NCBI RefSeq assembly: GCF_029227915.1
Contig: NC_079875.1
Span: 4,216,001-4,280,000 of the forward strand
Direction of reading: 5' to 3'
From: Hydractinia symbiolongicarpus
Taxonomy: Eukaryota > Cnidaria > Hydrozoa > Anthoathecata > Hydractiniidae
Length of the DNA: 64,000 nt
Part shown: positions 1-64,000 of the stretch, in pieces
How positions within the stretch are numbered: position 1 is the stretch's first letter
Layout of the letters: each line of letters starts with the position of its first letter
Notes under the pieces: model-generated
What the model was told of the DNA's origin: nothing
The model's input: only the letters and a program-made list of their open reading frames with translations
Database searches by the model: none
Made by a program: the position numbers and the translations under genes

Positions 1-660
1 TTGCTTGGGTGGCCGGAAAAACCCGCCTTGATGTGGCTTATGATAGTTGCCAAACGTCTAATTATGGCAAGGAAACTACAGTTCAAAATTTGAAAGATGC
101 CAACAAGATTACTCCAAAAATTAAGAGCAAGCATGTTGCAATAACCATTGCCAAAATTGCAAATATGAAAAATTGTGAAATTATTTGCTACACAGATGCA
201 ACTCATGCCAGTTTGAAGTGTGGATCATCATAAGGTGCATTCATCATATTTGTGAAACACCTAAGCGAAGTTATACCAATCTGCTGGCAATCAAAGAAAC
301 TACAAAGGGTAACCAAAAGCCCATTTGCTTCGGAAACACTTGCTCTGAGTGAAGGAGCTGATGCTAGTTTTTATTTGCCCAATGTCATACAACAAATCTG
401 CAAGTTGACGAAGGTTCCAAAGATCATTTGTATTATCGACAACAAGTCATTATTTGAAACCTTGAAAACGACAAATGTCACAAAGGATTTTAGAATGCGA
501 GTTGATATAGCCAGATTGAGGCAGATGGTGGAACAAGATGAGATTACTGTCAATTGGGTTGAGAAAAACACCAATCAGCCTACTGCTTGACAAAACATGG
601 AACTACAACTATCTCTACAATAATTGATTCTAGTGATTACCGTTTTGTTTTTTGATGATT
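1..660 (+). pseudogene. Copia (Ty1-type) retrotransposon, RNase H end, broken
   Basis: Two overlapping reading frames encode the C-terminal RNase H part of a Copia polyprotein. The first frame carries YTDATHASLKCGSS (start of the RNase H fold) and stops near 231. A +1/-1 shift continues it as WQSKKLQRVTKSPFASETLAL at about 280-350, the typical Copia RNase H stretch with the catalytic E. Another single-base shift near 585 is needed to continue into the usual C-terminal LTKHG motif. At least two frame breaks make this a dead copy. The window cuts its 5' part. No clear LTR was identified in 661-782 before the next Copia piece begins. Confidence 0.85.
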
Positions 661-782
661 TTAATTTGTTTTTCATGTTGACTGTGACAAACAGTTGCTG
701 CATGCAATTTGATATTCTCCTTGTGTTGGCTTTAAAATTGTGTTACTGGTGGCAATATTGATATTACGATATGTGTTAATTC

Positions 783-3455
783 TGATGTTATCTTTCAGTA
801 ACCAATACAATAGTATTAGAGACCAGTGAAGCCTTCAAGTTACCTCATCAAGGTCAGAATCATTTAACAGCAGCAACTGGAGTAAAAACCATTACTGACA
901 GATTGGACAAAATATATTTAAAAGATGAGAATCAAACTGCTTACCTAGCTTGTGAAACCTTTGAAAGATTTAAGCAGCCACCTAAGACGAGTATGAATGA
1001 CTATCTTATAGAGTTTGAACGGTTATACCATAAGATCCAAGGACATCATATGGTACTTCCTGATGGGGTGTTGGCATATAAAGTTCTACAAAGTGCCAAC
1101 AATAGAAGAATAAATCCACGCGATCAATCTGGAAGTCCTGCAAGATGCAATATTTGCCAATCTATATATCACTGGGCTTCAAACTGTCCACACTCTTATG
1201 AGAACCAGGAGCCTGAGGATGTTAGAAAAGATGATAGTCATTCAAAGGTTACGTTTTTTGCAAAAATCAGAGAAGATGAAATGCAATCTCTGGTAGGTGA
1301 AACCCTACCATGTGCAGTTTTAGACTGTGGTTGCACAAAGAGCATTTGTGGTAATAATTGGTATCAATGTTTTATTGATAATCTTGAAAATGATAAATTG
1401 CCTGAAGAGCATCCCAGCCAAATAAGGTTTAAATTTGGAGATAGTGAAGCAGTTTGTTCTATGAAAAAAGTGTTCTTACCTGTAATTATTGGCTCAAAAG
1501 AAGTTTATCTGGAGACGGAAATTGTCCCAAACGAAATTCCTTTGTTGCTGAGTCAAGCTTCCATGAAAAAAGCAAAGGGAGTTTTAGATTTTAGCAACGA
1601 TTCGGTTACAATGTTTGGAGAATACCATCCTTTAAATTTACCACCACAGGTAACTATTGCATACCTTTGAACAACAACACAATAGAGATGGATGAAAAGA
1701 GACATGACCACTTGTTACCCCAGGTTGCCTTTGTTTGTGCAAGTACAAAATCAAGAAAAAGTAAGATTATTAAACTTCATCGTCAATTTTGCTATCCAAG
1801 TGCTGAAAAATTAAAATCTCTCATCAAAGCATCAAATTCCTTCTTAAATGACCAAAGTGAAGTTATGAAAGTCATGAAATTGTGAAGTGTGCATCAGATA
1901 CAGAAGACCGCATCCTATTGTTGGCTTACCAATGTCATCGTAATTTAACCAATGTGTAGCTCTAGATCTTGTGCAACTTTCGCAATCATTATGGTTTATC
2001 CATATCATAGATGTTTTTACCAGATTTTCATCAGCAAAATTGACATAGACGAAAGACAAAGATGTAATAACAGATATTATTTTTTAAATTTGGTTAGCCA
2101 GATTTGGTCAACCAAGTTTCTAGCTGATAATGGTGAAGAATTTGTCAACAAAGTGATAAAGAAATGTGTGAGGAGTTTAACATAGAGTTTTCGACAACTG
2201 CAGCTGAAAGTCCTTGGTCAAATGGACTATGTGAATGACACAATGGTATGATTAAGGAAATGCTGAAAAAAATATTGAAGACACAAAATGTACACACAAT
2301 CGCGCACTATTCTGGGCTGTAAGTGCAAAGAATTCTTTTTCAAACAACAAGGGATTCTCACCGAATCAACTTGTTTATGGTAAAAATCATGACACTATCC
2401 CTGCATCCGCACTGATCATAGAATTTGAGAATAAGCAAGTCCTTGTAAAACATGGTGGAAGTTATGTTAGAGTAGACATGTGTCGCTTGCAAAAGTTTGA
2501 CCAAGTTTTGCATTCACAAAAACCTTCACAAGACACGGAAAGAAGTACTGAAGTGACAACTACACAAGTGAACAATTGCATTCCACTTGAACGCGATGAT
2601 GCTTTTGGTGAATGTGTTGGTGCAGATGATGTTTTTGGTGAATGTGTTGGTGCAGATGATTTTGACAGTAACAATGCAAAAGAACCAGAAAATGCAAAAA
2701 CAACAAATTTACAAACAACGAAAGAAACAACATCAGACAGTGCCTCAATGAATGAAATAACAAGACACAAGATCAAAATGTTAGCAATTTGTCAACAGTC
2801 CAAGGAATACCAAAGTTGAAGACAAAATCATTTACAAGCTAACTCCCAACAGTGAATGGACAAGGGGATTAGTCCACAGCAGAGCGGGAAAAGTGAGCAG
2901 AAAAGGAAAAGAAGGCAGACAGTATGGTAGCTGTTTAAATGTCCGTTAGATCAAAAGATGCGTGAGTGACTGGCAACCTGTTGTTGAGACAAACGAAACT
3001 GAAGAACAAAGTTTTCTCCACCATAGAAAATAAGGGTCCATCTGTAATATCCACAAGATGGGTGGTCACAACAAAGAATATAGAGGGATACAAAACAGTT
3101 AAAGCTTGTTTGGTCATAAGAGGTTTCGAAGAAGAAGAGGTCAAAAATCTAACTAAGGACTCCCCAACTTTTTCAAAAGAAAGTCTCTGCATTGTGCTTA
3201 CAATGTTAGCAACCTACGAATGGGAACGTCACACCTTAGATGTCAAGACAGCATTTCTTCAAGGCAACCAGATTGACAGAAAGGTTATCATAAAGCCCCC
3301 AAAGGAAGCAAATACAACAGGTGTGTTTTAGAAACTAAATAAAGCTGTATACGGCCTTGCTGATGCTTCAAGAGCTTGGTATATACGTGTGAAGGAAGAA
3401 CTAATCGGCTTGAGGTTGAGAATGTCTTTATTTGATAAAGCATTATATAAGTGTG
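783..3455 (+). pseudogene. Copia gag-pol remnant: gag knuckle, protease, integrase, RT
   Basis: Domains run in normal Copia order. Gag has a CCHC zinc knuckle (C-x2-C-x4-H-x4-C) at about 1146-1187. The aspartic protease has an altered active site, LDCGCTKS in place of the usual D-S/T-G, at about 1318-1345. A pre-integrase segment (LHRQFCYPSAEKL) lies near 1776. Integrase pieces include FLADNGEEFVN (about 2120) and ESPWSNGLCE followed by a stop (about 2200-2235). The RT N-terminal half includes RWVVTTKN, LDVKTAFLQGN and KAVYGLADASRAWY, with a stop between at about 3329. Homology ends abruptly near 3455 before the YxDD motif. Several stops and frameshifts show an inactive copy. The acidic linker has a 30-bp direct duplication near 2596-2660. 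Confidence 0.85.
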
Positions 3456-4784
3456 AACATACTTTTACCATCTATAGTTCCATTTTTTTTAACTTTTGAT
3501 GTTAAAAATTGACTCAAATAATTCTGTTCAAAGATGTCTTTAATAAAAATTTCGATAAAATTTTCATGAATATATGCACATATACGCAAGCAGTTTTGGG
3601 GCAGAAAATGAGCAATTTTCTGCATACATACTTTATGGATGGCCTTAGGTATGAAACAAGACAAAAAATATGTTTATAAATTTGATAATACAACTATAGA
3701 AAATCAGCCAGAACCAGCCAAAATCACCCATAATCTCCACAAACCAGCCATAATTGGTAGATTCATCCAAAACAAAATAATAAATGCTAAACCGCCAAAA
3801 CACGTATATAATTGATTGTGTTTTGCCACAACTAATCATTCGGTTATTATATATATAATTTAAATTATATGCAAAATTTCCTATTGAAACATCTGTAATA
3901 ACAAGAGAACTTTCTAAAACTTCTTAGAATGTAAAAAAAATATTTTAAACTGTATATGAAACTTAAAAAGAATATAATAATTTGAATGAAACCTGGTGGG
4001 TGACCTGAGGGAAGAAAAGGTTGACGTGGATTTTTTTTGGTTAAGGCGACTCAAACCTAATTAGTTGTTCTACAGGCCTATAGCCAACTCTAATTTTGAC
4101 GAAAACATAAAAATAATAATATCAAGAAAAAAATTTTAAAGGAAAAAACTTAAAAACAACAACATTTTCTCATATCATCTCGTAAAAATGTAACGAGCAA
4201 AAAAAAATTATCAATAATGTTATTTTTTTGTTAGTTGAATGTCAATCTACAATTATACTAAAAAAGGTAAATCCATAGGACAACCGTTGTTAAGGTCACT
4301 TGCAGTGGATTCTTTGTTCATGAAATTTGTCACGATGAACTTAAAATGCTTGATGAACTAATTTTGTAATCACAAAAAAAGTTAAACATAATTTTTGTGA
4401 TTTATAAAAAAAATTAGATACCTTAGCTAAAAAAGTCATAATACAAGTGGAAAACAAGACAAATTATGATTGTCTTAACACACTTCTTCATTATAATTAA
4501 TATCTTGAAATACGTTAGCTATAATGTAATACTGAAAGACTTATTTGATACCATTCAGGAAAAATAATAAGAACAGGATATAATACGATTTTTGCAACAC
4601 CTTCCTCCTTTATGAATTTTAAAATAATTTTTACTGCTGTGAAAGACTTTAAATATTGTCAACTAAACTATAGTATGTAAAAAGATTTTAAAAGATGGTG
4701 CAAAGAACATTTAAAGAACACTAAAATTTTTTATTAAAATAATTTTTCTGAAAAAACACAAGAGAACTTTTTACTGCATAACTA
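3456..4784. other. AT-rich non-coding stretch
   Basis: No convincing exon, RNA gene or transposon end was found. Only short open frames without recognisable motifs occur here. It separates the truncated Copia RT from the TIR element that begins at 4785. Confidence 0.6.
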
Positions 4785-6169
4785 CAGTGCCGGTCCCCAG
4801 TAATTATACACAAGTAATAAACTACGGGTACGAGTAATTTTTTTTGTAGGTATTCCACCAGTACGCGACGAGTATACTGCGCGTACGAGTACTTCAAAAA
4901 TACTTGCACATTTTTGATACTGTACTCAAACTGTACTCGCTAGCGTGCATGGAAGGGAAACGGTAAAATTAAACGATAAACTTTTACATTATTTTCTAAA
5001 AATGTGTTTCAGTGTTTACGTTATTATTTCTTTTGTTTTTTAATTAATCAGGACAATGTTGGGTTTCAAACAATCTCGTTGTCATATTTTTAAAAGAAAG
5101 AACAATGTTTTCATACGTTTAAGTAATATTATAGCCATTTCGTTTTTGATTTTTAAAAGAACCCAATACTTATGACCTTACTGCACTTACGTGCTTTATT
5201 TTTTTCTCTCAATAACGATTTCCTCGCTCTCTCTAAAACATGATTCTGAAGATTAATTTTTCTTTTGTGTTGAATGTTATTCTAATCTATTTATAACTTT
5301 GCAATCATATTGAGTATATAAAAATTATTTGCTTCTGGTAATAGAGCAGTATGGCAGGTATCATTTTTAGGTGTTATTTGCATGTATTTTTACCAAGCTA
5401 TAGTGTCCAGTATTAAATTGATAAATGCTGTTAAAAACAGTAAAAAAATGTAACAATTTAGTTTAATGATATTTATTTATTTATTCTTTCTTTTCTTTTT
5501 TATATTCGCAACTTTCAAACACCAGGTCACCACAAAAAATGTGAAAAAAATTAAAATACAATTAATAAGACACATGAAACTTTGTCCTACCCATTACTGC
5601 CACTCAATTTATTATGCCAATATGATTAATAAGATAAAAATGGATAATAAAATTATAAAAAACATGAAAAAGAATCTTTCGTATATCGTTATTACAGACG
5701 ATCTGTAACAATTTAATGTTTTGTTTCATTTTAAGCATTTTTATGTAAACTAAAGAGAATTTGCTGCAACATAAAAAAATATAATGTATGTATAAGGTAG
5801 CAGACAAATGTAAGCTTTCTATATTATAATGCCTGTATACGTCTGTCTGTCTGTCACGCAAAATGGTAGCTTAGCTGCGCAAAAGCGAGAAGCACGCAAC
5901 GCGGTATAAAAAGGACGGGCGAACCTGTGGATTTTTTACGGGCTAACAACTAGTCAATAAAAATTATGCTACGACTAATTCCCGTTTTTTATCTTATACT
6001 CGCACATGTACTCACAAATCATTCACTTATTGTACTCGCATGGGCAAGAGGCTATACTCGAGGGTACAGAGTAGTATACTCACCGATTTCATACTCGTCT
6101 TGCACTGTACTGGTCATTTAATGTACCCGTACTCGTATACTCCTGTATAGTTACTCGGGATCAACACTG
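4785..6169. mobile_element. Non-autonomous TIR element, TA flanked, TACTCG-rich
   Basis: The ends are imperfect inverted repeats: CAGTGCCGGTCCCCAGTAAT at the left, and the complement of CAGTGTTGATCCCGAGTAAC at the right. TA flanks both sides (4783-4784 and 6170-6171). CAGTG ends with a TA target resemble the Tc1/mariner superfamily. hAT elements also often start CAGTG, but no 8-bp duplication was found. Subterminal regions (4830-4940 and 5990-6160) are packed with short GTACGAGTA/TACTCG motifs in both orientations, possibly transposase-binding sites. No transposase is encoded. A small Helitron-like element interrupts it at 5818-5953. Confidence 0.65.
5818..5953 (+). mobile_element. Helitron-like short element, copy A
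   Basis: It starts TCTATATTATAATGCC and ends CTAG followed by T, with a GC-rich segment (GGACGGGCGAACC) just upstream. The same family recurs at 33684-33860 and 33861-34037, where the 3' hairpin is clear. It is nested inside the 4785-6169 element, so it is the younger insertion. Confidence 0.5.
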
Positions 6170-6617
6170 TATTAAAAACAAGTTTTTGAGCATGCAAGTA
6201 TTTTTATCTTTTCACCTTGACAGCTAGTATTTTAATAATTTAAAACAACAAAACAAATTTATTCAAACATTTTTTTAGTGACACTACTATTATTTTTATT
6301 TCAGAACAAAAAATATTAATAGCATTCGTGATGCAAAAATACATATAAAAATTTGCTTGTGGTAACAAGCATTTTGTTGTTGTTGTTTGTTTTTACTTCG
6401 CCTTCACCTGTAGAACAAATAATTAAGTTGAAGTCGCCCAATGTGGTTCTTGTATATTCTGGCTGCTTTTAGTAACACCAATGGAACAACCATGTTTAAT
6501 GGGCTTTTTTCGTATTTGACATTTAAAGGAGGGGACACCAAAAACCTTTCCTCACATTGACTAAGCCTTTGACACTAAACATTGTAAAAATCTATGTAAG
6601 CAAATGTTTAAACATAC

Positions 6618-6750
6618 CCGTTCCTTCTGAATCTGCTTCAAATAATTCTGCCAAATCAGATGTTGAAGGTGGCAGGCCAAGTTCATTTAATTCTGTAGCA
6701 GTTTGAGTTGGATCAACTTTGCTCTTTTTCTTTGGTTTTGATGCCAACAT
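6618..6750 (-). CDS. First coding exon of an unrecognised gene
   Basis: On the - strand an ATG at 6750 opens 133 nt encoding MLASKPKKKSKVDPTQ, then a stretch with LNELGLPPSTSDLAELFEAD, ending at a good donor (GGTATGT, GT at 6617-6616). The lysine-rich start could be a nuclear-localisation signal, and the rest is acidic and hydrophobic. The low-stop, non-repetitive sequence next to a consensus donor supports a real exon. I did not find the next exon to the left, where the TIR element at 4785-6169 lies in the presumed intron. I do not recognise the family. The region 6170-6617 holds nothing else I can support. Confidence 0.5.
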
Positions 6751-7298
6751 GACAAAAACCTGTTATTTTTAGAGTTTCATTGACAATATTTGTAAATTTT
6801 TTTCTAAAAGATAATTTTTGGAGAGATTACACAATTATTTGCCAGTAAAATCCCCTACATAATCCCATACATATCTAGCACCACACACCTTTATACACGC
6901 TTTAAAATTATGTGACAGTAGAATTCCCTGCATAACAAAACAAAAATAGTAATAATCTTTACTCCCTGAAAAAATTAATTTTCACTTCTGTCAAGACAAA
7001 ATTTTCAAAAGTCTGTTCCAAATCTATCAGGACACACATCATGATGATAATACTATATTTACACATCAAAAGCACATTATACAAGTTATTACATTATACA
7101 ATCACAATCATGTGCAATTTATATTGCAATTAAAATTCCACGTTTATTTTATGGAATAACTCTTTATGAAATTAGCAAAATTATTTGCCAGTTTAAATAA
7201 AGCCTAAAGCCTAAACAGGTTAATCAAGTCTGTTATCTCATTGAGTCACTGCTGTCTCATTGAGTCAATAAACTTTGGCCAAAGTTTTTAAAAAAATA

Positions 7299-8421
7299 CA
7301 AGAAGCCCTGGGGCCTCTAAGAATTTCCGCTCGCTACCAAAATATTTGATAAACAACCTACTAATTCTTTGTGTTATCGTGCCAAACATTCGTAGAGGTT
7401 TGGTGCATGAAGCCTTAAAGATAAAGCACACAAGTGACATTATATCTTACAACAAACGCAAACAAAATGAAACGCGTCATATTAAACTCACATTTTGAAA
7501 GAAATAGCTAACAAGAAATACTGCCTATCATTCATGGTTGAAAGTCTAGCGATTGAAAAGTTTATGGTCTTAGTTGACAAAAAATCAAAATTTTGATGTG
7601 ACCATCATTTTCAGCATACTTTTTTATTAACTATGCCAAATTTGGCCGAAAATAAAGTGGTTTTAATTTTTGGACCAATTTTGGCCTAAAATGGAATTTA
7701 GGTGACAAAAAATCAAAATTTTGATGTCACCATTATGTTCAGCATACCTTTTTTTGTTAACTTTGCCAATTTTTGTTAAAAATGAAGTTGATTTAATTTT
7801 TGGACCAATTTTGGTCTAAAATGATATTTAAGGTGGCAAAAAACCAAAATTTTGATGTCACCATCATGTTCAGCATACTTTTTTTGTTAACTGTGCCACA
7901 TTTTGCCAAAAATAAAAGAGTTTTAATTTTTGGACCAATTTTGGCCTACAATGACATTTAGGTAACAAGAAATCAAAATTTTGATGTCACCATCATGTTC
8001 AGCATATTTTATTTGTTAAATGTGCCAAATTTTGATGAAAATAAAGTAGTTTTAATTTTTGGACCAATCTTAGTCTAAAATGACATTTAGGTAACAAAAA
8101 TGAATATTATGATGTCACCATTATGTTCAGCATGCTTTTTTTGTTAACTGTACTAAATTTTGTCGAAAACAAATACCAATTTTGGCCTGAAACGTCATTT
8201 AGATGACTTTCCAGTACTTAGGGAGCTTGGGTACGAAGTTTAAATCTGTGACGTTGCAATTGACCATCACTAACAGGGTTAGTTAGTTAGTCATTTATAC
8301 CAATACTATCCTCCTCTCAGAGGAACGTGAAATCCCAGAGTCAATTTCTTCTCAAAAATTGCTCTGAAAGAAAAAAATGACGGCTTTAAAGAATTTCCTA
8401 CGCCTTTGGGCGCGGAAATTC
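7299..8421. repeat. Dispersed repeat with internal 129-bp array (5 units)
   Basis: This is a near full-length inverted copy of 28354-29155. Both ends carry GAATTTCCGC facing inward (7320 and 8421, the latter as GCGGAAATTC), so it may be a TIR-type element. Inside are five tandem units; the motif TTCAGCATA recurs at about 7610, 7738, 7869, 7998 and 8126, giving a period of 128-131 bp. The copy at 28354 has only three units. The 8391-8421 end is an imperfect palindrome. There is no coding capacity. Confidence 0.75.
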
Positions 8422-9294
8422 AAAAAATGGACTACTTTCACTTTGTAGTCAGAGGTAGCTAACAGCCAGATTGCAACAACCACAGTTGCTGCTAAATAAG
8501 AATCAGATCCAAGAATTAAAAATATTGACCAGGATAAAAAACTCTTATATATGAAATTAAATAAAGGCTAGCCGACTTTAGAATGTTCTCTTAAAAGCTA
8601 TGTTTCGTAGTCAAAATCTTAAAATTGGTGTGTCTTAAGATTTGCTCATGGCTAAATATTGTAACTATATTCTTAACTTAACATGTGAAAACATATAGAA
8701 AACAAAAATTACAAAAATAAAACGCTTTTAAAAGGATAAAAAGGTCAAACAATGACCTATATACAAACCTAAAACCTAACATTGAATTCAATAACTTCTA
8801 ATTCTGATCATTGCATGTGGCGAGAAAAATCTGGCTCTTTAAAAAATCAGGGCTCATGATTAGTTTACTGGCAATTACAACAAGGTCAATAAAAACATAC
8901 CACATTTGTGATTTGCACCCCCAATAATTCATGCATGGTTAGCACAACCCACTTTTTAAAGCCAGGCAAAATTCGGGTATTGTTAATACAGAGAAGTGAC
9001 TTGATTACGTAGATATTGTCAAACAGAGGTTAAAATGTCTTTATTATTTCATTTACAGTCAAATGTTACGACATCAAAACTTAGGTGAGGGAATCTCAGC
9101 AATTGTCAAGGCAAGCAAGGTGATTGCGCATTAAGTTTATTTTACATCCCACAGAGTTATTTTGAATGAGCCACACTAAGTACAACTATAAGAAGGTAAT
9201 ATATTTAAAAAGACAATATTGAAAATGATGCAGACTGGCCATGAGGTGAAGCTTCAGAAATAGCAAAACAATTAAATAAAAAAATGATGCAATT
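8422..9294. other. Intergenic, no feature seen
   Basis: AT-rich sequence. I found no exon, RNA gene or repeat boundary that I can support. Confidence 0.5.
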
Positions 9295-9625
9295 CACATG
9301 GCTGTTTCGTAGCGAACAAAAATGTTTTAAAAAAATAATTTAATATAGCTATATATCCTCTCAGATTAAAACAGAATATCTCAAAAACAAAATAAGATTT
9401 TCATATTCTGTAAAAAGAATATTAATGTCAGATAAATTTTCCATTACATATATTATTATTGGAGAAAAAAAATTTGGACAACTGTCCGAAATTGATAAAT
9501 TTATACCAAAATGTCAAAAATGTCTTAGCTAAAGAATAATGTCTTTCTCAATACAATATATTTGGAATGAATTTAAGAAAACATCTTTTTATGATTCACA
9601 GGTTAGATAGATGTGCATATTTTAC
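9295..9625. repeat. Diverged repeat related to 11210-11460
   Basis: The order of motifs GGCTGTTTCGTAGCGAACAA, CCTCTCAGATTAAAACAG, ACTGTCCGAAATTGATAAAT and a later GGAATGAATTTAAGAAAACA closely parallels 11210-11460. The CTGTCCGAAATTG core is also the repeated motif of the 164-bp array in DCP2 intron 1. It is probably an old copy of the same non-autonomous element. Confidence 0.55.
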
Positions 9626-9674
9626 ATGGCTAGCCTCACAAATATCGAGGAATATACCCTGTCTATTATTTCCA

Positions 9675-9900
9675 GGAGGGGCCCTGGCGTAGATGGAGAG
9701 TCCTAGAGTATTTAATGCTCATTTTGAGCTACGCAGACCCAATTAGAGCCCGCGCTCTACTAGACAACTCCCGGCAACATCCAACGGCCCACACAGTGTG
9801 CCATCTGCCCAATTTCCCTCACATGGCTTGGGTTAACCCGGGGCTATGGTAACATTCACTCGCCCATGTTGAATCGCCGTCAAGAGGAGGTAGTAGGTAA
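9675..9900. repeat. GC-rich island, probable repeat
   Basis: About 225 bp with much higher GC than its surroundings, including GGGCCCTGGCGTAGATGG, GGTTAACCCGGGGCTATGG and GAATCGCCGTCAAGAGGAGG. There is no open frame and no tRNA fold. A dispersed repeat or SINE-like insertion is the likeliest reading, but no second copy lies in this window. Confidence 0.35.
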
Positions 9901-10532
9901 AAAAGGTATGGAAACATGACAATATGGTAACATACAAGAAGGCTACAGCAAGATAAATGTTACAAAAAACTCAGGGCAACAAATAAATGCAAAATAGAGA
10001 AGTCCTAAATTCAAAAAAAGGTTTTCCAAAAAATAACGAAAGAGTCATCGAACCTAGTTTTGTAGCGAGCTAGCTAGCTACAAAACTACTTTAACAATGC
10101 TCACAACATGTTCCTCTTAAACCACATCAAGTAAAAAGGAAAATTACTAGGCCCCAACTAGCTTAAGTTGAGTTTAATAGCTATAGGCCAAGAGTCAGTC
10201 CGTCAGTCTTGTTGCTGCGATTTCTTTGACTCGATAAGTTTTCTCGGTTATACAAAAAATTTTTGCTGGCCATAGCTACAAAGTAAACAATATATGTGCC
10301 TGTCTGGTTTTCTAACACTCGAACAAATGTGTAGATTTACCTTATGGATATCGAGTCTTTAAATTATAAATTCTCAAAATGCATGAAATTATGTGGGATA
10401 ATTAGTAGTACTTAAAAGAAAAATACGTTTTAGCAAAAAAAATTTCTTGTTGTTATGTTGGGCACCTTCCGGTTACTTTTGTTTTAAAAATTCGTGTTTC
10501 TCTAGCATAAGAAAGCTATTCTTTTGCCGAAG

Positions 10533-13500
10533 ATGTCTGACGAAAATTTTGGAAGTGAGTTTTCTAGTGGCCAATATCCACAAATTCCCAAAGATGTCTT
10601 ACAAGATTTGTGCAGGTAAATAGCGTTTCTTTCGAATCAATATAGCATAGAGTTTTCCATAAAGAAACAACACTAGTTTTTATTCAAAGTACATAGCTAG
10701 TTGTGTCACAATATTTCTAGGGAGTTTCGTTTTTTCACATATGCTGAAAGTTACCTCATTTAAATGTAGTGAGTGAACAAACAAACAAAAAATGTTTGTT
10801 TTATACATCTAGTTTAAGTGTATATGAATTTTTTTAAAAAAAGGTTACATATTGTTAAATTCTTATATTGAGTCTATTTTGTCACGGGATGTTAGCTAAG
10901 CTTTAAAATGATATCTTTTAGATAAAGAGTTGCTAAGCTATAGTGGATTCGCCCACATACAGCTATTGCCCAATAAGAACTCTCATAATAAGTTACGCAT
11001 AGTAAAAATTTAATTAACTCTGAGTTAATTACATACTTAGGCCACCATCAAAAATATGTTGTGTTTGCGTCCTGAAGACCCCGCAAAACTGAGTCAGGTG
11101 GGCGATCAGGCATATTTTTTCCCGGGATTTTCAGATCGGAGCAAGTAAATATGTAAAAAACAGTATAGCGCCACTTGACATTGTTTGTAGACCATTTTTC
11201 GCTGCCCTGTCACGGCTGTTTCCACAGCTGTTTCAGAGCGGACAAAAATGCTACAAAAAAATAATTCGATTTACCCTCTCAGTTAAAACAGGATATTATT
11301 AAAAGAAATTTTTTTTTGGCACCTGTCCGAAATTGGTAAATTTATGCCAAAATGTCTAAAAATGACTTAAAAATTATCATTTAGATAAATGTCTTCCACA
11401 AAATCTCTGGAATAAAGTTAAAAAAAACATGTTTTTTATGGTCCACAGCTAAGGTTAAATATCTGGAATGAAAATTACTTAATTTTATTACTGTCCAAAA
11501 TTGTCCAAAGGGTTATTTTTGGGCTAAATGTGTAAAATATGTGAAAAACAGTCTATGGAGCCTTAATGTATGCTTAAAGTTCGTTTGTTAACTAAATAAA
11601 AAACATTACTTTGGATTCTAAGACCATTTAAGATGATGTAGATGAAATATTAGTCTGTCCGAAATTGTCCAAAGGGTTATTTTTGGGCCAAATGTGTGAA
11701 ATATGTAAAAAACAGTCTATGGAGCCTTAATGTATGCTTAAAGTTCGTTTGTTAACTAAATAAAAAACATTACTTTGGATTCTAAGACCATTAAAGATGA
11801 TGTAGATGAAATATTAGTCTGTCCGAAATTGTCCAAAGGGTTATTTTTGGGCCAAATGTGTGAAATATGTAAAAAACAGTCTATGGAGCCTTAATGTATG
11901 CTTAAAGTTCGTTTGTTAACTAAATAAAAAACATTACTTTGGATTCTAAGACCATTAAAGATGATGTAGATGAAATATTAGTCTGTCCGAAATTGTCCAA
12001 AGGGTTATTTTTAAGCCAAATGTGTGAAATATGTGAAAAACAGCCTATGGAGCCTTAATGTATACTTAAAGTTCATTTATTAACTAAATAAAAAACATTA
12101 CTTTGGATTCTAAGACCATTAAAGATGTTGTAGATGAAATATTAGTCTGTCCGAAATTGTCCAAAGGGTTATTTTTAAGCCAAATGTGAGAAATATGTGA
12201 AAAACGGCCTATAGAGCCTGAATGTATGCTGAAAATTTGTTTATTAACTGAATAAAAAACATTACTTTGGATTCTGAGGCCATTAAAGATGATGTAGATG
12301 AAATATTAAACTGTCTGAAATTATCCAAAGGGTCACTTTTGGTCCTAAGGTTTTTCAGGCCAAATATGTGACATCTATATATTAAATAAAACGTCATTCA
12401 GAGTCGATGGTTTCAACATTTTAGTTTATCATGCTAGAAGAAAATACCTTAAGTTGTGCATAAATATTTTATTTATTATATATATACAAGGCAATCATTC
12501 TGTTTCTTTATAAATTGTATAAAATAGCACCCAATCTTGTGATAAAGCCAAGTTTAGCCAGCTAGCTAGCTAGAAACATCTTTAAATTCAACAATTTCAT
12601 CTTGAGAAAGCCCACCAAAGTCTTAACTAAATATAAAAAAGAAGTATTAAGTTACTTAGCTACAGAACACGGTGCAAAATGCAAAACTGTAGGACCAAAA
12701 AATAGCTACTCTTTACAGAAATATATAAAACAGGAGAAGCAAGATTAAAAAAGATAACAATTAGCCATGCTTAAAGTTTTACAAGCTGTAAAACAATTTC
12801 TTAAACTTAAGGGTGCTCTAATAGCACAAAAATAATAATAAAATCCCTGCAAAATAAAGTAGTTTACTGTTTTGTCCCTTACCTCGTGCTCTGCCAAACT
12901 TTAGCTAGCTAAAAAAATGCAAAGACACCGTTGTCTTTCTTTAAATTCCGGTTTCAAACCAGGATTCCAGGGTCGAGCAATTAAGTCCAAGGTAAACACC
13001 ACGCGCCGTAATTTTTTTGAAAAAAACCATACCTAACAAAACATTAAATAGCATCGCTATGACTCTCTTAGAAGTTTAGATATTTATTTAATTAGACAGA
13101 AAAGGGATCACACTAACCAAATTCCCGTGCACCACTTTATAAACTTTTTCTTCTTTTTTTTAGCGCCTGAAGAAGACTTTAACTTAAAATTTAAGTAGTT
13201 TATAGTTTGTGAGACAAACGATGCACGGTACTGGCCGATGGAACCTTGTTTCCAGGCCCCCCATTCCAATTGTCAAGTCCGTAGCTAGTAGCGCGGCGTT
13301 GCCAAGAGGTTGGAAAGATGGTATACTTTCGCCAAAAATAATGTTTTTTTTTTTAAGTTTGTGTGTTTTGTTCGAGGAAATAACTCGAAATCCATAACAC
13401 ACATGTATAACATATTTATATATTTAAAAAGTGGAAAAGTAGATCGTTTTAATACTTTTTTATTTCAGTTAAATTAAAACAATACAAAAAAAGTTTCAAT

Positions 13501-16500
13501 AACTTAAAAAATTATAAAAATACAAAATTTCAAAAAAAATTGTTGAAGCCGTTTTAATTTTGTCCGCGGTTTGACCGTAGCGAAACAGCCGTGCTGTAAA
13601 CTGTCAGTAACCACAGGAGTTCCCTAAATGAATTAATTTTTACAGAAAATAATTTTCGCGACTTTTATGTGAATTTTGCATAAATTAGTTCTGGCGAAAA
13701 AAAATTTCTTTTTGAAAAATATCTCGCAAAATTTTTTTCTGTTTTTTTTCAACTAACCGACTCCGGTTTTTATTACTAAAAGTGGGTCGGTTGGAGGACA
13801 CGAACACAACATATTTTTAATGACGGCCTTGGTGCTGTCCTCCAACAAGAGGGTGCCGATAAGCTGCAAACAGCCGCATATATAAGGGCGAGTTTGGGCG
13901 ACTTTTCAAATTAAATTGGCGGTTGTCCTCCGAAAGCATCCACACTTTCCCAAACTTGGCCCGATCATTCCCGAAATGCAATTCCTTCTAACATACCATA
14001 CAGACAATAGTTGGAAGAAGGCGCTTGAAGAGAGAGTTAAAAAAGTTTATATATAAGTTATTTATCCAGTAAATCTTATCAACAGTTTTTTCAAGAACTT
14101 TGCTACCACATAGTAAGTTTATTTTAATTTTGATAGTTTTTTGAATCAGTAGTGTCTGTTTTTAATTATTTTTTTCTGGCATTGTTCAGGTCTATGTTGG
14201 TTTTTTACGGCCAATACTTGAATTTCTTTCAAAACGCCAAACTTGTCCAAAAACGCCCGCACTTTTTACAGCGTATGCGGTTTATTGACACCCTCGTCCT
14301 CTAACCACCTCGCCAATAGTTCTTTACCCACACTAAATGATTGGAATAGTAGACTCAAAAACTTTCCACTGTAAAAAGAAAATTGGTGCCCTAATAATAA
14401 ATACTGTAAAAACAACCTGTCATTATTGTTTTATTTTTCATTGTGGTAGTAGTAAATAACAAACAGACCAAGTGGTGCAAAAAGTTTATGAGAAGTGTGT
14501 TTTTGTTGTTATATTGGACATCAAGCTCTTCAAAGTAAATAGATGGTTTTCTGTGTGACAATGTTAGGATTTCGTGTTGAAAACATAGACATGTTCATGT
14601 ATGCACATGTGCAAAAAATATAAACAACAGACAACTATGATCAAAGAAATCCAGTGAATGATACTTTTGCTAAGATTATCATTCTCAGCTTAACGTCCGT
14701 TTTCCATGCTAGCATGGGTTGGACGGGGTATATTAATGACCCTCTTCCAATCTGATCTAGACTGTGTTAGATCTAAACTCAACTTCTTCTGTATCAAGTC
14801 TGTCCTTATAACCTACCGCCAAGTCTTTCTTGGTCTGCCTCTGGGCTTTGCCCAGGAACTATCAAGTCTCTACACTTTTTTACCCAATTATCCCCATCCA
14901 TTCTTTCCAAGTGCCCCAGCCAAGTCAATATATAGATCTTTTAATATCAGTAAATTTTAATTTCGTTGCTATATATTATATTTAGTTTAGCATAAAAGGT
15001 AGTGTAAGAAGTGTTATGTTGTACGGTAGTGAGACTTGGGCAGTGAAGCAGGAAGATCTTGACCGTTTAGAAAGGAATGATATGAGAATAGTTAGGTTGA
15101 TGTGTAACGCCAGTCTGAGAGACAGAAAGACTTCAGATGAGCTAAGAAGCAGGCTAAGTCTCCGTAGAATTAAAGATGTTATCCAGATAAGAAGATTGAA
15201 TTGGCTGGGGCACTTGGAAAGAATGGAGGAGGATAATTGGGTAAGAAAGTGTAGAAACTTGATAGTTCATGGGGCAAAGCCCAGAGGCAGACCGAGAAAG
15301 ACTTGGCAGGAGGTTATAAGGACAGACTTGATAGAGAGGAAGTTGAGTTTAGATCTAACACAGTCTAGATCAGATTGGAAGAGGGTTATTAATATACCCC
15401 GTCCAACCCATGCTAGCATGGAAAACGGACGTTAAGCCGAGAATGATAATGATGATGATAGTATAATGGTTAAGAAAATAACTTAAGGGTGGGTTGGCTT
15501 ATACAAAAAAAATTAAATCATGTTAGAGCAAGAAAAAATAAAGATAAAAGAATAAACTTCTATAAAAGTCAACCACTCAATATGTTTAAACTTGTCTGTT
15601 GACCCTGGATAACTTCCACCTACAACATTTTTTTCTGTAATACACCCTAAATATCTTTAGGACACTGACAATTCTTTTTTGACAGTGTTTTATAACAAGT
15701 AGCAACTTTATCTCTAAACTTTTGACAACAAAAATAATTCTGGATTTTTGTTAAAAAAAAATGTGATGTCTAACTGGCTATTTTTTTGCAGAGATTTCAT
15801 TTAATTTAGTTTGGGCCCTGAAATAATTGGAGCTCCCCTTGTTTTCTCCCACCAAGTTTTTGGCCTCAAAGTTCAGTCTAATTCAGTGAATTCACTAAAT
15901 TCTAAAATATTTCTTAATATTTCTCATGTTATCAAATATACATTAGCTTTCTTTATTGTCTTGTTTTAAAGGATGAAAAGTTCTCCTAATTTTTTTTTAG
16001 CCGATTCTTGATCAACATTCCCGAGAATGAAAAAAATGACATGGTTCGTATTTGTTTTCAAATTGAACTGGCTCATTGGTATTATATTGATTTCTGTCGT
16101 CAAGACAACACAGAGTTACCTGTTTGTGGAATGAAAGCGTTTATGTCAATAAGTATCTTTTCAATTAATCCATATCCTCTTGAATATTCGTTAAAACAAG
16201 TAAATGAAATGGATGGCACATTGTTATTCTTCCATAATGAAATTGTTGTAATTGCAGGCGTTTTATTATGTTGTCACCTTAACAATTTTTATCAGTATTT
16301 ACTGAATTTCAGTTTTTGAACAAAAGCAAACAATCCGTACAAACAATCTTCGATAATTGGAAGAAGTACAAAGTGCGTGTTCCTGTGTTTGGAGCCATCT
16401 TACTTGACGAATCTTTAGAAAAGGTATAGATTTGCACCATTTTCTTTGCTAGGAGGCTCCATTCAGGAGGCCTTACTCTGAGATAGTATGGATAAAATTT

Positions 16501-19356
16501 AACTTAAAATTAGGAGTTTTAGGAGATTTTATTTTATCATATACGACATGTGATAAAATAAAATCTGTGTACTTATACTGAAACTTTTCTTAGTGTGTGT
16601 GGTAATACCTGTTTGTTTTATATAGTGCTTACTGGTTCAAGGGTTCCACAGTAAAACCAGTTGGGGATTTCCCAAAGGTAAAATCAACAAAGACGAGGGT
16701 GATTTAGATTGTGCAATTAGAGAGGTTGGTAAATTGTTTTTTCTTGGAGCAATAATTTGGTTAGGTGATTAGTAAATGACGATTTTTCATTTTATGTAGG
16801 TGTACGAGGAAGTAGGATATGATATTACACCTTTGGCGCATTCCAATCAATTTCTAGAAAATAATATACATGATCACCAGGTTTGAAAAAGTTTTTTTGT
16901 TTGGTTATATGTTTGTTTGTTTGTCTTGCGAATTGTTTTTTTTTAACAAAAAAATCAGGGATTTCAACAGAGTATTATTTAAGGGAAGAAATTTTCACAG
17001 GAGGAAATTTCGCGGACATTCTATTTCGTGGGTTTTTTTTGTCAAAATCGCATTTCACAACATTTTATTTTCGCGGTTGAAGCATGATCATGAAATTTGC
17101 GCCATTTTAATTTCGCATTTTGAGAAAAAAACATGGATTTTGCGACATTTTAATATCGCGATTTAGATTTGTCGAAATTAGTTAACACAGGCATAAAAAG
17201 AATTAAATACATCTACTTTTTGTCGTACACTTTTTATTTCGTTATTATAACAATTATTCTGTGAATTCAGCAAATAAGTCGGTGAAGTTTATCACTTATA
17301 ATCGGATGCGCAAGGACCATATCCCAGGATTTGTCGCTTGTCATTTGTCATCTGTCATTTTCAAGAATGGGCTGATAACCGTTTCAGTAGATGTATGGAA
17401 GCACTCTTTGATGAATTTTATTGGGTAACTCCACACTGATTATTTGACCTGCAACCCGAACAGGACGTGTTAAAAGATAGGGTTTTTTAGTGTATTTTAA
17501 TTTCGCAGTTCGCGTCTAAATCCATTTTTCGCGACATTTTAATTTCGCGGTTTCTGGGATTCGACCGCAAAACCACAAAAATTTCTTGTTGCAAAAATTT
17601 ATTGCCTCACAGTATATTCATGAATTTTTCTGCCATATGTTTTTGGAATGTTTATGTTTTAGGTCCGGCTGTACATCGTTGCTGGTGTAGACGAGTTCTA
17701 CAATTTCAAGCCGAATACAAGAGGTGAAATTAAGGTAACTATCATACAGCTCTGTTTTACTTTTCTTCCTAAAGAATAGATTCACTAGAGACAATGTTAT
17801 CCTGAAGTTCGTAACCAAGAAATAGTTTTCTCTTGTTGTTTCTCAAACCACTTTTCACAAGCTGCAATCAAACCAATTGTTGGCAAAATTGTCGAAAGTG
17901 CTTGTGGGTTTGTTATAGGCTATCCGTTGGTTCAACGTGTCTCACTTACCCACACATAAAAAAGATATGACACCCAAAGATGAAATTGGATTGAATGCAA
18001 ACAACTTCTTCATGATTCATACATTTATCAAGTATGTTGACGTTGTTATGACGTTGTTTTTGTTTGTTTGCACGCACAAATTTAAAAAATATCTGGTTAG
18101 CAAACTTTGTGTTTACGATAGTGTTAAATTTTCTCCTGTTGAAATTTTTATAAAATCCATTTTTTGCTGTACACTTCCATTTATAAAGACGTGATGCTGT
18201 TTCTTAAAAAGATTTTATAACACAAGAATAGTTCACCACAATGTGGAACTGTTAAAAAGAAGGCTATAAAGTAATCCAGGGTTTTTGCTCTACTGAGAAA
18301 ACCATGATTATCGATCACTTTCTAAAGGAAAAATCTAAAAACCCTACAAATAACCATGGTATTGTTTAAAAACGTGTTTTCTTGCTTCTCTGTGCTTAAA
18401 AACCTTAGGTAAGATGTGCTTAAAAAGGAGTCAGATTGACAGACAACCTGCAAGGTTCTGATTACGTTTTAGACCACTACGCAAATGGATATCTGACAAG
18501 AAGAAAAGTATGTCAAGTCTGTCAATGAGTTCTTCGCTTAGCATGCTGTATCAACATACATCGCAACACTATTATCAGGCTAAAGATGGTAGCCCAAGAA
18601 GTGATGAACATAAAGAATTGATTAAACAAAGAAAATTGAGAGAAGCAGAAGAGTACAAAAATATGCATGTTATGATGAATCCCTTACTTTCTCAGAGAAG
18701 TAATGAGGAAATGCTAAAGGGTATGCTTGGCATGGCTTGTAAGTTGTTTTTTGTTTAATTTTTGTCCCTACACCTCAAAACTCCTCAATACTCCTCAATT
18801 CCCCTTATTTTTAGCTACTCAGTCACAACCCGAAGCCATCCAGAGATTACTGACAGGTACAGTTAACATGTCTCCAGTAGCAACTCCCGAAAAGCGTTCC
18901 AAAACGAATTTTTCACCTATGTCTTCTAAAGGACAGGCCTATAGCGCTCATCATGCCAGCCCAAGCGAGTTTGCTTCACCTCGCTCCAACAAAGAACATC
19001 GTAAAGACAATGACGAGCATAGTAGATATCACAAAAAAGACCAAAATAGACATTCACGTTCAGCGGCAGAATCATATGCACAAAAAGCTAGTCGGAATAC
19101 AGGCTACCAAAAAGATTCTCTGTCGAGAAGCCAACAAAATGTATATACATATCACTCGCCAAAAAACTCGCCAGCGAGTACTCCTTCTCGAAAATTGCTG
19201 TATTCTACAGAACAAAATACAGGTGGTAAAAACCGAAGCAACACGAAAACCAATATAAAAACTAAACCCGGTGGGCTGAGTGACTTTCGTTTCGATTCGT
19301 CAGCGTTTTTAAATTTTAAATTTAACTATGACGAGATTTTAGCGTCGTTGACGTAG
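10533..19356 (+). CDS. DCP2: mRNA-decapping enzyme 2 (DCP2), complete, 9 exons
   Basis: Nudix hydrolase that removes the m7G cap from mRNA in the cytoplasm and P-bodies, acting with DCP1/EDC partners. Exons: 10533-10615, 16001-16199, 16313-16423, 16626-16724, 16800-16880, 17663-17734, 17919-18031, 18473-18738, 18815-19356. They total 1566 nt (521 aa plus stop), with GT-AG borders and matching phases. The N-terminal helical domain contains [14 protein letters not shown], the classic DCP2 regulatory motif. The Nudix box G-x5-E-x7-REVYEEVGY spans exons 4-5 (about residues 149-171), with all catalytic E residues present. Box B ([16 protein letters not shown]) follows. The low-complexity C-tail ends in [14 protein letters not shown], the conserved terminal motif of animal DCP2. 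Exon 2 is read to the donor at 16200, giving a loop about ten residues longer than usual. Intron 1 is 5.4 kb and repeat-filled. A TAG-ending pyrimidine tract about 25 nt upstream of the ATG could be a 5'UTR or trans-splice acceptor. Confidence 0.95.
11210..11460. repeat. Repeat related to 9295-9625
   Basis: It lies in DCP2 intron 1. It shares AGCTGTTTCAGAGCGGACAA, CCTCTCAGTTAAAACAGGAT, CTGTCCGAAATTGGTAAATT and ATGCCAAAATGTCTAAAAAT with the upstream copy. It directly abuts the 164-bp array, which looks like an amplified segment of the same repeat. Confidence 0.55.
11480..12375 (+). repeat. 164-bp tandem array in DCP2 intron 1
   Basis: The core CTGTCC(G/A)AAATTGTCCAAAG recurs at about 11491, 11655, 11819, 11983, 12147 and 12311, a constant spacing of 164 bp. 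The middle units are nearly identical and the outer ones more diverged, as expected for unequal exchange. The unit includes an ATTTTTGGGC(C/T)AAATGTG segment and GGATTCTAAGACCATTAAAG. It is not coding; a 62-codon open frame on the - strand at 12209-12397 is a by-product. Confidence 0.9.
12376..14674. other. Intron 1 of DCP2, unassigned
   Basis: AT-rich intronic sequence with GCTAGCTAGCTAGC runs near 12560. A short segment at 13545-13620 (TGTCCGCGGTTTGACCGTAG, CGAAACAGCCGT) resembles other decayed repeat edges. A GC-richer stretch at about 13835-14300 has no open frame. I see no exon here. Confidence 0.4.
14675..15450. mobile_element. Head-to-head LINE 3' fragments (inverted repeat)
   Basis: The arm 14675-14945 is the reverse complement of 15200-15445 at high identity. 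Both arms end in GCTAGCATGGAAAACGGACG (or its complement) and the right arm has an ATGATAATGATGATGATA tail. This 3' end with a short microsatellite tail is typical of non-LTR retrotransposons and of SINEs that borrow their tails. The right arm belongs to the longer coding fragment 15016-15435. Two insertions in opposite orientation, or one inverted duplication, would give this structure. Confidence 0.75.
15016..15435 (+). pseudogene. Non-LTR retrotransposon ORF2 C-terminal fragment
   Basis: A 139-codon open frame beginning [20 protein letters not shown], with [17 protein letters not shown] and [11 protein letters not shown]. This is the thumb/C-terminal region of LINE reverse transcriptases of the kind often annotated as jockey-like. 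The catalytic RT core and endonuclease are absent, so it is a 5'-truncated copy. It lies in sense orientation in DCP2 intron 1 and is not part of DCP2. Confidence 0.8.
16930..17600. repeat. TTTCGCG-rich decayed repeat segments in DCP2 intron 5
   Basis: Many copies of TTTCGCGACATTTTAATTTC-like motifs occur at 16990-17165 and 17490-17580, separated by ordinary intron sequence. Similar fragments occur at 38590-38660 and 42480-42560. They look like ends of one old DNA-transposon family. The open frames at 16870-17166 come from exon 5 readthrough and this repeat. Confidence 0.4.
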
Positions 19357-19689
19357 CCATACTTAATTTGTCACGACGTTTAGTGTAGCTTTGTCTGACA
19401 TTGTCTGTTTGTTTATTGTCGGACGTCGTGACGGATTTTGGTCGTCATCTGTGTATGTGACTTTCTAAACAGTAGCTTAGTTTTTGCTTCTTGGTTTTAT
19501 TTTGTTTTATACTTTATTTTATAATTTTCTTGTTTATTTCTAACATTCGTGCAGCTTTACTTTATTGTACGTGTTCCTTATGTAATAGTATAATGTCGCC
19601 AAATATGCTTCGAACGGCTGCTTTCATATGACCTAAAAATTATAATTGTTATTTGTCCTATTTAACCTTTTTTCAGGCGGAATGAAAGG

Positions 19690-19695
19690 AATAAA
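19690..19695 (+). terminator. Candidate poly(A) signal of DCP2
   Basis: AATAAA lies 334 bp after the DCP2 stop codon in an AT-rich 3' flank, followed by T-rich sequence. It is the first AATAAA hexamer I noticed downstream of the stop. Confidence 0.5.
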
Positions 19696-20109
19696 ATTTT
19701 CCGATTTACTTTATCTTCCATACTTACTCTCTCATAGCCCTCGCTTTATACTCTCCACCGTTGTGAATTGAAGCTATATATAGTTTAAATAATGTAATGC
19801 TTTTTTTTTATTTTTTAAATGTAAAAAAGTTTTACTTTTTAAAAAAAATATTAGTTTTACTTGCATCTGTATATAAAGGTCCCGTTACACGTAGCAAAAT
19901 TTACAATAGCAAATAACATTAAAATACTTCCACAAGTTTTTTATGTTTGCATAAGTTTTGAAGATTTCAAATAAACAAAACAACAGTTTTTTGCGCGCTC
20001 ATTTTAAAAAATGGATTGGGAGGAGGTGAAAGTGGAAGAAATGAAAGTGAAGAAAAGTCAGCGCAAAAAAAAGAAAGCAACACAAGAGTTTTTAGGTGTG
20101 ACCAGGGTT

Positions 20110-20260
20110 TTTTGAGACGAATGAAAGGAGTCGTTCGCTTCTGAAATCCACGGGTTTGCCCGTGCGTAAAATTCCACGGGAGTTCCCATGCCGTAACGAG
20201 TGGATAAAAGTATATTCCATAGAACGCCGTCTTCTCTCGTGCGCAGACAGTCATAAAAAG
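20110..20260 (-). repeat. Decayed Helitron-like remnant
   Basis: Read on the - strand it contains ATATACTTTTATCCACTCGT and CGGGCAAACCCGTGGATT, matching the internal and 3' parts of the copies at 33684-34037. The CTAG terminus is not preserved. The flanks 19878-19893 (GTCCCGTTACACGT) and about 20430 (ACATGTAACGG) might be ends of a larger, older TIR element, but this is weak. Confidence 0.4.
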
Positions 20261-20444
20261 ATGTTGAACATTTCAGTTATCTTCAAATAAATAGAGAAAC
20301 TTTGTCTGATTTAAGAAGATTCTACTGTACTTGCATAAGTTGCCGCATTTGCAAGCAACGTAAAAATTAGAAAAGAATACGAACTGGCTTACACTTTATC
20401 CGATTTTGATTTATCACCAGCCACATGTAACGGAGGACATTAAG

Positions 20445-21184
20445 AAGCTATAAAAAAAGTTGTTCGTCTCCGCCCTGTTCTCTTGAAATCATTGTCGTAG
20501 TAGAAGGTAATGTATTAGAGATAACGCTAACATGCTCCCCGATAACAGTAAAAATAATGATAATGAGATGACGTTATGAGCATGATATTCTCAATAACCT
20601 TCCAGTGTTCGATTAACCCCCCAGTTGGGTTAAGTGTCACAGAATTATATAGGCACATGAAATAAAAAAATTTGCGTGGTTATAGAAGGGAGCAGTGTAA
20701 TGATTGTGGTTCTTATTCTTATCTTATCCGCCCTCTAACAAGTTTCTATGAACCAGGATACCTTGATTTTTGTTGCAATGAGTAATCTTTTAAAACTCCT
20801 TACGAATTACATCACAAATTACAACCTTCAAAGTAATTCTGGCACCTATTTATGTAAAAACCAATAAAACTAGCGCTAAACTACGTAAAAAATAATCAAG
20901 TCAGGTAGACCGCTAAAAATGTATATTTTATCATCGAAAAATCATAACCAAAGATATCATTTAAAGTATACTTGCATGAAAGTCATATTAAGAAAAGTCT
21001 TTCTTAAAAAACCAAGCGTTTGTTAACATCTTAACATCATCCGCAAAAATTAAAATCAGCGGAATTTTTGATGCAAAACAATTAAGGCATTTGTAACCTC
21101 ATTTCCAGAGCATTCACTCTTATTTTGATTAATGTAATAGCAGCGAAATATAGGCGCTTAAAGGTTGCATCCGACAACAAGTTA
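20445..21184. other. Intergenic, no feature seen
   Basis: AT-rich sequence between the DCP2 downstream region and the 21194 transposon. No exon or repeat boundary can be supported. Confidence 0.5.
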
Positions 21185-21938
21185 ACCTTAATCCAACCTC
21201 GTCCCCAGGACCTCTTTTCGCTTTTTTGATATCGGGGATGGCGCGAAGAAGAAGGCCCTGGTCCCCGCCGGTCGGATTTGTAATATGATTGGTAGCCTCA
21301 CTTTCACTAATTATGCTTAAAATTTATAAACATTCCGCGAGTGAGACGAGTCGCCCGTATCATCAAGTTATAAACAAAAATGGTAGCCCCTCTGTCTGGT
21401 TGAGTGTCTGGTGCGCACATGGGAAAAGAAACTTGGATGGAAAATAAAATAAAAAGAAGAGGCAATTTTTTCATTCTGAAAATATAAAATAAAATGTTAT
21501 AATTGGTTTTTCTACAGAAGTGAATAGAGATATTTATGTAGCTAGCTATTTACAAGAAAAATAATGGTTTGTTGTTGATATGTAGTTTTGCAAATATATA
21601 CATCATATATATACACTATGTGGCAAGCTCAGTACTAGCTAGCAGTAAAAATATTTTGCCAATGTAGGTGTTGTGATTAGCTAGATGATAGTATATCTAT
21701 AAAATAATTAAGAGTAATATAGCGGGAAATAGTAGGTTTGTGTACTCTACAAGGTATTTTCAAATTGGTAATCCCAAAAACTTAATTCTGAATGAACAAA
21801 GAAAATAACAAGGTAAAGTATATATACTTTTGGCTATAACTAGCTTACATTTTTTTTAAAATTGTGGAAAAAATTTTTATTATATTTTTAGGTACAAACT
21901 ACACCAAAGAAGTTATATGTACGAAAAGAATACGATGA

Positions 21939-22286
21939 ATGTCATTGCAGGGTATGTGCCAAAGCCTTGAAAAAAAGCATATGGTGATTATATTTTCAAA
22001 TAAAGCAAAAGAAAAACAATTGCAACAAAAAATTGTTAGAACATGTGGACTTGATATTACACAAGAGGATTTTTTAACAAAGTTAATATGTAGAAACTGT
22101 CACACGTTTATAAATAAAATGTGTGAATTTCGAAGGTCATGTCAAACTAATCAAATCGAGCTCCGACAAAAAGTTTCCATTAAGCGGCTGAACACTTTTT
22201 CACCCAGGAAAGACCAGGACAAAAAAAAGGTGTTATTGGACACTACACAATGTTTAAATCAACCAAGAAAAAATGTCTGTTTCTGA
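21939..22286 (+). pseudogene. ZAD-like cysteine zinc-finger exon of the transposon
   Basis: The frame has cysteines spaced as in arthropod-type ZAD or other treble-clef fingers: a CRVC motif just upstream at about 21945 in the neighbouring frame, and LICRNCHTFINKMCEF near 22086-22130. The CRVC and the rest are in different frames, so a small indel has broken the finger. Such N-terminal fingers in transposase genes bind the terminal repeats. It overlaps the next frame (22273) by 14 nt; the two are probably one original coding region split by a second shift. Confidence 0.6.
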
Positions 22287-22845
22287 CAATAAATCTGAAG
22301 AAAAATCAAACAACAGTATAGCAACACAGGATATTTACAACAACACATCAACAATAAATATTAAATCTGTATATAATAAAGACAGTGACAAACTTTCATC
22401 TGAACCTTTTAATATATATCAGCAAAATGCTATTGAGAGAGCAATCCATACCAATCAGCCATCTGCTTTATCACATGTTATCACACAAGTACCGCAAATG
22501 GATATATTACTCAAAAAGGACATAACAACTAAAATCAATAATGCTGGCAAGAAACTGTGTAAAAGTAAAGGCAACTCATCTGTATTACTTAGTAAGGATT
22601 ATACACAGTTGTCAAGCCATACAACAGATGAATTGTGGAAGGAATTAAGTGGTAATTTTCCTTTTGTTGTTGACATTTTCAATACTTTGTCAGGTAAATC
22701 ATGTGATATTGCTGACTCTCCGAATGAGCTAAAAATACAGTATTGTTTTTTATATGCAATCTTGATGAAAAACAGATGGCATGAACTCAGTTTAATTCAG
22801 AGAATCAATAGTGTTTTGCTGATTGAAGGTGGATGCAGCAAACAG
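22273..22845 (+). pseudogene. Transposon protein, middle part, up to a splice donor
   Basis: An Asn/Ser-rich start is followed by a conserved-looking segment LWKELSGNFPFVVDIFNTLS and FLYAILMKNRWHELSLIQRI, then VLLIEGGCSKQ at a good donor (CAG|GTAAGG at 22845/22846). I recall this motif from long cnidarian transposase-like proteins whose downstream exon carries aspartate-rich strands. That downstream exon is absent here. The function as part of a transposase is inferred from position inside the TIRs, and family assignment is tentative. Confidence 0.55.
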
Positions 22846-23102
22846 GTAAGGTTTAACATATATATACTTTCATATTTATGTAAAAAAAATTATAGAACAT
22901 AAAATTTTCCTAAAAGTTTACAGAACAATAAAAAAATAAAAAGGAACAAAATATCAAGAACACCAATGTCTCTTTCCAAACCAAAATAGATTTGGTGTGT
23001 CAAAAATGTAAGCATCATAAGCATATATAAGAAAAAGTAAGCATATGTTAAGGCTGTGCTTAAAATACACTAGGCTTATATATAAAAAAGGTGTAATTTA
23101 TC

Positions 23103-24684
23103 TCATGCATACATTTTGCATTTAGCTGCAAATCCGACTAAACAAGCTTGGCATTTGTTTGTCTCTTTCAAAAAAAAAACCAATGACTCTAATGTTGATG
23201 GAGGACTTATGTGAATAATATTAGATATATTTGGAGCATCAACACCCATACCTAGAGCAGTTGTAGCAAATACTACTCTAATTCGTGAATCTGACTTCTT
23301 TAACTCCTTCAATATATCCTCTTTCATTTGTGTAGTACAAGAAGCATAAAACTGTGCAAACAATCTTGCTCTAGGACAAATATTGTCACCAACATAATGA
23401 TTTCTTATAACATTTTCAAATAATTTGTACCCATACCCACAATATCTTAAATGCATGTAAATTATTGTCATGGGATAGTGTTCTCTTTGCACGTTTAATT
23501 TTTCAGCCAACGGTTTGAGAATAACTTCAAATCCTTTCAAACCCAAGTTAGAGTTTGGGCGTCTTTGTATGTTTAAATACACATTTTTTCGATTTGGCGA
23601 TACAGCAATGACTTTATACATAATAAGGGTGAGCGATTTAATCAAATATTCTACAGTGTCTGGTGTAGCAGTAGCGGTTAGAGCCAATGTAACAGCATCT
23701 GGGAAAAGTGCCTTTAACGTAGACAACTCGCTAAAATTTTTCGGAAATCCTCACCCCTATAAATCAAATAAAGCACATTAAAAGTTTATATTTTTTGAAG
23801 ATACACATTATATATAATATATGTTATTATGTAGCAATATACAAAGTTTTAAATTTATGAATTTACTTGAACGGCATAGTTTTATTTATAATATATAGTA
23901 TGTATGTATGTAGTTTTAAGTAGAGAGAGAAAAAATATTTTGTTTATAATAATTAAAAATACACACTGGAAGCTTGAGTTCACCATTGACAAAGTCAGGG
24001 TAGGCGAATTGATTCGTGAAGTGGAGACAACATCCAAAATAAAGTTTTACATTGTCGCATAACAAACATTTTAAAATTCGTTTCTGGCATAAAAGTGTTC
24101 GCCAGCCCTGTCTTTTTTTTAAAAAAAACACAAAAAAAATGATTCACTGGAGTGTTTTTACTTACCACATGCTTAGCTACACAATGTGCTTCATCTATAA
24201 CACAACTGACAACATTTTCTTGGTAAACAGAACTTTTTAGCAATTCTCGTCCTCTGACACTAAGCAGAGATTCTGGGTGAGCAAATACTAGTTTTAATTC
24301 GCCATTGTTAATTGAAATTGGTATTTCAGGCTCACCATTCTCATCACACGAAAACAATTTTTCAGGCACAACTGTTAGCTCCAAATGAAGCACCCCAGCA
24401 CCAGTACCTCTCACTTCTAAAACTTTCAACTGGTCCTCTATGATAGAATTAAGAGGGCACACCACCAATACTATATTTTGGACACTCTTTCTTGGCAAAA
24501 AGTCTGCCAACAAATGAAACAACAAGGATTTCCCAAATCCAGTAGGTAAAACACCAATAACATCATATCCATTTAAAAGATGCTCAAAACATTTAACTTG
24601 CTGTGGCTTTAAGATAATATTATTTATGTTATTAATTAAAAAAGTTTGTTGCAATCTACAAAATAATTGCAATATCTTGTCCAT
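23103..24684 (-). pseudogene. RecQ-like superfamily-2 helicase carried by the transposon
   Basis: The first exon (24684-24166) has the Q-motif-like LKPQQVKCFEHLL, Walker A GVLPTGFGKSLLFH and Walker B/motif II VIDEAHCVAKH, ending at donor GTAAGT. A downstream exon (about 23758-23103) has motif III ALTATATPDTVEYL, motif V-like VVFATTALGMGVDAPNI and a degenerate end where the arginine-finger motif (QxxGRAGRD) should be. A one-base shift near 23735 breaks the frame after EDFR. ATP-driven 3'-5' unwinding is known for RecQ. Here the helicase is likely dead, but its placement between the TIRs indicates that the parent transposon carried it. Confidence 0.8.
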
Positions 24685-25109
24685 TTTGAAAAACGGAACC
24701 CTTTTAACACTTTAACTCGCCGTTCACTTTTTGAAATAATTTTAAGTTCTTAGTTTTACCCCATATATGGATGTCACATATCCATATAAAGAACTGTCGA
24801 CATTTAGCAAAAGTGCTGACGCTGCAGTCTACACCCAAGATTTCTGGGTGTAGAAAGCGGCCGGGTCCAGGGCCTTCTTCTTCGCGCCATCCCCGATATC
24901 AAAAAAGCGAAAAGAGGTCCTGGGGACGAGGTTGACCTTAATCTAAAGGGATCATTAAAACACTACAGAAAAAAGTATTATTTAATGAGCAAGAAAAAAA
25001 ACGGTGTTCAAATGTGTTACTAAAACGAAGCACGAAAGAAATTGAGGAATAGGAAAAATTTAGGGGTCCATCAATCCAATGCAATTTGTTGGGTGATGCA
25101 GGTATTAAC

Positions 25110-25228
25110 CAACCTCGTTCCCAGGGCAATTTTTCGCTTTTTTGATATCCGAGACGGCGCGAAGAAATCATTTCTTCTCGCCGTCCGAGATTGTCAGAAA
25201 GAGAAAAATGGGCCTGGGGACGAGGTTG
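25110..25228. mobile_element. 119-bp MITE of the CAACCTCGT family
   Basis: The ends CAACCTCGTTCCCAGG and the complement of CAACCTCGTCCCCAGG match the termini of the 21194-24934 transposon. A perfect 10-bp duplication AGGTATTAAC flanks it (25100-25109 and 25229-25238). The interior shares TTTTTTGATATC and a GCGCGAAGAA-type palindrome with the large element. It is a non-autonomous derivative mobilised by the same transposase type. Confidence 0.8.
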
Positions 25229-25313
25229 AGGTATTAACGCATTTTCATTTGATTATTATTATTTTTAAAGAATATATTTTTTGATAACTCAATAATCGGC
25301 ATGAGCAAATATA

Positions 25314-26139
25314 CAGAAGAGTCTCCATAACTCGAACGGCCAGGGGGAAAAGGAAACCGTTCGAGTTAAGGAGACGTTCGAGTAGTAGAGGTTTTCAAGT
25401 TTTTTCAAAATTTTTCCCTTATTTGCCTACCAGATGAACAAAAACAGTATATTAAGTACCTAGTCTTACTTATTGGGGGTTCTGGGTTGGTGAAATACAA
25501 AAACAGAGCGTTTTAGTTGCTTTTTGCTCAAATTTTTTGAAAAAAATCAGTTATAATTGATTGTTTACAAGTATCATCATAATCTCGTTTGATGTTTTTA
25601 TTTAAGTCCTTTAGGGAAGCCAACATTTCTTCCCCAAATTTCGAGAAAACGCTTTGAAGCAGTTCCTTTTTCAAGCTCTTTGAGGGTACTGTAATTTATT
25701 TTACAGGACTTGTTATCGGCTCTACTTCTTTTTGACCCTGCCACAGACGCCATTGTCAGATTGCTATGAAATTCTGTTTTTGAAAATTGGTTGAGAAAGC
25801 GTTGTCGTTCGAAACACAGACAAAACATTAAATCATGCATTCGAACAATATAAGGCCCACAACACACGTAAACATTAAAATATGAAAATGATAAAGAGTT
25901 AATGATCAGGAAAACTTATCAATTTTTTTCAAAATGCCACAAAATTCGAGTTATGGAGTCAAAAACCTTCAAGGGACAAAATAATCTGTTCGACTTAAGG
26001 GAACATTCGAGTTATGGAGGTTCGAGTAGTAGAGGTTTTTTTATAAGAGTTTATTAGGAAACTTTTACGGTGCCAACGATTTCGTTCGAGTTAAGGAGAC
26101 GTTCGAGTAATAGAGGTTCGAGTTATGGAGACTCTACTG
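25314..26139. mobile_element. pogo/Tigger-like element, 826 bp, TA flanked
   Basis: The inverted ends are CAGAAGAGTCTCCATAACTC and the complement of CAGTAGAGTCTCCATAACTC, flanked by TA (25312-25313 and 26140-26141). Subterminal GTTCGAGTTA/GTTCGAGTA motifs are repeated many times near both ends, as in transposase-binding arrays. It contains a - strand fragment of a CENP-B-type N-terminal domain (25753-25598), which supports the pogo/Tigger assignment. Most of the transposase is deleted. Confidence 0.8.
25598..25753 (-). pseudogene. pogo-type transposase N-terminal fragment
   Basis: From ATG at 25753: MASVAGSKRSRADNKSCK, then YSTLKELEKGTASKRF and VGFPKGLK. This matches the basic leader and first helix-turn-helix of CENP-B/pogo transposases (the KELEKG core). 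The frame ends where the second HTH should begin, so it encodes no catalytic domain. Confidence 0.65.
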
Positions 26140-26141
26140 TA

Positions 26142-27540
26142 ATGTTACGTACATCCCGCTAAAAAGTACACACCGTGTAGGTTATATCTATGACTTGATT
26201 CCAGTTCGTGACACCAAAATCATTCAGTTTTAGTGCTCATTTGACGGCAATTGTTGCATTTATACTACGACGAAGCGTCAAGGTTAATTCTTAGTTCTGC
26301 TTTTTTCCCATCTCTATCACTGTCATATGTCACCCACGATAAATCAGATAAATCCCCGCTACGTTTAGGTGCAAACTGGAAACGAAGTACAACATTAGAA
26401 CATTCAGATTCATCCGAGGATTACATAACTGTTGCAGTACTTAAAGCTTACACTCAAAAACAAGTTTGTTTCATATGAAAGACCTTGGAAAGTTGTCTGG
26501 GAATGAATTTTATTTTTTTGAAAAAGTTTGATCGGTTGTCAAGATTTCAGACTAAGAGGTACCGCTGATTACGTTAAATTATGACATCATCTCCCTGATT
26601 CTGAAAGACAATTGCTGTTACCAATGATAATTTTAATGATTAAATATTAACATTCATTTCAATATGCTCAAAAAAACCTAAATGGCTAAAAACATATATA
26701 AGTGATCATATCTTGGTAAAACCTTTAAATATTACACTGAATTATCTATCTATCATAAATATTTTTATATTTTTTATTTTATGCTTCGAAACATATCAAG
26801 AAGATTCTAGACACGCAGATTATCACCGTAGGACAACCTAGATCCTAAGACTTGTTGTCTCTTTTTGCATATTGAACGGCTATCAATCAATAAGCACAGT
26901 GCCAATAAGAGGCAAAAAGTCCTGGGAACCAGATTGCGATAGAAGGTATCCTATAATCCTTTGGCCTCTGTGACGTCAATTACGCAGCCATTATGAATTT
27001 CAAAGTTCGAGAAGAAGCGTGAGCCTTATAAAGTCGCATAGAGGCAGCAAAAAATTTGAAAGTTTATTCACAATTATTTGCTGTACTAAACTTTTCTGTA
27101 AAAAACAAATGTTATTTTCTTAAATACTTATATGAATAGAACTTAATTAGGTGGCATCATTAAAATGTCGGAGGCAATCTTTAATTTCAATATTGGGCGC
27201 TCCGTAACAACAGCTCAGGGGCCGAGAGACTCTGAGGACAAGGATGAGACGTTGATCATAACAATACCGTAAATGACCGATCAAGCGCTCAGGGCACATT
27301 TCCGTTACACTTTCGGTAACCATTAAAGAGGAGGTTGATCGAAAGTTATAATTGCGAGGTTTATCTTGTTTTGTCAATGGAATGACACTCTGACATATAT
27401 GACATGGTAAGAGACATATTTTCGGTTGCATAAGTCTCTTTGACTAATATTTTTAAGAAATCATATAAGAAGAAGAAAAATTTAATTGTGCTGTAATTGT
27501 CACAACGAGGCTGCAATTGTGCAAATACTCTCATAATTTT
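26142..27540. other. Intergenic, no assignable gene
   Basis: Contains open frames at 26251-26478 (+) and 27147-27431 (-) with mixed composition but no motif, partner exon or good splice context that I recognise. They could be exon fragments of unknown genes, and I do not call them. Confidence 0.4.
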
Positions 27541-27715
27541 TTAAGACCCTGAGACGAGGATCAGTTACGCTTTTTACGACCCTGGGGACAAGGATGAATT
27601 AAGTTTTTCAAGGCCCTGGGAACAAGAATCAGTTACGTTTTTTACGACCCTGGGGACAAGGATTAATTAAGTTTTTAAAAGCCCTGGGAACAAGGATCAG
27701 TTACGTTTTTTACAC
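27541..27715 (+). repeat. Tandem repeats of a transposon-end-like motif
   Basis: CCCTGGGGACAAGGAT or CCCTGGGAACAAGGATCAGT occurs about five times at roughly 36-bp spacing, in a higher-order unit of about 70 bp with TACGTTTTTTACGACC between. The motif resembles the CCTGGGGACGAGG termini of the CAACCTCGT family, so the array may be amplified transposon-end sequence. Confidence 0.65.
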
Positions 27716-27956
27716 AATGTTGCAGGTCATAGCAGCATACTACGAGCGTGACAAACTCGGAAATCAACATTTTACTGGGGGTGCGAGGATGGGGATCTGT
27801 GTATTATTGCTATTTTCAAAAATGTCTCAACACTTTTGGCAACGATTGTAGACTTGATGGATAATTCATGCTAATTATCCGAGCAAGAACGAAAGAAGCC
27901 TGTTTAAAAAATAACATGCACTGCTTGTCGTTTGCGTAATAGGTGTAGTTTAAAGA

Positions 27957-28043
27957 CAACCTTGTTCCCAGCGCCTGTTGTTTTCTTTTTTATCTCCGGA
28001 CGGTTTGTTAGAAAAGATACAAGCTGCCATGAGGAAGAGGTTG
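27957..28043. mobile_element. 87-bp decayed MITE of the CAACCTCGT family
   Basis: It starts CAACCTTGTTCCCAG and ends GAGGAAGAGGTTG. It is flanked by GTTTAAAGA (27948-27956) and GTTTAAAGG (28044-28052), a near-perfect 9-bp duplication. The inner sequence contains TTTTTTATCTCCGGACGG, related to the other members. Confidence 0.65.
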
Positions 28044-28353
28044 GTTTAAAGGGATTTTTGCATTGAACATGATATTTTTGTATCTTAATGAGGATAAAAA
28101 GTTGTTTATCAAGTCTTTTGAAATTTTTTTAACATCTTTTTTTTGTTCTTCAGATATTCAGCTTCAAAGATTTCCATCAGACCTTATGACATCATCATTG
28201 ATGATGTAATAAAGTAGTAACCATAAATTAATATTTTAAATATCTTGCAAACTCCCAAAATATTGAAACTTTTTAGCAGTGTGTTGTGGGCTTATGCTCT
28301 TGATGATATCTTGACATGTGTGAAGTTTTGTAGCTTAAAAGTGATCTTTAATT

Positions 28354-29155
28354 GAATTTCCGCGCCCGAAGGCGTAGGAAATTCTTTAAATCCGTCGTTT
28401 TTTTCTTTCGGAGCATTTTTTGAGAAAAAATCGACCCTGGGATTTCACGTTGCTCCGTCACAGATGTAAACTTCGTACCCAAGCTCCTTAACTACTGGGA
28501 AGTCTCGTATTGACGTTTCAGGCCAAAATTGGTATTTGTTTTCAACAAAATTTGGCACAGTTAACAAAAAAAGTATGCTCAACATAATGGTGACATAATA
28601 ATTTTGATTTTTGTCACCTAAATGTCATTTTAGGCCAAAATTGGTCCAAAAATTAAAACCACTTCATTTTCGGCTAAATCTGGCACAGTTAACAAATAAA
28701 GTATGCTGAAAATGATGATGGTACAAAAGTTTGATTTTTTGTCACCTGAATGTCATTTTAGGCCAAAATTTATCTAAAAATTAAAACTGCTTTATTTTCG
28801 ACAAAAATTAACACAGTTAATAAAAAAGTATGCTGAAAATGATGGTCACATCAAAATTTTGATTTTTTGTCAACTAATGCCGTTTAAGACCATAAACGTT
28901 TCAATCGCAAGACTTTCAATCATGAATGATAGGCTGTATTTTTTGTTAGCAATTTCTTTTAAAATGTGAGTTTAATGACACGTTTCGTTTTGTTTGCGTT
29001 TGTTGTAAGATATAATGTTACTGGTGTGCTTTATCTTCAGAGATTCATGCACCAAACCCCTTCGAATGTTTGGCACAATAGCACAACGAATTAGCAGGTT
29101 TTCATCAAATATTTAGGTAGCGCGCGGAAATTCTTAGAGCCCCCAGGGCTTCTTG
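28354..29155. repeat. Inverted copy of the 7299 repeat (3-unit array)
   Basis: The reverse complement matches 7299-8421 from end to end, including the palindromic GAATTTCCGCGCCCGAAGGC end at 28354 and the GGGCTTCTTG end at 29146-29155. Only three of the roughly 129-bp internal units are present (GTATGCT at about 28573, 28701 and 28828) against five in the other copy. There is no coding capacity. Confidence 0.75.
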
Positions 29156-32100
29156 TTTAATGAGAAATGGAACGTCAGCATTTTTATAAAAGTACTTATG
29201 ACACCATAACTTCTCCGTTTTTTAGTATTTAAATCTTGAATAACTTAAGAAGGAAAAAAGATTATTAAAAAATTACAAAGGACTTGATTGATAACTTTTT
29301 ATCTTCCAAAACAAAGATATATATCATTTTCAATGCAGGAATCCCTTTAAAAACGTTGTATGTGAAATTGTGTTGATAACATGTTTTTTTTTCGTCGAAT
29401 ACACCTTTCCCGAATTTTACAAATTATAATAATTATGACGTCATTCAAAATTTTATAATGGTTCTATGCTCTTCAAGTAAGTATATTTAGATAGTTTTTA
29501 GAGCAATATAATATTCTGGTTGGATTTTATTTAAATTTAAAGGAAATAATTATTTTTAAACCAAGCCAATTCTTAGAAAGCTCGGCTATATGAAGGGTTT
29601 GACCGTAACTTTCAATTTGCATTTGGGGCACTTAAGAAATAGAAGTGATTACGAGATTAGGTAATTTGTTCTACTTTTTGCTAAGGAATCAGGGATAAGA
29701 ATCATTTTTAGTATCGATCTCTTTAATTGAGTTTGACATAATTAGGAAATTCGGGAAAGGTCTATTAAATGAAGCCTAAATTTTATCAGCTAAATTAAGT
29801 AAATTCCCCAAAGTATCGTCTGACAGAAAGAGGAACGTTTGACGTTTCGTTTTGAGAAGAGAAATGATTGTATTGAAACTTCTGACGTTTTTACCACTCC
29901 GTTATGACAGCTTTGGGGTAAAGACACTCTGTAGACAAGGATGATCATTTGTATTGGTATACGATAGGTAAAAATAGATGATACTAAACAAAGCGAACCA
30001 AGACGGACCTCACAAGTATAGTCATGTTATTTGACTGAAGCGTGGGAACAAAGAAATTAGAGTAATAAAAAAGATCTTTGCACATAGTATATGTTTTATT
30101 TTGTGTCACCTCAAATTTTTTTGTACTAATTAAGAATAAAGAGCGAAAATTCTTTCTGTTCGATGTTGCCACATGGCAAAAAAAAAAGACAAAAATTTTA
30201 AGAATATTTAGGGCGTTAAAGAATTTAGCCTAGTTAACTAAGCTTTTTTCGAGGATATTTCTAACAAAAGCTTAACCTCAAAATGTCAGAGCAAATCCTA
30301 AAATTCAAATCCAACTTATAGCAAACCCCGAATTACAATCATTGGATCAACACAAAGTTGACTAGGTCACGTCTTACCCTCTTAAGGAATTAAAGAATTG
30401 ATTATATTTGTTTAGGTCAGTGAGGCTATTCGCACTTTAAATTTTCCGATATTAACCACATGAGCAAAGAACAATAAAATTACCAATCAAAAAACGCGAT
30501 CACTATTCTCACTGCAGAAAAATCGTTTAAGAACCCAGTAAATAAATTTATTTCTGATTTTTTAACGCGCTCCGTCTGGAACACCTGGATCGTCGACATT
30601 ATTCGCTTGGCATTTTTCGTCAAATTTACACTTGTCACGCGACTTATCTGACTAACCCTGGATTCGCGCCTGCACCTTACTTAGCAAAGTCGATTTCCTG
30701 ATGGTAAAAAAAATTATACTGGGTCTCCTGGCTATAAGGAATTAATGAAAAAAAAAAAGAATTAAGTTTCGAACAATTTTCGTAGGGTTTAATTTTAATT
30801 TTTCATAAGTTATGAATTTGAGTACAAGTTTGTTTTTTTAAGATCGTAGGGCCCTGTGTCACCGTCATATTCAGATAAAAGTTGTTTTTTAATTTCTTTA
30901 AGTAGAAAAATCTCCATCGTAGCGGTATAAGTGTAACTAATGGTAATAATCTAGTGTTTCAAGTCTAGTGGTAGCAGTGTGGTGGTACCAGTCTATCTTG
31001 ATGCGGCGGTGTAGAAGTTGTTGAGCGCTGTGACACGATAAAAGGTACAGAATCTGTTATTTTTTCACTGTTGTATTACCCTTTTTAGTATCAGTTTGAT
31101 TTCCAATATTAACTATACAACTAGCGTTACTAAGGTTTATTCTTTGCCAACTTTAGTGATCTATTTTTCACTACGTTATTATCATCAACCCAGTTTTTCT
31201 GTTGTTGTTTGGGTTTTTATCCAGCCAGATTGTGAAAAAATACATTGATGACGCAGAGATATACGTTGAAGGTTAATTAATATCTTATGTTGGTTAAGTT
31301 TTATTTGTATGCACTGTTTACAAACTTTAGCTCATTTTTTACGTTTATGAAATGTTTTTTAAGTTTGTTGGTTTGTTTTCACCTTTCCTTGCAAAATGAA
31401 TTATTAAAAACACATTTTGCGGACACATTTTGTGCACAAATTCAGTCAAACATTAAAAACTAGCCATGGTTGCGCTTTCTGAACAAAATGCATGAACAGA
31501 AACCATGTGATATGATAACGGGGAGACCTAGCATAATTTTCCTTACCAATGAAAAATTGGAAGGTACGGTGGGAAAAACTACGCTGAGCGGCAAACGAAT
31601 TTTCTTCGGTCCGGTTACTTCCATTGTTCTTTGCTCACATGATCATTATGGAAAAATACTTTCTTCTTTAATATTTTGAACTAGAATGTTCTCTACAGGT
31701 GACCACGGTAGCGTAGTGTTCTTTTAGGTTCAATACAATTTGTGCAACGGATTGTATTGTTGAATGGCAAGGAAATGATGTTGTTATATGTATTCTTTTT
31801 TTGAAGTAAAAATTAATTTTTGAAACATTATTGTGGGTTAAATTCCCACCTTTCTCCCGTACTTTATATTGATATGGAGCGATATGGATCTCATGCCGGC
31901 ATGAAGGTTTTATGCGATCTTTTTCTTTTTATCTTCGGGGTAAAAAATTTAAACTGAACTTTCACAATACTATTTATACTTCGACATAGCAACTTTCGGC
32001 ATGACACACCGACGTAAAAATATAATCATATATTCATGAGATGTTAGTTTGGAGACGAGCATCTTGTAGCAAAAAATATTTTAAGCAAAACAAACGAGTT

Positions 32101-32234
32101 TTCCCGCATTTGTTCCTGGAATATTTTATGGTATGCTCCATCTTCATTTTAAAGTGTTACCATGGAAATAAACATATTTTGGTTTGGTTTTGATAGAAAT
32201 GTTGCACTTACACAGATGTGGCGACGAAATAAAA
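29156..32234. other. Intergenic, no gene seen
   Basis: About 3 kb of AT-rich sequence. Open frames at 29984-30172 (-) and 31470-31679 (+) have no recognisable motif or splice partners. No transposon ends were identified. Confidence 0.45.
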
Positions 32235-32282
32235 TTTTCGGGCGATAGTAACAAAATTAAATTTGTTACCATCGCCTGAAAA
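32235..32282. other. Near-perfect 21-bp stem inverted repeat
   Basis: TTTTCGGGCGATAGTAACAA, a 6-nt AT loop region, and TTTGTTACCATCGCCTGAAA form a hairpin with very few mismatches. It may be a minimal palindromic element or an RNA hairpin. There is no T-run or gene context to call a terminator. Confidence 0.6.
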
Positions 32283-32558
32283 AGTTGTCTAGTATTCACG
32301 TGGGATAACTCAGAAGTGTCAATAGAGAAGTGTGATAATACAGAAGAGAGCTGTTTGAATTATAGAAGAGAAGTTCTTTTAAATTAGAAGAGAAGTAAGC
32401 CGTAGGCGCCATGGTGGTCGACGTGTAACAATAATGTAAGAAAACTCTACGAATTTCCTGTCTTTAAATCTACTATTTATTTATACCTGCCATTTTAAAT
32501 TCTTCATCAGATAGATAAAATCTTTAATAACGTCAAAGAGCACCACCTCCTTCAGTTA

Positions 32559-33042
32559 CCTTATCGGTTAAAATTTCTTCGGTCAAAATTTTCGTTGGTT
32601 ATAAAATTTCGCCGGTGAAAAGTGACGAAATACTTCTGAAATTTTGTCACTTCTAACCGACGAAAATTTTTAACCCCCTTTCAGAAGAAAACAGTTTGTT
32701 AGTTTTTCGACTTATATTTGACAAAACAAATACTTATCAATAATAATAAAGTGTTTTTTTCTTCATTTTCAACACATTTTTTCGCTTTCTTCGAGAGAAA
32801 ACTTACTTATTTATTTTGAAATTTTAGTTTTCTAACACCTCATTTTTATGGCTTCAAATATGACTTTAAAAGGGTCTGTCGACTTCAAACACGAATAAAA
32901 ACACGTAAAATAAAAAATTCAATTTTGGTGAAAAATTTCGTCAGTCAAAATTTTTCGTCGGTTATAAAATTTTGTCGGTCAAAACATTTTGTTGGTTATA
33001 AAATTTCGCCGGTTAAAAGTGACGAAATTTTAACCGATAAGG
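32559..33042. mobile_element. 484-bp MITE with CCTTATCGG ends, TA flanked
   Basis: The inverted ends CCTTATCGGTTAAAATTTC are flanked by TA (32557-32558 and 33043-33044). The subterminal parts are built from repeated motifs such as GTTATAAAATTTCGCCGG and AAAAGTGACGAAAT. The end sequence and TA target are shared with the larger HIRAN+DDE element at 34834-37372. It has no coding capacity. Confidence 0.75.
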
Positions 33043-33683
33043 TACTTCTGTTGATATATCAGAGGCTCAAATTTTTTATATAATTGTTAATGCCATTATA
33101 ATCGCACCTATGATCTTTTAACGTCGCACCCTCGCCCCAAGGGTTTTTTGTCTTTTTGATATATGAGAGATTATAAAACCTCTTTTTTTAAAGTTGGCTT
33201 ACAGACATGCGGCGAGTATTATAATATAACATTTCGTGTTTCCGTAGCACGACCTTTTTCTTGTAGACTCTGAAGAACAGAATTAATAATATAGAGGCTA
33301 TTCTGTAGCCCTAATCCACCAGTTCAGCCATCGTTCATATTCCGGTCCGCAGATTTACGCCCATCGTACAAATTTTTCGCATCAATACTTCGCGCATTTT
33401 TGTCCATCCGTCAACACGAAGTGACAAAATTACTCTGCTCTGGGTGCAACCATTTTGAACAGAATAGGGTTATTAAATTTATCTATTTTTCGCAGAAAAA
33501 TATAAATGAACAACAAAGTAATGTTAATTGCTCCTTAACAGTTAATATGTCTCATTTAATTATATTTGGTTGTACCATTATTTATTATAATTATAATAAC
33601 ATTATTGAAGATATTATTTCGGTTTGTCTGTTCAGTATTTATATTATTGTAGAAAGTTTATTATTTCTGGAACGTGATAGTAG

Positions 33684-33860
33684 TCTCTATTATAATAGCC
33701 GTATTCCGTCTGTCTGTCTCTGCGCGGACCCCCCGCTGAGTTAGAAAATGATGTTACGGAAACACGAATATCAAATGCGATATACTTTTATCCACTTTGT
33801 TGCGACGGGTAAATATAAAGGACGGGCGAACCCGTGGATTTTTCCACGGGCAACGACTAG
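33684..33860 (+). mobile_element. Helitron-like short element, copy B (177 bp)
   Basis: It starts TCTCTATTATAATAGCC and ends with a hairpin CCCGTGGATTTTTCCACGGG, then CAACGACTAG followed by T. A 5' TC, a 3' GC hairpin about 6 nt before CTAG, and a T after the end are the signatures of Helitrons. No Rep/helicase is encoded. It is directly followed by copy C with no spacer. Confidence 0.65.
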
Positions 33861-34037
33861 TCTCTTTAATAATAGCCGTATTCCGTCTGTCTGTCTCTGT
33901 GCAGACCCCCCGCTGAGTTAGAAAATGGTGTTACGGAAACACGAATATCAAATGCGATATATTTTTATCCATTTTGCCGCGACGAGTTAATATAAAGGAC
34001 GGGCGAACCCGTGGATATTTTCACGGGCTAACGACTA
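33861..34037 (+). mobile_element. Helitron-like short element, copy C (177 bp)
   Basis: A second copy of exactly the same length begins at the base after the CTAG of copy B (TCTCTTTAATAATAGCCG) and also ends ACGACTAG before T. The two copies are about 90% identical by eye. Head-to-tail tandem copies joined exactly at the termini are known for Helitrons. Confidence 0.65.
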
Positions 34038-34833
34038 GTAGGCTAATAACATTGTTTCATTTCATGATCTGTTCTCACTCAATCAAAAATTACAAAATTT
34101 AGTTTTTTAGATTGTATTCCTTAAAGTATGAGAAATTTGATGGTCGAAGAATTTTGTTTGTTCTATCATTAAACCCAAGGATAGCAATCCTTTAGTTTGA
34201 CAAGTACGTTCATGCACCTTAAATATTGCTATCGAGAATTGTATGTATAGGTTGATCTGTGTTTTTTTGTTTGCTTGTTTGTTTCTTTGTTTGTTTTAAT
34301 TCTTGTTTTGTGACATTACTGATGTTATTCTTGTTGCGTTAAAGTCGGAAGTAATAATCAAGCTCTTCCGTAATCAACCCTTTGTCTTCTGGTTTTTTTT
34401 TTTTTCGCTATTAAGAATACCCTTTTTTGAAGTTCTTTTTATTTTTTTCACATGCTTAGATATTGTTCTTTTTCTGTTCTTATTTTTTAAGCATTTCTTT
34501 ATTCATTCAACAGGACGTTAAAATATTTGTGATGTGAAATTTTTGTACAATACTACCTTCAGATATATATTTTTCCATGCATTTTGTTTTGTTTTTCTGG
34601 AATATTCATCCTTGCTGTTCCTATGTGTCATTGTTCCTATAACAATGCAATACAAGTGTAAGCTAAAATTAGACAAACATTTTACTAACAAATCATTGAA
34701 TTTTTTTTCATTGAATATGCGTTATATACCTATTTTCCCTATGTTTTGTTGTAAAAGTTTATTTTGCGTCGACAATAAATTCAAACACGAGGTCATTACA
34801 ACACAACTGCTTTTTGATCTGAAACTCAACTTA
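34038..34833. other. AT-rich spacer with no supported gene
   Basis: Two Phe-rich open frames (34303-34521 and 34534-34845) come from T-rich sequence, and the second runs into the transposon end. No motif supports coding. Confidence 0.5.
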
Positions 34834-35019
34834 CCTTATCGGTAAAAAAAAAGTCGGTGTAAAAAAAAGTCGGCAAAAAATTTAGTCGGCAAAAAAGTTA
34901 GTCACTTAGCAAAAATTAGTCACTTTTTACCGGTTAATTTTTTTAATATTGGTCACTTAATGCCGACTTTTTTGACACAGCTGAATTAAAAGAGAACAAA
35001 GATTTTACAACAATCTAAT

Positions 35020-35743
35020 CTATTTCAATAACATCTTTATTAATGATTTTATCAATAATATTTTGGACATCTCCCGGCTCCTTCGCATTATCTTCTTCTT
35101 CATTTTCATCATTTTTCTCTTCTTCAACACTCCCTTCTGCCTTATCGTTGTTAATAACAATATCAATTTCGTCGTCGTCACTCTCGCCGTCGTCATCACT
35201 CCGTCGTTTTTTTTGTCTTCCTTCTCGCCAGTGTAATCATAGTCGTATAGGTTGTTGATAAAGTCTTTCATTAGAAAAAAAATTCTGTCTTCTTTCACTG
35301 TAAAAGTAAGTAGAAGCGGTACTTCAAGTCCTCCTGCAGGGATCGGGGACACTTTGTAGTTGGTGGAGAGCAATTGACCAGAAATACTTCCACCTTCTTT
35401 GATGAAATAAAAACAGTGGCGTGAAATTTCCCTTGGAATGTGCCCAACAGTCATCCAAGAAATTATTCTTTATTTTAATGGCACATGCATAAGGATCACA
35501 TTCTTTGGACGATTTGTTAGTCTCAATTTGTACTTGGACTTTTTGACCTGCTTCAGCATTTTTCCACGTTGTGTTCTTGTAAACATGATAACCTCTGGCT
35601 GCAATCTTTCTGTCGAATGAAGGCATATTTCTACGAACATGAATCAACGAACTTGCCTTGTGAAAAAAATGAGTGCAAAAAAAACACGTTCGAACATTCG
35701 AATGCTTTCGAAATCTATCGTGACATAATAAGTTGCTCTCCAC
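35020..35743 (-). pseudogene. HIRAN-domain protein of the transposon, frameshifted
   Basis: The likely start is ATG at 35626 (MPSFDRKIAARGYHVYKN). The core motifs are VGHIPREISRHCFYFIKEGG and SPIPAGGLEVPLLLTF, typical of the HIRAN domain known from HLTF/Rad5, where it binds DNA 3' ends. A single-base shift at about 35450 separates the N-terminal part from the GHIPRE motif. A second shift near 35225 hides a strongly acidic C-terminal tail (DDDGESDDDEIDI in another frame). No helicase or RING domain follows, so it is a stand-alone HIRAN protein. The role in transposition is inference. Confidence 0.75.
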
Positions 35744-35870
35744 CTTTGTTGTTACGTTATAAAAACAAAAGAGACAATCAAGGAGCGAAGGAGGGACTTA
35801 AATCAAATTATGTAACTTTTCTGTTTCATCACTTTATCAATCAAAACATTGATAAAAAAGAATAGCAACA

Positions 35871-36736
35871 ATGGCTAAAGTACGAGATTTGAGAGATTTT
35901 TATAAATCTTCATCGAGAAGCTGTAATGGGAAATCTCCTGAGAAAGTACCAACGTTTTTAACTTCTGCATCTGGCACTGTTAATGGAGCAGAAATCAACG
36001 CGATTAATAAAGAGATGAAAGCGTTTGTTCAACCAAAAACCAAAAAGAAATACTCATCAGTTCCAAGCAACATAAAGAATAAAGTTGGAGAATACGCTCT
36101 TTTGAATCGTACCAAATCAGCACTGGAGAAATTCAAGAAAAAGTATCCAAAATATACTTTCTTCCGAACGTCAGTGAATAATTGGAAAAAAAAGATTCAG
36201 AAGAACAAAAATCACTCTGTTTCATCTACTGTACACGAGAAGAAAGGTAGGCCAAACCTCTTACCAGACGAACTTATGCTTAAAGTGAGAGATGTGATAA
36301 CTGGAGTACGTCTGGCTGGAGGTGCTATTTCAAGAAAAAATGGTCATAGCAATTGGTAATGGAGTCGTCAAGGCAAACTGTCCAGAATTCTTGCAGAGTT
36401 ATAATAGTGCCCCACAACCTAACAAATAAGTTTCAACCACTGGATATAACCTTGAACAAGTCAGCAAAATTGTTCATTTCCAATTGTTACAATGAATGGT
36501 TTTCTCATCAAGTTTCCCAGCAGTTGGAGAAAGGCATAAGACCTGCAGATATTAAAGTGTCGCTTAATCTAACCGAATTAAAGGTGATGCATGCTAAATG
36601 GATTTCAAAACTTTATGAATTCTTATGTGCTCAAGATAAAATGATATTAAATGGCTTCAAAGCTGCTGGTATAACAGAAGCAGTGGAATCTGCTAATGCT
36701 GTCTTGGAAAGAATTAAAAACCCTTTTCGTTGTTAA
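35871..36736 (+). pseudogene. Jerky/pogo-like DDE transposase, internally deleted
   Basis: The N-terminal part (35871-36359) has a basic, Ser-rich leader and HTH-type segments: KVGEYALLNRTKSALEKFKK, VNNWKKKIQK, then LPDELMLKVRDVITGVRLAG. Frames shift near 36355. The C-terminal part (about 36390-36736) has VPHNLTNKFQPLDI and NEWFSHQVSQQLEKG, the usual end of the DDE_1 domain, finishing at TAA 36736. The middle, with the first catalytic aspartates, is deleted around 36400. It is divergent from the HIRAN gene. Confidence 0.75.
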
Positions 36737-37374
36737 AATATTTACTTATTTTTCTCTGCTATTTGTATGAACAGTTTGTTGTTGTTGATTATGTTGTTTT
36801 TGATGTTTATATTACAAAGATACCATTGTTAGCATTAAATTAAACAGTAGGAATTCAAAAGAACTTCTTTAATTTTCTTTCTCCTTTACCAGGTTTGGTT
36901 TTACAGGATAATTATACACTAACTCTGTGAAAAAGCTCTCCACCAAATAAGGTCATAAATAATTGAACCAATCATTAACCGAGAAATTATTTGCTTTTAT
37001 CATCTCACGTGGGTTTAAGAGAAAGCTATTGGTTCAATTGGTTCAAACTTAGTGTATACAAAGACATAATATAGCGGAGCTCCGCTATTTGGTGTATACT
37101 CCGTATAATATTGCGGATGAGGCTTCATAAAACGACAAAGTCTAAATTTGATTAGAATCCCTGGAATTACTTTGGAAAGTCAAAAAACTAAAAAATTGGA
37201 GGTTAAAAAGTAATTCAAAAAATCGGCAAATATTACTAGTCGGTAAAAAAAAAGTCGGTAAAAATTTTCGGTCGGCAAAAAAAAAGGTCGGTAAAAAAAT
37301 TGGTTGGTAAAAAATTTAGTCACCTAGCCAAAATTTGGTCACTTTTTGCCGACTTTTTTTTTACCGATAAGGTA

Positions 37375-39489
37375 AATGAATTCTTTTTGATTTTTAGATT
37401 TTTCTTATCTTCTTTTTTTTCTTCACGTTTTGTTTCGCATTATGCACATATTTCATCTAAGCTTTACTAGCTAATGTTCTTTGATGTCATATCAAACAAG
37501 TAACTTCTAACAAGGGTTTACAAAAACAAAACGAAAAAATTATCGGAAGAAAATTGACGTTTTACAATATAATATATCGTGCTATCGTCGCTTCCAATGG
37601 TAATTTAAATATCTTGATTCTTTTGCTCTCCCTCTTTGTCGTTTCCAACAAGCTCTTAGCAGCAATTAAAAGCATAAAAATTACTGTGGTGAAGGTGCAA
37701 GGCTAGTCTTCCATTTATTTTTGTTTACTGTTTTCCCTCCATACTTATTCTGTTCTTCTTTTCAATGTACATCTGTATCCATTTATTCGTTATCCTTACT
37801 TTTTCCAAATCTTCTGTTTCCTTTAACCATTGTTGTTTAATTCTTTTTTGTTCTGTATTTACTTTCAGACATTCAATGCCATTATGGTAATAATTATGTC
37901 TCGTTCTAAGTATTGCACACTACCAATTGATAAGATCTACCAACGTACAAGTTTGAACCTTTAATCACATGTCATTATCGAGTTATTGCAGATTTAGGAT
38001 ACTGGTTTGTAAAATATTGAATTTTTTACTTTGCTGACTGTAAAATTGCTTACATCATCAATTTCCACTTAGGGGCGATTCCAAAAATGCCACCATGGTT
38101 TTTTGCATATTTACCACCTAATGAATCCATTTCAATCGAAAGTTTGCTTCTAGCAAGTCTATGCACACGGGATGGCAAGTTGACCCCCACTATTATTCTT
38201 GTTTCACTGTTGTTCTAAACAATAAACTTATTGTTTTTAGCCTGAAATTCTAGCCTGGTATTTTTATAAAAGAAAAAACCTGTAGCACATGTTTACGGCT
38301 ATTCATGGAAACAAGGTAATTCATCCTTTATCAACATCAATGTGTATGTCCTTAAATTTATCAGAGGACTCGTCATCTCTGTCATTGACGTAAGGGTTTT
38401 TGAGTGGGATGTCATCAACTTACGACTCTCCACATTTATACAGATGGGACTATGCCAGCTAAAGAAAATATTATTCTTGTTATTAAGACAAACAAAGAGT
38501 GGACAGGGTGAAAAATTGGTGAATTAACGCAAACACAACGACTTACTGTTCTCCAATTTGCCCTAAACCAGGATTTGAAATACTGAATTTCGAGAGAATT
38601 TGATTTTGCGAATAACGAAATTGACAAAAATTCGTGAAAACACATTTTCGTGAATTTATTCTATTAAGGGTAAACACAGATTAATTTTGACGATGTTTTA
38701 AAGTAATGTACAAATCAAACGTTAATCGCAAACTGTTGATCCTCTTCTCAGCAACAACTAGATTCTAGTATGAATGAACATTGAAATATTAGATGCGTTT
38801 AATAACAAAACAAAGAGATTACCATCATCTTTGTTATTCTTTTGGTAAGAGTTTAAATTTCGTTGGAGGTTTTGATTTTTTTGCTCAACAAGCGTGTTGC
38901 AGTGGAAAGTGCTGAAACAGGAAGTGTGATATTTACTATTCTTTAGAAGTTTCTTATAGTACATATTTTCTGTATGATTTTATAGCTAAAGTTACTTATG
39001 TAAAATCCTTCTCCTGCCGATATGTTAAGATTACAAAGGAATATATGCATATCTTCTGAAGATTCAAAATCAACGTGAGAAAAAAGAGTAACCATTCGTA
39101 CATAAACAAAGACAGAACGAAAGTTATACGAGCGTATAAAAGAATATTCTTCCAGCCAAAATTCTGAGGTGGAAAAACATATTGACCATTGTGAACGTTT
39201 GTTCATCAACTCCATCCTTTCAAACGACGTCGATATGGTACAAGTCGAATTTAATTTAGCACAAGACGAGACACGAGATATGGACACCTCGAAAACACTT
39301 ATTTAAAGAGACTTATATAAAAAGAGACCAATTCTTAATAACGGGATCAAAGCATCGAGAAAATTACACTGTATATAAACTACACTTTTAGACTTGTCAT
39401 TTTACCGTGTCTTTATAATAATTTAGTAAATAAATCAAAATATCGACTTTTATTTAATTGTGTACTCTTCTTTTTGACTTTGTTTTTAA
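37375..39489. other. Intergenic, no gene seen
   Basis: AT-rich. Short open frames at 38342-38527 (+) and 38436-38645, 38758-38964 and 38943-39287 (-) lack motifs. A small TTTCGTGAATTT-rich repeat fragment lies at 38580-38660. Confidence 0.45.
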
Positions 39490-39916
39490 GGGGCTGTTAA
39501 TATGGGAAATATTTCCTCGGTTAGCGGAAATATTTCAGCATGATATATAATTTTTACTTTTTGTTCATATGGCATGGGCGAGAGAACTTTTCCTCGGGTG
39601 AAAAAATACCATGTGATAAGTTTCTATTGTTTATTGTGATAAGAATCTATTGTTTATTTTTGAAAATTATGCCTTATCGACATAAATTTAACTAGCCTAC
39701 CGAGGAAACTTCTGTTCATATGGAAAAATGCATTACTCGCTTACCGAGATCTCGATCATGCGCACCCGAAAACTCGGTGGGCGGGTAAATGTTTTTCCTT
39801 ATATGAACGCAACTAAATTTTGTTAAGAGTTTGTTAACAGCCCGAGATCTCGACTTGATATCATGCTGAAACATTTACCCGGTTCCTAAGGAAATATTTC
39901 CCATATTAACAGCCCC
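39490..39916. mobile_element. PIF/Harbinger-like MITE, 427 bp
   Basis: The inverted ends GGGGCTGTTAATATGGGAAA are nearly identical over about 25 bp, with further similarity to TTTCAGCATGATAT about 55-65 bp inside. It is flanked by TAA (39487-39489 and 39917-39919), the TWA target of PIF/Harbinger. It has no coding capacity. It ends about 100 bp before the ATG of the GT31 gene, so it may supply part of its promoter or 5'UTR. Confidence 0.75.
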
Positions 39917-40020
39917 TAAGTTAAGTAAACATATATTCGGTATTGTTTAAAGATGCGTGTTGTGGAACTTAATTATCAGACAATAATTTTTTAGATTGTA
40001 TAATACATAGTAAACTAAAA

Positions 40021-41789
40021 ATGCGATTTAACATAACACCTTTCAAAGAGAAGATATGTCGCAGAAGAGTTGCAGTTGCCATAGTTATAATGCAGATTGT
40101 TTTACTGTTGCAGTATTCTCACTATCTATCATCATGGCGTCAGTATTTGCAAGTGATGAATAAGCCATTATTGTTTTTTATGAATTGCCAAGCAACCGTG
40201 CATCAAAGTAAAAGCAAAGACAATTCAATCAATTTGAAGGAACCTACAAATAAAACTGTACACGTCACAAATACCATTCAACAAAGTAAAACCGAAACCA
40301 ACTTAAAGAAGCCTGGTTATGTTACAAATACCATTCAACAAAGTAAAACCAAAACCAACTTAAAGAAACCTGGTTACGTCACAAATACCATTCAACAAAG
40401 TAAAACCAAGACCAACTTTAAGAAACCTACAAGAGAATCTGTTTATATTAAAAATAATCCATATTTAGCTAATTTTAATATCAAACCGAAAGGAAAGAAG
40501 AAAAAGGTAACATTATTACTTATTGTATCAACTGGACCAAGAAGATACGACAGAAGAGCAACTATACGAAACACATGGTGGCAGCAATGCAAACCTACAG
40601 GAGAGGTAAGGATAACAATTTTGGTCACACAAGAAGCATTTTCTACTTTTTTAATATTTTGTTCTTAAATTGCACGAAATAGCGACCGCTCGAGATATGT
40701 GCCACGGGTAATCAGAGGACCGGGTTGTATTCCATTTTAAAAGGTAGCTGGATCGCTACTCTGTTATAAAGATTCACGAAATAACACATGGCTATCAACT
40801 AGTCTTATGTATTCCCAACCCTACAGTTTATTCCCAACTCCACAGTGTATTCCCAACTCTACAGTGTATTCCCAACTCTACAGTGTATTCCAAACTCTAC
40901 AGCGTATTCTCAACTCTACAGTGTATTTCCAACTCTACAGTGTATTCCCAATTCTGCAGTGTATTCCTTGTTTCATTTGTGTATCTTCTGTTTTTAGGTG
41001 AAACCAGAATGTATCTTCATGACAGATGAACTTACTGAAAATCAAGAATTTTATGACATCGTCAAAAATGAATCCGATACATACCATGATATGCATTTCC
41101 AAACCTTATCTGGTGGTATAGAATTTGGTAAAAGGTTTTTATATCATATGGTCTATGCAGTAACGAATTATGAATTCGATTATTTTCTGAGAATGGATGA
41201 CGATTACTTCATATGCATGAAAAAATTTCTTCATGAAATTCCAGTCCCAATGGAAAAATATTTCCACTGGGGATGGGTACATGATGTCCCAGGCATAACA
41301 CGTCCAGAAGAAAGCATAATTTTATTTTCAAGGGATGTTATAGAATTATTTTTATCACAAGACCCTAACAAAATGTTATGTCATCCATGGGCAGATCAAA
41401 TGATAGCTGCATGGTCAAAAGAGATTGATATGAATGACTTGTTTCGACACGATGCACGGGTACACCATCACCCCCCGGTGCGTGACTTACCCAGCTTAAA
41501 ATATAAGGTCAACATTTGTGAAAATTATATAGCGGTTCATGGAGCTTATCCAGAAGAAATGAACTTACTTTGGAAACATAGAGGTGCGCAGTTGAGTGAG
41601 AACACCTTAAAAGACAATGCATATGTTGTTTATATTTCACACCCGTTTAACTGGCAAATATTTACTTATATATGGCAATACGAGCCAAAATTATGTCTTT
41701 TAAACCCTTCCTGGGATACTTCGAAACAATTTGTACTTAACGGTACATATTCAGGTCGGCAAGAAGAAGACCAACAAAAGAAAACGTGA
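40021..41789 (+). CDS. GT31-family glycosyltransferase (beta-1,3-GalT-like)
   Basis: Two exons, 40021-40605 and 40998-41789 (458 aa, phase 0). It is a type II Golgi protein: short basic cytoplasmic end (ICRRR), TM segment VAVAIVIMQIVLLLQY (about residues 17-32), then a lumenal stem with a 19-residue repeat (TNTIQQSKTKTNLKKPGYV) in two to three copies. The catalytic domain has RRATIRNTWW, the family's first motif, and FLRMDDDYF with the DxD metal/UDP-sugar motif (about residues 260-265). The conserved EDVxxG motif of classical beta3GalTs is not obvious; HPWADQM sits near its place. The family transfers Gal, GlcNAc or GalNAc in beta-1,3 linkage, and the exact donor and acceptor cannot be told. 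Upstream lies a PIF/Harbinger MITE. Confidence 0.85.
40806..40975 (+). repeat. 19-bp minisatellite in the GT31 intron
   Basis: About nine tandem units of TATTCCCAACTCTACAGTG fill most of the 392-bp intron, ending about 20 bp before the true acceptor (TTTTTAG at 40991-40997). Each unit ends in a CTACAG that looks like a splice acceptor. An open frame through it is a by-product. Confidence 0.9.
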
Positions 41790-41945
41790 AATGGATTGGA
41801 TGGTATACATATTTTTATAAAAGATACGCGCGATAACTCGAAGTGCTAACTGGTGAAAAACATTTGTGCCAAAAAAAGAAATGTAAAGTTCAAAATTTAG
41901 CACAGAAATACCACGCTGATGTCGCCACGAAACAGTAATTGTTAT

Positions 41946-42119
41946 TACAAGCTCGTGAGCTTGTATTAAAACACAAATGTGTCCCACAAGAATGGAAATT
42001 TTTTACAAGCTCGTGAGCTTGTATTAAAACACAAATGTGTCCCACAAGAATGGAAATTTTTGCCTCTCTGAGCACCGAAACGGGAGTTGTCGTGTGTTCG
42101 AATCTCACCTTGGTAATTA
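41946..42119 (+). repeat. 58-bp direct duplication plus tRNA-like B-box segment
   Basis: The unit TACAAGCTCGTGAGCTTGTA...GAATGGAAATTTT occurs twice with 58-bp spacing (41946 and 42004) and is nearly identical. Next comes a segment with GTGTTCGAATCTCACC, which resembles a pol III B box (GGTTCGANNCC). No full tRNA cloverleaf or good A box was found, so this may be a SINE fragment. Confidence 0.5.
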
Positions 42120-43429
42120 TTTTTACTTTTTTTGTTGCTGTTATATAAGTGTTTAAAAGCATCATTTAACTAACCGATAAAGTAAAGGTGTTTCCACCAA
42201 AGTTGAATGTAGGCAGAATTAGGGTCTCCCAAATATGCCTGGAAAGTAGTCTGCAAAAATTTGCAGACCACTAAAGAAGATCTTACAAATCAATTTTGAA
42301 AAATAACTGCATAGTGCGTAACAACTATTATTGCCTATCTGAATAGCAAAATATGTCGTGTCTAACTTCGTAACACATTCCAATCTGACAGACAGCTTTT
42401 TGTAAGCTTTATTGGCGAGGTTGTTTACGTATATCATACGTCTTGTTCATCTTAAAATCAGTGCTGATGTTCTTATTTAATTTCGCAAGCCAAAAATTTT
42501 CGCGAATTTTTAGACCTTTTCGCGAAAGTTTATTGCGTTGTTATCATGATCGCAACATAAAAATCTAAAATTTTTAGAAAAGTAAATTTTAAATAGAAGA
42601 AATATTCGTGCATACCCGATTTGCGCGTAATAATTTGCGGTCATTTTTTTTATTGCTGAAATAATAAGAACAGAAATTTATATCACACCTTGAAGGAAAA
42701 TATATGATACGATACTATGAAATCTACATCTTGGAATGTAGCTACAGCTTATAATTTCTAGGAAATATTTTTACTCGATAATTTTTATACTATTTCAAAC
42801 GTAGAACGCAACGAAGAATAACAGCGTGTACATTGTGCGATGGTTGTATAAGTTCGCCAGGATCAGGCGTTTAGGGTTTACCTAAAATTGCTCTTCATGG
42901 CGAGAACAGGAGGGCCTGCAGAACACAAAACAGATTCATATTACCTTTGAAAAATTTTCAGATCAAATCTCTAAGCGGACAAAACATTTTCTTTCGAGAT
43001 TTTCTGATTGAGACGAAAACCATTTACGCAAAATTTTCGTGTATTTTTTACTGTAAATAATGTGTTATATTTCATTTGTTTGTTTATTTTGTAATTATTC
43101 TTCTATTGTTTTACCATGTGCTCCAACTTTTAATATATTTTAGACGGGTTTTTTATATTTGTAGACTGTATATAATCTTGCAGAGAGAAGACACGTTTTA
43201 CAAAAATACAAAGTTCATGTAGTTTTTCTAAATTTTACACACACAACATTTACTTGATGCGCGAAAATTAGCACAAAAAAGGGTGGATACGCAGAGAAGA
43301 TATTTTTTTAAATATACAATCTTTATTTTTAAAATTCTATTTCTACTTGAAATCCTAAAAAAATTTATAACTATATCTACCTACTAACAAAGTTTTATTT
43401 ACAGTTTTTTTAGAGATAAAAACCTTCTT
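42120..43429. other. Intergenic, convergent gene ends
   Basis: Lies between the GT31 3' end and the PWWP-gene 3' end. It holds a hairpin (GTCTGCAAAAATTTGCAGAC, about 42249-42268) and TTTCGCGAATTTTTAG-type repeat fragments at 42480-42560. A TTTATT at 43322-43327, read on the - strand, is a candidate poly(A) signal for the PWWP gene. There is no further gene. Confidence 0.45.
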
Positions 43430-46400
43430 TCATTTCAGATATTTGAGTTCTGCTTCACTTAACGAAATCTGCTGTGTTTTCGCTATTCCACGAATGATAG
43501 CCTAAAAGAAACTAAATTTTATTACCAGTATAGCTCTGCCTCTTACACAAAATGGTACCGCAAGTAAGGAGACGCACGTAAGGCGGTATAAAACGGGTGA
43601 ATCCGTGCAACTAGTAAGGGTATGTTTATGGCTACGGAAAATTTACACATTCGAAGCTGCCTGTAAAAAAGCTACTCTTATATAATTTCCTGAAGCTGGG
43701 GCAATCCATCCGTTTCGGAACGGAAGGGGTTTATGATGTCATCTTTGTAACCGTTCATGAAAACCACATTATTCTGCACATTTTGTTAGTCAGATATAGA
43801 AGACGCGTTTAAAGAGATGAAAATCAAACTGTTACATTGTAACCTTAGTAACCTTTTTCGGCAACGATGATGCTATAATGGCTGACTCACAGCTTGCTCC
43901 TGAAAAGAATCTTAAATGACACTGGCCGATCTCTGTTCTCTTTTACGCGCCAACAGCCTTGAGACTTTTCTGTGCATTTTAGAATCATTTACTAAACACT
44001 TGACACTTCCCGTTTTTATTTCGCATTCCTCGACCAAAGAAATTAAAATATGAAAATACAATTAACTAAATGTTTATCGATTATTTAAAATAGTTTGGCA
44101 TAAAAAAACTGGTAACAAGTAACTTGAACAGTACGTATCTACGACTAATGTGGAAAGGATGGTTAACGTAAAATACAGGCCAATAAGCGTCCGTATCGAA
44201 TGTGCATTGCGTGCATATAAAATATGTACTGAGTGTAGCGAATTTAAATCGAGTGTATATCGAATGCGCAACAAGCGTGTATTGAATGTGTATCGAGTGC
44301 ACATCTGATGTGTACCAAATGCGCAACGAGTGCTTTTTAAATGTGCATTAAGTACGTAGCGAATGTTTATCGAATGTGCATTAAGTACGTAGCGAACGTT
44401 TATCGAATGAGCAACGAGTGCGTATTGAATGTGCATCAAGTACGCAACAAGCTCGTATCTGATATGTATCGAATGCGCAACGAGTTCGTATCTGATATGT
44501 ATGGAGTGCGCAACGAGTTCGTATCTGATATGTATCGAGTACGCAACGAGTTCGTATCTGATATGTATCGGGTGCGCAACGAGTGCGTATTGCATGTGTA
44601 TCAAATGCGTTGACAATTTCTTAGCAGGCAAACAGACAATTAACTTGAAATGGGTACCTCGGGTAACCAAACTTCGGAGACGTACGTGATCGGATTAAAG
44701 CTACTTTCTGGAAATTCTTTCTGATACCACGTGACCAGCATGCGTAGAAGGTCGTCAGACTAAAAACAAAGAGGTAATTTTACTGAGGAATTGCTTTCAC
44801 AATCGAGTGGAAGATGAAAAATATCTTTTTTTAATACTGACGAGATAAGTAAAGACTATTTGTTAGGTACTGCTTTCGACTTCGACGTCGCGTCACAACT
44901 AAAATGTGAGCATTTATTCAGCTAGTTTGACATTAAGCTTGCTAAATTTTACACCAATTACGTAAAGTGAATATGCCGAGCATGGTAGCAACATTAGCCA
45001 ATTTTTTTGCGTTAAGCTCATAGCAAAAATAATTTATTTTGAATCGTCTAAATCGTCCTTGACAAAATACCTAAATCGACTTGAAAAATGCCTGAGTTGA
45101 TTTTTTTTTGCAAGCTCCAAAAACACAATTCCCGAAATTTTAGTTTTTACACTCGTCCCGGAGGAGAGGAGTGTATTGGTTTCGGCTTGTGCGACCAAAA
45201 GTGACATGCGATCTGACCGAATATCGTAACTTACCCGCTCCCCCGCGCCATAATTCTTTTTTTTTTCCGCGACCCTATTTCCCGCTTCTTATCATGTTGT
45301 GCGTGTCTTAACCCGTAGTTTGCAGACCACAGACCAGTCGTTTATGCATCGCTACCGCTGAAGTCGAAGCATGCGCACTGCCCGCTGAGAATCGAAGCAC
45401 TCTTAGCTGTGTTTTCACATTTCTACGAAATTTTTCTAAAAATTAGTAGCGGAATATAAATGAAGTATCGCTGGAATATTTATCTTGCTTTCATGCAATC
45501 TGCTATCTTGCTAGACTTACTGACCTACTGTTGTTGTACAAAGTGTGCCTAGTGTGTTGTTGTTCTGCAAAGTCTGCCTTCACTCACTGAAATTTAAAAC
45601 TGCTAGATCGAGAAGACTTTCAATACCTGGGGAAGCTGCTTTAGGTACCAAGGTACGTCGTGCTGAATATTATTCATCATTCCATTGACTTAGTGTATTA
45701 TTTTATTTCATGTAACTAGCTAATTATGTTTTTCTGCCATGTTTTTACGATATCTTCTTTCTTGCACAAACTTCTATTATTATTGTGCGGGGATATTGAA
45801 TCTAATCCAGGTCCGGCTTACCATATTAAATCAGTTAATGGGTCATTTAATCAAGGCGACAAAAAGTTTGGTGAAACTGCTGGTATTCAGTGTATGTGCA
45901 ATGCTCTTCTAGCTATATGTTGGTCCCAACTCAAAAGAATTTCTTTTTTAATATCATTTGATTTAGTCATTTGATTTAGATAACATCTTAGAACATGGTG
46001 ATGCTAATTTTAAGCAGTCAAATTTCAACAGACCCTTGGCATGTTATGAGTTACCAACATCAATATTGATCGTTTTCAAATTGCTATAAGTTTCCTGAGT
46101 ATTACGTCAGCTCTTTTGGGTGATGAACATTACTTCTTAGCTCATGGACAAATGAATTCAGAAACAGTTCATTGTGTTTTCGAAAGCATATATTGGTTCA
46201 TAATGTTCATGATAATCCTGGGGTCAGTTCTGTTTCACTTCGCAAACTGTCCTTTTCATCTGATGTTCTTAATGTCATTGTTATTTACAGAAAAGTTAAC
46301 AGTCATCTGCAGACATTTTACAACATGCTGTCAAGGAAAATTGCAAGTTCTGGGTAAGCCATATCAATTATTTCGTAATAAAGTTTCCGACGAATGACCC

Positions 46401-49400
46401 TATCTTGGCTAGAAAATATTTAGTTCATATTTACACTAAGATAAGCTTCATTTTTTTTTCATTGTTTTGCAATAATGAACCTCAAAAGTATTTTGTTGTT
46501 ATTTAAACCTATAAACTGCTGAAACGATACTTTTTCTTGTTTTGAAAATTGTTTGTTCTCATTCATAGCTTTTCTCTAATGCTTGTCATTTGCTACAACA
46601 GTCACGCGAGTGCAACTGAAGACTACACAGATCGTATGCAGCCTTTATATTCGTCTGAACCATCACGTGAGCATTAATCCATCAGGTAATCTAGAAATCG
46701 CATTACGTTCTATGCTGGGGCATATACGATGCACATGGCGACATGCCTAATCTTATAATGAAAAAGAACGCATTACGTTCCATGCTGGGACATATACGAT
46801 TCACATGCAGACTTGCCTAATCTTATAATGGAAAGAAAACGCATTATGTTCTATGCTGGGACATATACGATTGACTTGCAGAATGTTATAGAACAATCTT
46901 GTGGAGCAGGTTGCTACTTCGTGAAAACGTCAGCGGAACAATGTTTGTATTAATTTTTTATGTATTAATGCATTATTCGAAACAATATTTATGACTCAAA
47001 ATTATTTGCGTACTAATCATGAAATTTATAATCGATTTGTGAAACCATGGGTAAATCTCTCTACGCGGATAAGTTTTCAAGTCTTGTGATTGGTTGATGC
47101 AATAAGTTACTCGCTTAATTATTTCTATTTCCTAATCCATGACACATTGGTGTGAGAAAGTTTCGGGTATGCGCATTTTGTTTTGAAATTTCTCAAATCA
47201 TTTTTCTTTCGAAAATCTCGATCACGATGTGTCGTGAAAACAACGCATTGAAACGTTCTCAGCCTTAGGAAAGTGTAGCGCGAAGACAGCGGTGATGTAT
47301 GGATAGTCGCCTCGGGGAAACGTAGTGTGAGACAGTTATGTGTGGATAGTCACGTGTTACGGAGACGTGAGACCGTGCTTAACGAACCGCACAGCTGCGA
47401 AGCCGGTTCATGGGTATTTGAACGCGCGCTCTGAGCAATCTGAGGATATTGCGCAATATATATGATCGTCCGTCCGATGAACAAAACTTTTCACTTGGTA
47501 GTTGAACCCGCCCCCGCTGAACTACGGCCGTAAAGCTATATGTCCATTTAGCGATTTTGTCGCTATTTCGCAAAATATAAGTAATAGAATACTCATGAAC
47601 ATGCACATATACAGAAACGACGAGTGTTTTAAACCGTCAAGGTTTCTTGTTTTTATTTAATTTGCAATTTTAATTTATTTCAGACCAACTTATTAAGACA
47701 AGGAAGCTTTAAATTGGACAGAAAATTTACTGTTAAAAACTACAAAAGAAAAAACAAAAACATCCCCTTTTTTTAATTTTCCAAAAGTTTCGCGAATAAG
47801 TCATTTCGCCCACCCAAATCTTCGCAATATTGATGAAATTTGCAAAAATTATTCAAAGGTACAATAAAAAAAATGACGTCGATAGTGATGAGGATGAAGA
47901 CAATGACACATACTAATCATCACATCATCTGATCATCCAACGTAATTTGAAACACATCCAATTTATAATAAGCAAAAAACTTCTCACCTGGTCTTCATCA
48001 AGTGGTCCGAACCCGGATGACCATTTTAACCGATCTTTTTCTTTTTGTGTTCCTTTAATAAATGTTGAATGTCTGTTAGAAGTTTGCTCACCACGTGTAA
48101 CAGCGAAAAGAAATGGCTGAAAAATAATTAGTTTTACAGCTGGCAACATCATGTCCATTTTAGGTCGCACATAAACTGTCGGCCTTATGTTACACACGGA
48201 GCCTATTTTTACAAGAATAACGTTAAAAAGGATGTATCCGTCTAGCTTGTTCCATACTAAATTTTTAGGTCGTACTATACTCAATAAAAATTAGTTCAAA
48301 TGAGCTTTCGCAAAAAAAAAAGATGGTCATATTAAAATGATCTACATTTGACTCATTTACAAACTTTCTCCATCTGCATAACATATTTTCGTGTAAGCCT
48401 CTAAGATCAAAATTAGCAATCTTTTATTTCTATTGTTGAAATCATACCTTGCTGGACTGTTTCACCCACTCCAACAGTTGTTTATTACAAGAACTAAACA
48501 AATATAAAATAAAATATTCAGATAATTTTTGTGTTTGTTTTGTAAACTGAATCAAAATAAAATAATAAGAACATGAACAAACAAAAACAAAAAACATACT
48601 CAGTGAGAACTCTGGACATTATATTAGTGGAAATACCTTGTTGGCCCTTATTACGCTAGCCCTGATTTAACACAAGCCCCTTTAACGTGGGCCCGTATTT
48701 CGTCAAGGCGGAATTTTGCGTTCCCGCTATTAAGAGCCGCATTTAACACCACAACAATTCATCTACATCAATTATAATATTTTTTTTGTTCGACGTTATC
48801 TTAAAGGTCTTTATCAACTGCATCATCTTGTGTTTCGGTATTATAACAAATTCTTCCGTCCTCTTTGAGATACGCTTACATGGATAATTAAAATGTAACA
48901 GTAGCTTGATCTCTGATCCGCCTTCGGAAATGGGAGAGACACTGCGCCTCCCTCGTGCAAAAAAAGTGAACAAATCGAGAAATCTCGCGTGAAATATGAC
49001 CAACTGTCACTGCACCAAATTCTGTCGAAAAGTGTTATTGTTACCGCACAGCAATACGGATTCAATTGAAGAGAAATTGCGTTTGTGTCTGTTGCCACAA
49101 AAACTGTTCGATTTACATATATTCTGTTCCAAAGCTTCTGTACGAGAGTGAGGGATTGGAAATTAAATACGAAAAGTTTTGTAACGAAAACTTAGCAACA
49201 ACTGCTATGTCTTCTTACCTGCTATGTCACCATAAGCTATGTCACCATAAGAGTAAGCTATTTTTAGTATCAGAAGAACTGATGACGAAAATCAAACAAG
49301 TTCTGACACATCTACGAGTAGCTGGTTGTACAACTTCTATGAAAGTTGTGATATCAATTGGAAATGGTGTGCTTTCTTCAACCTGTTCAGAAAAATGGTC

Positions 49401-52400
49401 AGAAATGGTGGAAAGTTAACTATTACAATTAAATGCAAGAGACATTCCCAAAATAATAAATTGGGTTAAACGGCGGGGTACAACTGCGAAAAAATCAACG
49501 AATTCTGCTCTGTATGACGACTTGGCTTTCACAGGGAAGAAAAAGATAGCAGAAAAAGCCTTCCAACACAAAGATCCTGTCATCAACTTCGATTAAACGC
49601 CTCTTTAGTCGCATGTCTTGCAAAAACCACTTTCCCAGAGAAAAACGCGGAAACTGTACCAATTGGGAATTTAAATAATAAACGTCAAATTAATAGAACA
49701 TCTGCTATTAAACTCTCTGGAGAGTTTTTGCTGATCCACTTAATATATACAGGGGAAACTAACAGTTATCATCTGAAAGTTAATTTTCTCAAAGGTGTCG
49801 ATATAAGTCATTCTGTGAACTACCAGGGAAATTCTAAACAACATATGTCCTTTTATTCGGAAGCCTTGCTTATTTTTAATGTGTTTAGAGGTAAAAAAAA
49901 CCTGAAATCAATGAGGCTTTAGAAAAGAATGATTGTCTTGTCCAACATGTACCTAATGACCATACAAAATTATTTCAACTTAATCAACAAAAGCGTAAAA
50001 TGTTTCATTTTAAAAAATACCATAAGAAGTTTTCAGTAAAATGGAAAAGAGTATCTATAATGTACTACCCTAATGTTAAGCACTATAATGTCCAGCTAAC
50101 CCCGGTGAAACCAATCCATTGTACTATATGCAGTTGGTTCGAGAGTTAAGTCCAGATTCCAAAAGGCTCTTATTTCTATAGCAGCCAAAGAAGCTGAAGC
50201 ACTTACAAACTTATGCGAAAACCCGGTAAAGGAAATTGAAAGCGGATAAAGCATAATTTTTCTCATTCATATCATAAACATGCTCATGAAAAAGCATTAG
50301 GGTAGTAAAAAAAAAAAACGCGTAAAAAATTTGAAGATAACGCCGGTCAGAGCAAATTTCTTTTAAAAAACCGACCCTTATTACGACAAAGGGTGGAAAA
50401 TAACGCCATTAAGGTAGTCGTTTGAGTGGAAAACAGCATCAACTTAGCAAGTACTAACTATGAGTTCGGCAGTGGTGGAGACCAAGTAAATAATGCTAAA
50501 AATTCGCTACTTTCTTCATACATTTCTCTACTTTCGGTTTAGAAATTTTTACACAATGTCATTTGTGGTAGAAAACATTAGTTAACTAGCGAGCACACTC
50601 AGCTAAGTTCTCTTTACTTTAGTTTGGTACCACGCTGGCTGTTCGACTTTGTTTTAAATACTACCATTTTTAAAAATATATCAAAAATTTGCATAATTAT
50701 GTGTAATTACGTGATTATGCGCGAAATTTAAGCATCGTTTTTTCTAACAGCTAAAATAAATTATGAAGGGCGTGCCGGACTCTTTTCTCTTTTATGATAA
50801 GTATTTTAGCAGTAAAAGAAGTAGAAAAGAAAAAAATTAGGCCGACTAGTGTATATTGACAAGTACGGTGTGTGTGTTACTTAGATAGAAACAGCTCAAT
50901 TGCTTATGATAATGATCTGCATAATTCCGCACACTTTTTGAGTAGTATGTATATTCTAGCTATGTTTCGTCAATTAGTATTACCTTGCGTTTCTTCTCGA
51001 TCTGTGGTTCGAATCATACGACATGATAGCTTTTATTGGACTCATTTGTGTCGATTTAATCTCTAAATACAAATATTTCTGTTTAAGCAAGTAAGCTCAA
51101 ATGCCTTGTTATACAGAATTTGCATATTTTTTTCTAAAACTAATTTTGGCCTTTCCTGGCTTTTAGACGCAAACTCAAAACATCCTTGACTAGTAGAGTG
51201 AAAAAAAGAATGTAAGTGTTACTTTAAAAGATTGGAAGTAATAGCTTCACCACAATAAAATGGATCACGTTTTATACACCAACATCAGTTAATGGAAAAC
51301 AGAGGCAGGCCATGATATAAGTTAATGATGAATGCACAGAACAACAACTCCCCCTCGAACAACATTTTCTGGTATAATTCTACTGTATTGACACGTCCCA
51401 AGGACAAAATTTAAAGGTAGCTTATGACATTTTAGTCCAGATAATAAAGCTTCGACGTGAATACCTTGTGAAACATCTTCGGATTCATTATTTTTAGCTT
51501 CGTCCAAGTCATTTTCACTCTTCTGCTCCTGATTATCACCCTCTTCATCCTCATCTTTATCATCCTCTTCTTCGTCAACGGCGTAAAAGAAATCTGTAAT
51601 TTTTCCCAATGCTAAATAAATGAAGAAGATTTTTGAAAGTTACACGCCTTACCATAACAAAATTCATTCCATTGAGGAGGAAAAAAAGCGAACGAACGAT
51701 CAAACAAACGCAACGAACATAAATACCGCGCTTCGTTAAATAATCACCACATTTCTCCATTCCATAGTTAAAATCAGATTCGGATTCACCAGCCTTCTAT
51801 AAAAAATTTAACAAATTTTTGATATTGTTCAACAAAAATTTAAATATTGAAAATATTGCCACTCATCTATCGACAGTCTTCAGCAGTTAGCTAGTTCGAA
51901 AAGACTGAAAAGAAGAGAATAGATTTAGAATAATTCATATCCAGGAGTCTTCCAAGCCCCCACCATATTTGCACCGTTCCACGTCCACTCATATTTGCAC
52001 AGTTGTAAGGTTTTTTTATTAGGAGTTCCCAAAAGTAGTGACCATCCTGTATATATAAAAACGAACTTACAATGAACTCATCCCGTTCCTCGCATGTGTA
52101 TGATTTTAACTTTGAAAGAGAAATTTTATATCTAAAAGAAATAAAATTGATCATTTATGTACTAATCTTCAAATGCAAAGTTTGTAATGTAAAAATATGT
52201 GAAAATAAAAAATGTTTAAAATTTAACAACTTTTTTTATTGTTGGGTTCTTAGGAGTGAAAAAATTGAGAAACTCTAACAAACTGGAACTTTAAAATAAT
52301 ATAAAAACTAGTATATGGGTTCTCATGCTTTTCAGATAAAAAACAAGAACACCCTTGCGGTTTTAACACTCGTTCCGAGTAGAATCTATGCAAGACAAAT

Positions 52401-55400
52401 AAGTTTTTCTTTGAATTTTCAAAATCTTTTTTCTAAATGCTTATAAGATTTTTTGAAATATCCTCGTTCTAAAATTTTCACACTATTGCTGATACGCGCG
52501 AAAGTTTTAAAGCACTGTTTTTAGAAGTTGGAGAACATTTAAAATCCAATTTAACATGAAAGAGAGAGTCCTGGTTTTATTAAAACTATTTTCACTTGGA
52601 CAGATCAACAATACAAATATTTTGTTAGAAGAACGCTTTAAACAACGCGCTCATAACTGTACATCGCAAAAATGTAAATATACTTCTTATCGCCTAAACC
52701 CGCCATTATGGATCTTTTAATACACCAATACACGAAATATTACATTTTTTTGTTGCACAACGGAAAAAATACTATACCAATACACTCCTCTTTAAACAGA
52801 CGAATGCAATATATCTAGACTGGATCTGCTAATAGACGTGGTCATACAAAAACACATCAACTTAAATGAAACGGGAAAATAAGGTTACAGGTTACACGGT
52901 AAACATCTCCAAAAGGCATAATCAAATAATATGGAGAAAGCAAAAAAACACGTTAATTATGTGTACATAATTTCTCACACGGCAAGACATTACACGGTGA
53001 CGTGAAAATGTTTTCAGTTTTTTTTGAAAAATCATCCTTTATGACTTCCAGAATAAAAATTCCCAAATTGGTTAACTTATCGTGATTTTTTTGGACCCCT
53101 AAATTTATTGGCGATAGCGTTTTAGACGAATGTCACCGCCCTTACCCTTCTTCAAAACTCCTGGCTGTCTCCATGTCTTATTGAAAAATGATTTTTTTAT
53201 TTTAGGGTAAATCGGTAAACCGGTTCAATCACGTGTCAAAAAATTTCAAAACGATTTCTCTTGATAAAATAAAGTTATGTTGTCAGTTTTAAGTTCCAGC
53301 ATAACCCTAACGGAAGTTCTTATTTTATATAAACTTAGGGATAGATAGTTTCGAGTAATGGCCAATATATAAGGCTTTGAGAGGTATGAGAACTAAATTT
53401 TTGATAGACAGGTGTCTAGATAGATAGTTATGAAAACTGAGGAAGCATCATAACTATACAACATAGCAAAAAGAGTAATAGAATTTATCCATTAAACTGG
53501 ATAGCCACATCTAGTACTTGGGGTTGAGATAATATGAATTGCATATTGATTGAATAAATATATTAATAGAACATGACGTAATAAACATACACTTTTTTAT
53601 TGGTGTTGTCTTCAGTTGCACTTTCAAAGAAATGAACTAATGCGTATGGTGGCTTTCTTTTTCTTCTCTTCATATATTTGTAAAACTAAAAAAACAAAAT
53701 TTCGAGATTTCTCAGGACATTTTTTTCTTTTTCTTCAGTTCAAATTCCAAGAAAAAAACGGATAACCATGTCAACTTCCTGGACTTTAAACAGTGTTTAA
53801 ACCACTGAAAAGTCTTTTTTATAAGGTTTGTAAGAAAATAAATGTCTTGGCTAAGGACATTTCCAAGATTCCCAGCAAAAAAATTCTATTTTTTTGGTGA
53901 ATTTTCAGTACAGTGGTCACTACGATAAAAATGTAAAGTTCATTCTTATCAACGTACTGCGCTGTTTTTTAAATTTACTAGCTAACTAAGTACTCCGGCA
54001 TATTGTAGGGAAAAAATTATCACAACCTGGATTTAATAACATCAGGAACAAGGGACTGTGAATAAATAAGATACGTATTTATTGTCCCAAAACTTGTTTA
54101 TTTTTCCTATATAAAAAATATTTCCTTTTAAAACCAACAGAAAACCTACTTCTCCATAAAAAGAAAGATTAAAAATTATGCTCATTAAATCTGACATGCC
54201 AAAACACTCTTGTGCGAGGTTTATTTTTAAGATTTCGGATTACATTCAATGTTTTAAACACTTTTACAGTTTTTGAGTGCGATTACTAGTATTTAAATGC
54301 TTTTTATGTATTTTTACATTCGGTTTTATTCCATATTGAACCATGCATGAGAAGCTGAAAACCTGATATCATTCAGCCTGCAACTGCTTTTCATAGCAAG
54401 AATTTTGTTCGTTAATAAAATTTAAATGCTTGTAGCTACATTCAATCTCGAGAATAAACGACTCGAAATAGGCATTCAACTTCATTATTTTACGACAAAA
54501 ATTATATACACTACTTAGTAGGAAATAGGATTTTTAATGTCTGCAATTGTGCACAAAATGTTTGATTAATTCAGTCTGTATTTGTAGTTAAGATTGTCGA
54601 TTTTAAAAATAACGTTAAAATGGGTGCTATATGAAAAGTATAACTTACAACAGCTGGCCAGAACGGATATTTTTCGAACTTGGCAAAGACCAAGTCGCCT
54701 TCCTTAAAATCACCTAAGTTAAACAAAACATGAATTAAAAATTGTTAGAAAACGTAATAATTCATGAGAATATACACATACTGGGTTGCTTTTTAACAGA
54801 TGTAAATGGATTTGGTAGATCTTCGTCTTCATCCTCCTGAAGTCTTTCAACATCACTGGAAAGATAGATAATAATAAAATGTCAGCAATCGTTGTGAAAT
54901 AGGTTGTCCTAAACACAAGCATTTTTTCTGACAAATATCTCTAAAAATTTATATAGACGTTTTGGCAGTACGACAGTTATTCTTAAGTCTAAAGTTCAAA
55001 ACAAAGCTTACAAAATATATGGGTGTTTCCTCTTTTACTGGGAAGCGGTTGAAACTCAGAATCCTAGTGTTGTGTAGGAACAACTGAAATAACATACCAA
55101 GTTTTTATAACTTTTAGGACTTAGGAGTGTAAGAGAGCTTTCTAATACGCAACCTATTCATAACAGTAACAATGCATTAATGTGTTTGTACCTATTTTTG
55201 GATGCTAATTCTTAACACTGTCAAAGAATAGGGACAAAGAAATAAAATTTGTATTTATATTAGAGTTTGTTTTCCTTTGTTTAGAACTTTAGAGTTATAT
55301 TTTATCAAAAGGAGTTGCCATTAATTTTTTTATGAGAAAGTTAAATTTACTCCTGTCGACGAAAGAAGGAATTTTGTGAACACACAGAAATGCAATGTAA

Positions 55401-56059
55401 CGGTTAATTTTCCTTTTGATTAATTAATGTTTATTTATCTCTTTATAAATCCTTGTATTTTTCATTTCTTATATCAACCTATAGAAAATGATAAGATCTT
55501 TCAAAATATTCATACTTTTAAATATAATATATTCATGTGAAGATGTCGTGATTTAAAAAATCATGCTTACTTTCCCTTACAGTATCCTTAAATTCTTGAC
55601 AAATTATATGTCGACTTTATAGTTCCCTTGACCTATTCTTGTTTTTAAAATTATTTTACAAGACAAATTTTTTACAGCCTTTTTCACCATGATGGCACCT
55701 TTGTGGTCGTATCAAAAACCACAGCACTGGCACTTTTAAAAGATTCTTCAATAATAACGATTCGACAAGCAAACAGATTACCTGCAGGCAACCTTCTCTG
55801 GTATCTCATCTTCTGTTGACGTATTTGTTTTTCTTTTACCCTTCACAAAAAACAAACAAAAAATAATTGTATGTTACTTATTATTAAAGCCACTATAGTA
55901 AGTTGATAGCAACGAATAAAATTTATTAGTAATAGCAAAACGTTAATTGGTATTGGTAGAGTAGTAGGACTGTATAATATTGTGCCACATGCCTTAAAAT
56001 ACAAAATAGAAAAGCACAAAAGCTAAAGATAAAATTATTTACCTACCATTGTTCTCCAT
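43430..56059 (-). CDS. PWWP-domain protein, MUM1/PWWP3-like, multi-exon
   Basis: Exons on the - strand: 56059-56043 (MENNG), 55832-55782, 54855-54782, 54713-54649, 53685-53593, 51796-51727, 51611-51465, 48493-48448, 48116-47988, 44759-44658, 43501-43430 (stop). An acidic N-terminus precedes the PWWP domain: DLVFAKFEKYPFWPAV in one exon and PPYALVHFFESA in the next. PWWP domains bind methylated histone H3 and DNA, so the protein is probably nuclear chromatin-bound. After it come DEEEDDKDEDEEGD, LLEWVKQSSK, SSGFGPLDEDQ, and a C-terminus reading LLRMLVTWYQKEFPES, YVSEVWLPE, AIIRGIAKTQQISL. The latter resembles the conserved end of MUM1/PWWP3 proteins. Splice phases agree except between 51465 (phase 1) and 48493 (needs phase 2), so one small exon there is not found. 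Introns contain several transposons. Confidence 0.75.
43512..43614 (+). repeat. Helitron-like remnant, 3' end (copy E)
   Basis: GTATAGCTCTGCCTCTTAC at the left, and GGCGGTATAAAACGGGTGAA then CCGTGCAACTAG before T at the right, match the 3' part of copies A-C. It lies in the last intron of the PWWP gene, just 11 bp from the acceptor of the final exon. Confidence 0.45.
44170..44625 (-). repeat. 33-bp minisatellite in PWWP-gene intron
   Basis: Units such as CGCAACGAGTTCGTATCTGA followed by TATGTATCGAGTG repeat every 33 bp; the first ones are diverged and the last five nearly identical. As 33 is divisible by three, long open frames appear on both strands (11-residue repeat HIRYELVAHSI on -). They are by-products. 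The array ends about 35 bp from the donor of exon 44759-44658. Confidence 0.85.
45726..46360 (+). pseudogene. Transposon-type ORF with N-terminal 2A peptide, broken
   Basis: ATG at 45726 starts a hydrophobic leader (MFFCHVFTISSFLHKLLLLL), then CGDIESNPGP, a full match to the 2A ribosome-skipping consensus D-[VI]-E-x-N-P-G-P (45792-45815). After the skip site comes GSFNQGDKKFGETAGIQCMC, a segment I associate with large cnidarian and fish transposon proteins with a cysteine-protease-like GETAGxQC motif; this assignment is from memory. The frame breaks at a 13-bp tandem duplication (TCATTTGATTTAG at 45954-45966 and 45967-45979). Similarity continues in other frames (DNILEHGD, LLGDEHYFLAHGQMNSE) to about 46360. 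It sits in a PWWP-gene intron, antisense to that gene. Confidence 0.7.
46699..46885 (+). repeat. 70-bp tandem repeat, three units
   Basis: CGCATTACGTTCTATGCTGG and CATATACGATTCACATGCAG recur at 46699, 46769 and 46840. It is intronic in the PWWP gene, close to the 2A-containing transposon remnant, and may be part of its 3' region. Confidence 0.75.
48743..49098 (-). pseudogene. HIRAN-domain remnant, second copy
   Basis: Read across two frames it shows VTVGHI-type and SREISRFVHFF-like sequence, then SVSPISEGGSEIKLLLHF. This parallels the GHIPREISRH and SPIPAGGLEVPLLLTF motifs of the copy at 35020-35743. A frame change near 48955 interrupts it. The orientation, opposite to the transposase, is conserved. 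Confidence 0.6.
49170..49920 (+). pseudogene. Jerky/pogo-like DDE transposase remnant, second copy
   Basis: Frames show LVSEELMTKIKQVLTHLRVA and VVISIGNGV, aligning with LPDELMLKVRDVITGVRLAG and VIAIGNGV of the first copy. Next come NWVKRRGTTAKKS, VINFD (position of the first catalytic D) and LIYTGETNSYHLKVNFLKG from the DDE core. Stops at about 49594 and frame changes before 49728 break it. It preserves the middle part missing from the 35871-36736 copy. Confidence 0.65.
50417..51464. other. PWWP-gene intron, one small exon expected but not found
   Basis: Splice phases demand an exon of length 3n+1 between 51465 and 48493. None could be chosen with confidence here. The reading frame past 51465 stays open to 51322, so an alternative donor is also possible. 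Confidence 0.35.
51797..53592. other. PWWP-gene intron, no feature assigned
   Basis: AT-rich intron. Direct joining of exons 53685-53593 and 51796-51727 is phase-compatible (0 to 0). The PWWP fold would normally continue with another aromatic strand, so a short exon may be hidden here. Confidence 0.4.
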
Positions 56060-57743
56060 TTTCAGAAAAGCAATAAAATATGCTAAATTATTGTTTGAAC
56101 TAAAGAAGCAAGTAATGCCATCTATGTTAACATTATCCAGTAATTAATAATTAGTTAAATTCCCATATATCAAGTATCAATTAGTTGTTATCATAACACA
56201 GTATCACGTGAAGTACCTAATTCTGAGGAAAGCTGAAAATAACTGACTTTGCAATTATTTTAAGTCCTGTATAAATCGTTGTTTAGAGAACATACTTAAA
56301 ATAAAACAAACACTTTTTTTCCACCACATATAGTTTTTAAATTTTTGAGTTACATTAAAAAATATTTATTGGTTAATAAATGTTTGTAATTTTTTAAAAC
56401 TCAACCAACATTATATTCATAGCCAACATGTCAGTTTACCACCTGCAGTCTCAGTTTCAATATTTTAATCCCTTAATTGATTTGTAAAAATACAATGTTT
56501 AGATCACAACAAAAAAATGTCATTTGAGACTTTTCTGTAGATGCCAACAATTTTTAGCATTCCAAAAATTTACAATGTACATCCCAGTTCAAAAAGATTG
56601 ATCACTGAGCTGGTAATCTGATAAATAAAAATTTGAGTCTCTTACCATTTCCAAAGGAAAAAAAGAAACTGATTTTTGGAAACTTGATTGATCAATAAAA
56701 CAAAGGTGGAAATCGTTTGAAAAAAAGCACAAAAAATGCAATAACTTTTTTGTTTTTACTTATTTTTAAGGTAAAATTTTTAAATAAAGGATCAGATGTT
56801 CCTTTAATTCATTTCTCTTTTATAATTTCCAAAAAAAAGAGGCAATGTATTATACACAGTCAGCATGTAATGTATTAGTTAGCATACATAAATGGTATCA
56901 CAAGTAAGATTGAAAAACAAAACATACAGTATTGTCAAATGTAAAAATCTATTTTGATATTTATAATTGTATTATACTTTCATGTTTCTTCTTAAACAAT
57001 AAACATGTTATGTTACTAAATAACGGACAAATTTTGACACCTTTACAACCTTGGTAGTAAAAAAAAATATTGCTCTGTACTTTGAAGGTTTTTCACACTG
57101 AAATTTCTATTTGTTGTGTTATAGGAAGAAAAAAACCCTGCCTATCAAGATTGCAGATGTAGAAAAGCAAGATTTTGGAAAGCAAGGAATTGAGTTTAGT
57201 GTGTAAATAGTTTCCTAAGTAAGCAGGTGGGATGCATTTATATTGAGCCAACATGATTTTTATTTAAATTGAATAATCGAGGCAAGGTGTCTCTATGTTC
57301 GTGAAGTTGATATCTACCAAAAAGTTTATCAACTTATCAACAATTCTATTTTCATAAAAAAGAAGCTCTTTAGTATGTAAAAATCGCTGACTATTCAAGT
57401 GACAAGTCTTTGTTGATGTAGTTTTTAATATGTTTTATTGTACTCAGAACTCCCTTTGAAATATTCATATTGGTAGCTATATAAAACTCCACAAAGTTCA
57501 ACAACTGAACAAAGTCGTTGAACATTTGATATTTGTAAATAAATAGCATGCCGTATTTTCTGAATAAATGTTAAAAATAACAATTCCCTCGTTATTTTAT
57601 TAGATATAAAGTAAAAAAAAGAGTCTTTTTAAATTTTAAAGAAATATGTTTGCTTCATGTTCGTTTTCGTTTCCTGTAGCACCACTTCTCAAAATGACGT
57701 CCAGGTTCACTTATTTACAGTGCTGATATATAATGAACTTGCA
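56060..57743. other. Intergenic between LSG1 and the PWWP gene
   Basis: Both flanking genes are on the - strand, so this holds the LSG1 3' flank and the PWWP-gene promoter. A TTTATT at about 57595 is a candidate LSG1 poly(A) signal on the - strand. No other gene was seen. Confidence 0.45.
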
Positions 57744-60700
57744 TCAGTTGTTATTGTTGTAAATTCTTCTCAACTTTTCTCTTTTGTTTTTATTACCATG
57801 TCTCTTCCAAGGTTTTTGTATGACGTCATTTCCAATGATAAGTTGTGGTCCATGTTGGCTTCCCGTGGGAGCTTTAAAATGTGCTGCTGGTGGTTTCTAC
57901 AAAAATTAAGATAAAATAAACAAACAAAGTTGAAAAGGTATTTTTCCATTACAGTTTTTTCTAACCCTTGAAGGCTTTTTCCTACAGTTATTCCTGCACA
58001 CATAAACACCAGGAAAACCATTAAGTACAATCCAGGCAAAGACTCAAAGATGGCAGTGTCAAATATTAGAAGGGTACAAACACAGTGAGCTGTGGCAAGG
58101 CAATGTGTTAAAAATAAATAGAAATGTCTTTATTTAAACTATAATATTTAAACTCAAATGGTTTAAGATTTTTCTGCAAGGAATCAAAGATATTTGAGGT
58201 TTTCCAGGTCACCTTGTCTTATTAAGTACAGTTTTTGGGTCTCTGCTTAAGTTATTCAAAAGACTTTATCTCAAAATTTAAAAATTACATATTAATGTAA
58301 AAAAAAAATTTGTATACAAGAAATGTAGCAAATTCCATAATACTTAAAAATGAAAGATTTACCTCTGAAAAGAAATCTTTGTCAACTTCATTCATATCTA
58401 CCTAAAAAAGGTTTAAAAATAGGTAACACTTTCAGGGCGAAATAAAACAAAACTTATGCTGTTCGCATCAGAGATTATCAGACACTGCAATGGAATCACT
58501 ATCAACAACTTAGCTTATATATTCTTTAGAGCAGATACAGAGCAGATTTTTTAAGGAAACTCTATCGAAATACTAACAGAGGTCTTTACAAAACGTACCT
58601 CGTTATTTTTGTCTTTTCTTTTAGATTCTTTTTCCTCTCTCATTAACATTTTGTCGACAAATTTTTGACTTATTGTACATGGTTGATATTTGTCTTCAGA
58701 TACATCTGGTGGAGGATGGCAATACAAAAGTTTTCCCTATAAAGATACAAAATAAAGAATGAAGGTGTATTCTTATTAGCAAGTTCAGCGAGGCAATTTT
58801 TGACAATATACATGGCAAGCTCCACCATGTTAGTTACTAAAGTTAGTTCCATCAACTTACGCTGGCAGTGGTGTAAAAATGTGCAAAAGGGCTGACTTTA
58901 CATATTGGCATATAAATATGAAAAAATGGGAAGGAATAAAGATTTTTTGATACAACTTGTCACACATTTAAATAGCATGTGAATATTCTTCCAGCCTAAC
59001 AAGTGATACAAAACTTATTTTCACATTCGCGTTTTTGTTCACCATGTACTGCTGTTTTTAATTGTACTCCACTACCAACAGGTCACATTACAAAACATTT
59101 GTCTATCTAAAAAACCACTACAATAATAGTAACTTCCACACATACCTTAATGAAATCTTTTAAAATATATCTGGAAGCTCTTGGACAGTCAGGTAAACCA
59201 TTATTAGTCATGAAACCTCTCATTCCTAATGTTGTAAAAAATCGTTTTCAATTATGTAGCAGTGCTAGTTGTTAACATGGTTGGTTAACAAAGGAGAAAA
59301 TTGCAACCCGATTTACCTTCAACAGCCCCCAAAATTTAGGAAAAATATATGCGCTGGAAATTACAATTACCACTCTCTTGATTTGGCCTCCCCCAAAAAC
59401 TGTCTGCGTTCTATGACTGTGATTATAAAAACTAAAAATGCCTTTTTTAGTTTATCAATTTTAAAAAGGTAAAACCACCTACGTCCATAACTAGACAGCA
59501 TTTCCTCAGCTGATGGTGGACGATTTGGATTCTCCCCTTCTTTTGGCTTTGGTATATTGATTCCATAAGTATTTTCAATAATCTTTTTTGGTATCATTTG
59601 TGCAAGCTAGTTTTACGTTAAGAACAGTAATATTTTCTGTTAGGACAAAAACAATATTTGTCCCAATCCAGGCTGTTTTTTACATTTCAGACATGTATAA
59701 AAGGTGTTATTTTATAAAGTTACAAATGACAACAACAGCAACAACAACAAAAACAGCAATATCGAAATAAAAAGATACTATTGTTGATGGTGCAATATAA
59801 TCTTTTAGCTGATCAATTGGTAAAATTCCATTTAAAACCATCTCTGCTTTGGTAGAAACAAAGGTTGGGAACACTAAGCCGGGACAATCACATAAACAAA
59901 GGTTGTCATCGATGAATAATGTCTAAAATAATGAAAAGGACAAAAGTCCTTTTATTGCTATAAAATGCTGCAAAATTACGAAAATTAGTTCTCGTTTTTT
60001 TATCTAGTTAGTAGTAATATAACAAGTATATCCAAGTTTCCATTTAAAAAGTCATAGTAGGTCAGAGAACTTTGCATTTCTGCACGTACCTGAAAATGTT
60101 TAGTTTTCCCTGGAGTAGCCGAAACCGCTGTTTTCTTTTCCTGCATTAAAGCATTTATAGTTGAACTTTTTCCAACATTAGGATATCCCACCTAAATGGC
60201 CAAATAAAAAGGTATAAGTAACAAGAAACATATCAGATTATAGCAAAAAAATGAAAGTTAATTTTTTACCAAGCCAATAGTTAAATAACTCTTCTTATTT
60301 TTTGCATCAGTTTGTTCAAAGGATCTGAAAAAATCTAGAAGTCTTTTACGAGATAAAAGTTCTGTATTATTATTATCAGAAATGTTATCACTTTTTGGAC
60401 ATTCACAATCTTCTGTTGTTTCCACAACACTGTCTATGAAAGCTGTAGTATTTTCTTCTTCATGTTGTTTAACGTTCTTGTCGATTCTCGAGTCTTCCTC
60501 TTTTGATATTGCATCTTGATTAATCGATTGTGTTAATAGCAATGACTTTACTTCGTCAGAAAGCTCTCTATCTTGTATGTCAGTTGTTTCCTATTTTGAA
60601 AAATTATGTTAAACTATAGATTACAGTAGACTGATGTAACAGATCCCTATAATAATTTACAAAGTAACTGTTAGTGCAACAAACAAAGAAACCAAACGAT

Positions 60701-62216
60701 TTAGGTTGCCAATGAGACATGGCGCAACACCTACCAAACACCCACCAACTTTTTCATGGATCAAGGTTCCTTTTAAAGGAATTATTTACAAGAAAATATT
60801 AAAAAAATTAAAATACTGTTTTATTTACATGAGGGCAAAATTTCTTGCAGTCATCTTTTATGCTGACCATATTTGATAACTGCACATGCGCATTGGCTTA
60901 ACCTCATGTAAGGTTTTTAACACCTTCAGTGAAACTTCTTATCTGTCGAAAGGACTGAAGTGATTTTTGCTTGAGCACAGAATTAAAACAAAGCTTCATT
61001 TCAGGTGAGGTGAAATTCTCTTGTAATGCTCCCAAGGTATTAAACCTTTTCCATAAATTGTTTAAGAAAGTGACACAACAAAACATTAATTTCCAAAAAT
61101 TATTTGAAAACTGAGTGTTTTTTAATTATATTTTAACGGTTTATGTACTTCGACTGAAATCTATAGATAACAAGCACTACTTTTTAAATTATCTTTGTTT
61201 TAAAAATTATTTATTGCCTAAAAGTGTAGTCATCACATGAAAAATTACCAAAAAAGAAACAGTAGATGTATACATTAATGAAACAAAGTATCACATCAAA
61301 CTCTACCACCAAAGAACACAGAAAACATAAAATCTCTTTTCCCTTGTTATATGAAGCTGACAGTGAATTTAGATTACCTTAGAAAGTTGATATTTTTGAA
61401 TAAAATTTTACCTCATCCACCATACCTTCTTCCAGTGCTGACCAAAATATAACTTTAGACCTCTGCGTATTAAAATAGTTTAACCAATAAGATCTAAATG
61501 TACAAGCTATTATCATTAACCTTGTTTAGTACAGACTTTCTAAGGCCTTCAAATATACGAGACAGACAGATAGCATAATTATTTTCTTGCTGAAGTCAGG
61601 ATTTGTTTGCATAATGTCATCAGCAATTGCAAAATCATTAAAAACACCACTATCTATTTAAATCATCTGTGAGAACATTTTGTTTTGATTTATGAAAATG
61701 CTGCATAAAATATGTACAGGGTTTGTAAAACAAAAGTACTGAAAAAAATCTGTTTCTAACACCATGTCACTAGAATCCAAATAATAAAGGAGAACACATT
61801 AAACAGGTGGTAAAGTTTGGTTCCAATGTTTCAGTTAAACATAAACTTATACTCATTATCTCATTTATTCAATATTTTTAGGATTTTTCATTTTATTATT
61901 ATTCATTTTACTATGATGTTTTTTTAACAATGCTTAAAAACTGCTGATAATTTAATATTTGCAGTTAGTTTTTTTAAAAAAAACTGCAAATTATGAAACA
62001 TTTACTCCTTAAATTTTATATCTATTGAAAAGGCATTCCAGGATGCATTGAAATTTAAACTATTCTTGGTTATTTATTACTACCCCGTGCAGTACCAAGT
62101 ACTTTTTTTCAGTTAGGATTTAAATGTAACTACCTTTGTGTTTCAGTAAGGTAGTCTGCTTTGTTGATCAAGATAATAAACTTCTTTGATGGATCTACTT
62201 CTTTTATGTAAGATTC
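57744..62216 (-). CDS. LSG1: Large-subunit GTPase 1 (LSG1), N-terminus outside window
   Basis: Circularly permuted GTPase that releases the export adaptor NMD3 from cytoplasmic pre-60S subunits. Exons on the - strand: 62216-62134, 61493-61412, 60590-60270, 60191-60090, 59922-59779, 59606-59483, 59225-59146, 58736-58599, 58401-58363, 57896-57744 (stop). All are in phase, giving 421 codons. The permuted motif order is visible: G4 LINKAD, G5 FWSAL, an acidic Ser/Glu-rich linker, G1 GYPNVGKSST, then ATPGKTKHFQ and G3 DCPG. LSG1-specific features follow: TYGINI-type PKP, RPPSAEEML, MRGFMTNNGLPD, GKLLYCHPPP, and the basic end KPWKRHGNKNKREKLRR. About 170 N-terminal residues should lie beyond the right edge or in 62217-64000, where I found no exon. 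Confidence 0.93.
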
Positions 62217-62880
62217 CTAAATAAGAAAAAAGTGTAATATAAAGGCAAAGAAAAAAGCCTCAAATATAACACTTTAAAAAACAATCCTGAAAAAGAACAC
62301 TGTAATGGAAAATTAAAATTTGAACATTCAAAAGTTTTTGGTTATCCATTGTGTGAAGATGGTTTCTTGTAAATTATACAAAGAATAAAAATAAAAAAAG
62401 GTTCAAAGGCATTTATTCCTTTATTTTGTGGTGCCACGCATGTTGTGGTCTTTGATCACACCTTCAAAAATACATATAACCATAAAGCTTACAGATATGG
62501 GATAACGTTTTTGTATCAAAAACTGATTTTTTTATTAGCCATTTAATATTACAGAAAAAACAACTTTCCAATGCTAAAATTATTAATTTATTTAAATTAA
62601 TTTATTTTATGAACTGGAAAGTTGACTTATTTTAAATAGCTTTTTTTTCTGATTTTTCTTTTACAGTTATCACCCTCTTAAGTAAAAATTTTCAAAATAA
62701 AAAAAAAAAAAAACGTTTGATTATATGATTGTTTTTTTTTTAAAAAAAATTAGATGATCATATTTTTTTCAAGAAAAATATAAAATTTAAAAGGACAACC
62801 TTCTAAATTTTCACATGCTTGAAAGGTATGAAGATTTTTGAAGATATTTTAAAAAAATTTTTAAGATGCAGGCTTTTTCA
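62217..62880. other. LSG1 intron (presumed), AT-rich
   Basis: Very AT-rich, with poly-A/T runs around 62698-62760. No further LSG1 exon was detected, and the N-terminal exons are expected further right. Confidence 0.45.
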
Positions 62881-62884
62881 GGAG

Positions 62885-63175
62885 GGACGTGTGATCGCAC
62901 GCGCACGCCTTGGCACACACCTAAATAGTTTTAGGCGTGTGATTAATCGCACGAATGAAAAATAAATATTGAGTTTAGAAAATCAACCCATAAAATCCAT
63001 TTTGCAGCGTGCGATGGCAGGCCTCGAAATAATTTTTAGAGTCTTGTCAGACATAATGTCCGACACATTTCCAATTCGGTCGGACATGCTTGTAGCTCGT
63101 TTCGAACTTTTGTCTGACAATACGTCCGATAGATTTCCGTCTTGGTCGGACACTTTCAAATCTCAGATTTATTGA
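62885..63175. repeat. Hairpin and two-unit GTCGGAC repeat
   Basis: GTGTGATCGCACGCGC and AGGCGTGTGATTAATCGCAC form an inverted pair at 62889-62953. From 63044, two diverged units of about 70 bp each contain GTCTGACA, a CGTCCGA-type core, TTTCC and GGTCGGACA. It is probably part of an old transposon. Open frames through it are not convincing. Confidence 0.5.
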
Positions 63176-64000
63176 ATAGTCCTGGTCCTTTTAATCCAAG
63201 CGCAAGCCTATTCATAGCCAACCTGACCATCCTATCTAATTCACTGACTCCTGATTTAGTTAAAGAACTGCGTAGACATAAATTTCTTTTGCCCATCCCC
63301 TTCGTCGTTGGTAACCAGGTCTTACACAAGAAATCTAGCCATGCGTCTCTTAACTAATGCGGAGGTGAATGCTGACGGAGCACGGATAAAGCAAGTCTGC
63401 AAAACTGCACTTAAGCGGAATAGACATTTTATCATGGATTTAATTGTAAATAATTTCTTTATTTGACAAACAATTGAAAACCATAGCAGGTCCGAATTTA
63501 ATTGAGTTTTTTCTTTATGCCGCAAGTGTTATTTTTATTCAAATAATTTTAAAAACAAAAGCGAAGCATATTTTTGCCTATTTGCTTGTAATTGGTAATC
63601 TTCCATTCCAGGCGATTACTAATAAGAATCAATTGGTGGTGGGGTTTACTTGTGTTGAACCAATCTTGCTGGTGAAATCATTGTGTTTATAATAGTGGTA
63701 TATATTGTGTTGTGTGTAAATCAATTGAGTTTATTTGGTGTTGCGTTATTAGGAGAACTGTGAAGATAACCTACAGGTTAGTCATACACATATTGTGAGT
63801 TTAACAGTGATGACCTGAAAAATAAACAATAAATTTATGAAAATGACAGTATAGTCATGCAAACTATTATTTCGAACATGTTGAAAAGGAAGTTAAGATA
63901 GAGAGAGTCGCTGTACGTTGACGCTCGATCACCCTAACCCTAACGATTTAAAACGTCCCATACATTTCTACCGCAAAATGAATGCGCAGCAAAGAGTAAC
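63176..64000. other. Right-edge stretch, no assignable gene
   Basis: Open frames at 63142-63357 and 63474-63692 (+) and 63322-63525 (-) lack motifs. The CCCTAACCCTAAC near 63932 is only two telomere-like units. The presumed LSG1 promoter and first exons were not recognised here. Confidence 0.4.

Follow-up and report, generated by a model that had tools for sequence, protein, structure and literature searches.

A divergently oriented HIRAN gene in pogo-superfamily transposons of Hydractinia symbiolongicarpus

Why should a DNA transposon carry, back to back with its transposase, a gene for a HIRAN protein of the kind found in HLTF and Rad5? For most animal cut-and-paste elements, a transposase together with repair factors of the host is considered sufficient. 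The question is raised by a stretch of 64,000 nucleotides of Hydractinia symbiolongicarpus (contig NC_079875.1, positions 4,216,001 to 4,280,000; here called the window, lying in C1 of the 481-Mb assembly that was used for all genome-wide searches). What lies at 34834-37372 of the window is a two-gene Hydractinia transposon of the pogo superfamily, present as a damaged copy, and that these transposons have a conserved second gene with a HIRAN fold is almost certain. The best overall explanation, which we hold with evenly balanced confidence, is that the HIRAN protein of this two-gene transposon is an accessory factor of transposition that would act at 3′ ends and PCNA.

Structure of the window element and its relatives

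The initial annotation had described inverted ends with TA on both sides, and this was confirmed by two 27-nt arms (34831-34857 and 37349-37375), inverted and 100% complementary, each consisting of TA and a 24-bp terminal inverted repeat (TIR). The left TIR, with the CCTTATCGG end, occupies 34834-34857 on the plus strand and the right TIR 37349-37372 on the minus strand; the TA target-site duplications are at 34832-34833 and 37373-37374. Allowing up to 3 mismatches, the TIR pattern occurs 3 times in the window versus 0.00 expected from shuffled window sequence, and one of these occurrences is an internal repeat with 3 mismatches. Subterminal repeats of family D1, composed of GTCGG plus A-run units, are found at 34844-34903 (+) and on the right side at 37229-37321 (+).

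The two genes diverge from start codons at 35626 (HIRAN, minus strand) and 35871 (transposase, plus strand). The stretch between them (35627-35870), a presumed shared promoter, measures 244 bp, in agreement with the roughly 245 bp estimated at first. The HIRAN gene, on the minus strand, is broken by two frame changes: the N-terminal part with its start codon (35450-35626) is 95% identical to residues 1-59 of the protein P0001, the second part of the core (35227-35460) is 96% identical to residues 59-136, and the end of the tail (35018-35077), in a frame shifted relative to the core, is 95% identical to residues 184-203. On the plus strand, the N-terminal part of the transposase (35871-36338; 69% to P0121 residues 1-143) has the PIP-like VRDLRDFYK near its start, and the C-terminal part (36383-36736; 84% to P0121 residues 362-477) contains what by eye is the third catalytic D. 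At the junction at 36384, 610 bp of the DDE core are missing relative to the copy L029, to which the element is 97.5-98.9% identical outside the deletion. Pfam found neither a HIRAN nor a DDE_1 domain on the broken window pieces.

Copy L029, on contig C7, has the same TIRs and TA, and both frames within them are open, HIRAN with 206 aa and the transposase with 491 aa. In five more copies (L030, L031, L034, L037 and L038) both genes are likewise enclosed by a TIR at either end, and some of these genes are broken. The exact 26-mer TACCTTATCGGTAAAAAAAAAGTCGG was found genome-wide 13 times in forward and 13 times in reverse orientation, and 0 times as the backwards-read pattern. Some of these matches belong to short derivatives with TIRs and no genes, namely L044, a 638-bp internal-deletion form, and L041 and L043, which span 282 and 367 bp as judged from 9-bp ends. 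A TA-flanked TIR pair was present in 22 of 26 loci tested, L017 and L026 being fitted by the inner TA alone, and was not found in L032, L035, L049 and L055. Movement of such elements with both genes must have been recent, since L024 and L026, two copies of the 236-aa family on the separate contigs C6 and C15, show 100% identity across 3,349 bp.

Other parts of the window contain related material. At 32559-33042, 1.8 kb upstream of the main element, there is a non-autonomous element of 484 bp that is flanked by TA and has CCTTATCGG ends; 19 of its 19 terminal bases are inverted, and blastn gave no match between its interior and the main element. A degenerate second HIRAN relic (48845-49131, minus strand; 32-44% to P0001) lies divergently to a transposase relic (49264-49952, plus strand; 36% to P0121 over 49264-49907), and no TIR pair was found around this pair at 48.8-50.0 kb. 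By eye, open frames at 23106-24711 (-) have the look of a RecQ-type helicase (PTGFGKSLLFH) and those at 786-2816 (+) resemble integrase-like retroelement remains, and a 206-codon open frame at 44077-44694 (-) begins with a short tandem repeat of HIRYELVA units.

Gene pairing, domains and selection across pogo lineages

Searches of the genome gave at least 93 transposase matches with P0121 as query and at least 150 HIRAN matches with P0001. These counts are lower bounds, as the HIRAN searches provided the best 150 of 442 and the best 150 of 251 candidates, and the transposase searches the best 89 of 867 and the best 81 of 944. Pairing ratios refer to the listed loci, with pieces merged and a 3-kb limit, and some cases counted as "none" may be misses; 59 of 91 places entered the count from the 251-candidate HIRAN search, and the remaining 32 (22 of the 222-aa class, 9 of the 236-aa class and C14:18503408) were covered by the P0001 search.

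In the CCTTA lineage, to which the window element belongs, 68 of 82 listed transposase loci had a HIRAN gene within 3 kb, and all 68 pairs were divergent, with a spacing of 19-1392 bp. The 192-aa HIRAN class sits in the Tigger-like element L012, which has the TIR CAGTGGAATCCC, TA and divergent start codons 5 bp apart. Among the 77 listed Tigger-type transposase loci, a divergent HIRAN gene was found at 30 and a tandem one at 1 (C12:8533480-8535021, where a 532-aa Tigger transposase lies 1.7 kb from the HIRAN gene of a neighbouring L012). As none was found within 3 kb at the other 46, or at 14 loci of the CCTTA lineage, the gene is not universal, which counts against the accessory-factor explanation. 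The 408-aa class and the other loci of the 532-aa class of Tigger-type transposases were without a HIRAN gene of their own among the matches listed, and the 532-aa and 408-aa families form a natural comparison set. A third lineage, the 189-aa HIRAN class read at the single locus L056, has the TIR CCGTCATTC, TA and a broken transposase with HTH_Tnp_Tc5 and DDE_1.

That a HIRAN gene of the host had come to lie beside a transposon by chance was considered and rejected, with 98 of 159 transposase loci having a divergent HIRAN gene and 1 a tandem one versus about 0.5 HIRAN loci expected near a transposase. No listed transposase was present within 3 kb of 97 of the 195 listed HIRAN loci; among these 97 are the HLTF-type gene of the host and the third lineage, the search having covered transposases of the other two. 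The best-scoring HIRAN match of the genome, L001, is of the host HLTF type, exon by exon (VVGIRYYRGQ... NNKYDRNAIRV).

The gene pair thus lies inside TIRs and recurs in three pogo lineages, the third at one locus. The initial proposal of a TIR-bounded DDE transposon with a divergent HIRAN cassette was borne out genome-wide and with conserved sequence; a HIRAN gene lying outside the TIRs or present in one copy only, which had been named as evidence to the contrary, was not what we found. Elsewhere, 4 HIRAN/transposase pairs (among 60 and 55 proteins) share an identical source-contig size of at least 10 kb where 0.012 were expected, and these contigs are likely to be from other species. The pair P0054/P0123 (shared size 3,605) was dropped, its identities being too different and short contigs coinciding by chance. 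No relatives were found in viral contigs or prokaryote genomes.

The transposases exceeded the Pfam cut-off of 22 bits for DDE_1 (PF03184) in L029 (27.1), L049 (28.9), L012 (132.6), L024 (34.3), L051 (33.8) and L056 (39.8). For HIRAN (PF08797, cut-off 24.7 bits), scores were above the cut-off in P0040 (27.1), a 61% relative of the window HIRAN, and in the sister families L014 (32.5, as for the identical protein P0241) and L012 (34.1), and below it in the window's family (L029, 13.9; P0001, 16.8). Pfam gave no HIRAN match in L049 and L056, whose HIRAN proteins match P0001 at E 1.9e-13 and 2.9e-8. In the window's family, the HMM searches proposed at the outset succeeded for DDE_1 (L029) and fell short for HIRAN, where a fold comparison, giving P0001 a predicted HIRAN fold, settles the assignment and overrides the sub-cut-off score. 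By structure modelling, the protein of the second gene adopts the HIRAN fold of HLTF/Rad5 in both families modelled. Sequence searches of the PDB with the L012 HIRAN, the L029 transposase and a tail peptide returned nothing useful. A HIRAN at L049:2376-3131 has an extra N-terminal Cys-rich region of zinc-binding appearance (CxxC...CxxC), with no Pfam match above the cut-off.

The first reading of the transposase as Jerky/pogo-like was correct as far as the pogo superfamily is concerned. HTH_Tnp_Tc5 was found in L056 and in the Tigger-like L012, and no Pfam HTH reached the cut-off in L029 and L049 of the window's lineage; DD35D spacing was counted by eye in P0123 and L014. Surveys describe pogo elements as having one or two ORFs encoding transposases (PMC7386202), and Passer (DD35D) is described with a single ORF (PMC9976928), as are most complete Tigger elements (PMC9219625). 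The window lineage, compared with Passer by description only, differs by its second, divergent HIRAN gene in intact copies, and hence the element was not filed as Passer. Likewise, L012 resembles Tigger in HTH_Tnp_Tc5 plus DDE_1, in its TIRs and in TA, and differs by its closely coupled divergent HIRAN gene, so that we call it Tigger-like, a class taken from domains, TIR and TA rather than from a tree. Since the gene is not universal in pogo and the published Passer and Tigger elements are described with a single ORF, transposase chemistry does not need HIRAN.

The small distance in L012 also bears on the idea that HIRAN regulates the shared intergenic promoter, or silencing, outside the transposition reaction. 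The divergent layout of the window element and the 5-bp spacing of L012 would be in keeping with such coupling, but L012 has almost no intergenic DNA to regulate and a HIRAN fold with fork-type motifs would be an odd choice for this task, and we regard the idea as quite improbable.

We determined the divergence of both proteins among ten subfamilies, in which their identities vary in parallel, over a range of 22-63% for HIRAN and 15-58% for the transposase. The correlation was high in a Mantel test (r 0.894; 0 of 20,000 permutations as high), also within the eight subfamilies of the CCTTA lineage (r 0.853; 17 of 20,000 permutations). Synonymous sites between subfamilies are saturated or nearly so; HIRAN pN was 0.26-0.47 in nine subfamily pairs, and the sole pair with finite dS gave a HIRAN dN/dS of 0.18. 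The suggested dN/dS comparison was thus obtained between subfamilies and not among copies. These sequence comparisons indicate that the HIRAN gene is kept by selection and co-diverges with the transposase.

It is very improbable that HIRAN is a host gene hitch-hiking by chance with no function for the element. The host does have its own HIRAN gene (L001), and among the four full-length copies of the window's family with an open transposase, HIRAN is open in L029 and L032 and broken in L030 and L031, which also counts against the accessory-factor explanation. Against hitch-hiking stand the occurrence in three pogo lineages in one orientation and the 540-aa family, where a 222-aa HIRAN frame is open in 19 of 19 open transposase copies among the matches listed; co-divergence in the Mantel test and purifying selection contradict it, and we rejected it.

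HIRAN pocket and C-terminal tail

The HIRAN pocket of HLTF prefers 3′ ends, and we take D94 to be one of its residues. Other pocket residues, according to PMC4666394, are Y72, N90/N91 and Y93; the pocket takes up a single-stranded dinucleotide, and it was the NN90,91AA double mutant that impaired HLTF fully. In the family of P0241, which is LOC130657458 of H. symbiolongicarpus and identical to the protein in L014, N91 is kept in 80, D94 in 78 and Y72 in 67 of 81 sequences, Y93 appears as F in 75 of 81, and N90 is variable. In the window's family, D is kept in 74 of 82, V stands at the position of Y72 in 71 of 82, and NN is absent. This altered pocket and the variable N90 of the P0241 family count against the accessory-factor explanation. 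The transposon proteins also differ from HLTF/Rad5 in being stand-alone, without SNF2 helicase or RING, and share a signature, RG(Y/F)HxY...W and G(L/M)E, that HLTF lacks.

The tail behind the fold is predicted to be disordered, and it is less conserved than the core in the P0241 family, where the most frequent residue has a mean share of 0.31 per tail position as opposed to 0.74 in the core. Conserved positions within this tail are K175-D-I-R-x-F-F181 (56, 72, 75, 66, 58 and 70 of 81, leaving out x) and the last I-x-I-D (52, 53 and 61 of 81, likewise), and a few lysines and one proline also stand out. Motifs were counted in those proteins with a tail of sufficient length, 94 of 120 in the P0241 family and 68 of 120 in the window's family, and compared with shuffles that ignore kinship among the sequences. 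In the P0241 family, a strict PIP box occurred in 22 of 94 tails versus 0.10 in shuffled ones (maximum 2; 1,000 shuffles), the DIRxFF type, a pattern written after inspecting the tails, in 72 versus 0.06 (maximum 2), and a SIM-type core within the last 12 residues in 54 versus 5.5 (maximum 14). In the tails of the window's family, a narrower SIM pattern was present in 15 of 68 versus 0.66 (maximum 6), and the SIM-type core, a second and wider pattern also written after inspection, in 35 of 68 versus 6.9 (maximum 14).

PIP boxes were rejected as a feature of the HIRAN tails of the window's family, where the strict form occurred in 0 of 68 and the relaxed form in 11 of 68 versus a shuffle mean of 6.9 (maximum 14); this absence and lack of enrichment count against recruitment to PCNA. 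The early suggestion of a protein-protein role for the tail is supported in part, by the conserved PIP-like and SIM-like motifs of the sister family.

PIP-like motifs also occur on the transposase. The window's family has RDLRDFYK, lacking the Q, at the transposase N-terminus in at least 11 relatives among the matches listed, misses being uncounted, and the transposase of L012 ends in QSSIKDYFK. By eye, 6 of 10 subfamilies (W, A, C, F, G and D) have a fair PIP-like motif on HIRAN or transposase, and only weak versions were noted in E and B (DIRVMF and DIRDML), in M (QKVCFQFF) and in Z (ALFKYF). The pogo transposase reportedly binds PCNA, and the PIP box of ZRANB3 is said to be very similar to that of pogo transposase; a full-text literature search for "pogo transposase" together with PCNA gave no match.

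Candidate roles and comparison with known systems

How might such a protein assist transposition? As an accessory factor, it would guide the transposase complex, or the donor or target DNA of that complex, to 3′ ends that are exposed and to PCNA, which may be SUMO-modified, where forks replicate or gaps are repaired. Recruitment would occur via the HIRAN domain and the PIP-like and SIM-like motifs, the PIP-like motif being located, depending on the family, within the tail of HIRAN or at one terminus of the transposase, and transposition would then use replicating DNA or become coupled to gap repair. Our confidence in a replication or PCNA mechanism ranges from doubtful to evenly balanced, depending on how strictly it is worded. 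A stronger form, that animal pogo transposons carry a dedicated replication-targeting module in which HIRAN reads 3′ ends and PIP and SIM motifs shared with the transposase reach (SUMO-)PCNA, is tentative and rather unlikely as it stands.

Two other roles were considered. HIRAN may be a subunit of the transpososome that acts on the element's own ends independently of replication, binding the free 3′-OH of the excised transposon or the tips of the TIRs. Uptake of a single-stranded dinucleotide by the HLTF pocket (PMC4666394) would fit this role, excised transposon ends being 3′-OH ends, and co-divergence of HIRAN and transposase is as expected of interacting partners. However, binding to the element's own ends leaves unexplained both the conserved tail motifs and the related Tigger families that lack HIRAN, and we consider it unlikely. 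To a similar degree improbable is that HIRAN acts after excision or against the host, either in donor-site gap filling and sister-templated repair, which would raise copy number, or by blocking an HLTF/Rad5-type response through competition for 3′ ends and PCNA. The domains behind the accessory-factor explanation would serve this role too, and the host owns a gene of the HLTF type, L001, with a HIRAN domain.

Returning to recruitment to 3′ ends and PCNA, the nearest transposon model is TnsE of Tn7, an accessory protein whose recognition of recessed 3′ ends and of the sliding clamp directs transposition to replicating DNA. The likeness is one of idea only, as TnsE belongs to a bacterial multi-protein system and no homology is claimed. 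For the tail, the C-terminus of Srs2 likewise has a tandem PIP-like box and SIM, joined by a disordered linker (PMC10127746); Srs2 is a host helicase, whereas the Hydractinia motifs belong to a HIRAN protein encoded by a transposon, and their binding is putative. Extra non-transposase genes are also present in other DNA transposons, namely KolobokP and the ciliate TBE and Tec elements, the last two credited with extra ORFs in a Tc1/mariner survey (PMC7325037); as far as described in the sources consulted, these genes encode an endonuclease, a zinc-finger protein, a recombinase or products of unknown type, and not HIRAN.

A full-text search of 5.39 million papers gave no match for HIRAN together with pogo. 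Among papers matching "HIRAN domain" and transposon, none was on a eukaryotic transposon by its title or the start of its abstract; HIRAN with "DNA transposons" matched on a fungus only, and none of the matches listed for Tigger or pogo contained HIRAN.

If the replication-targeting module were real, it would imply replication-coupled cut-and-paste transposition, in principle a eukaryotic counterpart to TnsE, and would account for the repeated retention of the HIRAN gene in pogo lineages. A second gene, kept by selection in several pogo lineages, with a fork-remodelling domain and motifs of the clamp-binding type would offer a handle on how such elements may exploit replication and repair for copy number, and the near-identical open copies of the 540-aa family make the role of HIRAN directly testable. 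Our results further suggest that many of the stand-alone proteins annotated as "HIRAN" in invertebrates, here LOC130657458, are encoded by transposons and not by repair genes of the host.
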